Shown piece by piece: positions 1 to 64,000 of a stretch of DNA of 64,000 bases. Numbering within the stretch: position 1 is the first letter of the stretch; each line of letters opens with the position of its first letter. The notes beneath the pieces were generated by a model that saw nothing but the letters and a program-made list of their open reading frames with translations, had not been told where the DNA came from and ran no database searches. The stretch lies in NCBI RefSeq assembly GCF_016019885.1, contig NZ_JAEANY010000003.1:248001-312000 (forward strand). Reading direction: 5' to 3'. The translations under genes and the position numbers were made by a program. Source of the DNA: Aurantiacibacter sediminis. Its GTDB lineage: Bacteria > Pseudomonadota > Alphaproteobacteria > Sphingomonadales > Sphingomonadaceae.

Positions 1-2
1 CC

Positions 3-254
3 ACGCGCTTTGTCTATCCCGACCATCTGAACAATGCGCTGGAAGTGAATGCGCTGGAGGTTTCGCAAAGCGAAGAAGTCGCACGCATTCTGGCAAACCG
101 CCCCGGCGCGATCGTGACCGCCAGCCGCCCGATGACCATCCAAAATGAGGAGGCGACGGCGCTGGTCGAAGCTGCCCTTGCCAGTGACTATGAAGAGCGC
201 CTTTCGGTCGAAATGCACGACCGGACGCTTACCGCTTGGATACGCCGGGACTGA
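3..254 (+). CDS. C-terminal fragment of an unidentified protein
   Basis: An open reading frame enters from the left edge of the window and ends at a TGA at 252-254, giving about 83 residues of a C-terminus. It has no membrane segment or motif I recognise; the last 50 residues are mixed and charged, ending in WIRRD. Its final 26 bp overlap the 3' end of the converging EamA transporter gene. Without the rest of the gene no function can be assigned. The codon use matches the neighbours, so I take it as a genuine gene end. Confidence 0.55.
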   Translation, partial: TRFVYPDHLNNALEVNALEVSQSEEVARILANRPGAIVTASRPMTIQNEEATALVEAALASDYEERLSVEMHDRTLTAWIRRD

Positions 255-1155
255 CCGATTTGGCAGCGACATCGCGCCGCCTGCCCAAATACCAGAGCCA
301 CAATCCCGATCCGATAATCAGCGCCGCGCCGCCCATCGCAATTGCGTCAGGCGCTTCGTTGAAGAAAATCCAGGCAAGCGTCGTTGCGACCAGGATCTGC
401 ACATAGGTCATCGGGGCGATGGTCGCGGCGCCCGCCCGCTGTGTGCCCATGAAGATCAGCCAGTGCGCGCATGTCGCCGTTACCGCCACGCAAGCCGCGC
501 GGGCAAGCACGTGCCATTCCGGCCAGTAGAAATCGACCGCAGCATATCCGCTCACCTCGCCCAGAACCGCGGCGGTCACCAACACGACTGTCGCCCCGCC
601 CGCGACATAGACTTGCGCTGCGAGCGAGCTCCCCGCCCCTCTCGCCGCGCGGTTTGCCGTCATCAGCACCGCCATGCCGAAAGCACACAGCACCGGCAGA
701 AGCGCAGCAAAGCCGATCTCCGCGAAATTGGGCCGCAGGATGATCAGCACACCGATGAAAGCCACTACGGTGGCGATGATGGTGGAGGCACGAAGGCGCT
801 CGCCGAGGAAGACGCTTGCCAGCAGCGCGGTGATCATCGGCTGGGTGAAAGTGATCGCCACGGCATCCGCCAGCGGCATCAGCCACACGCTGCCGAAGAA
901 AGCGAGCGTCGCGATCCCCACGCCCAGCCCGCGCATCGCCTGAATGGCAGGCTTCGAAATTGTGCGAAACGGTGCCCCGCCCTCCTTATACGCCAGCAAA
1001 GCCGAAAGCGCGGCGAAGCCTAGCGAATAGCGGAAGGCGGCGAGCGCAGTGGGTGTCCACTCATCGGCAATGCTTTTCACAATTGCATCGCCAATCGACA
1101 GCAGGACGAAGCCCGCCAGCGCGAAGACCAATCCGGCCTTGTCCGATTGTTGCAT
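229..1155 (-). CDS. EamA/DMT-family transporter
   Basis: 308-residue integral membrane protein of the drug/metabolite transporter superfamily. About ten hydrophobic segments are visible, arranged as two EamA repeats (roughly residues 5-140 and 150-285), with the typical charged gaps between helices. Family members export or import small metabolites such as amino acids or nucleosides; the substrate cannot be read from sequence. The ATG at 1155 opens directly onto MQQSDKAGLVFALAGF, just before the first helix. Its 3' end overlaps the converging upstream gene by 26 bp. A second, distantly similar EamA protein lies at 9354-10268. Confidence 0.88.
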   Translation of the reverse strand: MQQSDKAGLVFALAGFVLLSIGDAIVKSIADEWTPTALAAFRYSLGFAALSALLAYKEGGAPFRTISKPAIQAMRGLGVGIATLAFFGSVWLMPLADAVAITFTQPMITALLASVFLGERLRASTIIATVVAFIGVLIILRPNFAEIGFAALLPVLCAFGMAVLMTANRAARGAGSSLAAQVYVAGGATVVLVTAAVLGEVSGYAAVDFYWPEWHVLARAACVAVTATCAHWLIFMGTQRAGAATIAPMTYVQILVATTLAWIFFNEAPDAIAMGGAALIIGSGLWLWYLGRRRDVAAKSVSPGVSKR

Positions 1156-1292
1156 GCGATGAGAACCTTGCGGCGATGACTGCGCTGGCCCCTAGGCCTG
1201 CTGGCAGTGCGCATCAATCGCAAAATCCGCCCGCACCCGCCTCGCCAAGTTTACGAAGCCTTAAACGGTCATGCTTAACAGAAACCTATACA

Positions 1293-1316
1293 CGGCCCCG
1301 CTGGGGCTCGTTTTTT
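1293..1316 (+). promoter_or_regulatory. Leader hairpin followed by T-run (possible attenuator)
   Basis: A small GC hairpin (GCCCC 1295-1299, GGGGC 1303-1307, three-base loop) is followed by six T residues at 1311-1316. It ends about 13 bases before the GTG start of the GT2 gene. It has the shape of an intrinsic terminator but the stem is short, so it may be a weak attenuator or chance. Confidence 0.3.
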
Positions 1317-1329
1317 GCGTGGAGACAGC

Positions 1330-2331
1330 GTGGTTAAACTGATCATCCAGATCCCGTGTCTGAACGAGGCGGAAAGCCTGCCAGAGACGCTCGCGCGGCT
1401 TCCCCGGCGCATTCCGGGCGTGGATGTGATCGAATTTCTGGTGGTGGACGATGGCTCCAGCGATGGGACGGCCGTGGTGGCTCGCCAGTTCGGCGCGCAT
1501 CATGTGGTGAGCCATCGGCGCAATCGCGGCCTTGCTGCCGCCTTCCGCTCCGGCCTGGACAAGGCATTGTCTGAAGGCGCGGATATCATCGTGAATACGG
1601 ATGGTGACGGACAATATGAGGGCGCGGATATTGCGGCGCTTGTCACCCCGGTGGTCGAGGGCCGCGCGGACATCGTGATCGGGGATCGGGGCGTTGCGGA
1701 CAATGCGCATTTCTCCCCAGCCAAACGGCTCATGCAGCGTGTGGGATCGGGCGTGGTGCAATCGCTGGCGGGCACGAAAGTGACCGACGCAGTGAGCGGT
1801 TTTCGCGCGATCAGCCGGGAGGCTGCGCAGCGCATCAACATCACCACCGAATTTTCCTACACCACCGACATGCTGATCCAGGCGGGTCGCAAGAAGATGG
1901 CGATCCTGACAGTGCCGGTGCGCACCCATGCCGCCGTGCGCCCCAGCCGCCTATTCAAGTCGATCCCGCGCTTTATCATGCAGACCGGCATCACAATGGC
2001 CCGCGCCTTTACCGCGCACAAACCGCTGCGCGCCTTTGTCGGCACGGGATCGCTGATCGCGTTTATCGGCCTGCTGCCCATCCTTAGGTTCCTTTGGTTC
2101 GTTGCTCAGGGGGACGGGAGCGGGCATATCCAGTCGCTCGTCATCGGCGGAGCGCTGCTCGTGCTCGGCGCGCTGGTCGCCATCCTTGGCATGGTCGCCG
2201 ATCTCATTGCTGCCAATCGCAAGCTGATTGAAGAAAACCTCGCCCGCACACGCGCGCTCGAAGATCGCATTACGGAGTTGCATGCGAGCCGCGTGAATGA
2301 ATTACCAGCAAGCCGAAAGCGCGCCTCATGA
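1330..2331 (+). CDS. GT2 polyprenyl-phosphate glycosyltransferase (DPM1/DPG-like)
   Basis: 333-residue family 2 glycosyltransferase with a GT-A fold. The N-terminus has the nucleotide-sugar signature (IPCLNEAESLPETL, FLVVDDGSSDGT) and a metal-binding DGD at residues 91-93. Two hydrophobic segments near residues 235-295 anchor it to the inner membrane, as in enzymes that load a hexose onto polyprenyl phosphate. I chose the GTG at 1330 because GGAG at 1321-1324 sits five bases upstream; an in-frame TTG at 1315 would add five residues with no ribosome-binding site. Its TGA overlaps the next ATG (ATGA, 2328-2331), so it is coupled to the GT39-like gene, a likely user of its lipid-linked product. 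Confidence 0.88.
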   Translation: MVKLIIQIPCLNEAESLPETLARLPRRIPGVDVIEFLVVDDGSSDGTAVVARQFGAHHVVSHRRNRGLAAAFRSGLDKALSEGADIIVNTDGDGQYEGADIAALVTPVVEGRADIVIGDRGVADNAHFSPAKRLMQRVGSGVVQSLAGTKVTDAVSGFRAISREAAQRINITTEFSYTTDMLIQAGRKKMAILTVPVRTHAAVRPSRLFKSIPRFIMQTGITMARAFTAHKPLRAFVGTGSLIAFIGLLPILRFLWFVAQGDGSGHIQSLVIGGALLVLGALVAILGMVADLIAANRKLIEENLARTRALEDRITELHASRVNELPASRKRAS

Positions 2332-4010
2332 GCAGCGCCGCGATGGCGGCACAGCTGCCCGATGCAGCGCAAAGCCAAGCCTCTGCATCGACAGATGCGC
2401 GCCTGTGGCCGCTTGCCGCGCTTGGCCTTCTGCTTGTGGCTCAGGCCAGCCTCAGCTTCACGCGCGCGGTCAATTGGGACGAGTTCTATTTCTACAATCA
2501 GGTCGCGGCCTTTGCGGGCGGCGAGCTGGAAAGTCCTCTACAAACATTCCATGCGCGCCTCTTTTTCTGGCTGCCCGGCCTCTTTGGCAGCAGCGTAGAC
2601 CATATCGTCGTAGCTCGACTGGTGATGATGCTGTTCGAGGCGGCAACGCTGATCGGGCTGTACGCCATTGCGCGACGCTTTACGGACCGGTTGAACGCGC
2701 TGTTTGTACCGCTGCTCTATCTCTCGGCAGGATATGTGTTTCAGCACGGCGCATCCTTCCGCGTGGATCCGATGGCTACCGCTTTGCTGGTCGGATCGCT
2801 GGCGGTGCTGGCGCGCAGCAGGCTCGATGCCAAATCCATCGCAGCCTTCGGCTTGCTCGCGGGCCTCGCCGCCATGATCACGATCAAAGTGGTGCTTTAC
2901 CTTCCTGCGTTCGCGGGTCTCGCCCTCATGTGGTTAATTCAGGCGAATTGGGCACGCAGCGAATTTATTCGACTGGCCTTTTGCGGCGTTACGGCTGCAC
3001 TCGCTTTCGCTGGCCTCTTCTTGTGGCATTCATCCGCCGTCACGGGAGGATCGCAGGCCGTGAACGCGCCGCCTACCTTGCTTGCGGATTCGCTCAGCTG
3101 GATGTTTGTGCTTGGCCTGCCGCAATATTGGGAAATGGCGGTCAAGTCGGCCATGCTCGCGCCAGTATTCTTCGCCGCCATTCTTGCGAGCCCTTTTTTG
3201 CTGGCTCGCTCGGATCGATCGCGGGCTGAGAAGGCGGCGCTGGTCGGCCTATGGCTGCCGGTGCTCACGCCGTTTTTCTACACCAATAGCGCGGCCTATT
3301 TTTACGCCTTCATGCTCGCCCCTGTGGCGCTGGGCTGCATTCCTGCGCTTGAGTGGGCACGTCAGCGTTTCTCGCCGATGATCCTGACTGTCGCCCTCGC
3401 CGCAGTCACGCTGACTGTGTTCGCGGTGGAGGATCGCAGCACGATCGATCGCCAGCGCCAGCTTGACGCCGATGTGCGCGCGATCTTCCCGCAGCCTGTC
3501 ACCTATTTCGATCACAATTACATGATGGGCGGGTGGCCCAAAGCCAATCGCTTTATGACGCCGTGGGGACTGCAGAAATATCATGACGCAGGGCAGCCCG
3601 CCTATCGCATGGCAATGGAGCGCGGGACGGTTCCGCTGTTGCTCGCCAATTGGGATGGCCTGCAGGACCTTATAGACCGCGGAGATGACACCGTTCTTCT
3701 GCCGCAAGACACCGCCGCATTGCGCGACAATTACATTTCGCTTACGCCATTTATTTACGTTGCAGGTCAGAAATTTGTTGCGGGCACTGATGTGCAGCAT
3801 GAATTTCTCGTCCCGGGCACCTACACCGTTCGCGGCGGTGCGATGACAATAGATGGCATTGAGTTTGAGCCGGGCGAAACAGTCGAGATCACACGCGGCA
3901 TGTATTCCATCGCGGTTGGCGAAGCCGGCGAAGCTTTGCTCGTCTGGGGTGACAATCTGCAGGTCCCCGAAAATGCGCTGCAGGAAGGACCGATCTATGT
4001 CGGTTTCTGA
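2328..4010 (+). CDS. ArnT/GT39-like membrane glycosyltransferase
   Basis: 560-residue polytopic membrane protein. After the first helix (residues about 27-46) the first periplasmic loop carries NWDEFYFYNQ with the acidic DE pair at residues 51-52, the catalytic position of GT39/ArnT-type transferases that take sugar from a polyprenyl-phosphate donor. About ten further helices run to residue 350 or so, followed by a soluble C-terminal domain of about 190 residues. It overlaps the GT2 gene by 4 bp and the next gene by 14 bp. I infer that it attaches the sugar made available by the GT2 enzyme to an envelope acceptor; the acceptor is unknown. Confidence 0.75.
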   Translation: MSSAAMAAQLPDAAQSQASASTDARLWPLAALGLLLVAQASLSFTRAVNWDEFYFYNQVAAFAGGELESPLQTFHARLFFWLPGLFGSSVDHIVVARLVMMLFEAATLIGLYAIARRFTDRLNALFVPLLYLSAGYVFQHGASFRVDPMATALLVGSLAVLARSRLDAKSIAAFGLLAGLAAMITIKVVLYLPAFAGLALMWLIQANWARSEFIRLAFCGVTAALAFAGLFLWHSSAVTGGSQAVNAPPTLLADSLSWMFVLGLPQYWEMAVKSAMLAPVFFAAILASPFLLARSDRSRAEKAALVGLWLPVLTPFFYTNSAAYFYAFMLAPVALGCIPALEWARQRFSPMILTVALAAVTLTVFAVEDRSTIDRQRQLDADVRAIFPQPVTYFDHNYMMGGWPKANRFMTPWGLQKYHDAGQPAYRMAMERGTVPLLLANWDGLQDLIDRGDDTVLLPQDTAALRDNYISLTPFIYVAGQKFVAGTDVQHEFLVPGTYTVRGGAMTIDGIEFEPGETVEITRGMYSIAVGEAGEALLVWGDNLQVPENALQEGPIYVGF

Positions 4011-4899
4011 CTTTGCATCCCACGCCATGGCGATTGCCATACGGGTCAAAGGCGCGCTCCAGCCGTACCGCAAGCTGTTCTTAGCAGTCGGCCTCGCCCT
4101 ATTTTCTGGTGGGATCATCTATTTCGCGCAGAGGCTGGATGTCAGCCTTGCCGACCTCAACCCGCTCGCCATCTCCAGCCTGTTCGCCCTCGCCGTTCTG
4201 AGCATGATCTACAGCGCAATCAGCATGAAAGTGCTGGCCAAGGGTGCGAGTGTTGAGCTCTCTTTGCTCGACGGGATACGCATCAATGCTGTCGCTCAAA
4301 TGGCAGAGCTATTGCCGATACCCGGCGGCGCGATTGTGCGTACGGGGGCGCTCATGCAGCGCGGCACGGGGCTGCGTCAAAGCGGGGAGCTGGTGATCGC
4401 ATCATCGCTGCTGTGGGTCACACTGGCAGGGACGGCCGGCGCGCTCGCCCTAACCACCTATCACGCCGAAGCATGGATCGCCGCCCTCGCCCTCGCAGGT
4501 GCCAGCTTAGTCCTCGCAGGCTGGCTCGCACTGCATGGCGGTGTTGGCTTCGCGCTATGGTGCGTGGCCTTGCGCATCTTCGGCGTTTCGCTCACCGCTC
4601 TGCGCCTGCTCGTCGCCTTCTGGGCAATCGGCATGGTAGTGCCGCCAATGACTGGGTTCGTATTTTCCTTCGCCACTATCGCCGGAACCGCGAGCGCGGT
4701 GGTACCGACCGGCATTGGCGTGGGCGAAAGTCTCGCCGCGCTGCTCGCTCTGCCGATCCAGATCGCGCCGGGAGCCGCCTTCCTTGCAACCGGCCTCAAC
4801 CGCCTCGTGGGATTGATATTAAACGGTGCCTGTGCCTTAGCATTCGTGGGCTTGCCAAAGCCTACCGCACCCATCCAGCCCTCCGTGCAAGAGCGATAA
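3997..4899 (+). CDS. UPF0104 / lysylphosphatidylglycerol-synthase-TM-like membrane protein
   Basis: 300-residue protein with six to eight hydrophobic helices, resembling the UPF0104 / LPG_synthase_TM family (flippase-like domain). The segment PIPGGAIVRTGAL and the later VVPTGIGVGESLAAL loop fit that family. I start it at ATG 3997 because AGGAAGG at 3982-3988 sits upstream; a longer in-frame opening exists but lies inside the previous gene. It overlaps that gene by 14 bp, so the two are probably coupled. Given its place between a lipid-linked sugar transferase and an HprK-like kinase, a role in lipid or lipid-linked sugar translocation is plausible but unproven. Confidence 0.72.
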   Translation: MSVSDFASHAMAIAIRVKGALQPYRKLFLAVGLALFSGGIIYFAQRLDVSLADLNPLAISSLFALAVLSMIYSAISMKVLAKGASVELSLLDGIRINAVAQMAELLPIPGGAIVRTGALMQRGTGLRQSGELVIASSLLWVTLAGTAGALALTTYHAEAWIAALALAGASLVLAGWLALHGGVGFALWCVALRIFGVSLTALRLLVAFWAIGMVVPPMTGFVFSFATIAGTASAVVPTGIGVGESLAALLALPIQIAPGAAFLATGLNRLVGLILNGACALAFVGLPKPTAPIQPSVQER

Positions 4900-4902
4900 G
4901 CC

Positions 4903-5913
4903 ATGTCAGCCAGCCAGCATTTTTGCCTCAACGGGCTTATTGACCTGCATGTCGAAGGGCCTGCCCGCTATCGCCGCTTTTTCGTCAACGAATATGCGCG
5001 GATGGACCGAGCCCCGATCCGGGATGAGCGTCCGTCAGTCACGCTGAAGGTCTGCGACCGCATCACCAGGCCGAACCGCCGCGAGACGGTGTACAATAAT
5101 CTGTTCCGCTTCGCCTATGCGGTGGAAGGTCTGGAGACCGGCTCGCCTGTCCTCCACTTCGAACGCCATTGGCTGGAATGGCCCGCGATGACGGCGCTGG
5201 GGTCTTTCATCCAGGGACAATTGCTGGAGCCGCTGATTTACATAAAGTTGGCTGAGGCAGGAATCCTGTTCATGCACGCGGCGGGTGTTGCCAAGGAAGG
5301 CAAGGCCTATGTGTTCCCCGCGCATGGCGGCACAGGCAAAACCACGCTTGCGTTGTCGCTGACGCGGCAGGGGTTTGAGCTGATGGGCGATGATTTGCTG
5401 ATGATAGAGGCGGATAGCGGCAGGGTGCACGCCTTCGCCCGCCCGCTGCACCTTTTCACTTACAATCTCAAGAGCCTGAAAGTGCCGCTCCCGCTAGAAA
5501 TGGTGATCCGGTCAAAAGACGTAGTGCGTTTCGCCTTGAATGTGTTGAGCAGGCGCAAATTCCTGATTGCGACCCGCGCGCATGTCGAAGATCTTATGGA
5601 TGTTCGCTTCGGCACGAGCGCGCAGTTGGCCAAGCTCGTATTTCTGCGCCGCGAAGGGGAGACAGAAACGCTCGACCTTGCCGATGAAGCTCAACTCGCC
5701 CTCGCCCGGGATAGGGTGCTGGAATCGGCTGATCTGAACGGCAGCTTCTACGCGAATATCGTAGACGATCCGAGCTATCGGGCGTGCGAAGCGCAATTGG
5801 TCGAAGAGGTGATCGGACGTCTGGACGAGATGACCTTCATTAACGCCCGCGCCATGAACGGTGAAAGCGACCGGGAGGCCTTTGGCTCCTCGTTGATCAC
5901 CGCCCCTGCATGA
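4903..5913 (+). CDS. HprK-like serine kinase / P-loop protein of glycan cluster
   Basis: 336 residues. The middle contains FMHAAGV, a Walker A loop GGTGKTT (residues 142-148) and GDDLLMIE (162-169), the arrangement seen in the HPr-kinase/PEP-carboxykinase P-loop fold, where the DD pair binds metal. The first 110 residues are not recognisable and are much longer than in the regulatory HprK at 47883. Proteins of this type (HprK-related kinases) occur in polysaccharide and peptide-modification clusters; their substrates are mostly unknown. It begins 3 bp after the UPF0104 gene and its end overlaps the converging GT4 gene by 17 bp. No HPr gene is adjacent. Confidence 0.7.
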   Translation: MSASQHFCLNGLIDLHVEGPARYRRFFVNEYARMDRAPIRDERPSVTLKVCDRITRPNRRETVYNNLFRFAYAVEGLETGSPVLHFERHWLEWPAMTALGSFIQGQLLEPLIYIKLAEAGILFMHAAGVAKEGKAYVFPAHGGTGKTTLALSLTRQGFELMGDDLLMIEADSGRVHAFARPLHLFTYNLKSLKVPLPLEMVIRSKDVVRFALNVLSRRKFLIATRAHVEDLMDVRFGTSAQLAKLVFLRREGETETLDLADEAQLALARDRVLESADLNGSFYANIVDDPSYRACEAQLVEEVIGRLDEMTFINARAMNGESDREAFGSSLITAPA

Positions 5914-7105
5914 CTGCCTCAATCGGTCGAAGGTACTCCTCAATCAGCCTGTCCCAGCGATAGCGAGCCACAATTTCTTCTTGCGCTGGGTTGGGGGTTG
6001 AAGGTCGTTCCAGCAGGCGCTGCAACGCATCCGCCAGTGCCGCGATATCGTCCGGGTCGGCGATGAATTCCACATGCTCGCGCAGCTCCTCCCATTCGGT
6101 CAGCAGGCGGATATTGGTATCGGTCGATGCAAGCACGCGGCGCCCGGTACATAGCGCCTCAAGCAGGGCGACTGGCAACCCCTCGACATCCCCCTGTGAC
6201 GCCTTGGCCGGGAACGCGAAGCGCTCACAGCTCGCCATGAACTGGTCCTTGGCCGGCCCAGCGACGAAACCCGGAAAGTTGACGTCCGCCTGTTCGGGGC
6301 GTCTCTGCAGAGCCGCGCTCTCCTCACCATCTCCGGCGATGCCGATGCGCGGAGTTATTCCCCTATCTGCCAACAGTTCTGCGGCGTCGATTAGGCGATC
6401 CAGACCTTTCTTCTTGGAAAGGCGACCGATTGAGCCGACATGGTAAGTCTGCCCTTCTTTTGCCTCCAGCTGAGGTAGCTGAACCCCCATCGGCAGAACG
6501 GTGATCTTGCGGGCAATGGCTTCGCGCTCTTCAGGCATCACCATCGCCAAAGCAGCCTCGCGCTGATCGCTGTTTACGCAAAAGAAATGCACCGCTTCGC
6601 GGATAATCGCGCGCGCCATCCTGCGCCCCGCTCCGCCCAATTTGTCGAAAACGGCGAGATCGGATGAATGGTTTTGCAGTACATAGGGGATGTCGAATTT
6701 CCTGTGCAGCCGGTGGGCGATCAACCCCTGCGGCATTACCCAATGCGCATAGATAAAATCGATATTGCGTTCCCGCACGATCCGCGAGGCCGCCCGATAC
6801 CCGGCAGCCATGAAAGGCGCGATTTGCGTCAGCAAGAACGGATTGCGACGGATGTTGGGCAGGATGGCTGGATATGCGAGCTTCTGCCAGCTTTCCGGCG
6901 CAAAATAGCGAAACCGTTCTATCGCGACCCTCCCGGCGTGCTCCTTGTGTGCAGCGCCTTTATCGTGCGGCGCAAGAATTGTGATCGCATCTTCTGGTCG
7001 CGCGTCGCTCCACGCTGCGGCCTGTTCGCCGACGAAGTTTGCCTGGGCATCTCCAAGAAAGCGCGGAAGGGTCGAGGTTAACATCAGCACGTGCATAGCC
7101 TGCAT
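5897..7105 (-). CDS. GT4-family glycosyltransferase
   Basis: About 402 residues with the two-domain GT-B layout of family 4 retaining transferases. An N-terminal acceptor domain begins LMLTSTLPRFLGD, and the C-terminal donor domain has GSIGRLSKKKGLDRLIDAAELL, GDGEE, FPGFV and the EGLPVALLEALCTGRRVLAS segment containing the conserved E-x7-E pair. Such enzymes extend cell-surface or exported polysaccharide. Two close ATG codons (7105 and 7096) could start it; neither has a clear ribosome-binding site. The frame stays open further upstream into cpaF, which I do not accept as coding. It converges on the HprK-like gene with a 17-bp overlap and is divergent from cpaF. Confidence 0.85.
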   Translation of the reverse strand: MQAMHVLMLTSTLPRFLGDAQANFVGEQAAAWSDARPEDAITILAPHDKGAAHKEHAGRVAIERFRYFAPESWQKLAYPAILPNIRRNPFLLTQIAPFMAAGYRAASRIVRERNIDFIYAHWVMPQGLIAHRLHRKFDIPYVLQNHSSDLAVFDKLGGAGRRMARAIIREAVHFFCVNSDQREAALAMVMPEEREAIARKITVLPMGVQLPQLEAKEGQTYHVGSIGRLSKKKGLDRLIDAAELLADRGITPRIGIAGDGEESAALQRRPEQADVNFPGFVAGPAKDQFMASCERFAFPAKASQGDVEGLPVALLEALCTGRRVLASTDTNIRLLTEWEELREHVEFIADPDDIAALADALQRLLERPSTPNPAQEEIVARYRWDRLIEEYLRPIEAVMQGR

Positions 7106-7268
7106 CTGTAACGCCAAATCACATATTTGCGCACTAGCTGGACGGCGATTTGCACCGTGCTTTCCGCACAAAGTTTGCGAATTGTTTACCAAACTCCGCG
7201 AAAGAGGTTTGCGACGCGGGGGGCCGAGTTCTTCGGGCTCCCCAATGATATGAGAAGAGAGGCATCGC

Positions 7269-8798
7269 ATGAGCGCTTTCGGACGCAAGAACGGAGCTGG
7301 TGGCATGGGCAAGGGCGCACGCCCGAGCTTTGGCGTTGCCAAGCCCATGCGTGGTGGCGGAAATGCGCCCTCCTCTGCCGAGAAAGACGCCGAGAAGGAC
7401 GAGGGCGGCGATCAATTCCCGCCTATTCCAGCTGAGGGCGAGCCCGTAGATCCGGCAACCGGCAAGAATGCCGATGCGATGAACCGCCTGTCCGAACGGG
7501 CAAATGCCATTCATGAGCAGCAGGAAATCGGCGGGTTCGAACAGAGCGTCCACAAGATCAAGGAACAGGTGCTGCCGCGCCTGCTCGAACGTGTAGATCC
7601 GGAAGCTGCTGCGACGCTCACCAAGGAAGAGCTGAGCGAAGAATTCCGCCCGATCATCATGGAAGTGCTGGCCGAGCTGAAAGTCACGCTGAACCGCCGC
7701 GAGCAATTCGCGCTGGAGAAGGTGCTGATTGACGAGCTGCTCGGCTTTGGTCCGCTCGAAGAGCTACTAAACGATCCGGACGTGTCCGATATCATGGTCA
7801 ACGGGCCGGACCAGACCTACATTGAAAAGAACGGCAAACTGACTGTCGCGCCGATCAAATTCCGCGACGAAGGCCATCTGTTCCAGATCGCCCAGCGCAT
7901 CGTGAACCAGGTCGGCCGCCGCGTGGACCAGACCACACCGCTGGCTGACGCCCGCCTGAAAGACGGCTCGCGTGTGAACGTGATCGTGCCCCCACTCTCG
8001 CTGCGCGGCACCGCGATTTCCATTCGTAAGTTCTCCGAGAAACCGATCACGCTGGATAATTTGCGCGATTGGGGCTCGATGAGCGACAAGATGTGTACCG
8101 CGCTAAAAATCGCCGGTGCCTGCCGCATGAACGTGGTCATCTCGGGCGGTACGGGTTCGGGTAAAACCACGATGCTCAACTCGCTGTCGAAGATGATCGA
8201 CCCGGGTGAGCGTGTGCTGACGATTGAAGACGCAGCAGAACTCCGCCTGCAGCAGCCGCACTGGCTGCCGCTCGAAACCCGTCCGCCTAACCTCGAAGGC
8301 CAAGGCGCCATCACCATCGGTGACCTGGTGAAAAACGCCCTGCGTATGCGTCCTGACCGGATTATCCTGGGTGAGATTCGTGGCGCGGAGTGTTTCGACC
8401 TTCTCGCCGCAATGAACACCGGCCACGATGGCTCCATGTGTACGCTTCACGCCAACAGTCCGCGCGAATGCCTGGGCCGTATGGAAAACATGATCCTGAT
8501 GGGCGACATCAAGATCCCGAAAGAAGCCATCTCGCGCCAGATCGCTGAATCGGTCGATTTGATCGTGCAGGTGAAGCGCCTTCGCGACGGTTCGCGCCGC
8601 ACCACCAACATCACCGAAGTAATCGGGATGGAAGGCGATGTGATCGTGACGCAGGAGCTGTTCAGCTTCGAATATCTCGATGAAAGCGACGACGGCAAGA
8701 TCATCGGCGAGCACCGCTCTTCGGGCCTGCGCCCCTACACGCTGGAAAAAGCGCGCCAGTTCGGCTTCGATCAAGCCTATCTCGAGGCGTGTTTGTAG
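7269..8798 (+). CDS. cpaF: CpaF-type pilus-assembly/secretion ATPase
   Basis: 509-residue hexameric traffic ATPase of the type II/IV secretion superfamily, CpaF/TadA branch, which powers Flp/Tad pilus assembly at the inner membrane. A low-complexity N-terminus of about 90 residues precedes a helical domain (to about 150). The motor follows with Walker A GGTGSGKTT, the Asp box ERVLTIEDAAEL, Walker B DRIILGEIRG and the His box GHDGSMCTLHANSP. AGAGAGG upstream of ATG 7269 supports the start. No other cpa/tad genes (CpaB, CpaC, CpaE, TadB/C, pilin) occur in the window, so it is either a second copy or separated from its cluster. Confidence 0.93.
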   Translation: MSAFGRKNGAGGMGKGARPSFGVAKPMRGGGNAPSSAEKDAEKDEGGDQFPPIPAEGEPVDPATGKNADAMNRLSERANAIHEQQEIGGFEQSVHKIKEQVLPRLLERVDPEAAATLTKEELSEEFRPIIMEVLAELKVTLNRREQFALEKVLIDELLGFGPLEELLNDPDVSDIMVNGPDQTYIEKNGKLTVAPIKFRDEGHLFQIAQRIVNQVGRRVDQTTPLADARLKDGSRVNVIVPPLSLRGTAISIRKFSEKPITLDNLRDWGSMSDKMCTALKIAGACRMNVVISGGTGSGKTTMLNSLSKMIDPGERVLTIEDAAELRLQQPHWLPLETRPPNLEGQGAITIGDLVKNALRMRPDRIILGEIRGAECFDLLAAMNTGHDGSMCTLHANSPRECLGRMENMILMGDIKIPKEAISRQIAESVDLIVQVKRLRDGSRRTTNITEVIGMEGDVIVTQELFSFEYLDESDDGKIIGEHRSSGLRPYTLEKARQFGFDQAYLEACL

Positions 8799-9060
8799 TT
8801 TTCCCTGCGAAGCGGCATCCGCCGCTTCATCCTCGCTAGACGCGCAGGCAAGCTGCGCCCGCTGCGGGCGGCCGTTCGGCCTTGCGGGCTGGTCGCCCGT
8901 GCTCCGTGACGCCAATCAAATGGAGCGCCAGTCTCGCCGGTCGCAGGCTAGCGACAGCAAGCGACCGCGAAGCCCGCAGGTGCCGCGCGGGCGGAACGCA
9001 GCCCCGCCGGAGCGAATAGCGCCGAGGACGCGACCACGGAAGTGGTCGCATGAGACAAAC
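8799..9060. repeat. Highly structured non-coding region with multiple short palindromes
   Basis: 262 bp between cpaF and a small membrane-protein gene hold no credible ORF. They contain several perfect hairpins: GAAGCGGC/GCCGCTTC with a four-base loop (8809-8828), GCCCG/CGGGC (8857-8869), GGCC/GGCC (8869-8880) and GCGACCAC/GTGGTCGC with a four-base loop (9030-9049). The 20-mer at 8866-8885 recurs exactly at 19488-19507, and the first hairpin resembles the one at 29824-29857. This looks like a composite of dispersed palindromic elements; the first hairpin could also end cpaF transcription, though it has no T-run. Confidence 0.5.
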
Positions 9061-9327
9061 TCACCCCCGTATCCAACCCACCACACCAAACGCACACAGC
9101 GCCAGCCCTGCGAACAGGCTCAGCGCGCCGATATCGCGCCACGGCATGATGCCCACCGCATCGGGATGCTTGCGGCGTGAACGCCTGCGATCGCCGAGCG
9201 CTGAAACTGCCGAAAGCGTCAGCAGCATTGCACCTGCAATCACATATCGCGTCGCATCGCTCGCAAAAATGATTAAGTCGGGCCAGTGCATCGCGCGCCA
9301 TATGGCGGCGCCCTTGTCTAGCGACAA
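9061..9327 (-). CDS. Small hypothetical membrane protein
   Basis: 88 residues with two hydrophobic segments (about residues 15-45 and 65-86) separated by a basic stretch DRRRSRRKHPD. No recognised domain. The start at 9327 would make its first codon overlap the most upstream possible start of the divergent EamA gene; an internal ATG at 9291 (MHWPDLII) is a reasonable alternative giving 76 residues. The patterned hydrophobicity argues for a real gene, but conservation is unknown. Confidence 0.5.
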   Translation of the reverse strand: MSLDKGAAIWRAMHWPDLIIFASDATRYVIAGAMLLTLSAVSALGDRRRSRRKHPDAVGIMPWRDIGALSLFAGLALCAFGVVGWIRG

Positions 9328-9353
9328 TGCTTGATCGCCGCGCGCGCTGGCCT

Positions 9354-10268
9354 ATGGCGATGGGCGTGAGCGACAATGCGAATGACCGGCCGCTTTTGGC
9401 CCTGCTGATCAGGCTGCTGGGCATTGCAGGCTTCGCGCTGATGGCGGCGCTGATTAAGCTCGCTTCGGAAAGCGGTGTCCATATTCTGGAGATCGTGTTC
9501 TGGAGGCAATTCGTCTCGCTGCCGCTCCTTGTCGGATTTGCGTTGGTAACCGGCGGGCTCGCGCAATTCGCCACCAAACGCCCAAAGGCCCATGCTGTGC
9601 GAGCCATCTATGGAATCGCAGGCATGATCCTGAATTTCGGCGCCGTGATCCTGCTCCCCTTGGCAGAGGCGACGACCATCGGCTTCACCGCGCCCATATT
9701 TGCCGTGATACTGTCTGCTCTCCTACTGAAGGAAAGCGTCGGCATCTGGCGATGGTCTGCCGTTCTGGCGGGTTTTGCCGGGATCGTGATTATCGCGCAG
9801 CCGGGCGGCGGGGCGATCCCGCTGGAAGGTGCGCTAGTCGCTTTGGGCGCAGCATTCATGATTGCGCTCATTTCGATCCAAATCCGCGATCTGGGGCGGA
9901 CCGACAAGCCGATCGTTATCGTCTTCTGGTTTAGCCTCGCAACAGTCGTAATGATGCTGCCGGCGCTCCTCTTCGTTCACGAACCGCTTTCCCAGCGGCA
10001 ATGGCTGTTATTGCTGGGCGTCGGCCTGACGGGAACCTGGGGGCAAGTGCTGATCACGGTCGCACTCCGCTTCGGCAAAGTATCAAGCGTCATCGTGATG
10101 GATTATTCCAGCCTCATCTGGGCGACGCTGTACGGATGGCTGATTTTCGCCGTCTTGCCCACCACCAGCCTGTGGTTCGGCGCCCCTCTTGTGGTCGCTG
10201 CGGGAGTCACCATTGCGTGGCGAGAGAACGTCCTGCGAAAGCAACGCTTCGTCGAACAGGCCTCCTGA
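9354..10268 (+). CDS. EamA/DMT-family transporter
   Basis: 304-residue membrane protein with ten predicted helices in two EamA repeats, similar in layout to RhaT/RarD-type metabolite exporters. Typical features are the EIVFWRQF loop after helix two and the short GVGLTGTWGQVLIT motif in the second half. The substrate is not predictable. Several starts are possible: ATG at 9327, 9354 or 9360, none with a strong ribosome-binding site. I prefer 9354 because the extra residues from 9327 are arginine-rich and would run into the divergent gene. It is followed after 74 bp by the entericidin gene. Confidence 0.85.
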   Translation: MAMGVSDNANDRPLLALLIRLLGIAGFALMAALIKLASESGVHILEIVFWRQFVSLPLLVGFALVTGGLAQFATKRPKAHAVRAIYGIAGMILNFGAVILLPLAEATTIGFTAPIFAVILSALLLKESVGIWRWSAVLAGFAGIVIIAQPGGGAIPLEGALVALGAAFMIALISIQIRDLGRTDKPIVIVFWFSLATVVMMLPALLFVHEPLSQRQWLLLLGVGLTGTWGQVLITVALRFGKVSSVIVMDYSSLIWATLYGWLIFAVLPTTSLWFGAPLVVAAGVTIAWRENVLRKQRFVEQAS

Positions 10269-10342
10269 CCGGGAACCTGCACCCCCTTATCGGATTATAG
10301 GACCTATCAGCATCCCACTTTTGGGAGACGAAAGGACCCGTC

Positions 10343-10471
10343 ATGGCTCGCAAGATTGTAATCGCCATCACCGCCAGCATTTTCATGCTCACTGCAACAG
10401 CCTGCAACACTGTGCGCGGCGTTGGGCAGGATCTGGAAGATGTAGCAGATGATGCGGATGAAGCGATCTAA
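10343..10471 (+). CDS. Entericidin A/B-family lipoprotein
   Basis: 42-residue lipopeptide: a basic N-terminus (MARK), a hydrophobic stretch, a lipobox-like TATAC with the lipidated cysteine at residue 21, then NTVRGVGQDLEDVADDADEAI. The sequence C-N-T-x-R-G-x-G-x-D is the entericidin hallmark. The family consists of small envelope lipoproteins, linked in E. coli to a toxin-antidote pair under stationary-phase control; here only one copy is present. AAAGGA at 10331-10336 is the ribosome-binding site, and a terminator follows at 10511-10540, so it is probably a monocistronic unit. Confidence 0.87.
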   Translation: MARKIVIAITASIFMLTATACNTVRGVGQDLEDVADDADEAI

Positions 10472-10510
10472 GCCTTCACCCTCTACATACCTCCTACGGG
10501 GAGAGAAGAG

Positions 10511-10540
10511 CGCTCGCGAAGCAATTCGCGGGCGTTTTTA
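10511..10540 (+). terminator. Rho-independent terminator of the entericidin gene
   Basis: A 10-bp stem (10511-10520 with 10525-10534, one G-T wobble) with a four-base loop is followed by five T residues. It lies 40 bp after the entericidin stop and overlaps the last bases of the converging DUF938 gene. Confidence 0.8.
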
Positions 10541-11131
10541 TATGCGCCGGTAGACGATCGCCAGATTATTGGCCGGCATTTCATGGCGCGCGGCGCGGCG
10601 AAAACCGCTGGCGTCTGCGAGTTCGTCAAGCTCACCAAGATGCCGAATGCCCCAATCCGGGTTACGCATCCTCAGGCTTTGATCGAAAGCGATATTGGAT
10701 GCGGCGGTCTCGATATTCGCCTCTATGAAAGGGCCATAAAGGATCAGGGGCGCGATTTTGCTGAGCATTGACTGGGCGTGGTGAAACATCGCGGTAGTCG
10801 ATTTCCATGGGCTGATATGGATCATGTTGGCGCAAAAAATCGCATCGGCGCTTTCAACGGGCCAATCGCTATCAGTCGTGGCGAAATGCAACGGCGCGGC
10901 AAGATTGGTCGATTCAGCTTCATCGCGATAGGCTGCGATCGATGTCACTGCCTCAGGATCTGGGTCACTCGGTACCCAGCGCAATTGCGCAAACAAGCCA
11001 GCAAAATAAAGCGCGTGCTCTCCGCTTCCGCTGGCGATTTCCAAAACGGTCCCGCTATCGGGCAATTCCAATCGCAAAATCGCAGCAATCGCATCCCGAT
11101 TTCGCTCGGTCGCTGGCGCGTGGCGTTTCAA
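10538..11131 (-). CDS. DUF938-family SAM-dependent methyltransferase
   Basis: 197-residue class I methyltransferase. Motif I is visible as VLEIASGSGEHALYFA (SAM-binding glycine loop), followed by VPSDPDPEA, and SADAIFCANMIHISPW corresponds to motif IV of the DUF938 family (relatives of METTL26). The N-terminal MKRHAPATERNRDAI is also typical of the family. The substrate is unknown. The ATG at 11131 overlaps the stop of the upstream ABA4-like gene by 4 bp, making it the last gene of a coupled four-gene set that begins with dgt. Confidence 0.85.
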   Translation of the reverse strand: MKRHAPATERNRDAIAAILRLELPDSGTVLEIASGSGEHALYFAGLFAQLRWVPSDPDPEAVTSIAAYRDEAESTNLAAPLHFATTDSDWPVESADAIFCANMIHISPWKSTTAMFHHAQSMLSKIAPLILYGPFIEANIETAASNIAFDQSLRMRNPDWGIRHLGELDELADASGFRRAARHEMPANNLAIVYRRI

Positions 11132-11598
11132 TTGACTTTGCGCAGGCCAGCCGCCGCGCGGGCTCGCCTTTCGCGAATGATGAACCAGATGAGCAGTCCT
11201 GCGGGACCCGCCACGAATGTCAGCGCGAGTATCGGCGCCTGCAGGATGCGCGAAAAACCTTTTGAATCGGCATCCTTAGCGATCCACAATCCGGCGAAGA
11301 GATCGAAGGCAAGGTAATGGATCCAGCCGATCACGATCCCGCCGTCACTGGCGAACAGAGCGCGCACCCCTTCAATGCTTGTGAAATTGCCGCCCCCTTC
11401 GCTGTCAGCAACAGGGACGGGATCGATAGTGCCGGTCAGCAAGAGCGCCATCAGAGATGCGTAGGCGAGGCAGAGCAGTCCCACACCGGCGTAAAACACC
11501 ACGGCTAGCGGAAATGGTTTGCGCGGAAGGAAGATCAGCACGATCCACATCAGGAACGCCCAGCCATTCGCCAGTTGAAAGATAGTGTCCCAGCTCAT
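11128..11598 (-). CDS. ABA4-like membrane protein (DUF4281)
   Basis: 156-residue protein with four hydrophobic helices and the conserved core GWIHYLAFDLFAGLWIAKDA, characteristic of the ABA4-like family named after a plant protein needed for neoxanthin synthesis. Its biochemical role in bacteria is unknown; carotenoid-related function is only suggested by homology. It overlaps both neighbours by 4 bp (ATGA at each junction), so translation is coupled to the NAD(P)-binding protein upstream and DUF938 downstream. Confidence 0.82.
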   Translation of the reverse strand: MSWDTIFQLANGWAFLMWIVLIFLPRKPFPLAVVFYAGVGLLCLAYASLMALLLTGTIDPVPVADSEGGGNFTSIEGVRALFASDGGIVIGWIHYLAFDLFAGLWIAKDADSKGFSRILQAPILALTFVAGPAGLLIWFIIRERRARAAAGLRKVN

Positions 11599-12305
11599 TT
11601 TCCGCTCCCTTCGGACTTGTCCAGCTTGGCGATCAGGCGCTTCAATCCCTCATGCTCGTGGATGAATTGACCCGCGGGTTTTTCCCGCACGCATTGCAAG
11701 GCAGCCGCCGCAAGATCGCTTGCCCGGATCGAGCGAAATTTGCTGTAGGAGCCCTGCAGGAACAGGTCCGCGACCGGAGCTGCGACTTGCCCGATCCCCT
11801 CGAGAAAACGCGCATCCCCTCGCCGCTGTCCGCGCAGAAGGCCCGGCCGCAAGATATCGAGCCGCCGGAACTTTAGCGCCTTAAGGTCGCGCTCGACCTC
11901 GCCCTTCGTGCGCAGGTAGAAATTGCGCGAGCCCGTGTCGGCGCCGACCGATGAGACATACACGAAGCCTGTCGTCCCCGCTGCTTTGGCGGCGCGTGCG
12001 ACATCCATCACCAGATCATGATCCACAGCGCGAAACGCCTCCTCGCTGCCCGCCTTTTTGATCGTCGTACCCAGCGCGCATATGACCGCTTCCGGGGCAA
12101 TCATTTTGACGACTTCGCCCCAATCCTCGCTGTCGGCGAGCACCAGCTCCATCCGTGCGCCGTCAGGAAACTGCATTTCGCTGCGGGCAAGGCCCTGCAA
12201 TGCGAACTGGGACATGTCGATGGAGCGGGTGATTACACTCCGCCCGACCAGACCCGTTGCGCCGACAAGCAGCACGCGCTTTTTTTCAGAAGCCGTATCA
12301 GACAT
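11595..12305 (-). CDS. NAD(P)H-binding protein, atypical SDR (NmrA/TIP30-like)
   Basis: 236 residues with the Rossmann motif [14 protein letters not shown] near the N-terminus, then [24 protein letters not shown] and [10 protein letters not shown], which place it in the extended/atypical SDR group (oxidoreductase HTATIP2/YbjT-like). The catalytic YxxxK is not evident, so a regulatory or redox-sensing role is as likely as a dehydrogenase. The start ATG at 12303-12305 overlaps the dgt stop by 8 bp; a longer frame runs back into dgt and is rejected. Its own stop overlaps the ABA4-like start. Confidence 0.8.
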
Positions 12306-13458
12306 TGGATAGCCCCTCAGGCACGCTGCCGAAAATCTCCGCATATTGGCGGATGGCAAAATAGTCGGTCATTCCCGCGATGTAGTCGGCGATGTGGCGT
12401 CCACGCGCAGGCTCTTCCTCTGGCAGCTTGTCATGCCATTCCGCGTTCATAAGGTCCGGCTGTTGGTCATAGGCGGCATAAAGCCGCGCAATCACATCCT
12501 TAGCCCGGTCCGCCGTGCGCATTTGCTCGGGATGGTGGTACAGCCTGTCATACATGAAGCGTTTCAGCTGGCGTTCTTGCTGCGCCATTCCGGGAGAAAA
12601 GCGCGCGATGGGCCCGCCTGCGCCGCGAACCTGCTCGATCGTATCGATACCTTTGAGGCCTTTGCGGGTCGTCTCGAGCAAGTCATTCACCATGACGCCG
12701 ATCTGCGTACGGGTGAATTCGCGTAATAGTTCGCTCTGGCTCGCATGGGGAAAGCGGCCTTTCACCTCGCGCCAAAGATCGGCGAGGAAATCGAGCGTCA
12801 GCAGGTCATCGAGATCGAGAAAACCGGCGCGCACGCCGTCGTCGATATCGTGATTATCATAGGCGATATCGTCCGCCAGCGCGGCGACCTGTGCCTCCAG
12901 CGAAGGCCAGAGCGACAGGTCCAGCGGCATGGCGGCATTCAACTCGGCGAGCGCCCATTGCGGATCGTCGACCGGTCCGTTGTGCTTTGCAAGGCCTTCC
13001 AGGACTTCCCAACTGAGGTTGAGCCCCTCGATCCCGATATAGGGGCTATCGAGCCGCATTACCGTGCGCAGCGTATGACCGTTATGATCGAAACCGCCGC
13101 GCGGTTTTAGCGCCGCATCCAGCGCCTCCTCCCCCGAATGGCCGAAAGGGGGATGGCCAAGGTCATGCGCCAGGCACAGAGCCTCCGTAAGATCCTCATC
13201 CAGACCCAGATTGCGCGCGACGACGCGGCCGATCTGCGCGACCTCCAGGCTATGCGTCAGTCGGACGCGATAGTGATCGCCATCGGGAGCGATAAAGACC
13301 TGCGTTTTCCCCGCCAGGCGGCGGAAAGCAATCGAGTGGATGATCCTGTCGCGATCACGCTGGAAAGCGCTGCGCGGACCGCGCGCGGTATGTCCGGGTT
13401 GATCGAATTCGCGCCCGCGACTGGCCGCGGGATCGGCTGCATAGGGCGCGCGTGACAT
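12298..13458 (-). CDS. dgt: Deoxyguanosinetriphosphate triphosphohydrolase-like protein
   Basis: 386-residue HD-domain phosphohydrolase that splits dNTPs to nucleoside and tripolyphosphate. The metal site is visible as [13 protein letters not shown] and [15 protein letters not shown] (HD doublet), followed by FDHNGHTLR and, further on, [15 protein letters not shown] supplying the last Asp. The length matches the short dGTPase-like class. I prefer ATG at 13458 over the GTG two codons upstream. It leads a set of four overlapping genes (dgt, NAD(P)-binding, ABA4-like, DUF938). Confidence 0.92.
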
Positions 13459-13552
13459 GGCCACGTTCGCTAAGCAAATGGCCGCTATCTGACAACGGGA
13501 ACAGGGCGGGAACGCCGCAGAATTGGCGCATCACCGGCGCATTTGGCCGCGC

Positions 13553-14245
13553 TTATCCGCCGATAATCCACTTCGCTGCGGCATCGGCGTGAATGCGCAT
13601 GCCATCGTAGATCGGTAGGACATTGGCACTGACATCGACGAGCAATTCCATCTCCGTATTCGCCAGCACGATGGCCTTTGCGCCATCATTCGCGAGACGA
13701 GAGAACATGGTTTTCAAGGTCCGCTCTGAGTCCTTGCGCACTTTCCCGACCATCAGCTCTTCGTAAATGATGCGATTGAGCTGATCGACATCGCTCATCT
13801 CCGGCGGCAACAGGTCCACACCATGCGCCACCAGCCTGCGGCGATAAAAACTTTCGGTCATGACATTGCGCGTGCCGATAAGGGCTGCCTGCTTCACGCC
13901 ATCCTCCGCCATCCGCTCGCCCACGCATTCGGCGATATGCAGGATAGGCACGTCAACCTCTGCCTGCACCGCACGATAGACCTTGTGCATGGAATTGGCG
14001 CAGATGATCAGCTGCTCGGCCCCCGCATCGGCGAGACGCTTTGCGGAATCGGTGAGCACCTGAGCGCCGCGATCCCAATCCTCGGGCGTCTCGAGGCAAT
14101 AGATCTGCGCGAAATCGAGGTTTTCGATCAATAGCGGCGCAGAGGCTCGCGGATCGACCTCGCGCTGGATTTTCCGATTGATGCGTTCGTAATAGCGGTG
14201 TGTGGAGACCCAGCTCATTCCGCCAATCATGCCCAGCTTGCGCAA
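13553..14245 (-). CDS. Aspartate/glutamate racemase-family protein with one catalytic Cys replaced
   Basis: 230-residue member of the Asp/Glu/hydantoin racemase family, most like the YgeA branch (opening MRKLGMIGGMSWVSTHRYY). The N-domain catalytic cysteine appears retained in ICANSMHK (Cys82). The second-domain motif, normally GCTE, reads LANTEMELL, putting Asn196 where the partner cysteine should be (AAT at 13658-13660). Two-base racemisation needs both thiols, so this protein may have lost racemase activity or catalyse a one-sided reaction. It stands alone between dgt and pntB on the same strand. Confidence 0.82.
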   Translation of the reverse strand: MRKLGMIGGMSWVSTHRYYERINRKIQREVDPRASAPLLIENLDFAQIYCLETPEDWDRGAQVLTDSAKRLADAGAEQLIICANSMHKVYRAVQAEVDVPILHIAECVGERMAEDGVKQAALIGTRNVMTESFYRRRLVAHGVDLLPPEMSDVDQLNRIIYEELMVGKVRKDSERTLKTMFSRLANDGAKAIVLANTEMELLVDVSANVLPIYDGMRIHADAAAKWIIGG

Positions 14246-14318
14246 AATCCGTGCCCCTGTTCTTCAAATTTGCACGCGTGCCTAGCGAGACTTTCGGAGC
14301 CAAGCCAGCCGTTTAACG

Positions 14319-15896
14319 CTAATCGAGAGCTTTGACGATTTCCTCGACCATTTTCTTGGCATCGCTGAGCAGCATCATGGTCTGATCCATATAGAACACG
14401 TCATTGTCGACACCGGCATAGCCGACCCCGCCCATGCTGCGCTTGATGAAGAAGACCTGTTTAGCCTTGTCCACATCGAATACCGGCATGCCGTAAATGG
14501 GGCTGGACTTGTCAGACTTGGCAGCCGGGTTCACCACATCGTTCGCGCCGATGATGAAAGCGACATCGGCCTGCGCGAATTCGCTATTGATGTCTTCCAG
14601 TTCGAACACCTTGTCATAATCGACGGACGCTTCGGCCAGCAGCACGTTCATATGCCCGGGCATCCGACCTGCGACCGGGTGGATGGCGAATTTCACATCG
14701 ATGCCTTTTTCCTCGAGCAGATCGGTCATTTCCCGAAGCGCGTGCTGTGCCTGCGCCACCGCCATGCCGTATCCCGGGATGATGATGACTTTTTCCGCCT
14801 GCTCCAACATGAAAGCTGCATCGGCTGCGCTGCCCTGTTTGTAAGGGCGTTGTTCGCGCGGCTCACCGCCGTCACTGCCGCCGCTTTCGGCGCCAAATCC
14901 GCCCGCGATCACGCTGATGAAGCTACGGTTCATCGCCTTGCACATGATGTAGCTGAGGATCGCGCCCGATGCGCCCACCAGCGCGCCGGTGATGATCATC
15001 GCGGTATTGCCGAGCGTAAAGCCCATCGCCGCCGCTGCCCATCCAGAATAGCTGTTCAGCATTGACACGACGACCGGCATATCCGCACCGCCGATGGGGA
15101 TGATCAGCAGGAAGCCGATCGCGAAGGCAAGCACCGTAATCGCCACGATCAGCGGGAATGTCTCCTCCGGGCCGGTAGCCATCGCGAACATCGCGGTCAG
15201 CACCACAATTGCTGCCAGCGTGCCCAGATTGATCAGGTGGCGCGCGGGAAGCAGGATCGGCGATCCGCTCATCTTGCCGCTTAGCTTGGCAAAAGCGATG
15301 ACAGAGCCCGAAAAAGTGATTGCACCGATGGCGATGCCGAGGCCCATTTCGACCTTGCTGACCGCGCCGATACTGTCGCCCACCAGCAATCCGAAGGCAT
15401 CCGGATTGAGATAGGCCGCCCACCCCACGAGGACGGCGGCAAGGCCGACGAGCGAGTGAAACGCGGCAACCAGTTCGGGCATCGCCGTCATGGCGATCTT
15501 GCGAGCGATCGTGAAGCCGATGATACCGCCAATTGCGATCGCTATGCCGATCTCCACGATATTGGCGATATCGTGGGTCACCAGCGTGGTGATGACCGCA
15601 ATGCCCATGCCGATCATGCCGAAGCGGTTACCCGTTCGGCTTGTCTGCGGACTGGAGAGTCCACGCAAGGCAAGGATGAAGAAAACCCCGGCCACGAGAT
15701 AGGCGAGCGCGACCCATGGGTTTACCGCACCTTGCGCGGCAGCGCCGTCGGCAATCTGCACGCTGGCATCGCCATACCATGTCAGCATCTCATTGCATTC
15801 CGCCGCGCTCATTTCGGGCGTGCAATCGGCGAGCGTCGGAGGTTCGGGCGGGGGAGGAGCGATGACGGCGGCCGTGAGAAATGACGTCACGCTCAT
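14319..15896 (-). CDS. pntB: NAD(P) transhydrogenase, beta subunit
   Basis: 525-residue subunit of the proton-translocating transhydrogenase, which reduces NADP+ with NADH using the proton gradient. Residues 1-340 hold about nine helices (domain II). The C-terminal domain III binds NADP(H), with IIIPGYGMAVAQAQHALREM, HPVAGRMPGHMNVLLAEA and IGANDVVNPAA all visible. A proline-rich stretch (PPPPEPP) near residue 20 is unusual. The start at 15896 overlaps the pntAB stop by 4 bp (ATGA); an in-frame extension upstream runs into pntAB and is rejected. Confidence 0.95.
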   Translation of the reverse strand: MSVTSFLTAAVIAPPPPEPPTLADCTPEMSAAECNEMLTWYGDASVQIADGAAAQGAVNPWVALAYLVAGVFFILALRGLSSPQTSRTGNRFGMIGMGIAVITTLVTHDIANIVEIGIAIAIGGIIGFTIARKIAMTAMPELVAAFHSLVGLAAVLVGWAAYLNPDAFGLLVGDSIGAVSKVEMGLGIAIGAITFSGSVIAFAKLSGKMSGSPILLPARHLINLGTLAAIVVLTAMFAMATGPEETFPLIVAITVLAFAIGFLLIIPIGGADMPVVVSMLNSYSGWAAAAMGFTLGNTAMIITGALVGASGAILSYIMCKAMNRSFISVIAGGFGAESGGSDGGEPREQRPYKQGSAADAAFMLEQAEKVIIIPGYGMAVAQAQHALREMTDLLEEKGIDVKFAIHPVAGRMPGHMNVLLAEASVDYDKVFELEDINSEFAQADVAFIIGANDVVNPAAKSDKSSPIYGMPVFDVDKAKQVFFIKRSMGGVGYAGVDNDVFYMDQTMMLLSDAKKMVEEIVKALD

Positions 15897-16174
15897 TTCT
15901 CCTTCTTCCTGTACATGGCGAGCATCCGCTCCGTGACGGCAAAGCCGCCGAAGATATTCACGCTGGCCAAAACGACTGCGGCCAGCCCCAGCCACTTCGC
16001 CGAGGCCACTTCAGCCGCCGCTGCCGCAATCAACCCTCCAACGATAATCACCGAGGAGATCGCATTCGTCACCGCCATCAGCGGCGTATGCAGCGCAGGC
16101 GTTACCGACCAGACCACATAATAGCCGACGAAACACGCCAGCACGAAAATCGAGAGGATCGCAATGAAGTCCAT
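15893..16174 (-). CDS. pntAB: NAD(P) transhydrogenase, alpha subunit part 2 (membrane)
   Basis: 93-residue membrane piece of the split alpha subunit, with three helices. The family sequence FVGYYVVWSVTPALHTPLMAVTNAISSVIIVGG is clear. I start it at MDFIAILS (16174), because a longer frame would overlap the preceding small gene. It lies 1 bp after that inserted gene's stop and overlaps pntB by 4 bp. Splitting of the alpha subunit into two proteins is usual in alphaproteobacteria; having another gene between them is not. Confidence 0.92.
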   Translation of the reverse strand: MDFIAILSIFVLACFVGYYVVWSVTPALHTPLMAVTNAISSVIIVGGLIAAAAAEVASAKWLGLAAVVLASVNIFGGFAVTERMLAMYRKKEK

Positions 16175-16175
16175 G

Positions 16176-16559
16176 TCAGTCCTTTGTTGCGGTCCATGGC
16201 AGGACGAAACCCCGCCCTTCCGACCAGCTTTGCCCCACCAGCACCGCTCCAATCAGGCACGCTGAATGCTGATACACTCCGGAATTGTCGCTTGTGCGAA
16301 ACGCTATGCAGTCACGCCCCTGCCCACTGCCGAGCTGCCCTGCCTCAATTGGCGATCCATAGAACTCGCCGGTCACCTGGTTTGCATGTGAAAAGCGAAG
16401 CACCATCGGCTGCGAATAGGGCTCGTCGCCAATGTTCAAACGCAGGTCGACGGTCCATTCGCCTTCCATCGGGTGCGGCGGTTCCGCTTCGCGTTCATCT
16501 TGCGCCACGGCAGGTGCGGCAAACAGCGCGAAAGCAAAAGCGAGGAATGCTCCCCTCAC
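16176..16559 (-). CDS. Small secreted hypothetical protein inserted in pnt operon
   Basis: 127 residues with a clear Sec signal peptide (MRGAFLAFAFALFAAPAVAQD, cleavage after AVA) and a mature part of about 107 residues rich in beta-type sequence (GEWTVDLRLNIGDEPYSQPMVLRFS). It contains two cysteines (RDCIAF, HSACLIG) that could pair in the periplasm. No family recognised. Its ATG overlaps the pntAA stop by 4 bp and its stop lies 1 bp from the pntAB start, so it is translated within the transhydrogenase operon. Confidence 0.8.
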   Translation of the reverse strand: MRGAFLAFAFALFAAPAVAQDEREAEPPHPMEGEWTVDLRLNIGDEPYSQPMVLRFSHANQVTGEFYGSPIEAGQLGSGQGRDCIAFRTSDNSGVYQHSACLIGAVLVGQSWSEGRGFVLPWTATKD

Positions 16560-17677
16560 TCCTGCAACCTTTCATTCACAATCGCCCCGTGTTTGGTCAG
16601 GCGGATAGCGTCGCCAATCTCTTCATCGAGTTCAGGCGCTTTCTTCTCTTCGTTCCAAAAGGCATTGAGAAAATTGAACAAGTTCCGGCTGAACAGCGCA
16701 CTTGCGTCGGCTGCCAGATGCGCGGGCGTGTTGGAAAAGCCCATGATCTTCACGCCGTGCTGCTCGACCACTTCGTCGGCAACGCTGCCTTCGACATTGC
16801 CGCCCTGCGCGACGGCGAGATCGAAAATCACGCTGCCTTGGCGCATGGTCGCGGTCTGCGCATCGCTGATCAGCCGCGGCGCAGCACGGCCCGGGATCAG
16901 CGCGGTGGTGATGACGATATCCTGCTTGGCGATGTGACTGCTGACCAGTTCGGCCTGCGCCTTCTGGTATTCCTCGCTCATTTCGGTGGCATAGCCGCCA
17001 CTACCCTCTCCCTCGATCCCTTCGACATTTTCGACGAAGATCGGCTTGGCGCCCAGCGACTGGATCTGTTCCTTGGTGGCCGAGCGGACATCGGTAGCAC
17101 TCACTTGCGCGCCTAGGCGCTTGGCAGTGGCGATGGCCTGCAGGCCGGCAACGCCGACACCCATAACGAACACTTTCGCCGCGCTGACAGTGCCAGCGGC
17201 AGTCATCATCATCGGGAAGGCGCGCCCGTAAAGATTTCCTGCGGCGATCACTGCTTTGTAACCCGACAGATTGGACTGGCTGGAGAGCACGTCCATGCTT
17301 TGCGCACGTGTGATGCGCGGCATAAATTCCATCGCCAGCGCTTCGAGCCCGGCCATGGCATACGCTTCGACGCGGTCTTTCTGACCGAACGGATCGAAAG
17401 TGGCCGCGACCCACGCGCCTTTTTTGGCGCCCGAAAGCGCAGCTGCATCAGGCGCCTGCACGCCCATCACGATGTCGGCGTCTTTCACCACGGCAGCAGC
17501 GGAGCCAAGCTCCGCCCCCGCCTCGCGGTAAGCTTCGTCCGTAATATTGGCGCGGATCCCGGCGCCTTCCTCAACAGCAACTATCGCGCCCAGCGCGCTC
17601 AGTTTCTTGACCGTTTCCGGTGTGGCAGCGACGCGGGTTTCGCCCGCTGCCTGCTCTTTAAGAACCGCTATCCGCAT
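16556..17677 (-). CDS. pntAA: NAD(P) transhydrogenase, alpha subunit part 1 (NAD-binding)
   Basis: 373-residue soluble domain I that binds NAD(H). It opens MRIAVLKEQAAGETRVAATPETV and carries AQSMDVLSSQSNLSGYKAV, the Rossmann loop VMGVGVAGLQAIATAKRLGAQVSATDVR and GGNVEGS, all hallmarks of alanine dehydrogenase/PntA proteins. It starts the pnt operon; the small cytochrome oxidase gene lies 19 bp upstream on the same strand. Confidence 0.95.
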   Translation of the reverse strand: MRIAVLKEQAAGETRVAATPETVKKLSALGAIVAVEEGAGIRANITDEAYREAGAELGSAAAVVKDADIVMGVQAPDAAALSGAKKGAWVAATFDPFGQKDRVEAYAMAGLEALAMEFMPRITRAQSMDVLSSQSNLSGYKAVIAAGNLYGRAFPMMMTAAGTVSAAKVFVMGVGVAGLQAIATAKRLGAQVSATDVRSATKEQIQSLGAKPIFVENVEGIEGEGSGGYATEMSEEYQKAQAELVSSHIAKQDIVITTALIPGRAAPRLISDAQTATMRQGSVIFDLAVAQGGNVEGSVADEVVEQHGVKIMGFSNTPAHLAADASALFSRNLFNFLNAFWNEEKKAPELDEEIGDAIRLTKHGAIVNERLQE

Positions 17678-17696
17678 CCGCGCTCTTCAGTCCGGC

Positions 17697-17819
17697 TCAG
17701 GAAATCAGCAGGACGACGATGAACACGATGATCGCGATCACCGGGATTGCCCATTTCGTCATGCTGATGAAGCTCGAATACGTGCCTTTCGCAGCTTTCA
17801 TATCGTGCGGATTGCTCAT
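17697..17819 (-). CDS. aa3-type cytochrome c oxidase subunit IV
   Basis: 40-residue single-helix protein: MSNPHDMKAAKGTYSSFISMTKW, then one hydrophobic segment to the end. The HDMKAA-x-x-TY-x-x-F-x-x-x-xKW pattern matches the small alphaproteobacterial oxidase subunit IV (COX4_pro_2 type), which associates with aa3 cytochrome c oxidase; its role is non-catalytic. It sits directly upstream of the transhydrogenase genes and may be cotranscribed. Confidence 0.8.
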   Translation of the reverse strand: MSNPHDMKAAKGTYSSFISMTKWAIPVIAIIVFIVVLLIS

Positions 17820-18010
17820 TGTATTTTCTGCAGCCTTTCTGGGAGCCAAAATCGATTGGCCAATTCTTTAGATGGCGAAGTCCCTAAAGGGCAAGTCCGC
17901 TCCGCTCAAGTCCGGCCGTTTCTTGTCGAACGCGCTTAATGGCCTTTTTACCCCTCACTGGTAGCGCGGCTGTTCAACGCCCGTTTCGGGCCCCTGAGTG
18001 GTGGAATTGA

Positions 18011-19429
18011 ATGGCCGAGGCTGAACAGCGCCTGCTGATGCTGATTGACGATGAACCGGCGCAAAGCCGGCTCATTTCCGCGCTTGCCGGGCGCGAAGGC
18101 TGGCGCACGCTGGTGGTAGGGGACAGCGAAACAGCTATCGCCACGCTCGGCACGCGGCAAGGGATGCAGCTTTCCGCCATTATCCTCGACCAATGGGTTC
18201 CGGGTGAGCGTGCCTGCGAGTTGATTGCCGAACTCAAGGAGCGCCGCCCCGCGCTACCGATCCTCATGCTCACCACAAGCACCAGTCCGCAGCTTGCCGT
18301 CGAGGCGATGCGCGCCGGGGCCACCGACTACCTCGTCAAACCCGTTGCGCCGGATCGCCTGATGCAGGCGCTGCGCAATGCGACGACGCGGGAAACGCCG
18401 CGCGATGAGCTGACACCGCTCGCCGAGAAGTTTGAAGGCGACCTTGATTTCGACGCGATGGTCGGCACCGCAACCCCGTTCCGCGATGCTTTGGCAAAGG
18501 CGGCCAAGGCGGCGCGCGGTCACGGCCATGTGCTGATCGAAGGCGAAAGCGGCACCGGCAAGGAAATGCTGGTGCGCGCCATGCATGCCGCCTCCCCGCG
18601 CGCCAAGACCGAGTTTCGCATGCTGAACATTGCGGGCATCCCGGCGAGCAGTCTCGAATCTGTCCTGTTCGGCCATGAGAAGGGTGCATTCCCCGGCGCT
18701 TTCGACCAGCAGACCGGCGCGATCCAGAACTGCGATGGCGGCACGCTGGTGCTCGACGAGATCGATCGCCTGTCGATGGATCTGCAGGATCGACTCGCTG
18801 AAGTGATAGAGACCGGACAGATCAAGCCGCTCGGCGCGCAATATGCTTTCAAGGTCGATATCCGCATCATCGCTGCCTCCAATTTGCCGCTCGCAGACCT
18901 TGTTGCGACCGGGCATTTCCGCGAGCAGTTGCTGGCCGCGCTTTCCCGCACCTCCATCGAACTGCCACCGCTTCGTAAGCGGAGCGAGGACGTTCCTGCC
19001 CTCACCCGGCACTTCCTTGGCCGCATTGGCGAGCAGCCGGGTCTTCGCCCGCTCGGCATTACCGACGATGCGCTGCGCCTCCTTTCCGCTTTCGACTGGC
19101 CGGGCAATGTCCGCCAGCTACAAGCCGTCCTCTTCCGCGCCGCCGTGTTCTGCGATGGCGATGCGCTGACCACTGAAGACTTCCCGCAACTGCGCGAGAT
19201 CGTCGGCGAGACCGAAGCTCCAACCACGCCGATGCGTGAGAGCGCCGGGGTGCAGCTCTATTGCGAGGACGGTAACCTGCGCCCGCTCGAGGACATCGAA
19301 GCCGACGTCATCCGCCTCGCCATCGGCCACTACCGCGGCCGCATGACCGAAGTCGCGCGGCGGCTCGGTATCGGGCGCTCAACGCTCTACCGCAAGCTTA
19401 GCGACCTCGGCATCGACAACGCCGCCTGA
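18011..19429 (+). CDS. NtrC-type response regulator with altered GAFTGA loop
   Basis: 472 residues in three parts. The receiver domain has acidic pair DD at 13-14, phosphoacceptor Asp60 and Lys110. An AAA+ domain follows with Walker A GESGTGKE (178-185) and Walker B TLVLDEID. The Fis-type helix-turn-helix is MTEVARRLGIGRSTLYRKL, near residues 447-465. The sigma-54 contact loop, normally GAFTGA, reads GAFPGA (225-230; codon CCC at 18692-18694). The conserved threonine is essential for sigma-54 engagement in well-studied activators, so this protein may act without sigma-54. No sensor kinase gene is adjacent. Confidence 0.88.
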   Translation: MAEAEQRLLMLIDDEPAQSRLISALAGREGWRTLVVGDSETAIATLGTRQGMQLSAIILDQWVPGERACELIAELKERRPALPILMLTTSTSPQLAVEAMRAGATDYLVKPVAPDRLMQALRNATTRETPRDELTPLAEKFEGDLDFDAMVGTATPFRDALAKAAKAARGHGHVLIEGESGTGKEMLVRAMHAASPRAKTEFRMLNIAGIPASSLESVLFGHEKGAFPGAFDQQTGAIQNCDGGTLVLDEIDRLSMDLQDRLAEVIETGQIKPLGAQYAFKVDIRIIAASNLPLADLVATGHFREQLLAALSRTSIELPPLRKRSEDVPALTRHFLGRIGEQPGLRPLGITDDALRLLSAFDWPGNVRQLQAVLFRAAVFCDGDALTTEDFPQLREIVGETEAPTTPMRESAGVQLYCEDGNLRPLEDIEADVIRLAIGHYRGRMTEVARRLGIGRSTLYRKLSDLGIDNAA

Positions 19430-19602
19430 CTCTGGCCCTCAAACGCCGGGCGCGCACATCCGTGCGCTTGGCTTCTCGCAAAAGCTTGGGCGGCCGTTCG
19501 GCCTTGCCTTCGCCTCCGGCTTGGTCTCCTGCTTTCCCCCTTCTCCGCTCGTCCTGAGCTTGTCGAAGGGCGATTGGTAGAAGGCCTACCTGTAGGAAAG
19601 CC
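19430..19602. repeat. Non-coding gap with dispersed repeat fragments
   Basis: 173 bp between convergent genes. It holds the 20-mer at 19488-19507, identical to 8866-8885 downstream of cpaF, and a copy of the widespread CGTCCTGAGCTTGTCGAAGG element at about 19551-19570, common in sphingomonad and other proteobacterial intergenic DNA. No ORF and no clear terminator seen. Confidence 0.55.
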
Positions 19603-20715
19603 CTAAGCCTCTAATCCGCTGAAATCGGTCAGCGCCGCATCGCGCAGGCCGCGCCAGACATTGCGCGCCTGCACGGTTTCGAACACGTCATGCACGCGCA
19701 GCAATTGCACGCCTGCATCCATGCCGTGCTGCGCCAATGTGAGCGAGCCGCCGACGCGCTGGTGCGCCGCGACCTCGTTCGATAGCGCGCCGATCATGCG
19801 CTTGCGGCTTGCGCCCAGAAGCAGCGGGCAGCCGAGCGCGTGGTACATTGGCAGGTGGTTGAGGATGGTGAGGTTGTCCGCCAGCGATTTGCCGAAGCCG
19901 ATGCCGGGATCGAGCACGATGCGCTCCGCCGCAATGCCTGCCCCAATCGCCCGATCACGCGCTTCCTTCAGGAAGTCGAACACATCGAAGGCCACCGCCG
20001 TATAGTCGGGATCGGCGTGCAAATCCTCTCCCGTCCCCGGAGCATGCATCAGGATGACGGGCTTCCCGCTCGCCGCTGCGAGCTCGAGGCTGCGCGGATC
20101 GTAGCGAAGCGCCGACACGTCGTTGATGATGTGCGCGCCTGCTTCCAGCGCCGCTTCCATCACTGCCGGGCGGCGCGTGTCGACACTCACCGCCGCGCCC
20201 ATGCCGACGCAATGCTCGATCGCGGGGACGACGCGCTTGGCCTCCTCGCCTTCCCACACCGCTTTTGCGCCCGGCCGGGTGCTTTCGCCGCCGATGTCGA
20301 TGATCGCCGCGCCTGCCTCGTGCATGGCCGCTGCGTGCGCCTTCATCGCGTCGGGATCGTCCATGAACTCGCCGCCATCGCTGAAGCTGTCGGGCGTAAC
20401 GTTGAGGATGCCCATCACCTGCGGCTGGTCGAGCCGGATAGTGCGCCCGCCAAGCTCCAGCGGCGGATGCGCCATCTGGAGGTAGGACCACTGCATCTCG
20501 CCTTCCGCGCCAAGCTCTGCGGGAAGCGCCGCAAGCGCCTGAGCCATGCTCGCCTTGGTCGCAATCCGGCGAGACGTCACCGCCCCGCCCTCGCGCACGA
20601 TCACCGCAAACTCGCGCGCATAGGCCATGCCGCCCGCCAACCGAATCGCATCCCCCTCCACCGCCTGAGGCCCGGAGACCATGGTGATCGGCTGGATGTA
20701 GACGCTCTGGCTCAT
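19603..20715 (-). CDS. folP: Dihydropteroate synthase
   Basis: 370-residue folate-pathway enzyme that joins p-aminobenzoate to dihydropterin pyrophosphate in the cytosol; the target of sulfonamides. The TIM-barrel core starts near residue 97 with VMGILNVTPDSFSDGG, then IDIGGESTRPGA, AAVSVDTRRPAVMEAAL, IINDVSALR, VLDPGIGFGKS, LLGASRKR and LLRVHDV. About 95 extra residues precede the core compared with the E. coli enzyme (about 280); they contain no recognised domain. It appears monocistronic, with repeats on both sides. Confidence 0.95.
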   Translation of the reverse strand: MSQSVYIQPITMVSGPQAVEGDAIRLAGGMAYAREFAVIVREGGAVTSRRIATKASMAQALAALPAELGAEGEMQWSYLQMAHPPLELGGRTIRLDQPQVMGILNVTPDSFSDGGEFMDDPDAMKAHAAAMHEAGAAIIDIGGESTRPGAKAVWEGEEAKRVVPAIEHCVGMGAAVSVDTRRPAVMEAALEAGAHIINDVSALRYDPRSLELAAASGKPVILMHAPGTGEDLHADPDYTAVAFDVFDFLKEARDRAIGAGIAAERIVLDPGIGFGKSLADNLTILNHLPMYHALGCPLLLGASRKRMIGALSNEVAAHQRVGGSLTLAQHGMDAGVQLLRVHDVFETVQARNVWRGLRDAALTDFSGLEA

Positions 20716-21022
20716 GGCTTTGCTTTCAGTGACTTACCACATCGTGACGATGGGGGTGTGACAGGTGTGACAGTGTTCTGACGAAGAAATTGTCGGGTGC
20801 AGAATTTGGTTGATTTGAAGCGGGCAAACGGCCTGCGATCAAGGTGGTGAAGAAGATCATGCACCGGATTGAGCATGGCGGGGGAGTTGTAGGAAAGCGC
20901 CGCGCCAACACGATACGTCATCCCGGCCCCCGAGCCGGGATCAGGCTTGGTCCTTGCGAGAAGGAAGCTTGACCCCGGATCAAGTCCGGGGTGACGGTGG
21001 AATGTTTGTTGCGCGGCGCAGA
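20716..21022. repeat. Non-coding gap with a paired inverted REP-like element (20916-20996)
   Basis: 307 bp between ccrM and folP with no credible gene. Two copies of a roughly 30-bp palindromic unit lie in opposite orientation: 20916-20946 (CGTCATCCCGG...GGGATC) and 20967-20996 (GACCCCGGAT...GGGTGACG), separated by about 20 bp. Each can fold alone and the outer CGTCA/TGACG ends also pair. This matches the bacterial interspersed palindromic elements frequent in sphingomonads. The rest may contain the folP promoter, but no convincing site was found. Confidence 0.6.
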
Positions 21023-22189
<1,167 letters not shown>

Positions 22190-22198
22190 TTATCCACA
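22190..22198 (+). promoter_or_regulatory. Perfect DnaA box in the ccrM leader
   Basis: TTATCCACA, the strict consensus DnaA box, lies 16-24 bp upstream of the ccrM GTG start, next to its ribosome-binding site. It could let DnaA influence ccrM expression, but a chance match is possible. Confidence 0.5.
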
Positions 22199-22215
22199 GG
22201 GGGTAGAGTTCGCGG

Positions 22216-22347
22216 GAGTCCCTGGTCAAGCGGCAATTTTGCCGCGCCATACCAGAGCTAGAGAGGAACGAAACGAGTCCGGCACAACATATTGAGTCCC
22301 CCGCCCTAACGCGGACTCGAGATCATGGGGTGTGGCGCTAAGGACTC
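22216..22347. promoter_or_regulatory. Cluster of five GANTC methylation sites upstream of ccrM
   Basis: GANTC occurs at 22216, 22275, 22294, 22314 and 22343, five times in 132 bp of the ccrM upstream region, against roughly one per 280 bp expected at this composition. These are the recognition sites of the enzyme encoded next door, so methylation-sensitive autoregulation is a reasonable inference. Confidence 0.6.
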
Positions 22348-22358
22348 ACCTGCGCGCG

Positions 22359-23261
22359 CTAAACGGAAAAGGTCACTCCGGTCAGCTCTTCAGACTTGTC
22401 CCACAGGCGCTTGGCCACCTGCTCTTCCCTTGCCTGATAGGCGATAAAGGCTCGGCCCGAGCTATTGCCGCGCGCTTCCATCAGGCCGCGCGGCCCATAG
22501 TAATCTCCGCTCTCGGCGGCTGGATCGGTCGCGGCTTGCAAAGCGGGAAGCGCGCCCTGCTCAGAGGTGTTGAGCACGGTTTTCATAACAGGCTGCATGG
22601 CACTGCCATATTTCATATGGCGTGCCAGGTCCGATGCGGCGACGCCCGGATGGCACGCAATCGCGGCCACCCGCGAGTTGGCGGCGCGCAGGCGGCGGTC
22701 CAGTTCCAGCGCGAACATCAGGTTGGCGAGCTTGCTCTGCTGGTAAAAACGCCACGGCTCATATCCGCGATAGGCATCGAGATTATAAATATCGATCTGG
22801 CCCTTTTTATGGGCGATGCTGGATTGGACGACGACCCGCCCGCCCTTCTCTTCCAGCTTTTCAAAAAGCAGGGCGGTCAGGGCAAAGTGTCCGAGATGGT
22901 TCACGGCGAACTGCGATTCCACCCCGCCAATGCCGTGGTCCAGCGGCGGCACCATGATGCCCGCATTGTTCACGAGGATATCGATCCGCTTCTCAGCCTT
23001 GGCCTGCTCGGCAGCAGCATGAATGCTGTCCAGATCGTTGAGATCGAGCGGCAGGAAATCGAGCTTCGCCATCGGATATTCGGCACCGATCCGGTCAATG
23101 GCGTCTTGCGCTTTTTCCTCATTGCGGCAGGCTAGCAGGACCTTTGCCCCCACCCGCGCCAGATGCCGCGCGATTTCGAAACCGATCCCCGTATTCGCGC
23201 CCGTCACGATGGCGGTTTTGGGAGACTGTTTGGGAATATCGGTAAAAGTGAAATCGGCCAT
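22359..23261 (-). CDS. SDR-family oxidoreductase (retinol-dehydrogenase-like)
   Basis: 300-residue classical short-chain dehydrogenase. Cofactor loop TGANTGIGFE (20-29), NNAGIM, the catalytic serine in VVVQSSIAH and the YQQSK catalytic pair are all present; ACRNEEKA after the second strand suggests NADP(H) preference. The C-terminal part with YYGPRGLMEARG and AKRLWDKSEELTG is typical of the retinol dehydrogenase/protochlorophyllide-reductase-like group. The substrate is unknown. It sits between the antiporter and ccrM genes on the same strand. Confidence 0.88.
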   Translation of the reverse strand: MADFTFTDIPKQSPKTAIVTGANTGIGFEIARHLARVGAKVLLACRNEEKAQDAIDRIGAEYPMAKLDFLPLDLNDLDSIHAAAEQAKAEKRIDILVNNAGIMVPPLDHGIGGVESQFAVNHLGHFALTALLFEKLEEKGGRVVVQSSIAHKKGQIDIYNLDAYRGYEPWRFYQQSKLANLMFALELDRRLRAANSRVAAIACHPGVAASDLARHMKYGSAMQPVMKTVLNTSEQGALPALQAATDPAAESGDYYGPRGLMEARGNSSGRAFIAYQAREEQVAKRLWDKSEELTGVTFSV

Positions 23262-23321
23262 GAGGTGCTCCGCTGGAAGGTTCTAATCCAGCAATGCGCC
23301 GCGCGGCTCAAGCGTTCCGGC

Positions 23322-24242
23322 TTATGCGAAAAGAAGCGCGGTGTTGAGGGCAAATGCGCCGAGCAGCGCAGCGCCAAGCCAGCGGCTGATATGTTTGAAG
23401 AAACGGCATAGCAGCAGGATCAGCACGGCTGAGGCAAGCAGCACCGGCATTTCAACATCGATGAGCTCGGCCGAAATTGGTAGCGGCGCGATGCTCATCG
23501 TTGCCCCGCCGATCAGCAGGATATTGTAGATGTTGGAGCCAACCACATTGCCGACTGCCATTTCCGCCCGCCCCTTCAGCGCGGCAGCGAGAGATGCGGC
23601 GAGTTCGGGCAGCGATGTGCCGATAGCAACGATGGTGAGACCGATGACCGCGTCTGACACGCCGGCCAGTTGCGCAAGCTCGATCGAACCTGCGACCAAA
23701 AGCTGGCCACCGACGATCAATATGCCGACACCGCCTGCAAACAAGGCGACGGCCAGCAGCAGGCCGAGCGGCGGCGGGCTATCCTCGTCCTCCAGGCTTT
23801 CGGGCGGATGCTTCACGCGCCAGATGATGTAGACGACAAGCAGGGCAAGCAGCGCGGCACCAATCCACGGGCTTGCACCCTGCGAAACGGTAATCGCATA
23901 AAGCAGCGCGGTGGCCGCCAGAGCCACTATAGCATCGCGCTTGCCCACGCCGTGCATAGCAATGGGCGTCACCAGTGCGGTCGCGCCTAGGATCAGCAGT
24001 GAATTGGCGAGATTGGAGCCCACCACGTTACCCCAGGCAATGCCGGGGGAGCCGAGCATGGCAGCTTCGATGCTCGCCACCATTTCCGGCATGGAGGTTG
24101 CCGCGCCGACAATCACGATACCTGTCACAAGATGCGAAAGACCGAGCCGCTCTGCAATCGAGACTGCGCCGCGCACAAGCAATTCGCCGCCGACAAAAAG
24201 GGCGACAAGGCCGCCAATGATGCTTGCAATGAGGGTGAGCAT
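23322..24242 (-). CDS. Calcium/sodium antiporter (YrbG-like CaCA family)
   Basis: 306-residue inner-membrane exchanger with two inverted alpha repeats. The first repeat shows GAATSMPEMVASIEA and GNVVGSNLANSLLILG; the second shows AIGTSLPELAASLAAAL and GNVVGSNIYNILLIGG. These G-T-S-x-P-E and G-N-x-x-G-S-N motifs form the ion site of the K+-independent Na+/Ca2+ exchanger family. An acidic cytosolic loop (ESLEDEDSPPP) separates the halves. It begins 9 bp after rnhB, so the two are probably cotranscribed. Confidence 0.92.
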   Translation of the reverse strand: MLTLIASIIGGLVALFVGGELLVRGAVSIAERLGLSHLVTGIVIVGAATSMPEMVASIEAAMLGSPGIAWGNVVGSNLANSLLILGATALVTPIAMHGVGKRDAIVALAATALLYAITVSQGASPWIGAALLALLVVYIIWRVKHPPESLEDEDSPPPLGLLLAVALFAGGVGILIVGGQLLVAGSIELAQLAGVSDAVIGLTIVAIGTSLPELAASLAAALKGRAEMAVGNVVGSNIYNILLIGGATMSIAPLPISAELIDVEMPVLLASAVLILLLCRFFKHISRWLGAALLGAFALNTALLFA

Positions 24243-24251
24243 GGCGCGCTT

Positions 24252-24890
24252 TTAGAGGCTCAATTCCATTTGTGCCACTGGGGCGAAGGATCGACGGTGA
24301 AAAGGTGTTGGACCATGGACGCGCAGAGCCTCCATATGTTCCTTGGATCCATAGCCCTTATTGCGCTCCCAGCCATAGTGCGGATGGCGTTCAGCCGCAT
24401 CCACCATGATGCGATCGCGATATTCCTTGGCGATAATACTCGCAGCGCCGATGCAGGCCTCTTTTCCATCGCCGCCGACGATAGGTGTGGCGGGCCAGCG
24501 CCAACGATCGCAGCGGCCTTCGGGCGTGAGGTTCCCGTCGATCAGCGTATGGAGCGCGGTCTCGCCCACAGCTTCGCATAATCGCTCCATCGCCAGACTC
24601 ATCGCAAGCATGGTCGCGCCGAAGATATTGAGCTCGTCGATCGAACCCACATCGACCACGCCGATGCCGTAGGCGCAGCTTCTAAGGATACGCGTTTCTG
24701 CATCCGCACGCGCTTTCGCGGAAAGCTTTTTGGAATCGTTCACGCCATCGGGCACAGGCTCACACAGCACCACTGCCGCAGCGACCACGGGGCCCGCCAA
24801 GGGACCACGTCCCGCCTCGTCCACACCGGCCACCAGCGGATTTTTGCCCAGACGGGCACAAAAATCGGCAGAAGGCGTTCCTGACAGCAT
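24252..24890 (-). CDS. rnhB: Ribonuclease HII
   Basis: 212-residue RNase HII, which nicks RNA-DNA hybrids at misincorporated ribonucleotides. The DEAGRGPLAGPV motif supplies the first acidic residues, NDSKKLSAKAR and AASIIAKEYRDRIM follow, and HPHYGWERNKGY is the C-terminal signature. I start it at ATG 24890 (MLSGTPSADF), with a GGAG on the minus strand about ten bases upstream. A longer frame runs into the divergent gene and is rejected. The chosen start shares two bases with the start codon of the divergent PQQ dehydrogenase. Confidence 0.93.
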   Translation of the reverse strand: MLSGTPSADFCARLGKNPLVAGVDEAGRGPLAGPVVAAAVVLCEPVPDGVNDSKKLSAKARADAETRILRSCAYGIGVVDVGSIDELNIFGATMLAMSLAMERLCEAVGETALHTLIDGNLTPEGRCDRWRWPATPIVGGDGKEACIGAASIIAKEYRDRIMVDAAERHPHYGWERNKGYGSKEHMEALRVHGPTPFHRRSFAPVAQMELSL

Positions 24891-26088
24891 GACAAAGCAT
24901 CTCCTCGCCTCCGCCCTATCCCCGCTCGCCATCTTGCTCGCAAGTTGCTCGGGCGCGCAAACGGGGGAAACTCCCGCTCCATCAGCCTCATCCTCCAGCG
25001 CGATGGCTGGCGGCGAAATGATTGAATTGCAAAGCACTTCGCCCTTCGCGGCGGAGAGCCACGGCGCTTTCAATGAGCCATGGGCGCTTGCTTTCGAGCC
25101 CGGCACAGGCGTGATTTTCCTGACCGAGCAGCCCGGCACGATGAAATTCTATAATCCTACCACCGGCACCACCGGCAATGTCACCGGAATGCCCGATGTG
25201 GTCTATGCCGGCCAAGGCGGACTTGGCGCGATTGCGTTTGCGCCCGATTATGCGACGAGCAACATGATCTATCTCAGCTGGGCCAAGGATATGGGCAATG
25301 ACCTGACCGGCGCAGCAGTCGGTCGCGGCACGCTGGTTTGTGACAGCGAAACCGAATGCCGCGTAGAAGGTCTTACCGAAATCTGGCAGCAGAGCCGTGG
25401 CGGTGAGCGCCGCGGGCACTATTCCCACCGCATGGCATTCTCGCCAGATGGCCAGTATCTCTTTGTGACAAGCGGGGATCGTCAGGAGCAGACTCCGGCA
25501 CAGGACATGTCGAACAATCTCGGCACGGTCGTGCGCCTGAACCTCGATGGCACGGCCGCAGCCGGTAATCCCTTTGCAGGTCAGGGCTCGCCGCAGGACC
25601 AGATCTGGACATACGGCCAGCGCAACCTCCTGGGTCTCGATTTCGACAGCCAAGGCCATTTGTGGGAGCTCGAGCATGGCCCCGCCGGTGGTGACGAGCT
25701 GAACCTGGTCGTTGCTGGCAACAATTACGGCTGGCCGACCCGCTCCTATGGTGAAAACTACAATGGCGATCCGATTCCCGATCACACGGCGGGTGATGGC
25801 TTTGCCAAGCCGGCCATCTACTGGAACCCCGTCATCGCGCCGGGCGGCATGCAATTTTACGAAGGCTCGATGTTCTCCGACTGGAACGGGCAGCTCCTGA
25901 TTGCCAATCTGCGCACCCAATCGATCAGCCGCGTCACCGTGAATGCAGGCGCCAACAGCGCCGATGAAGCAGCGCGCTACGAAATGCCTGATCGCCTGCG
26001 GGATATTGCAATCGCGCCGGATGGCGCGATCTGGGTGATCGAAGATGGCGAAGATGGACGGCTGCTGAGGCTGACGCCAAAGGGATAG
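24889..26088 (+). CDS. PQQ-dependent sugar dehydrogenase, lipoprotein
   Basis: 399-residue soluble aldose dehydrogenase (glucose/sorbosone dehydrogenase family), a six-bladed beta-propeller that oxidises sugars with PQQ. A lipoprotein signal with lipobox LLASC (cysteine at residue 19) and a Ser/Ala linker precede the propeller, so it is membrane-tethered in the periplasm. Family signatures include NEPWALAFEPGTG, HYSHRMAFSPDGQYLFVTSGDR, YGQRNLLGLDF and LEHGPAGGDELNLV. Start ATG 24889 has GAAGG upstream. No PQQ-synthesis genes are nearby. Confidence 0.88.
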   Translation: MTKHLLASALSPLAILLASCSGAQTGETPAPSASSSSAMAGGEMIELQSTSPFAAESHGAFNEPWALAFEPGTGVIFLTEQPGTMKFYNPTTGTTGNVTGMPDVVYAGQGGLGAIAFAPDYATSNMIYLSWAKDMGNDLTGAAVGRGTLVCDSETECRVEGLTEIWQQSRGGERRGHYSHRMAFSPDGQYLFVTSGDRQEQTPAQDMSNNLGTVVRLNLDGTAAAGNPFAGQGSPQDQIWTYGQRNLLGLDFDSQGHLWELEHGPAGGDELNLVVAGNNYGWPTRSYGENYNGDPIPDHTAGDGFAKPAIYWNPVIAPGGMQFYEGSMFSDWNGQLLIANLRTQSISRVTVNAGANSADEAARYEMPDRLRDIAIAPDGAIWVIEDGEDGRLLRLTPKG

Positions 26089-26147
26089 TTTTTCTCAGCG
26101 TGAAATGGTTGCCCTCGCTGTAGCGGCTCTTTATCGCCCCGCCCATC

Positions 26148-26663
26148 ATGAAGGACAACGCCAAGCTGATCCCGCTCGAAGCGGTCCCTGCCGATATGTT
26201 CGAGGAAGTGCTGGACCGCGCTTTTGGCGCCGATCGGCATGGCAGGACAGCCTACAAAGTGCGCGCGGGCGTGGAATGGCTTCCCGCGCTTAGTTTCGCA
26301 GCGCTGGACGATGAGGACATGCTCGTCGGCACCATTCAGGTATGGCCCGTTGCCCTCAGCGATCCGCAAGATCGCAGGCATCCCATGCTGATGGTCGGCC
26401 CGGTCGCTGTCGTGCCCGATCGGCAAGGCGAAGGCTTTGGCCTCGCGCTGATGGCCGCCATGACCCAGGCCATGGATTCAGAGGCCAATTTGCCGCAGGT
26501 GATGATCGGCGATCCCGAATATTACGGACGCTTCGGCTTCTCGGCCGCGCCTACGAAGGATTGGTCCGTCCCCGGCCCGTATGAGCCGCATCGCCTGCTC
26601 GTCCGAACGGCCTATCCGTCGATTTTGCCCGGCACCGGCACGCTTGGCCCTTGGATTGGCTGA
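26148..26663 (+). CDS. GNAT-family N-acetyltransferase
   Basis: 171 residues with the GNAT acetyl-CoA site: LMVGPVAVVPDRQGEGFGLALMAA (V-x-P-x-x-Q-x-x-G-x-G/A), and later MIGDPEYYGRFGFSAAPTKDW, the YhbS-like C-terminal signature. These enzymes acetylate small molecules or proteins; the acceptor is unknown. It precedes DUF1285-NUDIX-cca on the same strand with a 26-bp gap, suggesting one transcript. Confidence 0.82.
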   Translation: MKDNAKLIPLEAVPADMFEEVLDRAFGADRHGRTAYKVRAGVEWLPALSFAALDDEDMLVGTIQVWPVALSDPQDRRHPMLMVGPVAVVPDRQGEGFGLALMAAMTQAMDSEANLPQVMIGDPEYYGRFGFSAAPTKDWSVPGPYEPHRLLVRTAYPSILPGTGTLGPWIG

Positions 26664-26689
26664 CACTCTCTGGCATCGCTCCTTACCAG

Positions 26690-27241
26690 ATGCCCTACAC
26701 TCCTCCCCCCGATCTTGCAGGCCTGTCTCTCGCCGAAATCGCCGAGCTGAGCGCATCGCGCCAATTGCCGCCGATCGATGAGTGGGATCCACCCGAAACC
26801 GATCACAGCAAGATGCGCATCGCCGCAGATGGCAAATGGTATCACGATGGCGGACAGATCACGCGCCCCGCCATGGTCCGTGCCTTTGCCAGCCTGCTGC
26901 GCCGCGAGGAGGATAAGCGCTATTTCCTCGTCACACCGCACTATAAGCAGGAAATAGAGGTGGAGGACGCGGCCTTCATAGCGGTCGACTGCAAGCATAT
27001 CGAGGACGAGGTTCTCGCCTTCCGGCTCAACATCGATGAGAATGTCATGCCTGGGCCTGACTATCCCTTGCGCGCGGCCGGAGATGCGGACACGCCTGCA
27101 ATCTATCTGGCTTTCCGACACGGCTGCGAAGCGCGGCTTGATCGGTCCACATGGCTCCAGCTTGCGGAAATCGCGCTTCAGCAAGGCGATGGCACGAATG
27201 TCACCAGTCAGGGCGAGACTTTCTCGCTCAGTCCGGAATGA
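26690..27241 (+). CDS. DUF1285-domain protein
   Basis: 183 residues. The opening LAGLSLAEIAELSASRQLPPIDEWDPP and the central DGKWYHDGGQITRPAMVRAFASLLRREEDKRYFLVTPHYKQEIEVEDAAF are characteristic of DUF1285, a structural family of two beta domains with unknown function. ATG 26690 is preferred; a TTG at 26651 in the same frame would overlap the GNAT gene. Its stop overlaps the NUDIX gene start (ATGA). DUF1285, NUDIX and cca in this order is an alphaproteobacterial arrangement I recognise. Confidence 0.85.
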   Translation: MPYTPPPDLAGLSLAEIAELSASRQLPPIDEWDPPETDHSKMRIAADGKWYHDGGQITRPAMVRAFASLLRREEDKRYFLVTPHYKQEIEVEDAAFIAVDCKHIEDEVLAFRLNIDENVMPGPDYPLRAAGDADTPAIYLAFRHGCEARLDRSTWLQLAEIALQQGDGTNVTSQGETFSLSPE

Positions 27242-27840
27242 GCGCGCTTTTCGATCGCCTGAGCAAGCTGTTCGGCGAAACCGAACATATCGGCATTGAA
27301 GGCATTCGCGACGATAGTGCCTGGGTGACGCGCCAACCACGCGATGCAGCGGTGCTGATGGCCGTCACAGATCGCAAGGAGCCCGGTCTGCTGCTGACGC
27401 ATCGCCCAAAGACGATGGCAGCACATCCGGGGCAGGTGTCCTTCCCCGGCGGCAAGCTGGAAGAAGGCGAGGATGCCATCACCGCTGCGCTGCGTGAAGC
27501 CGAAGAAGAGCTCGCCATCCCGCAAACCACAGTGCGCGTAGTTGGGACGGCACAACACTTTATGACGGGCACGGGGTTCAATTTGACACCGGTGCTGGGC
27601 CTTGTGCCGCACGATTTGCAAATTACTCCCGACCCGCGTGAAGTCGATGGCTGGTTCGAAGCCCCGCTTCGCTATGTGCTCGATCGCCGCAATCATGTGC
27701 AGAAGATGGGGCAGTTCGGCCCGCTGGAATTGCCCTATACGGAGATCGTCTGGGAAGGCCATAGGATCTGGGGCATCACAGCTGGCATCATCGCGAATTT
27801 GTCGCATCGGCTGGTGTGGGAGGAATTGATCGGTGACTAA
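27238..27840 (+). CDS. CoA pyrophosphatase-like NUDIX hydrolase
   Basis: 200-residue NUDIX protein. The box GGKLEEGEDAITAALREAEEEL (about residues 77-98) supplies the metal-binding REAEEE core, preceded by LLTHRPKTMAAHPGQVSFPGG, which matches the CoA pyrophosphatase (NudL/YeaB) signature. Likely substrates are CoA derivatives. The start overlaps the DUF1285 stop by 4 bp and its stop overlaps the cca start by 8 bp. Confidence 0.88.
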   Translation: MSALFDRLSKLFGETEHIGIEGIRDDSAWVTRQPRDAAVLMAVTDRKEPGLLLTHRPKTMAAHPGQVSFPGGKLEEGEDAITAALREAEEELAIPQTTVRVVGTAQHFMTGTGFNLTPVLGLVPHDLQITPDPREVDGWFEAPLRYVLDRRNHVQKMGQFGPLELPYTEIVWEGHRIWGITAGIIANLSHRLVWEELIGD

Positions 27841-29014
27841 GCTGCCGGCAGCAGACTGGACGCAGCGAGAGGATCTGGCGCGGCTTGTCAGCGTGCTCGG
27901 CGCGGAGAATATGCGCTGGGTGGGCGGCGCGGTGCGCGACACGCTTCTTGGCAGCGACGTGCGCGATGTTGATGCCGCGACCACGCTATTGCCCGACGCC
28001 GTGATGAGAACGCTCAAAGCGGCAGGGATCAAGCCGATCCCGACCGGCATCGATCACGGCACTGTCACTGCGGTGCTTCCCGAAGGCAATGTCGAGATCA
28101 CCACACTGCGCAAGGATGTGGCGACCGATGGTCGCCGCGCGACGGTAGCTTTTGCCAGCGAGTGGAAAGACGATGCCGCACGGCGCGATTTCACCATCAA
28201 CGCCCTTTTCGCCCATCCAGAAACGCTGGAAATCTCCGATTACTTCGGCGGGTTGGATGACCTGGCGGAGCGGCGGGTGCGTTTTATCGGCGATGCGCGC
28301 GAGCGTATTCGCGAGGATCACTTGCGCATTCTGCGATATTACCGATTCCAGGCTCGCTTCGGTGCGGCGCTGGATGAGGAAGCGGAAGAGGCCTGCGCCG
28401 AGCTTGCTTCGACGCTGAAAGGCCTCAGCCGCGAACGGGTGGCGATGGAAATGCTTGCCCTGCTGGCTTTGCCTGACCCGTCCGATACCGTGAGCCGAAT
28501 GTATGAGCGCGGAGTGCTGGCAGAAGTTCTGCCGGAAACTGGCGCAGAGCAAATCGACCGCCTCGAAACCCTGATCGCTTTTGAAATCGCGCAGGGCGCT
28601 GCCGCCGATCCATTGCGCCGACTTGCTGCGCTTTTGCCGCCCGATCGCAAGCTTGCCGAACAAGTCGCCGCACGGCTGCGTCTATCCAACGCAAACCGCA
28701 AAACGCTTGCTCGCCTTGCCGATGGACTGCCCGACGCCTTACCGAGCGATGCTGACATACGCGCCCTTGCCTATCGGGAGGGGAGCCATCAAGCGCGCGA
28801 CCTACTGCTGCTGAACAGTGTTTCCCCGGCCCCGCTAGACAATTGGGAAGTTCCTGAATTCCCTCTCAAAGGCGGCGCGATCGTGGCGCGCGGCGTGGGC
28901 GCGGGGCCGGAAGTTGCGCGCATACTTCAGGCAGTCGAACGGCGCTGGATTGCCGAAGGATTTCCCGCCGCCGACCGTGTCGACATCTTGCTTGAGGAGG
29001 AGCTTTCGCGTTGA
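27833..29014 (+). CDS. cca: CCA tRNA nucleotidyltransferase / poly(A) polymerase family
   Basis: 393-residue class II nucleotidyltransferase that adds or repairs the CCA end of tRNAs. The palm motif is RWVGGAVRDTLLGSDVRDVDAAT with the two catalytic aspartates in DVDAA. RRDFTINALF and GGLDDLAERRVRFIGDARERIREDHLRILRYYRFQARF are the neck and body motifs. It starts at GTG 27833, overlapping the NUDIX gene by 8 bp. From sequence alone I cannot separate full CCA addition from an A-only or poly(A) activity. Confidence 0.93.
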   Translation: MTKLPAADWTQREDLARLVSVLGAENMRWVGGAVRDTLLGSDVRDVDAATTLLPDAVMRTLKAAGIKPIPTGIDHGTVTAVLPEGNVEITTLRKDVATDGRRATVAFASEWKDDAARRDFTINALFAHPETLEISDYFGGLDDLAERRVRFIGDARERIREDHLRILRYYRFQARFGAALDEEAEEACAELASTLKGLSRERVAMEMLALLALPDPSDTVSRMYERGVLAEVLPETGAEQIDRLETLIAFEIAQGAAADPLRRLAALLPPDRKLAEQVAARLRLSNANRKTLARLADGLPDALPSDADIRALAYREGSHQARDLLLLNSVSPAPLDNWEVPEFPLKGGAIVARGVGAGPEVARILQAVERRWIAEGFPAADRVDILLEEELSR

Positions 29015-29261
29015 AACCCTCCTCTTCGCATCTGCGGCATATAGGTTGAAATCAGATGCGAAATTGGTCAGGGAACATTCACAAGGTATCCTCTATTACC
29101 TTTGATAACGGGATCGCGCCTTCTGGCGTGCAGAGAATCTACCCCCATCGGGGTGTGCCACCCGCTTGAACAATCCGGCATTTATCGGAGCAATCCGGTC
29201 GGACGAATTTTAACAGCCGGACGGCGTTCGCGCGTCGCCGGAATGAAGGGAAGTTTTGTAT
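29015..29261. other. Non-coding gap before the secreted repeat protein
   Basis: 247 bp with no ORF. The lower GC stretch around 29040-29110 probably holds the promoter of the downstream gene, but no convincing -35/-10 pair or operator was identified. AAGGGAAG at 29246-29253 is the ribosome-binding site. Confidence 0.4.
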
Positions 29262-29756
29262 ATGCGTATCGCTTTCGCTGCAGCTGCTGCAGCAATCGCT
29301 TTTTCCACCCCTGCCATGGCTCAGGACGTTGGCACCGACATCGTCGGCAATGACGAAGCCGTGATCGGCACTGTCGAGCAGAATGACGGCACCACCGTGG
29401 TCGTGAATACCGGCACCTACCAGGTTCCGCTGGGCACAGATGCTTTTGCTGAAACCGATGGCGTGTGGACACTGAACACCACCAAGGCCGAACTCGAAAC
29501 CGCTTACGGCGCAATCATGGCCGAGCAGGAAGCTGCCCTTGCTGCCGCTCTGGTCCCCGGCACCGCAGTCGCTACCGTAGATGCGCAGGCCCTCGGCGTG
29601 ATCGAAGAAGTGGGCGAAGACGCAGTTCTTCTCGCCGACGGTGAAGAGCGCATCGCACTGCCGCTCAACCTGTTCGCGCTGGACGCTGAAGGCGCACTGA
29701 TCGTGCTGGCCAACCATGCCGACATCATGGCCGCTCTCGAAGCACAGGCTGGCTAA
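29262..29756 (+). CDS. Secreted hypothetical protein with internal duplication
   Basis: 164 residues: signal peptide (MRIAFAAAAAAIAFSTPAMAQ) then an acidic mature protein. Two halves look alike: residues about 32-80 (VIGTVEQNDGTTVVVNTG...LPLGTDAF-type strand pattern) and about 108-155 (ALGVIEEVGEDAVLLADG...IALPLNLFAL). Each half ends in a short helix, suggesting two small beta domains, perhaps PRC-barrel-like. The strong ribosome-binding site and dedicated terminator suggest high expression. No cysteines in the mature part; function unknown. Confidence 0.8.
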   Translation: MRIAFAAAAAAIAFSTPAMAQDVGTDIVGNDEAVIGTVEQNDGTTVVVNTGTYQVPLGTDAFAETDGVWTLNTTKAELETAYGAIMAEQEAALAAALVPGTAVATVDAQALGVIEEVGEDAVLLADGEERIALPLNLFALDAEGALIVLANHADIMAALEAQAG

Positions 29757-29778
29757 GCTTTCTCAGCTTATTTAATCG

Positions 29779-29810
29779 AAAAACCCGGTGGCGAAAGCTG
29801 CCGGGTTTTT
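29779..29810 (+). terminator. Rho-independent terminator of the secreted repeat protein
   Basis: Stem AAAAACCCGG (29779-29788) with CCGGGTTTTT (29801-29810) and a 12-base loop; the T-run is part of the stem, so it may work from both strands. Confidence 0.85.
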
Positions 29811-29823
29811 GTTTAAGGGGATT

Positions 29824-29857
29824 GTTTTGCGAAGCGGCGGATGCCGCTTCGCAAAAC
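29824..29857. terminator. Long perfect hairpin between convergent genes
   Basis: A 15-bp perfect stem (29824-29838 with 29843-29857) with a four-base loop. T4 and A4 tracts on its arms make it a likely bidirectional terminator, mainly for parC, whose stop codon it abuts. The core GCGAAGCGGC resembles the hairpin at 8809-8828. Confidence 0.7.
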
Positions 29858-32154
29858 TAGAATTTATTCGTTTTAGGAAATCCCTGCGGCGGCAATCGGC
29901 CAGCTGCACCGCGCGCCACTTTCCACATGCCGATTTCGTTCTCAGTGCGCGTGCGACCCGTGTCTCCGCCCATTGCCCAGCTTAGCCCCTCTTCGAGCGC
30001 GAAGGTCGTCGCATCGGATAGGCCGCCATCGCGGTAGCGCTGCAGCATGACGCCCTGCCCGCGGCTCATCACCGGCATTTCTTCCAGCGCAAAAACGACG
30101 AGCTTGCGGTTCTCTCCCGCCACGGCAACATGATCATGCTCGGCCGCGATGGGGCGCGCGACCGTCAGGACAGCATCGCCTTTGAGATTCACCACCTGGC
30201 GGCCTTTGCGGGTTTCGGCGAGCAGTTCGTCCGTCACCGCGACAAAGCCCTTGCCGAGCGTGCTGGCGAGCAGGACCTGCTTGTCTTTCTCATGCACGAT
30301 AACCGCGATGATTTTCGCCGAGGCCTCGATATCGAGCGTGTTGCGCACCGGCTCGCCAAAGCCGCGCGCACCGGGCAGTTTGTCCGCGCCCAGTGTGAAG
30401 AAGCGGCCGTCGTCGCAGGCGAGCAGCACGCGGTCGGTCGTCTGGCAATGGAGCGCAAAGGCCGGTCCATCGCCTTCCTTATATTTGAAATCGCCCGCGC
30501 CATCCTTGCCGAAATCGACATGGCCTTTCGCGCCGCGCACCCAACCCTTCTGGCTGAGGATGACGGTGACAGGCTCTTTCTCGATCATGGCGTTGGGATC
30601 GAATTCGACCGCAGGCGACTCATCGGTGATCGTCGTGCGGCGTTTGCCGAGCGCGGTCTCCGGCCCGTATTCCTTGCGCAGCGCCGCCATATCCTTTTTG
30701 AGGCGCGTTTTTTGGCGAGCGGGACTGTCGAGCAGCTTTTGCAGCTCCTCCTGTTCCTTCAGCAGTTCGTCCTTTTCGGTCCGCAATGCCATCTCTTCCA
30801 GCTTTCGCAGACTGCGCAGCCGCATATTGAGGATCGCTTCTGCCTGCCGGTCGGTCAGCTTGAACTCGGCCATCAGCTCCGCCTTGGGTTCATCCTCGTA
30901 ACGGATGATTTCGATCACCCGGTCGAGATTGAGGAAGGCAATGATATAGCCTTCGAGCAGTTCCAGCCGATCGGCAATCTTGTCCAGCCGGTGCTGCGTG
31001 CGCTTTTGCAGGATCTCGATCTGGTGGACGATCCAGTTCGACAGGAATTCCTTGAGCCCCATCACCATCGGCGTGCGCGTGTGATCGAGCACGTTCATGT
31101 TGAGGCCGAAGCGCGTTTCCAAATCGGTGAGTTTGTAGACGCTTTCCTTCAGCAGCTCCGGATCGACATTGCGGCTGCGCGGGACAAGCACGATGCGGAT
31201 GTTCTCGTCGCTTTCGTCGCGCACATCATCGAGGATCGGCAGCTTCTTGTCGGCAATCGCCTGCGCGATCTGTTCGATCAGCTTGCCCTTGGGCACCTGA
31301 TAGGGAATTTCCGAAATGACGAGCTGGTATCCCCCGCCCTTCTGGCGCTCGATCCCGGCATCGCGGTCTTCGGCATTTTCGGCTTCAGCTGCATGGAAAC
31401 GCCCACGCACCCGGAAGCTGCCTCGACCCGTTTCGTAAGCCTTGGAAATCGCATCCGGTCCGTCCACGATCAGGCCGCCGGTGGCAAAATCCGGGCCGTG
31501 AAACACGCCGATAAGCTCTTCGTGCGTAACGTCCTTGTTGAACAGCACCAGCTCTGCCGCATCGAGCACTTCGGCGACATTGTGGCTGGGAATGTTGGTC
31601 GCCATGCCCACCGCGATCCCGCTCGCGCCGTTGGCGAGAAGGTTGGGGAACAGGCCGGGCATCAGCTCGGGCTCTTCCTCTTCGCCGTTGTAAGTCGGGA
31701 CGAACTCGACGGTGCCTTCATCCAGTCCCGCCATCAGCTGCATCGCGGTGCGCGTCAGCCGGGCTTCGGTGTAACGATAGGCCGCAGCATTATCGCCATC
31801 GATATTGCCGAAGTTGCCCTGCCCCTCCACCAGCGGGTAGCGCAGCGTCCAGTCCTGCGCGAGGCGCACCATCGCATCGTAAACGGCCACGTCGCCATGC
31901 GGGTGGTATTTTCCGATAACATCGCCAACGACGCGGGCGCTCTTTTTGAAGGCATTGTCAGGAGACAGGCGCAGCTGCCGCATCGTCCAGAGCAGGCGGC
32001 GGTGAACCGGCTTCAGCCCGTCGCGCAGATCGGGCAGCGAACGCGCGGTAATCGTGGACAGCGCATAGACCAGATAGCGCTCCGACAGAGCGCTTTCGAA
32101 CGGTTCGCGCGTGATGCCATTTTCAGAATCAGGGGTGTCGTCAGTTTCGGACAT
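29857..32154 (-). CDS. parC: DNA topoisomerase IV subunit A
   Basis: 765-residue ATP-dependent type IIA topoisomerase subunit that decatenates daughter chromosomes. The opening SERYLVYALSTITARSLPDLRDGLKPVHRR, the catalytic tyrosine in AAAYRYTEARLT, GNFGNIDGD and the coiled-coil SLRKLEEMALRTEKDELLKEQEEL are as expected. The C-terminal domain is short and lacks the GyrA box, which favours ParC over GyrA. In the quinolone-determining region (HPHGDVAVYDAM) Val89 and Asp93 stand where E. coli has Ser80 and Glu84; this may be the lineage's normal sequence. The partner parE is not in the window. Confidence 0.93.
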   Translation of the reverse strand: MSETDDTPDSENGITREPFESALSERYLVYALSTITARSLPDLRDGLKPVHRRLLWTMRQLRLSPDNAFKKSARVVGDVIGKYHPHGDVAVYDAMVRLAQDWTLRYPLVEGQGNFGNIDGDNAAAYRYTEARLTRTAMQLMAGLDEGTVEFVPTYNGEEEEPELMPGLFPNLLANGASGIAVGMATNIPSHNVAEVLDAAELVLFNKDVTHEELIGVFHGPDFATGGLIVDGPDAISKAYETGRGSFRVRGRFHAAEAENAEDRDAGIERQKGGGYQLVISEIPYQVPKGKLIEQIAQAIADKKLPILDDVRDESDENIRIVLVPRSRNVDPELLKESVYKLTDLETRFGLNMNVLDHTRTPMVMGLKEFLSNWIVHQIEILQKRTQHRLDKIADRLELLEGYIIAFLNLDRVIEIIRYEDEPKAELMAEFKLTDRQAEAILNMRLRSLRKLEEMALRTEKDELLKEQEELQKLLDSPARQKTRLKKDMAALRKEYGPETALGKRRTTITDESPAVEFDPNAMIEKEPVTVILSQKGWVRGAKGHVDFGKDGAGDFKYKEGDGPAFALHCQTTDRVLLACDDGRFFTLGADKLPGARGFGEPVRNTLDIEASAKIIAVIVHEKDKQVLLASTLGKGFVAVTDELLAETRKGRQVVNLKGDAVLTVARPIAAEHDHVAVAGENRKLVVFALEEMPVMSRGQGVMLQRYRDGGLSDATTFALEEGLSWAMGGDTGRTRTENEIGMWKVARGAAGRLPPQGFPKTNKF

Positions 32155-32258
32155 GGCACTCGCCCTACCACCGCCTCACCTCGTCGGACAGCGCGGAACA
32201 CAGGCGTTTCCCCAGCCGTTAGTCGAGTAATTGCAAACACACAAAAGGAACGCGCCTG

Positions 32259-32819
32259 ATGACCCAACGTATCATGATCCTCGCCACCGATGGTTTCGAA
32301 CAGTCGGAGCTTGAAGAGCCCAAATCACGTCTTGAAAAAGCCGGTTACGAAGCGGTCGTCGTAAGCCCGGAAGACGGGCAGATCCGCGGTTTTTCCGATG
32401 GTGAATGGGGCGATCCCGTTACCGTCGATTTGACGGTGGACGAAGCCACGACCGACGCGTTCGATGCGCTTGTCCTCCCAGGTGGCCAAATCAATCCCGA
32501 CAGCCTCCGCATGAATGACAAGGCGGTACAGTTGATCCGCGACTTCGCCGCAGAAAACAAGCCGATCGCCGCAATTTGCCATGCACCGTGGCTCCTAATT
32601 GAAGCAGGCCTGGTGGACGGCAAGACCGTCACCAGTTGGCCGAGCGTCCGTACCGACCTGGAGAATGCGGGCGGCAATGTCGTCGACCAGGAAGCTGCTG
32701 TCGACGGCAACATCATCACCAGCCGCAATCCGGATGACATTCCGGCTTTCACCAGTGCATTGATCGAACAGCTTGAATCACAACTGGCAGCAGAACATGG
32801 CAAGTTTGAAAACGCATAA
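32259..32819 (+). CDS. DJ-1/PfpI-family protein (type 1 glutamine amidotransferase-like)
   Basis: 186-residue class I glutamine-amidotransferase-like fold. The nucleophile elbow is AICHAPWLLIEAG with Cys followed by His, as in PfpI/YhbO proteins. ATDGFEQSELEEP supplies the conserved Glu, and LPGGQINPDSLR and ITSRNPDDIPAF are family hallmarks. Members are reported as stress-protective proteases or glyoxalase/deglycase-type enzymes; the activity here is not certain. It is a single gene with its own terminator, divergent from parC. Confidence 0.9.
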   Translation: MTQRIMILATDGFEQSELEEPKSRLEKAGYEAVVVSPEDGQIRGFSDGEWGDPVTVDLTVDEATTDAFDALVLPGGQINPDSLRMNDKAVQLIRDFAAENKPIAAICHAPWLLIEAGLVDGKTVTSWPSVRTDLENAGGNVVDQEAAVDGNIITSRNPDDIPAFTSALIEQLESQLAAEHGKFENA

Positions 32820-32849
32820 GCGATCGCGCTGAAAACCTGACATCCTAGA

Positions 32850-32882
32850 GGCCTCGCCGTTGAATTGCGGCGGGGCCTTTTT
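32850..32882 (+). terminator. Rho-independent terminator after PfpI gene
   Basis: A 10-bp GC-rich stem (32850-32859 with 32868-32877, one wobble), an eight-base loop, then five T residues. Confidence 0.85.
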
Positions 32883-32926
32883 GCGCGAATGCGGACCTTT
32901 GACCTGCCTCACGCATTGGCCAAGAC

Positions 32927-34633
32927 ATGATCGCTTCACGAAATTCTGACCTGATCCGCGGCACGATAGTCATCCTGGCCGCACTTCTGACTTGCATGAT
33001 GGCCGCGCTTACGCCCGCATCGGCACAGGGAGATCGCTCGGTGGCTCAGGGCCCAGAGCCCTATGTCTATCAGGTCGAACAATTGGCGAATGGCGGCAGC
33101 TCGTCTTCGCTCGATCTCGAAACGCCGCGCGGCCTGATCGAGAGCTTTATGGCAGCGGGCGAAGAGGGTCGGTGGAATGATGCCGCCGCTGCGCTCGATT
33201 TTACTGATTTGACCGATGCTGACCGGGAAGAGACAACCGCGCAGCTTTACGATCTGATGCATCGTTCGGTGCAGATCGATTGGGCCGGATTGTCTGACAG
33301 GCCCGATGCCGTTGACACCCAATCAAGCGCCGAAAATCCGATGGCTGGTGAGCCGCGCCGCTCCATCGCCATTTCCAGTCTCGCCACTGATGGCCGACCC
33401 TACTCAATCCGTATCGCACGGGTGCAGGCTCCCGGCGGAGAGCCCGTCTGGGTATTCAGCCGCCAGACCGTGGCGAATGTCAGTGGTCTCTACGAAGCCT
33501 ACGGGCCTACACAGTTTGAGCAATCGCTTCCCCCGGCATTGCGCGAACAGGCTTTCTGGACATTGGCCTGGTGGGAAGTCATCGCCCTGCCGCTGATTTT
33601 GCTTATCGGGGCGTTCGCAGCGGCCCTGACCTACAAGGCTATCGAGAAATGGCGCTCCAAACTGGATGAGGACACCAAGGCTTACGGCGTTCTCGAGGCT
33701 GTCCATCTGCCTGCAACGCTGCTCGCTTTTGCCGGCACATTTGCGCTTGTTCGCGCGACATTCTTCCGCCTTTCCGGCCCGGTGCACGATATCCTCGACC
33801 CGCTGCAGCTCATCCTGATTATCGCGGCGATAATCGGCATCATGCTTTCCGTAATCGAAGCGCTGTTCGACTTCGCCACCAGCCGCAGGACTGAAGAGCT
33901 GGAAGCCCCGGAAAACAATTCGGATCGCAATTTCTACACGAAAATGAGCGCCATCCGCCGGATCGTGACAGCAATAATCCTTTTGGCAGGTGCTGGCTTC
34001 GTCCTGGTGGCGAGCAATGTTTCCGACACGCTCGGCTTTTCGATCATGGCATCGGCAGGCGTCCTTGGTCTGGTCCTCGTCTTCGCCGCGCGCAAAGTGC
34101 TGGGCGACATCATGTCCAGCGTCCAGATCGCCTTTGCACAGACCGCGCGCATTGGTGATGCCGTCTATTTCGATAATCAATGGTGCTATGTCGAAAAAAT
34201 CGGTTTCACTCATCTGCGCCTGCGCACTTGGGATGAACGCCGCGTCATCGCCCCTGTCAGCGCATTTACCAGCGAGAGTTTCGAAAACTGGACCAAGCAG
34301 GACCCGAGCCTGATGGTGCATGTCGAAGTGCGGCTGGACAATCGCGCCGATATCGAAGCGATACGCCCGGTATTCTGCGAATTCGTCGCCAATGATGATG
34401 ACGTGTTAGACCCGGAAGACGCCGTCGTCGAAGTGGTTTCGCAAGATGCGAAGGCCATGGTCGTGCGCTTCATGGCACGCGCGGCGGATCCCAAACGTGG
34501 CTGGGCGATGCAGTGCCGATTGCGCGAGTTCATGCTCGCAAAGATTGCGGGGATGGACGCTGCGGCAAGCAACGAACCCACCCCCGCCTATCTTTCACGA
34601 GAGCGCGAAGTCCGGATGGACGAGGCGACCTGA
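32927..34633 (+). CDS. MscS-like mechanosensitive channel protein with periplasmic N-domain
   Basis: 568 residues. A signal-like hydrophobic N-terminus precedes a soluble periplasmic domain of about 180 residues. Four hydrophobic helices follow between about 210 and 400. The MscS pore/beta region reads SAGVLGLVLVFAARKVLGDIMSSVQIAFAQTARIGDAVYFDNQWCYVEKIGFTHLRLRTWDERRVIAPVSAF. The C-terminal domain is compact. Such channels release solutes when membrane tension rises; members with extra periplasmic domains are often tuned to other signals. It converges on the sodium-channel gene with a 17-bp gap. Confidence 0.88.
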   Translation: MIASRNSDLIRGTIVILAALLTCMMAALTPASAQGDRSVAQGPEPYVYQVEQLANGGSSSSLDLETPRGLIESFMAAGEEGRWNDAAAALDFTDLTDADREETTAQLYDLMHRSVQIDWAGLSDRPDAVDTQSSAENPMAGEPRRSIAISSLATDGRPYSIRIARVQAPGGEPVWVFSRQTVANVSGLYEAYGPTQFEQSLPPALREQAFWTLAWWEVIALPLILLIGAFAAALTYKAIEKWRSKLDEDTKAYGVLEAVHLPATLLAFAGTFALVRATFFRLSGPVHDILDPLQLILIIAAIIGIMLSVIEALFDFATSRRTEELEAPENNSDRNFYTKMSAIRRIVTAIILLAGAGFVLVASNVSDTLGFSIMASAGVLGLVLVFAARKVLGDIMSSVQIAFAQTARIGDAVYFDNQWCYVEKIGFTHLRLRTWDERRVIAPVSAFTSESFENWTKQDPSLMVHVEVRLDNRADIEAIRPVFCEFVANDDDVLDPEDAVVEVVSQDAKAMVVRFMARAADPKRGWAMQCRLREFMLAKIAGMDAAASNEPTPAYLSREREVRMDEAT

Positions 34634-34650
34634 CCCGGCAGCAGCCGAAC

Positions 34651-35439
34651 TCAGGATCCTGGGCTTAGACCTCTGTCCAGATCGCGGCGCATGCCGGCGA
34701 TCTCGTCTTTAAGGCCGCGCAATTCGCCGAGAATCATCTCGCGCTCGGTGTGAGCCTCTTCATCGGTCGCCTCGCTCATGGCGTTGACGATGACACCGAT
34801 GAAGAGATTGAGGACAATGAAACTGGTCAGAAGGATAAAGGGCACGAAGAAAACCCACGCGTATGGATAGACTTCCATGACCGGGCGCACGATGCCCATG
34901 CTCCAGCTTTCCAGCGTCATGATCTGGAACAGCGAATATAGCGACAGGCCGATATCGCCGAACCAGTCCGGGAAGGCTTCACCGAACAGCTTCGTCGCCA
35001 TGACGGAGCTGATATAGAACAGCAGCAGCAGCATCACGATAACCGTGCCGATACTGGGTATCGCGCGGAACAGGCCGGCGATGACCTTGCGCATGCTCGG
35101 CACGACGGACACGAGGCGTAGCGCACGCAGGATTCGCAACGCACGCAGTACGCTGAGTTCAGCCGACGCCGGGAACAGCGCTGCGCCTACGATCGCCAAA
35201 TCGAAGACATTCCAGCCGTTCTTGAAAAAAGCGAATCGATAGGCGAACATTTTGAGCGCCAGCTCCACCACAAATATGCCGAGCGCAATGCGGTCCAGCA
35301 TGGAAACGACATCGCCGTAACGGCTCATAATGGCGGGCGAGGTTTCCATCCCCAGCCCAATCGCGTTGATCACGATCACCGTGATAATAAAATTCTCGAA
35401 CCAACTGGAAGAAACCAGCCGCTTTGCCCCCTCGCGCAC
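34651..35439 (-). CDS. Bacterial voltage-gated sodium channel (NaChBac/NavAb type)
   Basis: 262-residue six-helix ion channel subunit, expected to work as a homotetramer. S1-S4 form the voltage sensor, with arginines at 99, 102, 105 and 108 (LRALRILRALRLV), the every-third-residue pattern of S4. The pore filter is TLESWSM (175-181), as in the Na+-selective bacterial channels; the pore helices end in FIVLNLFIGVIVNAM. A C-terminal acidic neck and coiled coil (EREMILGELRGLKDEIAGMRRDL) follow, as in this family. The start is GTG 35439 with AGGAG upstream. These channels are associated with motility and pH responses in alkaliphilic and marine bacteria; the role here is inferred. Confidence 0.92.
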   Translation of the reverse strand: MREGAKRLVSSSWFENFIITVIVINAIGLGMETSPAIMSRYGDVVSMLDRIALGIFVVELALKMFAYRFAFFKNGWNVFDLAIVGAALFPASAELSVLRALRILRALRLVSVVPSMRKVIAGLFRAIPSIGTVIVMLLLLFYISSVMATKLFGEAFPDWFGDIGLSLYSLFQIMTLESWSMGIVRPVMEVYPYAWVFFVPFILLTSFIVLNLFIGVIVNAMSEATDEEAHTEREMILGELRGLKDEIAGMRRDLDRGLSPGS

Positions 35440-35465
35440 GGCGTACTCCTTTATTTCAAAAATTG

Positions 35466-35795
35466 TTAAAAGCTCTGCGCATTCACGCTGTCGTCTGGAA
35501 TTTGCACGGTCAGCCCGTCCAAATCATCCGTCAGCACGATCTGGCATGAGAGGCGGCTCGTTGCCTGAACATCGGAGGCAAGATCAAGCATGTCTTCCTC
35601 TTCCTCCACCGCTTCTGGCAATTTGCCAAACCATTCGCGCGTTACGATCACATGACAGGTGGAGCAGGCCATCTGGCCCTCGCATGTCCCTTCGAGCGGC
35701 ATGCCCGCCGCCTGCCCGACCTCAAGCAAGCGATCGCCAGCCGAAGCGCTGGCTTCAACCTTATCGCCGTCGCGGGTGATGAACGTCACTTTCAC
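35466..35795 (-). CDS. fdx: [2Fe-2S] ferredoxin, ISC/adrenodoxin type
   Basis: 109-residue ferredoxin. The cluster ligands appear as CEGQMACSTC followed by a fourth cysteine in SRLSCQIVL, the C-x5-C-x2-C...C spacing of adrenodoxin-type proteins. VQIPDD near the C-terminus is also typical. It supplies electrons for iron-sulfur assembly or to oxygenases. It begins at GTG 35795, overlapping the cysteine desulfurase stop by 4 bp (GTGA), which links it to sulfur mobilisation. A longer open frame into that gene is rejected. Confidence 0.92.
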   Translation of the reverse strand: MKVTFITRDGDKVEASASAGDRLLEVGQAAGMPLEGTCEGQMACSTCHVIVTREWFGKLPEAVEEEEDMLDLASDVQATSRLSCQIVLTDDLDGLTVQIPDDSVNAQSF

Positions 35796-36862
35796 TGCGC
35801 GTTCGCCGCATCGAGTATTTGCTGCACACCGTCCTCCAGATCGCTGCGGGTCGTATAGCGGCCCCAGCCGATGCGGATAGAGGATTTCGCTTGTTCGTCG
35901 GACAGGCCGATGGCTTTCAGGACATGGCTTGGCTTGCCCGATCCGCTGGCGCAGGCGGAACCGGCAGAAAACATCACATTGCGGCAATCGCTCATGAGGC
36001 GGTTCACATCGAGCCCCTTGCGCCGGATGTTGAGATTGCTGTGGAGCCGCGTGTCTTCGTCGCCATTCAGCGCCCAATTGCCGTGGAACATGTCGCGCGC
36101 CACCTGCCAAAGTCCCTCGGCATGCTCGGCATCCTGGTCCATTCGGTCTTTCGCCTCTGCAGCCGCTGCCCCGAATCCTGCGACCAGAGCGGTAGACAGC
36201 GTTCCGGAACGCACGCCTTCCTGCAACCCACCGGTAATCTGCGGATTAAGCTCCAACCCGTTCCGCACCCACAACGCGCCGATGCCTTTCGGCCCGTAGA
36301 TCTTGTGCGCCGAAATGGCGATCATATCAGCGCCGGTGACTTCCATCTTGCCATAGCTTTGCACTGCATCGCACAGGAAAAGCGCGTTCTCTGACCTAGC
36401 CTTGCGGTGCCATTCGACGGTCGGCTGGATTGTGCCGATTTCATTGTTCACCTGCATCACGCAGACCAGCTTCGTGCCCTGCGGCACATCCTGATTGGTG
36501 TTGCACTGGCCATTGGCTGCGACATTCAGGACATGCCGTTTGCCTAGCGCTTTCGCTGTATCCCAAACGGCTGCATGCTCAATGCCGCTGACGGAAATGG
36601 GCCCATCGCCCGGCGTACCGCGCATGGCCAGATTGATCGCCTCGCACGCGCTGCCGGTGAAATGCACTTTTCCGCCCGGTGGCAGCAGGCCCGCCACGTG
36701 CTCGCGCGCCAGCTCTATCGCGGCCGCCGCCTGCCGTCCCATGCGGTGCGGCGAATGGGGATTGCCAAAGCCGGACCCATCCGGCCCGTCGAGCCATTGC
36801 AGCATCGCATCGCGCGCTTCGGGCGCCAAAGGCGTCGTCGCCTGATTGTCGAGATAGATCAT
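35792..36862 (-). CDS. Cysteine desulfurase (second copy of tandem)
   Basis: 356-residue PLP enzyme (aminotransferase class V, NifS/IscS group) that converts cysteine to alanine and a persulfide. It opens MIYLDNQATTPLAPEA. The PLP lysine is in ISAHKIYGPKGIGAL, and the active-site cysteine is on the mobile loop SAGSACASGSGKPSHVLKA. It starts at ATG 36862, overlapping the first desulfurase by 4 bp, and is coupled to the ferredoxin. Only modest identity to its neighbour is evident, so the pair is an old duplication or two different subfamilies. Confidence 0.92.
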   Translation of the reverse strand: MIYLDNQATTPLAPEARDAMLQWLDGPDGSGFGNPHSPHRMGRQAAAAIELAREHVAGLLPPGGKVHFTGSACEAINLAMRGTPGDGPISVSGIEHAAVWDTAKALGKRHVLNVAANGQCNTNQDVPQGTKLVCVMQVNNEIGTIQPTVEWHRKARSENALFLCDAVQSYGKMEVTGADMIAISAHKIYGPKGIGALWVRNGLELNPQITGGLQEGVRSGTLSTALVAGFGAAAAEAKDRMDQDAEHAEGLWQVARDMFHGNWALNGDEDTRLHSNLNIRRKGLDVNRLMSDCRNVMFSAGSACASGSGKPSHVLKAIGLSDEQAKSSIRIGWGRYTTRSDLEDGVQQILDAANAQ

Positions 36863-37896
36863 GTGAGGTTCTCCCACGCACGGCAGAACGCGTCGACATC
36901 TGCCTCACTCGTGTTCCAGCCGAGCGAAACGCGGATCGTTCGCCGCGCTACGTCCTCGTCGGTCCCCATAGCGCCAAGCACGTGGCTGGTTTTCATCGTG
37001 CCGCTGGAACAAGCACTGCCCTGCGAAACAGCAAAACCCGCCATGTCGAGCCGCATGACCTGCGCCGTGCCGCTCATCGACGGGTGCGTTATGGACGCAA
37101 CGAACGGTGTCGGATCGGACAATTGATCGCCGAGCCATGTTCCTCCCGCGTTACGCACCGTGTCAGCCAAAGTAGCGAACGACGCGGCGCAATAGCGCTC
37201 GCCAATCGCCTCAAGCGCGGTCGCCATGCCTAGCGCCGCAGGCATATTCTCCGTCCCACGGCGATAGCCACGCTCATGTCCGCCGACAGGCTCCAACATG
37301 GCATAATCGCGCACCAGCAAAGCGCCCACGCCAATCGGACCGCCGAATTTGTGTGCAGAAACGATGGCCATGTCGCAGGGCGGCAGCGGCATTTTCGCTG
37401 CGCTCTGCGCGCAATCGGCGAGCAACAGTCCGCCTGCGTCCTGCGTAATCGCATAGACCGCCGACAGGTCCATCCTGTTGCCCGTCTCCGAATTCACATG
37501 TTGGACCGCCACGAGCGGCTTTTCGCGCTGCACGGCCTCGCGCAAGTTTTCCAGATCGAGCGCGCCATCGCTGTGCACGCGCAGCCGCTCGGCATCCTTC
37601 GCTGTGCCGAGAATGCAATCATGCTCAACTGTGCTGACCAACCGCGCGCCCGCCTTCGCATGGTTCAGCGCCAGAGCCGCCGCCTCACTCGCGCCGCTGG
37701 TAAAAATCAGCTCGCCATCCCAGCCGAGTGCGGCCTTACACCGTTCGCGGGCATCCTCCAGTGCAGCCTTGGCCTTGCGCCCTTCTGCATGGGGCGAAGA
37801 CGGGTTCGCCCAAATGGCGAAACCTTCCTCCATGGCGGCCTTGGCTTCGGGGCGGAGCGGGCTGGTGGCGGCATGGTCCAGATAGATGCGGCTCAT
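36859..37896 (-). CDS. Cysteine desulfurase (first copy of tandem)
   Basis: 345-residue class V aminotransferase-fold protein: MSRIYLDHAATSPLRPEA, HVNSETGNRMDL, the PLP lysine in VSAHKFGGPIGVGALLV and the mobile-loop cysteine in AVSQGSACSSGTMKTSHVLGAMG. The spacing fits the NifS/IscS group. Start ATG 37896; the frame is open further upstream but that part is unlike any desulfurase. It is divergent from the alpha/beta hydrolase gene (117 bp between starts) and heads the desulfurase-desulfurase-ferredoxin operon. Confidence 0.9.
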   Translation of the reverse strand: MSRIYLDHAATSPLRPEAKAAMEEGFAIWANPSSPHAEGRKAKAALEDARERCKAALGWDGELIFTSGASEAAALALNHAKAGARLVSTVEHDCILGTAKDAERLRVHSDGALDLENLREAVQREKPLVAVQHVNSETGNRMDLSAVYAITQDAGGLLLADCAQSAAKMPLPPCDMAIVSAHKFGGPIGVGALLVRDYAMLEPVGGHERGYRRGTENMPAALGMATALEAIGERYCAASFATLADTVRNAGGTWLGDQLSDPTPFVASITHPSMSGTAQVMRLDMAGFAVSQGSACSSGTMKTSHVLGAMGTDEDVARRTIRVSLGWNTSEADVDAFCRAWENLT

Positions 37897-38013
37897 ATAC
37901 GGACGCACCCTTCGAGAATGATTGCGAATTCGCGCATAATGCCTATATAGCCGCCCACTTGCGCAGCGCCAGTGCGCGCGCTTCAACCATTCTTGCGAAG
38001 GCCCTACCCGCCC

Positions 38014-38670
38014 ATGCCGCACGTCATTTTTCCCGGCCCCGAAGGCCGTCTTGAAGGTCGTTTCTCTCCCGGTCCGCGCCCGCGCGCGCCCGTTGCCATG
38101 ATCCTGCACCCGCATTCGCAGGGCGGCGGCACGATGAATGACCGGATCGTCCAGCAGCTTTACAAGACTTTCGTCAACCGGGGTTTTGCCACGCTGCGCT
38201 TCAACTTTCGCGGTGTCGGCCGCAGCCAGGGCAGCTTTGACAATGGCATTGGCGAACTATCCGATGCCGCAAGCGCGCTCGACTGGGTGCAGCAGATCCA
38301 TCCCGAAGCGCAGGTGACATGGGTTGCCGGGGTGAGCTTTGGCGCGCTGATTGGCATGCAACTGCTGATGCGCCGTCCGGAAATCCGCGGCTTCATCTCG
38401 ATTGCGCCGCCTGCAAATATGTATGATTTCAGCTTCCTTGCGCCCTGCCCCGCTTCGGGCATTTTCGTGCAGGGTACGGCGGATACGGTGGTACAGCCGC
38501 AGGCCGTGCAGAAGCTGGTCGACAAGCTGCGCACGCAAAAGCACATCACGATCCATCACGATGAAATTCCGCGCGCCAATCACTTCTTCGAGAACGAGCA
38601 GGAAGAGCTGATGAAGTCGGTCGACAATTATCTCGACTTCCGCCTCGATCCGAGCTGCCCGATCACCTGA
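38014..38670 (+). CDS. Alpha/beta hydrolase (dienelactone-hydrolase-like)
   Basis: 218-residue cytosolic hydrolase of the YSH-type alpha/beta family. The N-terminal FPGPEGRLEGRF, HPHSQGGGTMNDRIVQ, FNFRGVGRSQGSFDNGIGEL and VAGVSFGALIGMQLL are conserved in a bacterial family of unknown substrate. The nucleophile elbow is G-V-S-F-G, the acid is in TADTVVQPQAV and the catalytic histidine in RANHFFE. ATG 38014 is preferred over the in-frame ATG at 37972. It is a single gene with its own terminator. Confidence 0.85.
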   Translation: MPHVIFPGPEGRLEGRFSPGPRPRAPVAMILHPHSQGGGTMNDRIVQQLYKTFVNRGFATLRFNFRGVGRSQGSFDNGIGELSDAASALDWVQQIHPEAQVTWVAGVSFGALIGMQLLMRRPEIRGFISIAPPANMYDFSFLAPCPASGIFVQGTADTVVQPQAVQKLVDKLRTQKHITIHHDEIPRANHFFENEQEELMKSVDNYLDFRLDPSCPIT

Positions 38671-38700
38671 TTTCCGCGCCGCTTTGCGGCTAAGGAAACA

Positions 38701-38732
38701 AACGCGCTCCTGCCACGGCGGGGGCGCGTTTT
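38701..38732 (+). terminator. Rho-independent terminator after alpha/beta hydrolase gene
   Basis: A 10-bp stem (38701-38710 with 38721-38730, one wobble) and four-T tail. Confidence 0.7.
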
Positions 38733-38860
38733 GCTATATGAGGAAGGCGAAGTATTCAAAGACAAGAGAAGCGCCAAAGGGTTGGAAATTGTCGTATATT
38801 TGACTTTCCAGCAATTCTGTGACGTTATGGTATATCCTGACGAAGGAAGAGGAGAGCGTC

Positions 38861-39547
38861 ATGTCTTATGCAAACGCAACCATTTCACCAGCAGAACGTA
38901 TCAAGGCCGCTGGGACCGTAGTCGGAGTCCATGCTTTGCTCGGCGCGGGCCTTGTCGCCGGTTTGGCAGTGACAACTTACATCGTCGATCCACCGATCGA
39001 GGATAATCCGACTGTCTTCCACATTCCCGATGTGCCGCCGCCACCGCCCGAGCCAGTGCCGACAGATGCCGTGGTGCCTGTCACTCCGCCAGCTGCGCCA
39101 GTGCCGCCGCTCGATATTCCTACCAATAACCCGGTGCAAGTCGCGGAGCCGGACTTCACCCTGCCACCTATCACCACGCGCGTTCCGGTCGATCCGCCGA
39201 TCAGGGGGCCAATTGCAGTGGAGCCGCCACCGCCTCCTGCGCCATCCTACACTCCTGCACCGCCCGTGCCGCGCAATAACATGGGCAGCTGGATTACCAC
39301 GAACGACTATTCAGGGCGCGATTTACGACGCGGAAATGAAGGTACTGCGCGCTATCGCCTCGTCATCGGCAGCGATGGCCGCGTCGATGCCTGCGATATC
39401 ACATCCAGCACCGGCCACAGCTCGCTCGACCGTTCAACCTGCCGCCTGATCACGCAGCGTGCGCGCTTCAATCCGGCGACGAACAACCAGGGAGAACAGG
39501 TGGTCGGCACCTATACCGGCACTGTGACCTGGCAAATCCCTGAATAG
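38861..39547 (+). CDS. tonB: TonB-like energy transducer
   Basis: 228 residues. One N-terminal helix (about 30-52) anchors it in the inner membrane. A long proline-rich periplasmic stretch follows (VPPPPPEPVPTD...VEPPPPPAPSYTPAPPVP), with a C-terminal TonB domain of about 85 residues (RDLRRGNEGTARYRLVIGSDGRVDACDITSSTGHSSLDRSTCRLITQRARFNPA). Such proteins pass proton-motive energy from ExbB/ExbD to outer-membrane receptors. Two cysteines in the C-terminal domain (DAC, STC) may form a disulfide. GGAAGAGGAGAG precedes ATG 38861. exbB/exbD are not adjacent. Confidence 0.9.
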   Translation: MSYANATISPAERIKAAGTVVGVHALLGAGLVAGLAVTTYIVDPPIEDNPTVFHIPDVPPPPPEPVPTDAVVPVTPPAAPVPPLDIPTNNPVQVAEPDFTLPPITTRVPVDPPIRGPIAVEPPPPPAPSYTPAPPVPRNNMGSWITTNDYSGRDLRRGNEGTARYRLVIGSDGRVDACDITSSTGHSSLDRSTCRLITQRARFNPATNNQGEQVVGTYTGTVTWQIPE

Positions 39548-39603
39548 GCTCTCTCCAACGGTCTATTCAGGACTTCGTGATTGGGCTGAGCGCACTGACA
39601 GGC

Positions 39604-39810
39604 CTAGTCATCGGAGCTGGCGGCGGCATCTGCAAGGGTGTCGCCGCTTTCGGTTGGAATAAGCCAGATTGCCACATTCGCGACCATGACGGCAGCGAGC
39701 AGCAGCATCAGCATGCCCTGCTTGCGATTGCCCCGGCGCAGCATGGCAATCGCTCCGGCGACCAGCGCGACCGCCGCAAGCACGATGACGGACATGACGA
39801 TATCGAACAT
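39604..39810 (-). CDS. Small two-helix membrane protein, hypothetical
   Basis: 68 residues: two hydrophobic segments (about 3-24 and 32-52) separated by the basic turn RRGNRKQG, then an acidic tail ending ASSDD. No known family. It lies between the convergent tonB gene and the divergent DUF885 gene. The pattern of two helices with a positive loop argues for a real membrane protein. Confidence 0.65.
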   Translation of the reverse strand: MFDIVMSVIVLAAVALVAGAIAMLRRGNRKQGMLMLLLAAVMVANVAIWLIPTESGDTLADAAASSDD

Positions 39811-39872
39811 GGGCTTTTCCTAGCGTCTGCTATGCCTTGACGGAAGCACTAGCTTGCGCGACCAATCAGTTC

Positions 39873-41732
39873 ATGAAAAATCCCATCGACGCTTCGCTTT
39901 CCCGCCGCCAGTTCATCGGGGCGCTGGGCACTTCCACTGCCCTCACCGTGCTTCCCGGATGTGCCACTGGGACGATTGCCAGCACTACTCCCGCTGCCGG
40001 AGAGGCCGCGGGCCAAGCACTGCTCGATGATTTCGCATGGAACCTGCTACGCCACGAGCCGCTGCGGGCGAGCAGCCTTGGGGTCGATACGGGCGAATAC
40101 GCGTATTTGCGCAGCCAGTTGGGCGATGCATCTCAGGCTGGTCAGGATGCCAAGGCCGCGACGCTTGCCGCCGATCTGGAACGTGCCCGCGCCTTCCCGA
40201 AAGGCGGACTCGATCCGGCGACACGCACCAGCTTCGAAGTGGTCGAGAGCGCTTATGAAACCGCGCTGGAGGGGCTCGCGCTTCCCTATGGCGACATTCC
40301 CGTCGGCAGCTGGCGCACCGCGCCTTACCCCGTCATCCAAAATGTCGGTGCCTATATCGACCTTCCCCGCGCGCTCGATAGCGATCATCCGATCCGCGAC
40401 GAAGCAGATGCGGAAGCCTATATCGCGCGGCTGGAGGAAATTCCGGGCGTGCTCCAAGGCGAACTCGAGCGGATGCGGGCGGGCCGCGAAATGGGCGTTG
40501 TGCCGCCCGATTTCCTGCTCGACCGCGCGCTCGATCAGATGCAGCGCCAGTTGACGGACGCGATGCAGGGTGGCTCCCTCGTCGAATCCCTCGTGCGCCG
40601 CACGGCAGAAGAAGGGATTGCCGGAAGCTGGCAGGAACGCGCCAATGCCATCGTCACGACCGACGTCGCTGTAGCGCTGGAACGCCAGCTCGCCGAATTG
40701 CGCCTACAGCGCGGAATGGCGGGCAGCGCGCCGGGTATGGATGCGCAGCCGGAGGGCGGCGAATGGTATCGCTGGAGCCTCAAATCCAGCACCACGACCA
40801 ATATGTCGCCTGCCGAAATCCACCAGCTGGGCATGGATACGCTGGCAGACATCCATTCCGAAATGGACCCGATCCTGCGCGATCTTGGCTATACCGAGGG
40901 CAATCCCGGCCAGCGCATGATCCAGCTATCGCAGGATGACCGCTTCAAATTTGCAGAGGGCGATGAAGGCCGCGCGCAAATCATCAGCTTCCTTGAAGAC
41001 CGCATCGAATGGATCCGCGGTGAAATGCCACGCGCCTTTGCCCGCGTTGTTGACCCCGCGGTGCAGGTGAAACGCATCCCGCCCAATGAGGAGCTGGGAG
41101 CGCCCACAGCCTATGGCGGCGCGCCTGCTGTCGACGGTTCGCGCCCCGGCACGTTCTGGATCAATCTGCGCGATACCGATCTGCACCGCACCTATGATCT
41201 GGTCACTCTTACCCACCATGAAGCCATCCCCGGCCATGTGTGGGAAGGCGAATATTCGAACCAGCTACCGCTGATCCGCGCGATCCTCGCCTTCAATGCC
41301 TTCAGCGAAGGCTGGGCGCTTTATGCCGAACAATTGGGCGACGAGCTGGGCGCTTACAGCGACAATCCGGCATGGCGGCTGGGCTATCACCAGGCAGCGG
41401 CTTACCGGGCAATCCGGCTGGTGGTGGACACTGGCCTGCACGCGCAGGGTTGGGGTCGCCAGCAGGCAATCGACTACTTCCATACCAATAGCGGCGTGGG
41501 TGTGGCCGAGACGACCAATGAAATCGACCGCTATTGCAGCTGGCCGGGTCAGGCGACCGGTTACATGGTCGGCAAGCTGGAAATCCTGCGCCAGCGCGAA
41601 ATGGCCCGCACTTCACTAGGCCGCCGGTATGATCTGCGTAATTTCAACATGGCCGTGGTCGAGGGCGGCAACGCGCCGCTCGATGTGCTGGCTGCAAATG
41701 TCGCGCGCTATGTACGGAGCGCAGGCGATTAG
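39873..41732 (+). CDS. DUF885-family lipoprotein, putative zinc peptidase
   Basis: 619 residues. The N-terminus has a twin-arginine signal (SRRQFIGALG) ending in a lipobox LPGC, so it is probably exported folded and lipid-anchored. The DUF885 core contains TLTHHEAIPGHVWEGEYS, an HE-x-x-PGH metal-binding motif like that of gluzincin-type peptidases, followed by FNAFSEGWALYAEQLGDELG with a likely third ligand Glu. Biochemical data on the family are scarce; a secreted carboxypeptidase-like role is inferred. ATG 39873 gives the Tat signal; an upstream TTG at 39837 would bury it. Confidence 0.85.
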   Translation: MKNPIDASLSRRQFIGALGTSTALTVLPGCATGTIASTTPAAGEAAGQALLDDFAWNLLRHEPLRASSLGVDTGEYAYLRSQLGDASQAGQDAKAATLAADLERARAFPKGGLDPATRTSFEVVESAYETALEGLALPYGDIPVGSWRTAPYPVIQNVGAYIDLPRALDSDHPIRDEADAEAYIARLEEIPGVLQGELERMRAGREMGVVPPDFLLDRALDQMQRQLTDAMQGGSLVESLVRRTAEEGIAGSWQERANAIVTTDVAVALERQLAELRLQRGMAGSAPGMDAQPEGGEWYRWSLKSSTTTNMSPAEIHQLGMDTLADIHSEMDPILRDLGYTEGNPGQRMIQLSQDDRFKFAEGDEGRAQIISFLEDRIEWIRGEMPRAFARVVDPAVQVKRIPPNEELGAPTAYGGAPAVDGSRPGTFWINLRDTDLHRTYDLVTLTHHEAIPGHVWEGEYSNQLPLIRAILAFNAFSEGWALYAEQLGDELGAYSDNPAWRLGYHQAAAYRAIRLVVDTGLHAQGWGRQQAIDYFHTNSGVGVAETTNEIDRYCSWPGQATGYMVGKLEILRQREMARTSLGRRYDLRNFNMAVVEGGNAPLDVLAANVARYVRSAGD

Positions 41733-41739
41733 CGCCATT

Positions 41740-42636
41740 TTACGGGAGCGCGACTTCGCCGTCCTGCTGCTGGGCGATATCCTCGCCAATTTCCATCAGT
41801 GGTACCAGCCTGATCTCAAACAGGCTGGGCCAAAGTTTGCCGGTCACGAATAGGCGATCGTTTTCCGCATCGTAGGCGATCCCGTTCAGCACAGCGCCTT
41901 CCTCTGACATGGCTATGCGATCGGTGATGGTGCGCAAATTCGCCCATTGCACGACGCGGCCCGTCTCCGGATCGATGCCGACGATGTAGCGCGTGAACCA
42001 GACGTTCGCCCAGATCAGCCCGCCCATCACTTCAAGTTCATTGATGTCGACAAGCGGCTCGCCGAAAAATTCGACATCCATCTCGCGTTCGACCGCGAAA
42101 GTCTCAGGATTGACGAAGCGCAGGGTGGAGGAGCCATCGGAAAACACCAGCTGATCGCCCAAGGTGGTGAGACCCCAAAATTCGTAAGGAAAGCCATCCA
42201 CGCTTTCGATCAGGGACAGGTCTTCGATGTTCCAGCGATGCACGATGCCGTGCGTCCAGGTGAGGCTGATAAGCTGATCGTTCCAGATGGCCAGCCCTTC
42301 GCCGAACTGGTCGGCAGGAATATCGCTGGCGGCGAGAACCTCGCCCGTTTCCAGATCGAGCTTGCGCACTTGCGATGTGCCCAGTCGGCCGGTGCTCTCA
42401 TACAGATACCCGTCATGCCACAGAAGGCCTTGCGTAAATGCGGTGGCATCGTGCGGGTGCTCCGCGACAATCTCCACGCCCCATTCAACGGGATCGGCTG
42501 GCGCTGCCTGTTCCTGTTCACCGGCAGGGGAAGTGGAGACCGGATCGGTCTGTGCCGCTAGCGGAGTGCAACCGCCAATAGCTACTGCCGCGAACAGCGC
42601 GACAGGCGCAGAGGTACCTTTCAGCCAGTCTTTCAT
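41740..42636 (-). CDS. Glutaminyl-peptide cyclotransferase, lipoprotein
   Basis: 298-residue five-bladed-propeller glutamine cyclotransferase (plant/bacterial type), which turns N-terminal glutamine into pyroglutamate. Family motifs include PHDATAFTQGLLWHDGYLYESTGRLGTSQVRKLDLETGEV, FGEGLAIWNDQLISLTW and INELEVMGGLIWANVWFT. The N-terminus has a signal with lipobox AIGGC, so it acts in the envelope. ATG 42636 has GAGGGGG six bases upstream; a longer open frame is discarded. It is last in a set with two small DUF937-related genes. Confidence 0.9.
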   Translation of the reverse strand: MKDWLKGTSAPVALFAAVAIGGCTPLAAQTDPVSTSPAGEQEQAAPADPVEWGVEIVAEHPHDATAFTQGLLWHDGYLYESTGRLGTSQVRKLDLETGEVLAASDIPADQFGEGLAIWNDQLISLTWTHGIVHRWNIEDLSLIESVDGFPYEFWGLTTLGDQLVFSDGSSTLRFVNPETFAVEREMDVEFFGEPLVDINELEVMGGLIWANVWFTRYIVGIDPETGRVVQWANLRTITDRIAMSEEGAVLNGIAYDAENDRLFVTGKLWPSLFEIRLVPLMEIGEDIAQQQDGEVALP

Positions 42637-42679
42637 AACCATCCCCCTCGCATGGTTTGTCTGTCTGTCGAATGAAGCG

Positions 42680-43195
42680 TTATCGCCGGGCGAGGCCGCC
42701 GACGATGGAGCCGAGTATGCCTCCAAGCCCGCCGCCCTGAGCGCCGGGAGCGTCCTCGCTCGCCTGCCGGGTCATATATCCGACGACCGCCATCGCGAGA
42801 ATGGGAAGCATGCGCTTCAGCAGGTTCTCATCGAGCCCGGTCACCGCAGCGACTTCGCCTGCCACAGACCGACTCACATCTTTCGAGCCGAAGATATTGC
42901 CGAGAATGTCGTTACCCGGCTGTGTCGGCGTAGGCTGCTGACCCAGCACCATGTCGAGGAGGCCGCCGCCAAGGCCGCCCCCTCCACCAGAACCGCCCAG
43001 CACAGCGCCTGCGAGACCGCCCAATCCACCAAGCGGATCGGAGCCGCCGCCCGATGTCGAGCTGCGCCCCATCCCCGCGACGATTGCGGGCAAAAGCGCA
43101 CCGGCGCCGGCGCGCGCGGTCTGCTCATCGATATTGAGCTCGCGCGCCATGCTATCGATGACGCCGGTCTGCTGCAGGATTTGTGCAAGGCTCAT
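42680..43195 (-). CDS. DUF937-family protein
   Basis: 171 residues, glycine-rich. The N-terminal helical part MSLAQILQQTGVIDSMARELNIDEQTARAGAGALLPAIVAGM and the later LPILAMAVVGYMTRQ are typical of DUF937 (YidB-like) proteins; a long Gly/Leu linker separates the halves. Function unknown. It starts 3 bp after the stop of the gene at 43199 and ends 43 bp before the cyclotransferase start, implying a single transcript. Confidence 0.83.
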   Translation of the reverse strand: MSLAQILQQTGVIDSMARELNIDEQTARAGAGALLPAIVAGMGRSSTSGGGSDPLGGLGGLAGAVLGGSGGGGGLGGGLLDMVLGQQPTPTQPGNDILGNIFGSKDVSRSVAGEVAAVTGLDENLLKRMLPILAMAVVGYMTRQASEDAPGAQGGGLGGILGSIVGGLARR

Positions 43196-43198
43196 GAC

Positions 43199-43519
43199 TT
43201 ACTTCTTTCCGAAGAATTTGCCCGCCATATCGGCGACATCGTTCATCGGATTACCATCGTGATCCTTGTCCAGCATCTGCATAAAGCCGTTAAGCGAACC
43301 CTCGCCGCCGACATGCTCCATCACCTGGCCCAAAATGCCCTTGTCGATGCCGCTCTTGTCAGCGGCAACGTCCAGCGTATCGCCCTCGGCCTGATGGCCT
43401 TCGGTAAGAGCCGCAATCGCCTTTTCTGCGGTTTCCTGATCGATGCCCAGCTTGTCTGCCATGTTCTTCACCGTCGGGTGATTATGGGCCATGTTCTTGA
43501 TCTGGTCGAAAATGCTCAT
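43199..43519 (-). CDS. Small DUF937-related protein with Ca-binding-like loop
   Basis: 106-residue, mostly helical acidic protein. It contains LDKDHDGNPMNDVADMAGKFFGKK, a D-x-D-x-D-G-N loop resembling an EF-hand/Excalibur-type calcium site followed by a helix; position 12 of the loop is Val rather than Glu. The first 40 residues (HNHPTVKNMADKLGIDQETAEKAIAAL) resemble the DUF937 N-terminus of its neighbour. Clear ribosome-binding site (AAGGAGAG). Function unknown; first gene of a three-gene set. Confidence 0.78.
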   Translation of the reverse strand: MSIFDQIKNMAHNHPTVKNMADKLGIDQETAEKAIAALTEGHQAEGDTLDVAADKSGIDKGILGQVMEHVGGEGSLNGFMQMLDKDHDGNPMNDVADMAGKFFGKK

Positions 43520-43584
43520 CGTGCTCTCTCCTTGCTAATTGCGTATCTGAAGACAGAACAAGGCTAGCGGATGAAAGTTGCAAG

Positions 43585-43621
43585 AAAAAGGCCTCGTCCG
43601 GCATAAACCGATCGGGGCCTT
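43585..43621 (-). terminator. Rho-independent terminator of pckA
   Basis: On the minus strand an imperfect stem of about 12 bp (AAGGCCCCG... pairing with ...GGCCTT) is followed by a T-run (A-run at 43585-43589 on the plus strand). It lies 34 bp beyond the pckA stop. Confidence 0.75.
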
Positions 43622-43654
43622 CCTCTCCAACTGTAAAATCGTGTCGCGGTGCGA

Positions 43655-45262
43655 TTATGCGGGTTGCGGAGCGGCCTGACGGACGCTCTCATCGACATGG
43701 GCTGCGAAGGGTTCGAAATTGTCGACGAAGAGCTGCACCAGCTTCTCGGCGGTGCGATCATATTCGTCCTTGTCAGACCAAGTACTGCGCGGATCGAGAA
43801 TGCCCTGATCGATCCTCGCTTCTTCAAGAGCAGGCACGCTCACCGGCACTTCAAACCCGAAATTCGCATCCTTGCGGTATTCGACATTGTCCATCTTGCC
43901 GTCGAGCGCCGCATTCAGCAGGGCGCGCGTCGCCTTGATGGGCATGCGATTACCGACGCCGTACTTGCCGCCGGTCCAGCCGGTGTTGAGCAGCCAGCAC
44001 TGCACCCCGCCCTCGGCAATGCGCTCTTTCAGCAAATTGCCGTAAACGCTCGGGTGACGTGGCATGAAAGGCGCGCCGAAGCAGGTGCTGAAGGTTGCCT
44101 CAGGCTCGGTCACGCCGATTTCGGTGCCTGCAACTTTCGCGGTATAGCCTGAAAGGAAGTGATACATGGCCTGATCGGGCGTCAGCCGCGCGATCGGAGG
44201 CAGCACGCCGAAAGCGTCAGCCGTCAGCATGATGACATTGCTCGGGACCGGCCCGAGGTTTTCCTCCGACGTGTTCGGGATGAAGTCGATCGGGTAAGCG
44301 CCGCGGCTATTTTCGGCGAGCGAGTTGTCGTCGAAATCGAGCTCGCGCGTGTCCGGGTCCATCACCACATTTTCCAGCACCGTGCCGAACATGCGTGTGG
44401 TGGCGTAGATTTCCGGCTCTGCCTCTTCGGACAGGCGGATCATCTTCGCATAGCAGCCGCCTTCGAAATTAAAGACCGCCTGATCGCTCCAGCCATGCTC
44501 ATCATCGCCGATCAGCGTACGGCTGGCATCGGCGGAAAGCGTCGTCTTGCCAGTACCGGAAAGGCCGAAGAACACCGCCGTCTTGCCGTCAGGGCCGGTA
44601 TTGGCCGAGCAATGCATCGGCATCACGCCTTTCACCGGCAGCAGATAATTGAGAATGCCGAAGACGCTCTTCTTCATCTCGCCCGCATATTGCGTGCCAC
44701 CGATTAGGATCAGCTTTTCGGACAGGTTCACCGCAACAACAGTCTCGCTGCGCGTGCCGTGGCGTTCCGCATCGGCTTTGAAGCTCGGCAGGTCGATCAC
44801 GGTGTATTCTGGCATGAACCCATCCAGCTCTTCCGCCGTGGGGCGGCACAGCATCGTGCGGATGAACATGTTGTGCCACGCGAATTCATTGATCACGCGC
44901 ACTTTGACGCGGTGTTCTGGCTGGCTGCCACCAAACAGGTCGGCCACATAGAGCGTGTCCTTCTCGCCCAGCGCCGCCATGAAATCTTTTTTCAGATTGG
45001 CGAAATGCTCGGGGCTCATGCTGGCGTTGTTGTCCCACCATACGGTGTCTTCGGTCTCGCCATCGCGCACAATGAACTTGTCCTTCGCGCTGCGCCCCGT
45101 GTGCTTGCCGGTTTCCACCACCAGAGGACCATGCTTTGCGAGTCGACCTTCTCCATTCGCGATTGCGTGCTCCACCAAGGCAGGCGTACCCAGATTGGCA
45201 TGGATCGTGGCGGAGGTGGCAATGCCCTGTTCGGACAACGGCACGGAAAGCGAAACGGACAA
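43655..45262 (-). CDS. pckA: Phosphoenolpyruvate carboxykinase (ATP)
   Basis: 535-residue gluconeogenic enzyme converting oxaloacetate and ATP to PEP. The P-loop [13 protein letters not shown], metal site [26 protein letters not shown] and LNTGWTGG-type C-terminal motif are all present. I start it at TTG 45262 because GAGGAG lies six bases upstream and the product then begins a few residues before [16 protein letters not shown], as in related proteins; the ATG at 45298 lacks such a site. It is divergent from chvI, a conserved alphaproteobacterial pairing. Confidence 0.94.
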
Positions 45263-45500
45263 GACTAAGCTCCTCAATATGCGGCGAATCCGGCTCATTA
45301 CGCATTCGTATGCGTGACCGGTTTGAGGTCCGCATAGGAGCCGAAATGACCTGCGTCAATTTGCAGTGCAGCGCAATTCCCGGCCCAATCGTATTGTTAT
45401 CGTTCACATTTACGAAATCGAGGTTTTCCCATGCGTGCAGGCCGACAAAAGTTGTTTATCTGTGAGCGAAAAGTTAGGCCCGTCGCAAGAGAGGCACGCA
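45263..45500. promoter_or_regulatory. Divergent pckA/chvI control region
   Basis: 238 bp between divergent starts must hold both promoters. A perfect inverted repeat ACGCAT-TCGT-ATGCGT occurs at 45300-45315, 38 bp upstream of pckA. The chvI side is AT-richer around 45387-45470. I could not identify a definite ChvI operator by eye. Confidence 0.4.
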
Positions 45501-46298
45501 ATGACGCATCCCAATCAGGATAATGCAGACACCACGATTGCAGGCGAGAACGCAGGAGGTGGCGACGCCGTGCCTGAAACGAGCCAGCGCGTCATCGCCT
45601 TGGTCGATGATGATCGCAATATTCTGACCACTCTTTCCATCGCCCTACAGGCAGAAGGTTATGCCACCCGTGTGTATTCGGACGGCGAAGCAGCGCTCGA
45701 TGCGCTGAAAAGCAACCCGCCCGATCTGGCTGTATTCGACATCAAGATGCCCCGCATGGATGGGATGGAATTGCTGCAGAAACTGCGGGCGACGTCGGAC
45801 CTGCCGGTGATCTTCCTGACCAGCAAAGATCAGGAAGCGGACGAGGAAGCCGGCCTTGCCATGGGCGCGGACGATTACATCGCCAAGCCTTTCAGCCAAC
45901 GCCTCCTGCTCGCCCGCATACGCGCTATCCTGCGCCGTGCCGCTCCGCTGGAGCCAGCCAGCGAGGGCTCTGCCGCACCCGCATCTGCTGATAACGGCAT
46001 GATGGTGCGCGGCCGATTGGTTATGGATCCGGCACGGCACCAAGTGACGTGGCAAGGCGATCCGGTCAGCCTGACAGTCACCGAATTCCTGATCCTGGAA
46101 GCGCTCGCCCAGCGCCCCGGCGTTATCAAGAGCCGCAACCAGCTGATGGATGCCGCCTATCCGGACGACATCTTTGTTGATGATCGCACGGTGGATTCGC
46201 ACATCAAGCGGCTGCGCCGGAAATTCCGCAAGGCAGACCCTGAATTCGGCGCGATCGAAACGCTGTACGGCGCCGGTTACAGCTTCGCCGATGGTTGA
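45501..46298 (+). CDS. chvI: Response regulator ChvI
   Basis: 265-residue OmpR-type regulator, with receiver (LVDDDRN..., phosphoacceptor Asp in [15 protein letters not shown], Lys in YIAKPF) and winged-helix domain ([29 protein letters not shown]). The ERAxxDE-type receiver sequence [20 protein letters not shown] and placement beside chvG and pckA identify it as ChvI, which responds to acid and envelope signals and controls envelope and carbon genes in alphaproteobacteria. ATG 45501 has AGAGAGG upstream; the N-terminal 28 residues are an unusual acidic extension. Confidence 0.92.
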
Positions 46299-46306
46299 GA
46301 CCGATC

Positions 46307-47863
46307 ATGGCTGACACCGATCAGGCATCCTCGCGCTTCGAACGGCTCGCCTTCCCGCTCGGCGTTTCGCTCACTACGCGCATCCTGATGGTGAATCTGA
46401 TCCCGCTGCTAGTGTTGGCGGGCAGCCTGTTCTTTCTCGACTCCTATCGCCGCCAATTGCTTGATGAGCGCTTCAAGCTAGCTCGTATCGAGGCACAGAT
46501 CACGGCCGAAGCTCTGGCAGGAGCCACGGTTGAGCGGCAAGAGGCCCTGCTCAGCCAGATCGGCCGTGAACAGCGAATGCGGTTGCGCATGTATGATGCC
46601 TCCGGAACGCTTATCGCAGATAGCTTCACGCTTGATGAGCCAAGCTTCGCCTTCGATGACCCGGTTGCAGAGCCTCTTGTCGAAGATCTGGCGCGCTGGA
46701 CCGATAATGCCGTCAATATCGTGGTGGGGGCGCCCAGCCCTCCCGACTACGTCGAGCCTGCCGATACCATGGCCGACAATTGGCCAGAGCTCGCCCGCGT
46801 TCGGCAACAGGGCCTCTCGCAAATCGAATTGCGGCGCGCGCCCGATGGCACACCCGTTATCAACGCCGCCGCGCCTGTCGGCGTGAATGGTGCGAGCCTG
46901 CTGACGACGCGCAACGCTGTCGATATCACCCAGGCCGTGCGCTCTGCGCGCACAAGCTTGATGACTATTATCCTTCTCGCGCTGGCAGTGTCGACAATCC
47001 TTTCACTTTATCTCGCCAATACGATCATCGAACCGCTGCGACGGCTGGTGCAATCGACCCAGCGCGTTCGGCTCGGCCGCGAACGCGATATCGAAGTGCC
47101 GCGCATGCAGGAGAGGCGCGATGAGATCGGCCTGCTCGCCCGCGCAGTGTCCGACATGACCGCAACGCTCCGCCAGCGGATCGACGCGGTGGAGACCTTC
47201 GCCGCCGATGTCGCGCATGAGATCAAGAATCCGCTTGCTAGCCTTCGCAGTGCGACCGAAAGCCTGCCCAAGGTCGAGGATCCGGACCTACGCGCGCAGC
47301 TGGTCGATGTCGCGGCGCATGATGTGCGCCGGATCGATCGCCTCGTCACCGAAATTTCCGAAGCCAGCCGTATCGATGCAGAGCTGAGCCGCGCGACATT
47401 CGAGCCGGTCGATCTGTGCGCTCTTTTCACTAATGTCGTCGCGCGAAAAGAGGATCGCGGCGAAGCGAGCGGCTCCTCGATCGAAGTGCGCTGTCCAAGC
47501 GAGCGGGCGACCGTCATGGGCGTGCCCATCCGACTGGAGCGGATCGCCGAAAACCTGCTCGATAACGCCATATCCTTCTCGCCCGATGGTGGACGCATTC
47601 TCGTAGAGATTCGCCACAGCGAGGGCCGCGTGCAGGCGAGCGTGTGCGATGAAGGGCCGGGCATCCCCGAAAATGAGCGCGAGAAAGTCTTCCGCCGTTT
47701 CCACTCCCACCGGCCCGATGCGGAAACCTTTGGCGATCATAGCGGCCTGGGCCTCGCCATCGGCCGGACAATTGCAGAGGCGCATGACGGGTCGCTGAGC
47801 GTGGATGATGATGGTGGAGAATTGGGCGGCGCATGCTTGGTGCTGGAACTGCCGGCTGCCTGA
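46307..47863 (+). CDS. chvG: Sensor histidine kinase ChvG
   Basis: 518-residue inner-membrane kinase partner of ChvI. First helix about 26-46, periplasmic sensor to about 215, second helix to about 240, HAMP, then HisKA with FAADVAHEIKNPLASLRSATESL (phosphorylated His) and an HATPase domain (ENLLDNAISFSPDGG, DEGPGIPENEREKVFRRF, SGLGLAIGRTIAEAHDG). The periplasmic domain length fits ChvG/ExoS, which in Agrobacterium is held off by ExoR; no exoR is in view. ATG 46307 follows chvI by 8 bp; a TTG at 46295 would overlap its stop. Confidence 0.92.
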   Translation: MADTDQASSRFERLAFPLGVSLTTRILMVNLIPLLVLAGSLFFLDSYRRQLLDERFKLARIEAQITAEALAGATVERQEALLSQIGREQRMRLRMYDASGTLIADSFTLDEPSFAFDDPVAEPLVEDLARWTDNAVNIVVGAPSPPDYVEPADTMADNWPELARVRQQGLSQIELRRAPDGTPVINAAAPVGVNGASLLTTRNAVDITQAVRSARTSLMTIILLALAVSTILSLYLANTIIEPLRRLVQSTQRVRLGRERDIEVPRMQERRDEIGLLARAVSDMTATLRQRIDAVETFAADVAHEIKNPLASLRSATESLPKVEDPDLRAQLVDVAAHDVRRIDRLVTEISEASRIDAELSRATFEPVDLCALFTNVVARKEDRGEASGSSIEVRCPSERATVMGVPIRLERIAENLLDNAISFSPDGGRILVEIRHSEGRVQASVCDEGPGIPENEREKVFRRFHSHRPDAETFGDHSGLGLAIGRTIAEAHDGSLSVDDDGGELGGACLVLELPAA

Positions 47864-47882
47864 AGGATGGTGACAAAGAAAC

Positions 47883-48314
47883 ATGACTGACGTGATGGCG
47901 AATGTAAGCTGCGTTTCCATGCGCGGGCGCGGAATGCTGATTACAGGCGAACCCGGAAGCGGAAAATCGAGCCTCGCGCTTGCCCTGCTCGATCGCGGGG
48001 CTGAGTTGGTCGGCGATGATGGTGTCGCACTGGCCGAACAGGACGGGCAGATCGTCGCGTCACCGCCGCCCATCACCGAGGGATTGATCGAGATCCGCAA
48101 TGTCGGCCTGCTGGAAGTGCCGACCACCAGCGCGCCCATTTCAATCATCATCAATCTCAATCCCGATGCGGAGCGGATGCCATTGGGTGCGAATGAAGCG
48201 CTGCTGCTCGGCCATCCGGTTCCGCAGGTCGATCTCTATCCGGACACACCCGCCCTTCCCTTGCGCGCCGAGGCCGCGCTCGAAATCCATGGGCAAATTG
48301 CCAATACCGCCTAA
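47883..48314 (+). CDS. hprK: Minimal HPr kinase/phosphorylase (catalytic domain only)
   Basis: 143 residues, about half the length of the Gram-positive enzyme: the N-terminal domain is absent, as usual in alphaproteobacteria. The P-loop is GEPGSGKSSLAL (22-33) and GDDGVALAEQDG is the metal-binding motif. It phosphorylates HPr on a serine and so tunes the regulatory PTS. It sits between the two-component system and rapZ, upstream of EIIA-Man and HPr. Confidence 0.9.
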   Translation: MTDVMANVSCVSMRGRGMLITGEPGSGKSSLALALLDRGAELVGDDGVALAEQDGQIVASPPPITEGLIEIRNVGLLEVPTTSAPISIIINLNPDAERMPLGANEALLLGHPVPQVDLYPDTPALPLRAEAALEIHGQIANTA

Positions 48315-48359
48315 GGTTTAGTGTTCCCTTTTGCAGAATGAAGGCGCACATCGCACTGT

Positions 48360-49268
48360 ATGGCTGATCCAACTCGCCCCAAGCCGCAACGCATCCTGCT
48401 GGTCACCGGCATGCTGGGCGCCGGCAAATCCACCGCCCTGCGCGAGCTGGAGGACCTGGGCTGGGAGTCGATCGATAATTTTCCGATCCGCCTGCTCGAC
48501 AGGCTTGTCGGCCATGATGATGAGCCTTTCTCGCTCGCCATCGGCTTCGACTGCCGCACGCGCGGGTTCAAGCCGGAAGATATCATCGAACAGGTCAAAG
48601 GCTGGCTTGAAGAAGACGATATTCCGATCACCACGCTTTTCCTCGATTGCGCGGGCAATGAGCTGGAACGCCGCTTCAACGAGACACGGCGGCGCCATTT
48701 TCTGGCGCAGGATTTGCCGGTCGCATCCGGCATCGCGGCGGAGCGGGAACTGCTCGCACCGCTGCGCCGCTGGGCCGATGTTCTGATCGACACCACCGAC
48801 TTTACCGTCAACGATTTGAAACAGACGATTCGCGACCAATTTTCGCAGACCGCGCCCAAGGATATGACTGTCACTGTTTCCAGCTTCGGCTTTGCGCGAG
48901 GCAAGCCGCCGACGGCCGATCTGGTCTTCGACATGCGCTATCTCGACAATCCGCATTGGGAGCCGGGGCTGAAAGAGCAGACAGGGCTCGATAAAGATGT
49001 CGGCGATTTTATCGAGAAGAGCGCAGTTTTCGCCTCCACTTTCGACAAGATCAAATCGCTGCTCCTGGAACTGCTCCCGCGCTATGCCGATCAGGGCAAG
49101 GCTTATGTGAACATTGCCTTCGGCTGTACCGGAGGGAGACATCGCAGCGTCTACACCGCCGAGAAAATGGCGCAGGTCTTGCGCGATGGCGGCTTTTCGC
49201 CCACGGTCCTGCATCGCAATCTGGGGTCCCGCGCAGCGGAACTGGTAGAAGGCACGCAGCAAACGTGA
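48360..49268 (+). CDS. rapZ: RapZ / YvcJ-family nucleotide-binding adapter
   Basis: 302-residue protein with Walker A GMLGAGKST (17-25), DNFPIRLL, LDCAGNELERRFNETRRRHFL and a C-terminal domain with NIAFGCTGGRHRSVYTAE, hallmarks of RapZ. In E. coli RapZ guides RNase E to the sRNA GlmZ and controls glucosamine-6-phosphate synthesis; in alphaproteobacteria, which lack GlmZ, its target is not established, but it is regularly linked to PTS genes as here. Confidence 0.93.
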   Translation: MADPTRPKPQRILLVTGMLGAGKSTALRELEDLGWESIDNFPIRLLDRLVGHDDEPFSLAIGFDCRTRGFKPEDIIEQVKGWLEEDDIPITTLFLDCAGNELERRFNETRRRHFLAQDLPVASGIAAERELLAPLRRWADVLIDTTDFTVNDLKQTIRDQFSQTAPKDMTVTVSSFGFARGKPPTADLVFDMRYLDNPHWEPGLKEQTGLDKDVGDFIEKSAVFASTFDKIKSLLLELLPRYADQGKAYVNIAFGCTGGRHRSVYTAEKMAQVLRDGGFSPTVLHRNLGSRAAELVEGTQQT

Positions 49269-49323
49269 TGAGTGTGATGGTTCCGCAGAAAAGCTGGTCG
49301 CCCACTAAGAGCTTTATTCGTCG

Positions 49324-49728
49324 ATGATCGGAATTATCCTCGTCACGCATGGCCAGCTGGCCGATGAGTTCGTGTCCGCCATGGAACATGTGGTGGGGCA
49401 GCAGGAAGGCGTTGCCACGATCTGCATCGGTCCCAATGACGACATGGAACTGCGCCGCGCCGATATTGCCAAGGCAATCAAGGACGTGGACACCGGAAAA
49501 GGCGCGATCCTGCTGACCGATCTATTCGGCGGCACGCCATCCAATCTCGCGATTTCGCTGCTGCAGCCGGGCAAGACCGAGGTGATCGCCGGAATCAATC
49601 TGCCGATGCTGATCCGCTTGGCTGGTGCGCGCAAGGAAATGGCCTTGGCTGCGGCAGCCGAAGCCGCCCGCGACGCGGGGCGCAATTACATTACGATGGC
49701 ATCCGAGTTTCTCGGCCAGGATGCCTGA
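49324..49728 (+). CDS. PTS EIIA component, mannose type
   Basis: 134-residue EIIA-Man domain protein with the phosphorylatable histidine in ILVTHGQLADEF (His9) and the GAILLTDLFGGTPSN motif. No EIIB, EIIC or EIID genes are present, so it acts as a regulatory rather than a transport component. It is followed 15 bp later by HPr. The neighbouring chvG and hprK suggest it reports PTS phosphorylation state. Confidence 0.92.
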   Translation: MIGIILVTHGQLADEFVSAMEHVVGQQEGVATICIGPNDDMELRRADIAKAIKDVDTGKGAILLTDLFGGTPSNLAISLLQPGKTEVIAGINLPMLIRLAGARKEMALAAAAEAARDAGRNYITMASEFLGQDA

Positions 49729-49743
49729 AAGGGGTTTTTGGGG

Positions 49744-50019
49744 TTGAGCGACAACATCAAGGAAGTTCTGATCGTCAACAAACGCGGCCTGCACGCACGC
49801 GCCAGCGCCAAATTCGTCGCTGCGGCGGCGGAGATGGAAGGCACCACGGTCAAAGTTGCCAAGGATGGCAATGATGCGCTTGGCACCTCGATCCTCGGTC
49901 TGATGATGCTCGGCGCAGCGAAGGGCGATACAGTCGTCCTGTCGGTTGAGGGCGACAACGCCGAGGAGCGGCTGGCCGAGCTTGTCATGCTGGTGGAAAA
50001 CGGCTTCGGCGAAGACTGA
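49744..50019 (+). CDS. Phosphocarrier protein HPr
   Basis: 91-residue HPr. The EI-phosphorylated histidine lies in NKRGLHARASAKFV, and the serine targeted by HprK in LGTSILGLMMLGAAKGD. The start is ambiguous: TTG codons occur at 49738 and 49744, and AAGGGG at 49729-49734 is better spaced for 49744. Together with EIIA-Man it makes the end of a regulatory phosphorelay; enzyme I is not in the window. Confidence 0.92.
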   Translation: MSDNIKEVLIVNKRGLHARASAKFVAAAAEMEGTTVKVAKDGNDALGTSILGLMMLGAAKGDTVVLSVEGDNAEERLAELVMLVENGFGED

Positions 50020-50054
50020 ATGGAGCGCCGTTTGCGCGGCGAATAGACAGCGCC

Positions 50055-50855
50055 ATGCGCAAGCACATCACCGGCTTTTCCAATCCCACGGTCAAATATC
50101 TGCGCAGCCTGCGCGAGAAAAAGCACCGCAAGCGCGAAGGCAAATTTCTTGCCGAGGGTCTGCGATTGCTCACCGATGCGCGCGAAAGTGGCCGTGTGCC
50201 CGAAGTGCTGGTGATGGCGCAGCAGCGCGATGACCATCCGCTGCTCAGCGCGCTGGAAAACGCGGTCGATAGTGCCGGGGGCGAGGTTATCACCACCGGC
50301 CCGGAGATTCTCGGCAAGATCACCGGTAAGGACAATCCGCAAAGCGTGGCCGGCGTCTTTGCCGAATTCGACACGTCGCTCGCTGCGCTGGACCGGACCA
50401 ACGCGAATATCTGGCTGGTGGCGCAAGCGCTGCGCGACCCCGGCAATCTCGGCACAATGCTGCGTACAGGCGATGCCATCGGCGCAGGCGGGCTCATCCT
50501 GATCGATGATTGCGCCGATCCCTTCAGCGTGGAGGCCGTGCGCGCCAGCATGGGCGCGATTTTCACCCAGAACATCGCCCGCGCGCCGTGGAGCGACTTT
50601 CATGACTGGCTGCGCGAAGGTGAAGGCCAACTCGTGGCCGCATCCTTGCGCGATGCTGTGCCCTATCGCGGGGCACCCTATGCCGCGCCGTGCTTCGTGA
50701 TGGTGGGTAATGAGTCCCAAGGCCTGCCAGAAGAGTACGAAACTTCCTGCGACTTGCGCGTCACCATGCCGATGCGCGGTCGCGCTGACTCGCTCAACGC
50801 GGCTGTGGCAGCGGCGGTGTTAGGCTATGAGGTGCTGGCTAGCCTTGATTGCTAG
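50055..50855 (+). CDS. TrmH/SpoU-family 2'-O-ribose RNA methyltransferase
   Basis: 266-residue SPOUT enzyme. The N-terminal substrate-binding domain (HITGFSNPTVKYLRSLREKKHRKREGKFLAEG) precedes the knotted domain with motif 1 ALRDPGNLGTMLRTGDAIG, motif 2 CFVMVGNESQGLPEE and motif 3 MPMRGRADSLNAAVAAAVLGYE. It methylates a ribose in rRNA or tRNA; the exact nucleotide is not predictable. It follows HPr by 35 bp on the same strand and may share its transcript. Confidence 0.9.
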   Translation: MRKHITGFSNPTVKYLRSLREKKHRKREGKFLAEGLRLLTDARESGRVPEVLVMAQQRDDHPLLSALENAVDSAGGEVITTGPEILGKITGKDNPQSVAGVFAEFDTSLAALDRTNANIWLVAQALRDPGNLGTMLRTGDAIGAGGLILIDDCADPFSVEAVRASMGAIFTQNIARAPWSDFHDWLREGEGQLVAASLRDAVPYRGAPYAAPCFVMVGNESQGLPEEYETSCDLRVTMPMRGRADSLNAAVAAAVLGYEVLASLDC

Positions 50856-50873
50856 CTTGGCAAACGCCGCCGC

Positions 50874-52289
50874 TTATTTCTTCTCACCATCACCCTGTAA
50901 CAGCAGCGCGGGATCATCTTCCGAAATGTCTTCCGCCGTATAGCGCGGCGCGCCTTCGACGAGCGGCACATCTTCAATTTCCTTGGAGATTTCGAGACCT
51001 TTCTCCGCCATGCGCTTGCCCGATGTGAGGACGTTGCGCTCAAAGCTGCCGACGAATTTGTTGTAGTTGCTGACTGCCGTTTCGAGCCCGCCACCCACGC
51101 GCTTCATGTGTTCGGCGGCCACACGCAGCCGATCGTAGAGCTCCGCGCCCATCTTGCCGATTTCCTGCGCTTCCGCAGCCATCTTGTCCTGCCGCCAGAC
51201 CTGCGCGACAGTCCGCGCGATGGCGACCAGATTGGTCGGTGTTGCGAGCAAAACACGGTTCTCAAACGCGAAGTCCCACAGCTTGGGATCGGCTTCCAAT
51301 GCAGCGGCGACGAAGTGCTCACCCGGAACGAACATCACCACATAGTCAGGCGCATCGTCGAACTGGCTCTGGTAGCTTTTAGCACCCAGCGTTTGCACAT
51401 GGTTGCGCATGCTTTTCGCATGCAGCCCCATTAAACGCGCGCGTTCATCATCGTCATCCGCCTCGAATGCAGCCTGATATGCGTTGAGCGAGACCTTGGC
51501 ATCGATCACCAGTTTCTTCTGCCCCGGGACATGCACGATGGCATCGGGCCGCAGCCGTCCGTCTTCGGTATCGACCGATTGCTCCAGGTGGAAATCCGTA
51601 TGTTCGGATAGGCCGCACTGCTCGAGCACGTTCTGCAGTGCCCGCTCTCCCCAGCGCCCGCGAGCCTTGGGAGCATTGGTGAGCGAATTGCCGAGCCGCT
51701 GCGCCTCGCGCCGCACCTCTTCCTGCCCGCGCCGCATATTCTCGATCAGGCCCGTCAGCTGACCGAAGGCATCGACGCGTTTGGCTTCCAATTGCTCGAC
51801 CTGCGCCTCGTATTTCTTCAGGCGATCATCGACCGGCTTCAGCAATGTCGAAAGCTTCTCCGCGCTAGCCTTTTCCGAATGGGCGAAGCGTTCGTTCGCC
51901 CGGGCGAGAAACGCTTCCTGCGCCTTCCCCAGCACCGCAGCGCCGGTATTCTCGAATTCCTTCAACAGCTTCTCGCGGCTTTCCTCGAGCAGGCGCTTTT
52001 GCTCGGCAAAACCTGCTGCCTGGGCCTTGAGCCCGGTCAGCTCCTCACGCGCTTCATCCAGCCGCTTTTCGAGCCCGTCAGCCCGCTCCGCACGCACGGT
52101 CGCGTTCTCCAGATCGACGATGGCCTTGCGGAATTTCTCATCCAGCGCCTTCGCCTCCACATCGCGTTCGGCATGGCGGGCTTTCCAATCGGCGACGGGG
52201 CGCGATCCAAAGAACCAGCCAAGGCCAGCGCCGATCACCAGCGCCACCAGTCCCACGATAAGAGCAGTCATTTCCATAGGCGTGAACAT
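50874..52289 (-). CDS. rmuC: DNA recombination protein RmuC
   Basis: 471 residues: one N-terminal membrane helix (about 8-28), a long coiled coil to about residue 185, then the RmuC nuclease-like domain (GNSLTNAPKARGRWGERALQNVLEQCGL, RLRPDAIVHVPGQKKLVIDAKVSLNAYQAA, YVVMFVPGEHFVAAALE). The D...D-x-K pattern in VIDAKV is PD-(D/E)XK-like. RmuC limits inversions at short repeats and affects phage resistance in some bacteria. It converges on the RNA methyltransferase gene. Confidence 0.93.
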   Translation of the reverse strand: MFTPMEMTALIVGLVALVIGAGLGWFFGSRPVADWKARHAERDVEAKALDEKFRKAIVDLENATVRAERADGLEKRLDEAREELTGLKAQAAGFAEQKRLLEESREKLLKEFENTGAAVLGKAQEAFLARANERFAHSEKASAEKLSTLLKPVDDRLKKYEAQVEQLEAKRVDAFGQLTGLIENMRRGQEEVRREAQRLGNSLTNAPKARGRWGERALQNVLEQCGLSEHTDFHLEQSVDTEDGRLRPDAIVHVPGQKKLVIDAKVSLNAYQAAFEADDDDERARLMGLHAKSMRNHVQTLGAKSYQSQFDDAPDYVVMFVPGEHFVAAALEADPKLWDFAFENRVLLATPTNLVAIARTVAQVWRQDKMAAEAQEIGKMGAELYDRLRVAAEHMKRVGGGLETAVSNYNKFVGSFERNVLTSGKRMAEKGLEISKEIEDVPLVEGAPRYTAEDISEDDPALLLQGDGEKK

Positions 52290-52373
52290 AGCCGGAACGC
52301 ACCAACCGTCAAACCTTCAGTTGGAACCAATCCCCCGCCCCGTTCGCTCTCCAGACAACCAAGGAGAAAAGCC

Positions 52374-52778
52374 ATGTCGATCAAGGAAATGATTAGCGAG
52401 CATCCCAATGTAGGTGACGATTACAACGAGCAGCTCGCTCAGGCAGTGAAATACGCCATGTATTGCGCGGCAATCTGCAATTCTTGCGTCGATGCGTGCA
52501 ATGCCGAAGCCGGCGATATGTCAGAGTGCATCCGCAAATGCTCGGATTGCTCCGACATTTGCCAAGCCGTCAGCACCGTTGCCGCTCGGCGTACGCATGG
52601 CAATACTGTCGTCATCAAGTCGCTGCTGGAAGCCTGCATCATCGCCTGCAAGGTCTGCGCAGAAGAATGCGCCAAGCACGATAATGACCACTGCCGCCGC
52701 TGCGAGAAAATGTGCCGCGAATGCATGGAAGATTGCATGAAAGCGCTGGACGGCATGGTCGACGCAGCGACCGCCTGA
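52374..52778 (+). CDS. Cysteine-rich four-helix copper-storage-like protein (Csp/DUF326)
   Basis: 134-residue cytosolic protein with no signal peptide and 17 cysteines set in helices with repeated C-x2/3-C spacing (YCAAICNSCVDAC, ECIRKCSDCSDIC, ACIIACKVCAEEC, HCRRCEKMCRECMEDC). This is the pattern of Csp3-type copper storage proteins, in which the thiols line a four-helix bundle and hold many Cu(I) ions. AAGGAG lies eight bases before ATG 52374. It is a single gene, divergent from rmuC; no copper exporter is nearby. Confidence 0.9.
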   Translation: MSIKEMISEHPNVGDDYNEQLAQAVKYAMYCAAICNSCVDACNAEAGDMSECIRKCSDCSDICQAVSTVAARRTHGNTVVIKSLLEACIIACKVCAEECAKHDNDHCRRCEKMCRECMEDCMKALDGMVDAATA

Positions 52779-52820
52779 TCTGAGCCTGCGCCAAGTCGCG
52801 TCATCGCGCGGCTGTTATGG

Positions 52821-52836
52821 TTAAAACCTTTTTAAC
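52821..52836 (+). promoter_or_regulatory. CtrA-type binding box
   Basis: TTAA-N7-TTAAC, an exact match to the CtrA full-site consensus, lies 46 bp upstream of the GTG start at 52882, a suitable place for promoter control. It is the only perfect full site I noticed in the intergenic regions. Confidence 0.6.
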
Positions 52837-52837
52837 G

Positions 52838-52876
52838 CGTCCCCTGTAGCTCGGCCTGATCGAGATACAGGGGACG
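52838..52876 (+). promoter_or_regulatory. Leader hairpin enclosing the ribosome-binding site
   Basis: A perfect 11-bp inverted repeat, CGTCCCCTGTA (52838-52848) and TACAGGGGACG (52866-52876), encloses a 17-base loop. The right arm contains the AGGGG ribosome-binding site (52869-52873) of the GTG at 52882, so folding would block translation initiation. Confidence 0.6.
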
Positions 52877-52881
52877 TCTAC

Positions 52882-54954
52882 GTGGACATTGCAGAAAAGA
52901 ATCCGGCCGCTCTGACCGACGCGCCGGAAAAAGTATCGGCTGAAGGCCACCGCGCCGAGAGCGAGGGCAGAGTCGCCACGCGGCTGGTCGCGTCGGCCAC
53001 GCTGATGCTGTTTGTGGAGCTGGCATTGATCCGCTGGCTCGGATCGAATGTGATCCACCTTTCCTACTTTTCCAACTTCGTGCTGCTGGGAAGCTTTCTC
53101 GGCATCGGCGCAGGCTTTCTGATCAGCCGCAAAAGCTGGTCGATCTGGCCGTGGTCGCTCCCACTGCTCACCCTGCTGACCGTCGGCGTGATCCGTTACC
53201 CGATGAGCATCCAGCATGAGGGCGGAGAGATACTCTATTGGACCGCGCTGGAACTGGGCGGACCGCCCGCATGGCTCGCGCTTCCGCTAATCTTCTGCCT
53301 TGTCGCCGTAATCCTTGCCGGCCCTGCCGAGCTGGTCGGGCGCTGCTTTGCCAAGCTGCCTGCGCTCAAGGCCTATCGCTGGGATTTGATCGGCTCGCTC
53401 GCAGGCATCGTCGCCTTTTCCATGCTCAGCTTCATGCATGCACCAAGCCTGATCTGGGGCCTGGTCGCCGGCGTCCTATATGTCGCCCTGTCTGAGAAGA
53501 AGCGCCGCCTTGCGATGGCGGCATGGACCTTGCCGCTGCTCGTCATACTTTTCAACGAAAGCACCGATGAGAATATCAGCTGGTCGCCCTATTACAAGAT
53601 CCAGACTCTCGATTCCGATCCGCCCATCGATGGCGTGGTCAATATCCGCGCCAATGGCGTACCCCACCAGATCATGGCTCCGCTCGAGCTTCGCCGGGCG
53701 ATGCAATATGATATCTATTTCACTCCTTACGAGCGCAGGGCGTCTGCAGAGCTTGGCGATGTTCTGATCGTGGGGGCCGGTTCCGGCTCCGATCTGGCTA
53801 TCGCGCTCGATAATGGAGCGCGAAGTGTCGATGCTGTCGATATTGATCCGCGCATCATGGAAGTCGGTGTCGAGCAAAATATCGACCGCCCCTATCAGGA
53901 TCCGCGCGTCACCCGTCATATCAATGATGGCCGCGCCTTTCTGGAAGGCACCGACAAGACCTACGATTTCATCCTCTTCGCACTGCCGGACAGTCTGACG
54001 CTGGTAAACGGTGCATCGCAGATCCGCCTGGAAAGCTTCCTCTTCACCGAAGAAGCCATGCAATCGGTTCGCGATCGCCTCAATCCCGGCGGCACTTTCG
54101 CGATGTACAATTACTATCGCGAGGACTGGCTGATCGATCGGTTAGCTAACACCACTACAGCGGCGTTCGGCCACGCGCCCTGTGTCGACACGTTCGACGA
54201 TGCGCAGGCCGTGATTACGATCGGCCTGACCCCGGCAGACCAGGCGTGCCAAGGCGTGTGGGAGCCTGTCAGCGCAGAAGCGGATATGCAGCCCGCAACT
54301 GACAATTCGCCTTTCATTTACTTCAAAGGCGACAACTTCCCGCCACTATACATCGTGACGTTGGGGCTGATCCTGCTGGCATCGCTTATCACCGTCCGCA
54401 CGCTCGGCGGCCCGCTGAAGGAAATGCGTGCCTATGCAGACCTGTTCTTCATGGGCGCGGCTTTCATGCTGCTGGAAACAAAGAATATCGCGACCTACGC
54501 GCTGCTCTTTGGCACGACATGGTTCGTCAACGCATTGGTGTTTGGCGGAGTGCTGGTGGTCGTGCTGGCAGCGGTGGAATATACCCGTAAATTCAAAACA
54601 CCGCCCATTGGCTGGTGCTATGCGGCGATGCTCGCATCATTGCTTGCTGCCTTCTTTGTCCCCGAAGAATGGCTGCTCGCCATGCCGTTCTGGCCGCGCG
54701 TCGTGGCTGCGGTGCTGCTGGCCTTCATTCCGATCTTCATCGCGAATGTGGCCTTCTCCAAGCGTTTCCGCGAAAGCGGCGATACGCGCAGCGCCTTTGC
54801 CGTGAACCTGCTCGGCACAATCCTTGGCGGATGCCTGGAATATGCGGCGCTGTTCACCGGCTACAACAATCTGCTGATTGTGGTCGGTGCGCTCTACCTG
54901 CTAGCCTTCGCTCTCATCCCGAAGGTCCGACCGCAGGTTACCGGCGCTGGCTAA
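52882..54954 (+). CDS. Membrane-embedded spermidine-synthase-like protein
   Basis: 690 residues: about seven helices (33-225), a SAM-fold domain (about 240-470), then five or more helices (480-690). The middle part resembles spermidine synthases: VLIVGAGSGSDLAIAL (294-309), VDAVDIDPRIME and INDGRAFLEG. The catalytic region, normally with an Asp after YDvIivD, reads YDFILFALPDS (361-371), so aminopropyl transfer is doubtful. Such membrane fusions are common and uncharacterised. GTG 52882 is chosen for its AGGGG site, which is held in a hairpin. Confidence 0.85.
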   Translation: MDIAEKNPAALTDAPEKVSAEGHRAESEGRVATRLVASATLMLFVELALIRWLGSNVIHLSYFSNFVLLGSFLGIGAGFLISRKSWSIWPWSLPLLTLLTVGVIRYPMSIQHEGGEILYWTALELGGPPAWLALPLIFCLVAVILAGPAELVGRCFAKLPALKAYRWDLIGSLAGIVAFSMLSFMHAPSLIWGLVAGVLYVALSEKKRRLAMAAWTLPLLVILFNESTDENISWSPYYKIQTLDSDPPIDGVVNIRANGVPHQIMAPLELRRAMQYDIYFTPYERRASAELGDVLIVGAGSGSDLAIALDNGARSVDAVDIDPRIMEVGVEQNIDRPYQDPRVTRHINDGRAFLEGTDKTYDFILFALPDSLTLVNGASQIRLESFLFTEEAMQSVRDRLNPGGTFAMYNYYREDWLIDRLANTTTAAFGHAPCVDTFDDAQAVITIGLTPADQACQGVWEPVSAEADMQPATDNSPFIYFKGDNFPPLYIVTLGLILLASLITVRTLGGPLKEMRAYADLFFMGAAFMLLETKNIATYALLFGTTWFVNALVFGGVLVVVLAAVEYTRKFKTPPIGWCYAAMLASLLAAFFVPEEWLLAMPFWPRVVAAVLLAFIPIFIANVAFSKRFRESGDTRSAFAVNLLGTILGGCLEYAALFTGYNNLLIVVGALYLLAFALIPKVRPQVTGAG

Positions 54955-54975
54955 CCTGCGACACCAAAGAACGAA

Positions 54976-55006
54976 AAGGGCCGCCCCGATGGAGCGGCTC
55001 TTTTTC
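54976..55006 (+). terminator. Probable terminator after the spermidine-synthase-like gene
   Basis: Imperfect GC-rich stem (AGGGCCGC with GCGGCTCT) followed by a run of T residues at 55000-55005. Confidence 0.65.
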
Positions 55007-55009
55007 TTT

Positions 55010-55213
55010 TCAGTCGTCGCCGCGCGACTTCCACGTGGCGAAGAGATTGTAGAGGATCCAGAAGCCCGTCGTGAAGAACGCGAAATAGACCGCGAACTTG
55101 ACGCTCAGCACATCCAGCGTGTCATCAGAGGTGACATAGCGCCAGATGCACATCGCGACCGCGTAGAGAAACCCGCCAATCGCAGCCTTGCGCAGGCTCA
55201 GCGGCCCGTTCAC
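55010..55213 (-). CDS. Small two-helix membrane protein, hypothetical
   Basis: 67 residues: a basic start ([10 protein letters not shown]), a hydrophobic helix (about 11-25), a polar turn [12 protein letters not shown], a second helix (about 38-58) and a charged tail KSRGDD. No family recognised. It begins with GTG 55213, overlapping the def stop by 4 bp (GTGA), so its synthesis is coupled to peptide deformylase. Confidence 0.65.
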
Positions 55214-55776
55214 GCGGCTTCGCGCATCTTCTTCAGCTTCTTCAAAGCCATCGACCGCTTTAGGCGGCTGAGGTGATCGATGAAGAGGATGCCGTTCAAA
55301 TGGTCCATTTCATGCTGGATGCAGGTCGCCAGCATGCCTGACATTTCTTCCTCGTGCTGGTTGCCGTCCAGATCCTGATAGCGAACGCGGCATCGCGCTG
55401 GGCGCTCCACATCGGCATAGATATCGGGGACCGAAAGGCAGCCTTCCTGATAGGTGCCCATGTCATCGCTGGGGTCGAGGATTTCCGGATTCACGAAAAC
55501 GCGCGGGTCATTGATAACCGGCTGGTGGGTGTGCTTCGTGCCGTCATGCTCGCATTCGACAGGCTCTGCGTCCTTGTCCTCTTCCTGCAGGTCGATCACC
55601 AGCAGGCGGATGGGTTCGCCCACCTGGATCGCCGCAAGGCCGATGCCATGCGCTGCATACATCGTCTCGAACATGTCATCGACGAGCGTTTTGAGATCAT
55701 CGTCGAAGGTATCGACGGGCTTGGACACGGTTTTGAGCCGGGGATCCGGCGCTTCAAGGATTTCTCTGATAGCCAT
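55210..55776 (-). CDS. def: Peptide deformylase
   Basis: 188-residue metal enzyme that removes formyl from new proteins. Motif 1 [10 protein letters not shown], motif 2 EGCLSVPD with the metal cysteine and motif 3 [14 protein letters not shown] with the HE-x-x-H site are intact. An insert of about 15 acidic residues ([18 protein letters not shown]) between strands, frequent in alphaproteobacteria, enlarges it. ATG 55776 (MAIREIL) is chosen; the upstream in-frame ATG at 55812 adds an unrelated stretch. Confidence 0.94.
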
Positions 55777-55818
55777 GGGGCGAGATATAGTTCCGCTGAA
55801 CAAAGTATTCAACGCCGC

Positions 55819-55900
55819 TGGCCCACCCCCAACCCCTGCCGCCTGCGGGAGGGGAGCGAGACTTGTCGAGCGCAGCGAGCTAGTCGCAGCGGGGTGGGCT
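55819..55900. repeat. Dispersed palindromic repeat between def and recR
   Basis: GCCCACCCC (55821-55829) and GGGGTGGGC (55891-55899) are perfect outer arms. Inside is an imperfect CCCCTGCCGCCTGCGGGAGGGG-type hairpin (55833-55854). This form of element is scattered in sphingomonad genomes. The right arm reaches the recR stop codon. Confidence 0.6.
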
Positions 55901-56495
55901 AACCAAGTGGTCGCCGCGCCCGCAGCGCCTGCGCCAGCGTCCCTTCGTCGAGGTAATCGAGCTCTCCGCCTACCGGCAAGCCGTGGGCGAGCTGGGTGAT
56001 CCGAACGGGGCGGTCTTCGAGCTTTTCGGCGATGTAATGCGCGGTAGTCTGCCCCTCCAGCGTCGCATTCATCGCAAGGACCACTTCATCTACTCCGCCT
56101 TCTGCCACGCGGCCCAGCAGCTGGTCGATGGTCAGGTCCTCGGGCCTTACGCCGTCCAGCGCGGACAGCCTCCCGCCGAGCACATGGTATTTGCCGGTGA
56201 ACAGCCGCGCCCGGTCGAGCGCCCATAGGTCGGCAACATCTTCCACCACGCAAATGCTCTTGGCATCGCGGCGCGGATCGGCGCAAATCGTGCAGGGGTT
56301 CTGTGTGTCGACATTGCCGCAAGAGTCGCATTCGACGAGCTTGTCCTGAACGGCACCCAGAGCATCCAGAACCTGTTTCAAAGCAGTCTCACGATGCTTG
56401 ACCAGCCACAGCACCGCCCGCCGCGCGGATCGCGGCCCGAGCCCGGGAAGGCGGGCCAAGGCTGCTGCCAGATTTTCAATCTCTTGCGATGCCAT
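55899..56495 (-). CDS. recR: Recombination mediator RecR
   Basis: 198-residue RecR of the RecFOR pathway, which loads RecA at gaps. Helix-hairpin-helix [19 protein letters not shown], zinc finger [16 protein letters not shown] and Toprim segment [41 protein letters not shown] are all visible; the last 25 residues form the usual Walker-B-like tail. The final codons and the stop border a dispersed repeat. Confidence 0.95.
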
Positions 56496-56539
56496 CCCCT
56501 CGCAGATAGGGCCATGCGGAGCAGATAGGAAGGTGCAGT

Positions 56540-57445
56540 TTGCGCATAATCTTTATGGGAACGCCCGATTTCGCCGTGCCGGTGCTCGATGCGCTGGTGG
56601 AGGCGGATCATCATGTGGCGGCAGTCTATTCGCAGCCCCCGCGCCGTTCGGGCCGCGGCAAGAAAGAGCGCCCTTCCCCGGTCCATGCGCGCGCTGAGGA
56701 ACTGGGGATCGAAGTGCGCACGCCGACCAGCTTGAAAAGCGCAGAGGAGCAGGAGGCTTTGGCCGCCCTGGGCGCGGATGTTGCGGTGGTCGCTGCCTAT
56801 GGAATGCTCTTGCCGCAAGCTGTTCTCGACGCACCCAAGCATGGCTGCTTAAACGTCCACGGATCCCTGTTGCCGCGCTGGCGTGGTGCTGCGCCGATCC
56901 ATCGGGCGATCCAGGCAGGCGATGAGGAAACCGGCATCACCATCATGCAGATGGAGGCGGGCCTCGATACAGGCCCCATGCTGCTGAAGAGTAGCACTCC
57001 AATTGTTTGCAAGACGACCGGCGAATTGCACGACGAATTGGCGCAGATGGGTGCGCGGCTAATGGTGGAGGCGCTGGCGCAGCTGGAGGAGCTGGAGCCG
57101 GAGGAGCAGGACGATACGCTCGCCACCTACGCGCCGAAGATCGACAAGGCCGAAGCTCATATCGATTTTGCCCAGCCGGCCGAGGATATCGAGCGCAATG
57201 TCCGCGCCTTCGCGCCATTTCCGGGCGCATGGTTCGAGCTAAACGATGTTCGCGTCAAATTGCTGCGGGCCGAGATCATCAATGCTTCGGGCGAACCCGG
57301 TACGCTGATCGACGATGAGATGACGATTGCTTGCGGAGAGAAAGCTCTCCGGCCTGTGACGCTGCAAAAGGCCGGCAAACCGACCATGAGCCGGGAGCAA
57401 TTCCTGCGCGGAAATCCCGTGTGCGAGGGAACGCAGCTTTCGTGA
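56540..57445 (+). CDS. fmt: Methionyl-tRNA formyltransferase
   Basis: 301-residue enzyme that formylates initiator Met-t[63 protein letters not shown] (catalytic Asn, His) and [17 protein letters not shown] are the hallmarks. It starts at TTG 56540 with GGAAGG seven bases upstream; there is no better ATG. Its TGA overlaps the truA GTG (GTGA). def lies nearby in the opposite direction across recR. Confidence 0.94.
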
Positions 57446-58191
57446 CACGCTTTGCCCTTACTATCGAATTCGATGGCGGGCCGTTTTGCGGCCTCCAGCG
57501 CCAGCAGCACTCGCCCTCTGTCCAGCAGGCGATCGAGGAGGCGGCCCACACGGTAACGGGAGAAGCGGTGACGTTGCACAGCGCTGGCCGCACCGATAGC
57601 GGCGTGCATGCCCTCGCGATGCGCAGCCATATGGATATCGCAAAAGACATCGCGCCATTCCGGCTGATGGAAGCGCTCAACGCGAACCTTCGCCCTGATC
57701 CCATCGCCATCATCGGTTGCGAGGAGAAACCCGATGACTGGCACGCGCGCTTTTCCTGCATTGGCCGTTCTTATGAATATCGCATCCGCAATCGCCGTGC
57801 GCCGCTGACAATCGAGAAAGGCCGCGCCTGGCACATCGCCCGCGATCTCGACAGCGACGCCATGCATGAGGCTGCACAGCTGCTTGTTGGAAGCCACGAC
57901 TTTACGACTTTTCGCAGCGCGCATTGCCAGTCTGCCAGCCCGGTAAGGACTCTGGATAGGCTCGATGTGTCGCGTGAAGGCGACGCCGTGATTATCCGCG
58001 CCGCCGCGCGCAGTTTCCTGCATCATCAGGTCCGCTCAATGGTCGGCACGCTGGCTCTTGTCGGCCAGGGGCAGTGGCGGACCCATCAGGTAGCCGAGGC
58101 GTTGGAAGCGAAAGACCGCGCAGCGCTCGGCCTCAACGCCCCGCCAGAGGGGCTCTATTTCGTCGCCGCGCATTATCCAGACGAGGATTAG
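57442..58191 (+). CDS. truA: tRNA pseudouridine(38-40) synthase
   Basis: 249-residue Tru[19 protein letters not shown] at the start, the catalytic Asp in [20 protein letters not shown] and [20 protein letters not shown] plus [17 protein letters not shown] at the end match the family. It starts at GTG 57442, overlapping fmt by 4 bp. It modifies uridines of the anticodon stem-loop. Confidence 0.95.
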
Positions 58192-58200
58192 GAGAGAACC

Positions 58201-59310
58201 ATGACCACCGGACGCCAGCTTGTATCGACGCTCACTTCCGACGGAACGCTGACCTTGGCGCTCGAGACAAAAGAATTTCCTGCGCCGACAGGTAATCAGG
58301 TGCTGGTGCAGATGGAGGCAGCGCCAATCAACCCGTCGGACCTTTTCCTGATGACGACGGGTGCCGATCTGGGAAATGCGGAATATTCTGCTGGCAAGAT
58401 AGTCGCCAAGGTGCATCCGCAAGTGGCCGCCGGGCAAGCTGCGCGGCATGGAAAGCCGCAGACGGTGGGCAATGAAGGTGCTGGCACAGTCATCGCGGCG
58501 GGCGATGGCGAGATGGCGCAGGCGCTGATGGGCCAGCGCGTGTCCTGCGTGCCCGGTAATGCCTTCAGCGAATATGCGATCGCCGATGCGATGATGTGCC
58601 TGCCGCTTGGCGATCACACTGCAGAAGAAGGGGCAAGTTCCTTCGTCAACCCATTGACTGCTTTGGGTTTTGTCGAGACCGCCAAGCGCGAAGGGCATGA
58701 TGCGATCATCCATGCCGCTGCCGCGTCAAACCTTGGACGAATGCTCAATCGCATTTGTCAGGAAGACGAGATCGCGCTCGTCAATATCGTGCGTAAGCAG
58801 GAGCAGGTCGAGCTGCTGAAAGGCATCGGCGCGAGCCATGTCGTTAATTCATCCGATGGCGATTTCGAGAAAGATCTCGCCTCGGCAATTTCCGATAGCG
58901 GTGCCTATCTCGGCTTCGATCCAATCGGCGGCGGCGCGACCACCGACACCTGCCTGCGCGCCATGGAGCGGGTGGCGGCATCGCAGATGACCGAATACAG
59001 CCGCTACGGCTCCAATCAGGCCAAGAAGATGTACATCTACGGCCGCCTCGATCTCTCGCCCACGATCCTGACGCCAAGCTACGGTTTCGGCTGGACTGTC
59101 TCAGGGTGGCTGCTGATGCCCTTCCTTGAAAGCTGCGATCTTCCTACGATGATGGCCCTCCGCCAACGTGTGGCGAACGGGCTGAAAACGACGTTCGCAA
59201 GTTCTTACAAAGAGCGTGTCGGGCTGGAAGAGATGCTTACGAAGGATGCGATCATGGATTATTCGCAAATGAAGACGGGCGAGAAATACCTGGTGACGCC
59301 GCATGGCTAA
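58201..59310 (+). CDS. MDR-family zinc-type alcohol dehydrogenase/quinone oxidoreductase
   Basis: 369-residue medium-chain dehydrogenase. MEAAPINPSDLFLM and VGNEGAGTVIAAGDG are the substrate-domain signatures. The Rossmann half begins near HDAIIHAAAASNLGRML, with IGASHVVNSS. The structural-zinc cysteines are absent, which favours the quinone-oxidoreductase-like group. The substrate is unknown. AGGAGAG precedes ATG 58201; it overlaps the next small membrane gene by 8 bp. Confidence 0.85.
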   Translation: MTTGRQLVSTLTSDGTLTLALETKEFPAPTGNQVLVQMEAAPINPSDLFLMTTGADLGNAEYSAGKIVAKVHPQVAAGQAARHGKPQTVGNEGAGTVIAAGDGEMAQALMGQRVSCVPGNAFSEYAIADAMMCLPLGDHTAEEGASSFVNPLTALGFVETAKREGHDAIIHAAAASNLGRMLNRICQEDEIALVNIVRKQEQVELLKGIGASHVVNSSDGDFEKDLASAISDSGAYLGFDPIGGGATTDTCLRAMERVAASQMTEYSRYGSNQAKKMYIYGRLDLSPTILTPSYGFGWTVSGWLLMPFLESCDLPTMMALRQRVANGLKTTFASSYKERVGLEEMLTKDAIMDYSQMKTGEKYLVTPHG

Positions 59311-59710
59311 AACGCCTTCGACACCTAAGTGGTATCACATCCCGATAACGCTCGCCGTAACGGAAGCTGAGTATCACGCGAATATTCGCGGCTTGAATGT
59401 TGTATTCGGTGCCGTGCTTGGTTTTGTGCTGGCAGACAGTCGCTCACTCGAGAACTATGACTTTGCTCTGTTGCTGCTGATGTCGGCGACGTTAGTCGTT
59501 ATCATTCTTTACTTGGGATCGAGCGTCTACAAACTGTTCTACGGACTGATGGCCATCGGTCTGGTCGCCGCTCTGCCTGAACTTCTGGAAATGGCCCAGA
59601 TCGCAGTGCCGCCAAAATTGCAGCCGACATTGGCGGTATGGACTGCAATGGTCATCGTGCTGGAATTATTGCCCCGCTTTAAGCCTGCTTCCGAGGCTAG
59701 CGAAGGCTAG
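59303..59710 (+). CDS. Hypothetical four-helix membrane protein
   Basis: 135 residues. After a polar N-terminus (KWYHIPITLAVTEAEYHANIRG) there are about four hydrophobic stretches between residues 30 and 127. No recognised domain. Its start overlaps the MDR dehydrogenase stop by 8 bp, so the two genes are coupled; its stop is 5 bp from the converging penicillin-binding protein stop. Confidence 0.7.
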   Translation: MAKTPSTPKWYHIPITLAVTEAEYHANIRGLNVVFGAVLGFVLADSRSLENYDFALLLLMSATLVVIILYLGSSVYKLFYGLMAIGLVAALPELLEMAQIAVPPKLQPTLAVWTAMVIVLELLPRFKPASEASEG

Positions 59711-59715
59711 ACAAA

Positions 59716-61884
59716 TTAGCGTTGCTGGCCGGCAGGCTGATTGTTAGTCTCCTCCAACCCCTGTGCAGCAGCGTCCTCGTCAACATCTAACGTAAGCTCA
59801 CCATCGCGCACGCCGATCTGCAGCGGCACGCCTTCGAAATCTGTGCTGAGCACGGCTTCGCCATCGCGAATGGTCAGGCGACTGCGCTCGCCCATGGGGA
59901 TGTCCTCAAGGTTGGGAACGTCCAATGGCTCCACCGGCCCGCTAGGGTCGGGCGATGGTGTGGCGCGCGGGGGCGCGGCTTCCGCGCCCAGAGCGCCGCG
60001 CATGAAATCGCGCCAAATGCGTGCAGGCAGGCCTCCGCCGGTCACGCCGTCTAGCGATGAATTGTCATCGTTCCCGATCCACACGCCGACCACCAGATCG
60101 CCCGCATAGCCAACGAACAGTGCATCACGATTGTCCTGCGTTGTACCTGTCTTGCCGAAATTGGCGACTGACAGACTGGCCGCCCTGCCCGTGCCATCGT
60201 TTATCGCGGCGCGCAGCATGTCCTGCATGTCCTCGTGATCGCTTGCATTCAGGCTGCCCCGGCCGCTGGAGAGCCATTCGAACCACCCCTCCTCTTCTAA
60301 CGGAAAGGCGCGCGGGCGAACCGGGAAGGAATTGCCTGCCACTCCGGCATAGGCAGCGGTGAGTTCGAGCAGGCTCATGGTGGACGTGCCCAGCGCAAGT
60401 GAGGGGTCGCCTTGTGGCAGAGCGGTCGTGATACCCAGCTCTCGCGCAGTCTCGATCACAGCCTCGCTGCCCACTTCGTTGAACAGCCGAACTGCGGCGA
60501 CATTGGAGCTTTGCGCAAAGGCATTGCGCAGCGTGATTTCTTCCGAATATCGATCGCCGTAATTGCCGGGCTGGTAGCTGCCTTGCGTGAACTCGGTATT
60601 CGCGATGGTATCGCCCGGGCTCCACCCTGCACGCAGGGCGGCGAGATACACGAACAGCTTGAAAGTGGACCCCGGCTGTCGGCGCGCCTGCGTTGCGCGG
60701 TTGAACGCACTTTCGGAATAATCGCGCCCACCGATCATCGCCACAACTTCGCCATTGGTGCGCATGGCCACCAGTGCGACCTGCGCTTCACCCAGCGGCG
60801 CGCGTTCGACCACGCGGCGGGCAATGTTCTGAAGACGCGAGTCCAGCGTCGTGGTCAGCGTCTCGCGCGAATAGGACATGCCCGCAATTTCGCGCGCTTC
60901 TGGCAGCGCCCAATCGGCGAAGTAAGTTCCTGTGGGCAGATCGTTGCGCGTACGCACGTCGAGCGTTGGCACCGCCATCGCAGCGGCCTCTTCCTGCGTG
61001 ATGTAGCCGGCAGCGACCATGGCGTTTTTCACCAGCCCATATCGCGCGGCGGCGAGATCGGGATTGCGCGTGGGCGCGAGGCGGCTGGGAGCTTGCAGCA
61101 GCCCCGCCAGCATCGCCGCCTGTTCGGGCCGCAAATTCTCCGGATGGCGGTAGAAATAGTGCAGGCTTGCGGCACGGATGCCATACATATTGTCGCCGAA
61201 ATAGGCGTTGGAGAGGTACCGCTCAAGGATCTCATCCTTGGTAAGCCACGCTTCCAGCCAAAGTGCAATGAGCGCCTCTCGCGCCTTGCGCGTCAGCGTC
61301 TGTTCTGGGGTCAGAAACGTGAATTTGGCGAGCTGCTGCGTGATCGTGGAGCCGCCGCCCACGCCTGTGAAAACGGCGCGCCCGACACCGCGCGGGTCGA
61401 TGCCCCAATGCGAATAGAAGCGCCTGTCCTCGATAGCGAGAAACGGCTCTATCACATGGTCCGGCAGGTGTGCTGCCTGCACCGGCTCATCCACCACGGC
61501 GCCATTGCGAGCAATCGGTGTGCCGTCTGCGGCGAGCAGGGTGATTTGCGGCGCGGCGATCGGCTCCAGGCTTTTGGAAAGCGGCGCGGTGACAGCCAGA
61601 TAGCCGATCAGCAGTATGACTATCGCCAGAAAGAGAGCGGCCCAGCGGCTGATCCACCAAAGCCAGCTCTTGTCCTGCAAGCGCGCGGGAATGATGCGCC
61701 GCCAGCCGCGCGAATATTTGGGATGCGGACGAGTGAAACCGGCGCTGTCATAGCGGCCAGGGAGATCATCATCATCGTCGAGCCCATGCAACGGGCTCCA
61801 CGGCGCGTTCTCCAATGCGAGATCGCGCTCAGACCAGAGGTTGTCCGGCTGACGCCGCACAAAGAGCTTGCGGAAAATTCCCAT
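59716..61884 (-). CDS. Class A penicillin-binding protein (bifunctional)
   Basis: 722 residues. Cytoplasmic acidic/basic tail, one helix (about 83-103), GT51 glycosyltransferase domain (AIEDRRFYSHWGID with the catalytic Glu, GGSTITQQLAKF), then a transpeptidase domain with SxxK in RQPGSTFKLF, SSN in FAQSSNVAAVRLFN and KTGTTQDNRDALFVGY. It polymerises and cross-links peptidoglycan in the periplasm. The C-terminal 90 residues form a Pro/Glu-rich tail with a strand-rich end. Closest in form to PBP1a/PBP1b-type short enzymes. Confidence 0.9.
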   Translation of the reverse strand: MGIFRKLFVRRQPDNLWSERDLALENAPWSPLHGLDDDDDLPGRYDSAGFTRPHPKYSRGWRRIIPARLQDKSWLWWISRWAALFLAIVILLIGYLAVTAPLSKSLEPIAAPQITLLAADGTPIARNGAVVDEPVQAAHLPDHVIEPFLAIEDRRFYSHWGIDPRGVGRAVFTGVGGGSTITQQLAKFTFLTPEQTLTRKAREALIALWLEAWLTKDEILERYLSNAYFGDNMYGIRAASLHYFYRHPENLRPEQAAMLAGLLQAPSRLAPTRNPDLAAARYGLVKNAMVAAGYITQEEAAAMAVPTLDVRTRNDLPTGTYFADWALPEAREIAGMSYSRETLTTTLDSRLQNIARRVVERAPLGEAQVALVAMRTNGEVVAMIGGRDYSESAFNRATQARRQPGSTFKLFVYLAALRAGWSPGDTIANTEFTQGSYQPGNYGDRYSEEITLRNAFAQSSNVAAVRLFNEVGSEAVIETARELGITTALPQGDPSLALGTSTMSLLELTAAYAGVAGNSFPVRPRAFPLEEEGWFEWLSSGRGSLNASDHEDMQDMLRAAINDGTGRAASLSVANFGKTGTTQDNRDALFVGYAGDLVVGVWIGNDDNSSLDGVTGGGLPARIWRDFMRGALGAEAAPPRATPSPDPSGPVEPLDVPNLEDIPMGERSRLTIRDGEAVLSTDFEGVPLQIGVRDGELTLDVDEDAAAQGLEETNNQPAGQQR

Positions 61885-62007
61885 TACCCAGCTGTGTTAG
61901 CAAGGCAATACAGCCTTTGCGAGCGAATTTTGGTCATTGGTCGCAGCGGCCTCTATGGCGAAGCCGGACCTCTCGCCCACCCAAGCTGAATGCTCGCTGA
62001 TGACCGC

Positions 62008-63633
62008 CTATTCGCTGGCCGCTATATGGCCACCGAAGGCGCGGCCGAAATAGTCTTCCGGCAACCAACCGGGGCGCGCATCCATGTTGGCAACATTGCG
62101 CAGCACGAGATAAGCGATATCGGTAAAGCGGCCGAGCTGCTCATATTCGATCAGGTCGGCTTCATCCGAAGGCTCATGGTAATGCGTGGCCAGGAAACCA
62201 GTCTGGATCGCCTCTCCGCCATTGCCGAAGCCGAGGTCTACATAGACTGCCGGGATACCGCGCTCGACATAGGAGTATTGGTCGGACCGGAAAAAGAAAG
62301 CTTCGCCCGGGTTGGGATCGGGCACCAGCTCAAGGCCATATTCGCTCACTGCAGTGGCCACTGCCGGGCCGAGATTGGAGCGATCCGCGCCAAAGGCCAC
62401 GATGTCGGAGAAGGGCCATGTCAGGATAGGCATGTCGACATTCACGTTTGCGACCAATTCGCCCTCGCCAAGGCCGGGATTGGCCGCGTGATAGGATGAT
62501 CCGATCAGCCCCAATTCCTCTGCTCCCAATGCGACAAACAGCGTGGGACGGCGTACCGGCTCCTCGCGAAGAAGCCGGGCCATTTCCATCAGCGCTGCAA
62601 CGCCCGTCGCATTATCCATCGCGCCGTTATAAATGCGATCACCGTCCTCGGTCGGATATCGCGAGATGCCTTCGTGATCGAGATGCGCTGTCACGACGAC
62701 ATATTGGTCTGCCAATGCCGGATCGGTGCCGGGCAGCATCCCGATGACATTCGAAGTTGCCAGTGCCGGCTGGATTTCATTCGCGAAGCTGATCCGGGCG
62801 CGCGATGAAATGTCGAAGCTGGGAAGCGGGGCCATGCCATTTGCCTGCGCCATCGACACTTCATCGAGGGAGATTTGCTCGCCTTGCAGCAAGCTCCGGG
62901 ACAGCTCTTCCGATGCCACAAGCGAGACCTGCACGCCGTCGACCGGATGACCCGGCACACCGTCCGGGCCGAGCCAGGTCAGCCCACCGCCACCTGCGAA
63001 AAAAGCAGCCCCGCGAGCAAAGGGGATGCGCGCCGAAAGCTCCGGCGTCCACAGCATTATCGCACCGATAGCGCCCCGTTCCGCAAGCCGCGAAGTCGCC
63101 TGGTTCTGCAGGATGCGCGTTTCGAGCGGATCGAGCCCTTCGGGCGCGCCATAGACCCACAGGGCGATCTTGCCTTCGAGATCGACGCCGGAAAGATCGT
63201 CATAACCAAGATCGGGCCGATCATAGCCGTAGCCGACGAAGACCATCTCGGCCTCGAACCTGCCACTGCCTGCATTCGGCAGGCCTCCGCCGACGATATC
63301 CGTGCCGTAATCGACTTTGCGCGAATTGCCCTCGGCATCGACGATAGAAACGCTTGTGTCGCGCGCCTGGCGGACGCGGACCAGCTCGAAATTCTGATAC
63401 CAGCTGCCATCGTCTCCGCCCGGCAGCAGGCCGACCTCGGCAAAGCGGCCAGCGACATATTCCGCGGCGCGATCATAGCCGGGCGTGCCCGCTTCGCGCC
63501 CTTCCATGTCGTCATCGGCGAGGATGCGGACGTCGTCTTCCAACGTAGCCCGGTCGGAAATCGCTTGCTGCGCCGAACCCGGCATCGCCAGGAAGGACGC
63601 AGCCAAAGCGGCAAGAACACTCAGTTTTCTCAT
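62008..63633 (-). CDS. Secreted M28-family metallopeptidase with PA-like domain
   Basis: 541 residues: signal peptide (MRKLSVLAALAASFLAMPGSAQQ), an inserted PA-type domain (about 130-270) and an M28 zinc aminopeptidase/carboxypeptidase core. Zinc and catalytic residues sit in VTAHLDHEG, MDNATGVAALMEM, LGAEELGLIGS, NVDMPIL and ATHYHEPSDE. It probably acts in the periplasm or outside the cell. ATG 63633 follows a GGGGGAA ribosome-binding site; an in-frame upstream ATG at 63666 would mask the signal. Confidence 0.9.
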   Translation of the reverse strand: MRKLSVLAALAASFLAMPGSAQQAISDRATLEDDVRILADDDMEGREAGTPGYDRAAEYVAGRFAEVGLLPGGDDGSWYQNFELVRVRQARDTSVSIVDAEGNSRKVDYGTDIVGGGLPNAGSGRFEAEMVFVGYGYDRPDLGYDDLSGVDLEGKIALWVYGAPEGLDPLETRILQNQATSRLAERGAIGAIMLWTPELSARIPFARGAAFFAGGGGLTWLGPDGVPGHPVDGVQVSLVASEELSRSLLQGEQISLDEVSMAQANGMAPLPSFDISSRARISFANEIQPALATSNVIGMLPGTDPALADQYVVVTAHLDHEGISRYPTEDGDRIYNGAMDNATGVAALMEMARLLREEPVRRPTLFVALGAEELGLIGSSYHAANPGLGEGELVANVNVDMPILTWPFSDIVAFGADRSNLGPAVATAVSEYGLELVPDPNPGEAFFFRSDQYSYVERGIPAVYVDLGFGNGGEAIQTGFLATHYHEPSDEADLIEYEQLGRFTDIAYLVLRNVANMDARPGWLPEDYFGRAFGGHIAASE

Positions 63634-63732
63634 GGAAATTCCCCCGCCCATCAGCGCAAATCTCAAGCAGCGCCGAGTGCTACACGCTAATGCGTGACGT
63701 GCAAGAGCCTTGCCGCAACGGCAGGGCGCGCA

Positions 63733-64000
63733 TCAATCCTTCGAAACGACGCTTTCGGGCAATTCTGTGCCGAATACGCGCTGGTAATACTCCGCCACCA
63801 GCATCCGCTCTGCCTCATCGCATTTGTTGAGGAAGCTGAGGCGGAAAGAGAAGCCGGGATCACCGAAAATTTCGGTGTTCTGCGCCCAAGTGATGACCGT
63901 ACGCGGGCTCATCACCGTGGAGATATCGCCATTCATGAAGCCCTGACGGCTGAGGTCTGCCACGCGGATCATGTCTGCCACCAGATCGGCGCCGAGCGTG
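63733..64000 (-). CDS. cobS: Cobaltochelatase CobS-type AAA+ subunit, C-terminal part
   Basis: The gene runs off the right edge; about 88 C-terminal residues are visible. [72 protein letters not shown] matches the end of CobS, the AAA+ subunit that, with CobT, inserts cobalt into the corrin ring. Other functions cannot be ruled out for a fragment, and the ATP site lies outside the window. cobT is not visible. Confidence 0.85.

Follow-up and report, generated by a model that had tools for sequence, protein, structure and literature searches.

In Caulobacter, the gene for the GANTC adenine methyltransferase CcrM carries GANTC sites near its start. Its transcription is activated by CtrA (PMC3667746), the ccrM promoter has been covered together with GANTC (PMC2877005), GANTC has also been counted upstream of ctrA (PMC8116508), and a GANTC placed between the -35 and -10 elements marks one timing class of Caulobacter promoters (PMC4287350). 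In Caulobacter lacking CcrM nrdA falls, and the GANTC of the nrdA promoter is relatively conserved (PMC3973325), so that the nucleotide and methylation pathways already touch. Raised dNTP levels delay S-phase entry in Caulobacter through a pathway described by the authors as undefined, and deletion of nrdR gives a wider spread in soft agar, read as a longer swarmer phase; the main text of that study makes no mention of ccrM (PMC12186491). Paired 16-bp boxes are bound by NrdR from four bacteria when the spacer is 14-17 or 24-27 bp long, the Listeria protein binding with a spacer of up to 18 bp (PMC12051234), and a reconstruction of the NrdR regulon in Proteobacteria is without ccrM in its main text (PMC5343134). 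A repressor site and a methylation site are known to coincide in the E. coli sci1 T6SS promoter, where a Fur site is overlapped by a Dam site to form an epigenetic switch (PMC3145626). Our literature search, which lacked subscription papers, found no link between NrdR and ccrM in print, and the novelty of such a link is to that extent provisional.

The window analysed here is the whole stretch of 64,000 nucleotides of Aurantiacibacter sediminis DNA (contig NZ_JAEANY010000003.1, positions 248,001 to 312,000; C8:248001-312000 in our numbering). The ccrM product encoded in it has as its best NCBIfam match NF050803 (DnaMtaseCcrMCaul, E 8e-186), with a score of 617 bits, under the curated cut-off of 830, and the protein is the single match in the 2.67-Mb genome. 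Two genes at 22359-24242 separate ccrM from rnhB (24252-25139), one of the SDR family and one that by eye resembles a cation exchanger; the SDR-family gene is upstream of ccrM in the window, where many regions from outside the order have the end of rnhB directly before ccrM. The features of ccrM and its upstream region are as follows, in window coordinates.

21023..22174, minus strand: ccrM, a CcrM-type GANTC adenine methyltransferase of 383 aa with a GTG start at 22174, from the open reading frame, its translation and NCBIfam.
22180..22185, minus strand: GGGAGT, a possible ribosome-binding site, as read from the sequence.
22190..22198, plus strand: DnaA box TTATCCACA (TGTGGATAA on the ccrM strand), between the predicted promoter and the start codon.
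22201..22206, minus strand: predicted -10 element (CTACCC), a weak match 17 bp from the -35 element, placed by geometry only.
22206..22210, minus strand: AACTC in the place of a second core-promoter GANTC, the window being one base short of GANTC.
22216..22220, minus strand: GANTC site 1 (GACTC), a core-promoter site flanked by the predicted -35 and -10 elements.
22224..22229, minus strand: predicted -35 element, TTGACC, a conserved TTGAC block in the alignment.
22249..22264, minus strand: possible NrdR-like box, third in the series and 33 bp past the right one, with no conserved block in the alignment of relatives.
22275..22279, minus strand: GANTC site 2 (GACTC), outer-right flank, followed by TTTCGTTC; in 35/78 sphingomonad regions, middle base C in 33/35.
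22282..22297, minus strand: right NrdR-like box ACTCAATATGTTGTGC, the top-scoring single box of the 805 kb under a matrix trained on nrdA.
22294..22298, minus strand: GANTC site 3 (GACTC), at the inner end of the right box; in 70/78, middle base C in 70/70.
22314..22318, minus strand: GANTC site 4 (GAGTC), at the inner end of the left box; in 60/78, middle base G in 60/60.
22315..22330, minus strand: left NrdR-like box CCCCATGATCTCGAGT, degenerate in the window, 33 bp from the right box.
22343..22347, minus strand: GANTC site 5 (GAGTC), outer-left flank; in 69/78, middle base G in 69/69.

The original prediction had placed GANTC at 22216, 22275, 22294, 22314 and 22343, at roughly ten times the density expected from composition; all five positions agree with the sequence, and five sites per 132 bp amount to about 10.6 times the expectation of 3.57 GANTC per kb. 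The window contains 63 GANTC in 64 kb (0.98 per kb) against 297 in dinucleotide shuffles, and 805 kb of the same genome contain 894 (1.11 per kb); as this genome-sample density is far below the composition value, the local excess at ccrM is about 34-fold. Uniform scatter would give 0.0165 clusters of 5 GANTC per 132 bp in the 805 kb, and besides ccrM such a cluster was found at one place only (L104:16574-16670). The cluster therefore stands out as the outlier it had been predicted to be, within the 805 kb sampled (30% of the genome) and ranked by sliding windows.

The other cluster (L104:16574-16674; G000:C8:396574-396674) has its 5 GANTC in 101 bp upstream of an OMP_b-brl_4 / CarboxypepD_reg / TonB-receptor barrel gene, and contains GATTCCGTTCCGTTCC, which is similar to the GACTC-TTTCGTTC block of ccrM. 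Another GANTC cluster beside a cell-cycle gene lies at L127:17136-17228 (G000:C6:77136-77228), with 4 sites between genes that appear, by eye, to encode ribosomal protein S20 and DnaA. The ccrM upstream module as a whole has no further copy in the genome, the six other DNA matches being of 14-20 bp with E>1; a scan of 22100-22420 gave no sigma-70 consensus promoter or terminator, and for a structured RNA in the ccrM leader there was no Rfam match at gathering scores in 21900-22600.

Conservation was addressed with ccrM relatives from a contig scan, the best 80 of 581, mostly Erythrobacteraceae and Sphingomonadaceae by title. Between 3 and 10 GANTC precede the inferred ccrM start within 300 bp in every one of the 80 (L001 is not counted here, the start is uncertain at some loci, and the upstream DNA of L025 extends over only about 175 bp). 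Counted within 240 bp in a set of 80 consisting of the window and 79 of these relatives (L025 dropped for its short upstream DNA), at least 3 GANTC are found in 79/80 and at least 5 in 65/80; the counts given over 78 regions also drop L006 and L036, which have no anchor. Among congeners, at least 4 GANTC lie upstream of ccrM in 26/28 loci with usable upstream DNA (L308, which is short, is left out); congener L291 has two, both inner sites missing, and congener L288 has none. The expected conservation in sister species is borne out, the array being kept in nearly all of the 80 order-level and 28 genus-level ccrM regions compared. In L288 (genome G192) the ccrM upstream region is without GANTC, NrdR-like pair or DnaA box, as if the module had been replaced, which makes this locus a natural test of the module's role.

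The arrangement of the sites is conserved along with their number. With the right inner site as anchor, the inner-left site lies 19-20 bp before and the outer-right site 19 bp after across the 78 sphingomonad regions, and all four upstream positions occur together in 27/78. Positions and middle bases are kept across genera, whereas the spacers between them vary, and sporadic extra GANTC sites have a free middle base, unlike the four array positions; a middle base fixed at all four is more than methylation alone would need. A generic methylation cluster is ruled out by the fixed positions and middle bases in the 78 regions: the GANTC array upstream of ccrM is real, widely conserved, and of another kind. 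A TTTCGTTC block follows 25-32 bp after the right inner GANTC (about 22266-22273 in the window), a loosely defined pattern of this type being present in 56/78 sphingomonad regions; this conserved block is explained by none of the regulators considered.

Two inverted elements 33 bp apart resemble NrdR boxes, and the inner sites, 22294 and 22314, lie at the ends with which they face each other. The NrdR box consensus is acaCwAtATaTwGtgt. In the right element, GACTCAAnATsTTG, five bases (C, A, A, T and the final G) are conserved at 96-100% over 78 regions and the T that precedes TG at 82%, the columns of the left element being weaker, and the dyad-symmetric conserved columns at ccrM coincide with the strongest columns of NrdR boxes. 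This match was recognised only after looking at the region; with the consensus above, 0/400 column-permuted motifs reached the sphingomonad score. We also used a matrix seeded by that consensus and refined on the upstream regions of 20 hand-chosen class I nrdA genes across the class. In the 805 kb its two best pairs fall at the ccrM spot, with scores of 25.8 and 23.6, followed by 21.4 and 15.0; the top pair is 22249/22282, which includes the third, non-conserved box, and the second is 22282/22315. Scores in 78/80 sphingomonad ccrM regions exceed every one of 1185 control segments (highest 12.3), which were taken from the same loci with the ccrM region excluded, and 27/28 congener regions exceed the control 99th percentile, a left box standing at the 33-bp distance in 25/28. 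The third-ranked pair of the 805 kb (L095:17535-17581; G000:C8:137535-137581) has a 31-bp spacing and lies about 170 bp upstream of a gene that resembles rpsB, as named by eye.

The spacing of the boxes can be read from the GANTC sites themselves. Both inner sites are present in 61 regions, 20 bp apart in 52 and 19 bp apart in 9, which puts the box centres 33 or 32 bp apart and leaves spacers of 17 or 16 bp. When distances of 22-45 bp were scanned freely, the sphingomonad ccrM pairs peaked at 33 bp centre to centre, and the best family nrdA pair lay at 31-34 bp in 27/29 loci, some of these pairs being weak; nrdA pairs of the class (20 regions, spacings of 24-41 bp scanned) peaked at 31. At the nrdA of this genome the two boxes are 34 bp apart, an 18-bp spacer that is beyond the range common to the tested NrdR proteins. 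With the box consensus only 16/29 family nrdA loci had a pair of at least 29.5 at 30-33 bp, and a pair score of at least 30 was reached in only 4/30 loci of the first RNR set for the class; the family nrdA consensus scan and the outgroup pair scan covered 30-33 bp only, so that the spacings they return are not independent evidence. An nrdR gene is encoded at G000:C7:531904-532344, its product matching TIGR00244 over the cut-off as well as PF22811 and PF03477 (Zn ribbon and ATP cone).

The locus has a 16-bp palindromic consensus box (the right one, the left being weak), a spacing that puts both boxes on the same face of the helix, and a cognate NrdR in the genome. It differs from described NrdR operators in that the gene downstream is ccrM and not a ribonucleotide reductase operon. 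A ribonucleotide reductase target is usual for the known members and is not a structural requirement; what we propose is that the pair works like an NrdR operator, not that ccrM belongs to the ribonucleotide reductase regulon.

The overlap between GANTC and box bears on what is selected here. The right inner half-site deviates from the NrdR consensus precisely at the base that makes the GANTC: this base is T, creating GACTC, in 74/78 sphingomonad regions, the mirror base in the outer half of the same box is the canonical T in 60/78, and in the nrdA boxes of the class the equivalent base has consensus A at 0.60 and T at 0.13. Since the NrdR consensus is given up at the inner base to hold a GANTC, both properties appear to be selected, and the pattern points to selection for GANTC itself at the NrdR-like half-sites. 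Such overlap is also seen in 3/16 family nrdA pairs and at 15/56 boxes (offsets -1 and +12) of 28 outgroup ccrM pairs, with 7 more GANTC at +1; these 28 are the regions with a pair score of at least 30 out of 64 scored, part of them in coding DNA.

Closer to the gene, GANTC at +6 to +10 from TTGAC gave 68 counts over 77 sphingomonad regions, and a second core-promoter GANTC at +19 is present in 62/77; where TTGAC occurred more than once in a region, the copy followed by the largest number of GANTC was chosen, and mis-anchored regions count as absences. At 22216-22220 of the window a GANTC lies between -35 and -10 elements, both of them predicted, in a genome that encodes gcrA alongside ccrM, as in promoters of the GcrA/CcrM type. 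The combination TTGAC-n1-6-GANTC occurs in 32/64 ccrM upstream regions class-wide against 8/1138 control segments, and the core-promoter site accordingly looks old. The exact DnaA box was found in 49/78 sphingomonad ccrM upstream regions, 1/1185 control segments and only 5/65 outgroup regions; neither it nor the flanking GANTC sites are explained by NrdR. In some Sphingomonas loci (for example L062, L064, L065, L067, L070, L071, L075 and L080) the DnaA box TGTGGATAA stands between the positions of the two NrdR-like boxes and not after the core promoter, and the left inner GANTC is missing.

The CtrA-like sequence TTAACCAT is present in 28/78 sphingomonad regions and 0/1185 control segments, and absent upstream of the window's ccrM; the full CtrA site TTAA-N7-TTAA has an exact match in 0/78 sphingomonad regions. 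The window's ccrM promoter is in this unlike the CtrA-activated Caulobacter type. An undifferentiated cluster read by CcrM, GcrA and CtrA is not what the region shows, as the middle bases are fixed, two of the sites are built into palindromes that resemble NrdR boxes, and the window has no CtrA-like TTAACCAT. The methylation-dependent feedback on ccrM put forward in the original prediction remains a reasonable inference, given an outlier in 30% of the genome, conservation in sister species and genera, and a base choice that favours GANTC.

Across the class the picture is less regular. The outgroup set comprises 65 ccrM upstream regions (27 + 38); its counts omit L201 and L229 (no match), L230 (short, omitted from the 64) and L129/L130 (same family), and L200 was retained although its start is unreliable. 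At least 1 GANTC is present in the 300 bp upstream in 55/65, the upstream array being denser and more regular in sphingomonads than in these outgroups. On whole upstream regions the outgroup NrdR-box signal is strong (Mann-Whitney p 5.5e-12, 27 loci), whereas in the noncoding parts alone (24 loci) it is weak, with 25/400 permutations reaching the single-box score and 6/400 the pair score. Outside Sphingomonadales the left NrdR-like box often overlaps the 3' codons of rnhB. Some of the outgroup pairs counted, such as those of L194 and L211, are probably in coding DNA. As the outgroup signal is confounded by rnhB codons and weak in noncoding DNA, we make no claim of class-wide ancestry.

The ccrM region is best described as a composite promoter, in which a predicted core promoter has a candidate NrdR operator some 50 bp upstream of it. 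We consider it probable that NrdR represses ccrM through a methylation-sensitive operator set on a GcrA-type promoter, with binding, methylation sensitivity and sign all inferred from sequence. With ample dATP, NrdR loaded with ATP and dATP would bind the box pair and repress ccrM; its affinity would be altered by adenine methylation of the inner half-sites, so that the passage of the fork, turning full into hemimethylated sites, and remethylation by CcrM would switch the operator. The core-promoter GANTC may tie initiation to the methylation state through GcrA, and DnaA at the 5' leader box may restrain transcription near initiation. Taken together, these controls would time ccrM expression to replication and to the supply of nucleotides, and CcrM would feed back on the gene that encodes it. 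Some 50 bp or more separate the box pair from the predicted -35 element downstream of it, which means that either repression acts at a distance or the proposed sign is wrong. At the level of pathways, the locus suggests that nucleotide supply and DNA methylation are connected at ccrM. A bolder version, which we put forward tentatively and find somewhat doubtful, is that the methylation-gated NrdR operator makes ccrM a direct dATP-sensing target and, together with the known effect of CcrM on nrdA, closes a loop between nucleotide supply and methylation, and that the arrangement may be ancestral to much of the Alphaproteobacteria, the left box having lain originally in the end of rnhB.

Several other explanations were weighed against this one. 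That GANTC is merely dense in the ccrM intergenic region, by chance or mutational bias, might seem plausible from the general intergenic enrichment of GANTC in CcrM-bearing Alphaproteobacteria (PMC3973325) and from the one unrelated five-site cluster in the sampled genome, but it is contradicted by positions and middle bases that are conserved across genera when the spacers are not, and we give it almost no weight. A SeqA-like binder of hemimethylated DNA could coat a helically phased array and sequester the promoter after fork passage, and spacings of 9-11, 19-20 and 29 bp do recur, by eye, among the upstream regions of relatives; yet the array sites have a fixed middle base, for which a pure methyl-site binder would have no need, and the inner spacing is already explained by NrdR geometry. 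We know of no SeqA-like hemimethylation-binding protein in Alphaproteobacteria, and regard this explanation as very improbable.

The dyad could be the operator of another regulator, one whose site resembles an NrdR box and whose recognition sequence includes GANTC. NrdR accounts for neither the TTTCGTTC block nor the flanking sites, all of them conserved, which would sit well with such a regulator, as would the degenerate left box of the window; the fit in sequence and spacing to the nrdA operators of both class and family argues the other way and leaves another regulator unlikely. It is also rather unlikely that all sites serve the methylation-dependent recruitment of GcrA, the context of the inner sites reflecting contacts with GcrA or RNA polymerase. 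The presence of gcrA in the genome, the recurrence of GANTC right after TTGAC at ccrM across the class, and a fixed middle base such as a directional reader would need are all in keeping with GcrA acting alone, but the dyad and palindrome that extend beyond each inner GANTC would be left unexplained, as would the selection of this very spot by a matrix trained on nrdA, and the upstream sites start 46-114 bp above the predicted -35 element.

If an NrdR operator is indeed present at ccrM, it would provide a concrete and testable link from the dNTP level to the alphaproteobacterial cell cycle, and a case in which an enzyme marks the binding site of the metabolite repressor that controls it. It would also mean that GANTC clusters in this clade are to be read together with the operators that overlap them and not counted alone.

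Each of the known systems shares a part of this arrangement. With the NrdR operators of ribonucleotide reductase operons the ccrM pair has in common two 16-bp palindromes, the CwAtATaTwG core and a spacing near whole helical turns; it differs in having ccrM downstream, in the change of the inner half-sites to GANTC, and in lying well upstream of the predicted core promoter. GANTC near the start of ccrM is common to the Caulobacter ccrM promoter and to the sphingomonad regions, more than a third of which also have the CtrA-like TTAACCAT; the window, unlike Caulobacter, has no CtrA-like site and instead carries an NrdR-like pair and a DnaA box. GcrA/CcrM-dependent promoters of the ctrA P1, mipZ and podJ type share with the 22216 site a GANTC between -35 and -10, whereas the window has five sites, the other four lying upstream with a fixed middle base. 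The Fur/Dam switch is alike in that the site of a metabolite-sensing repressor is overlapped by an adenine-methylation site; it differs in both repressor and methylase, and at ccrM the controlled gene would be that of the methylase itself.
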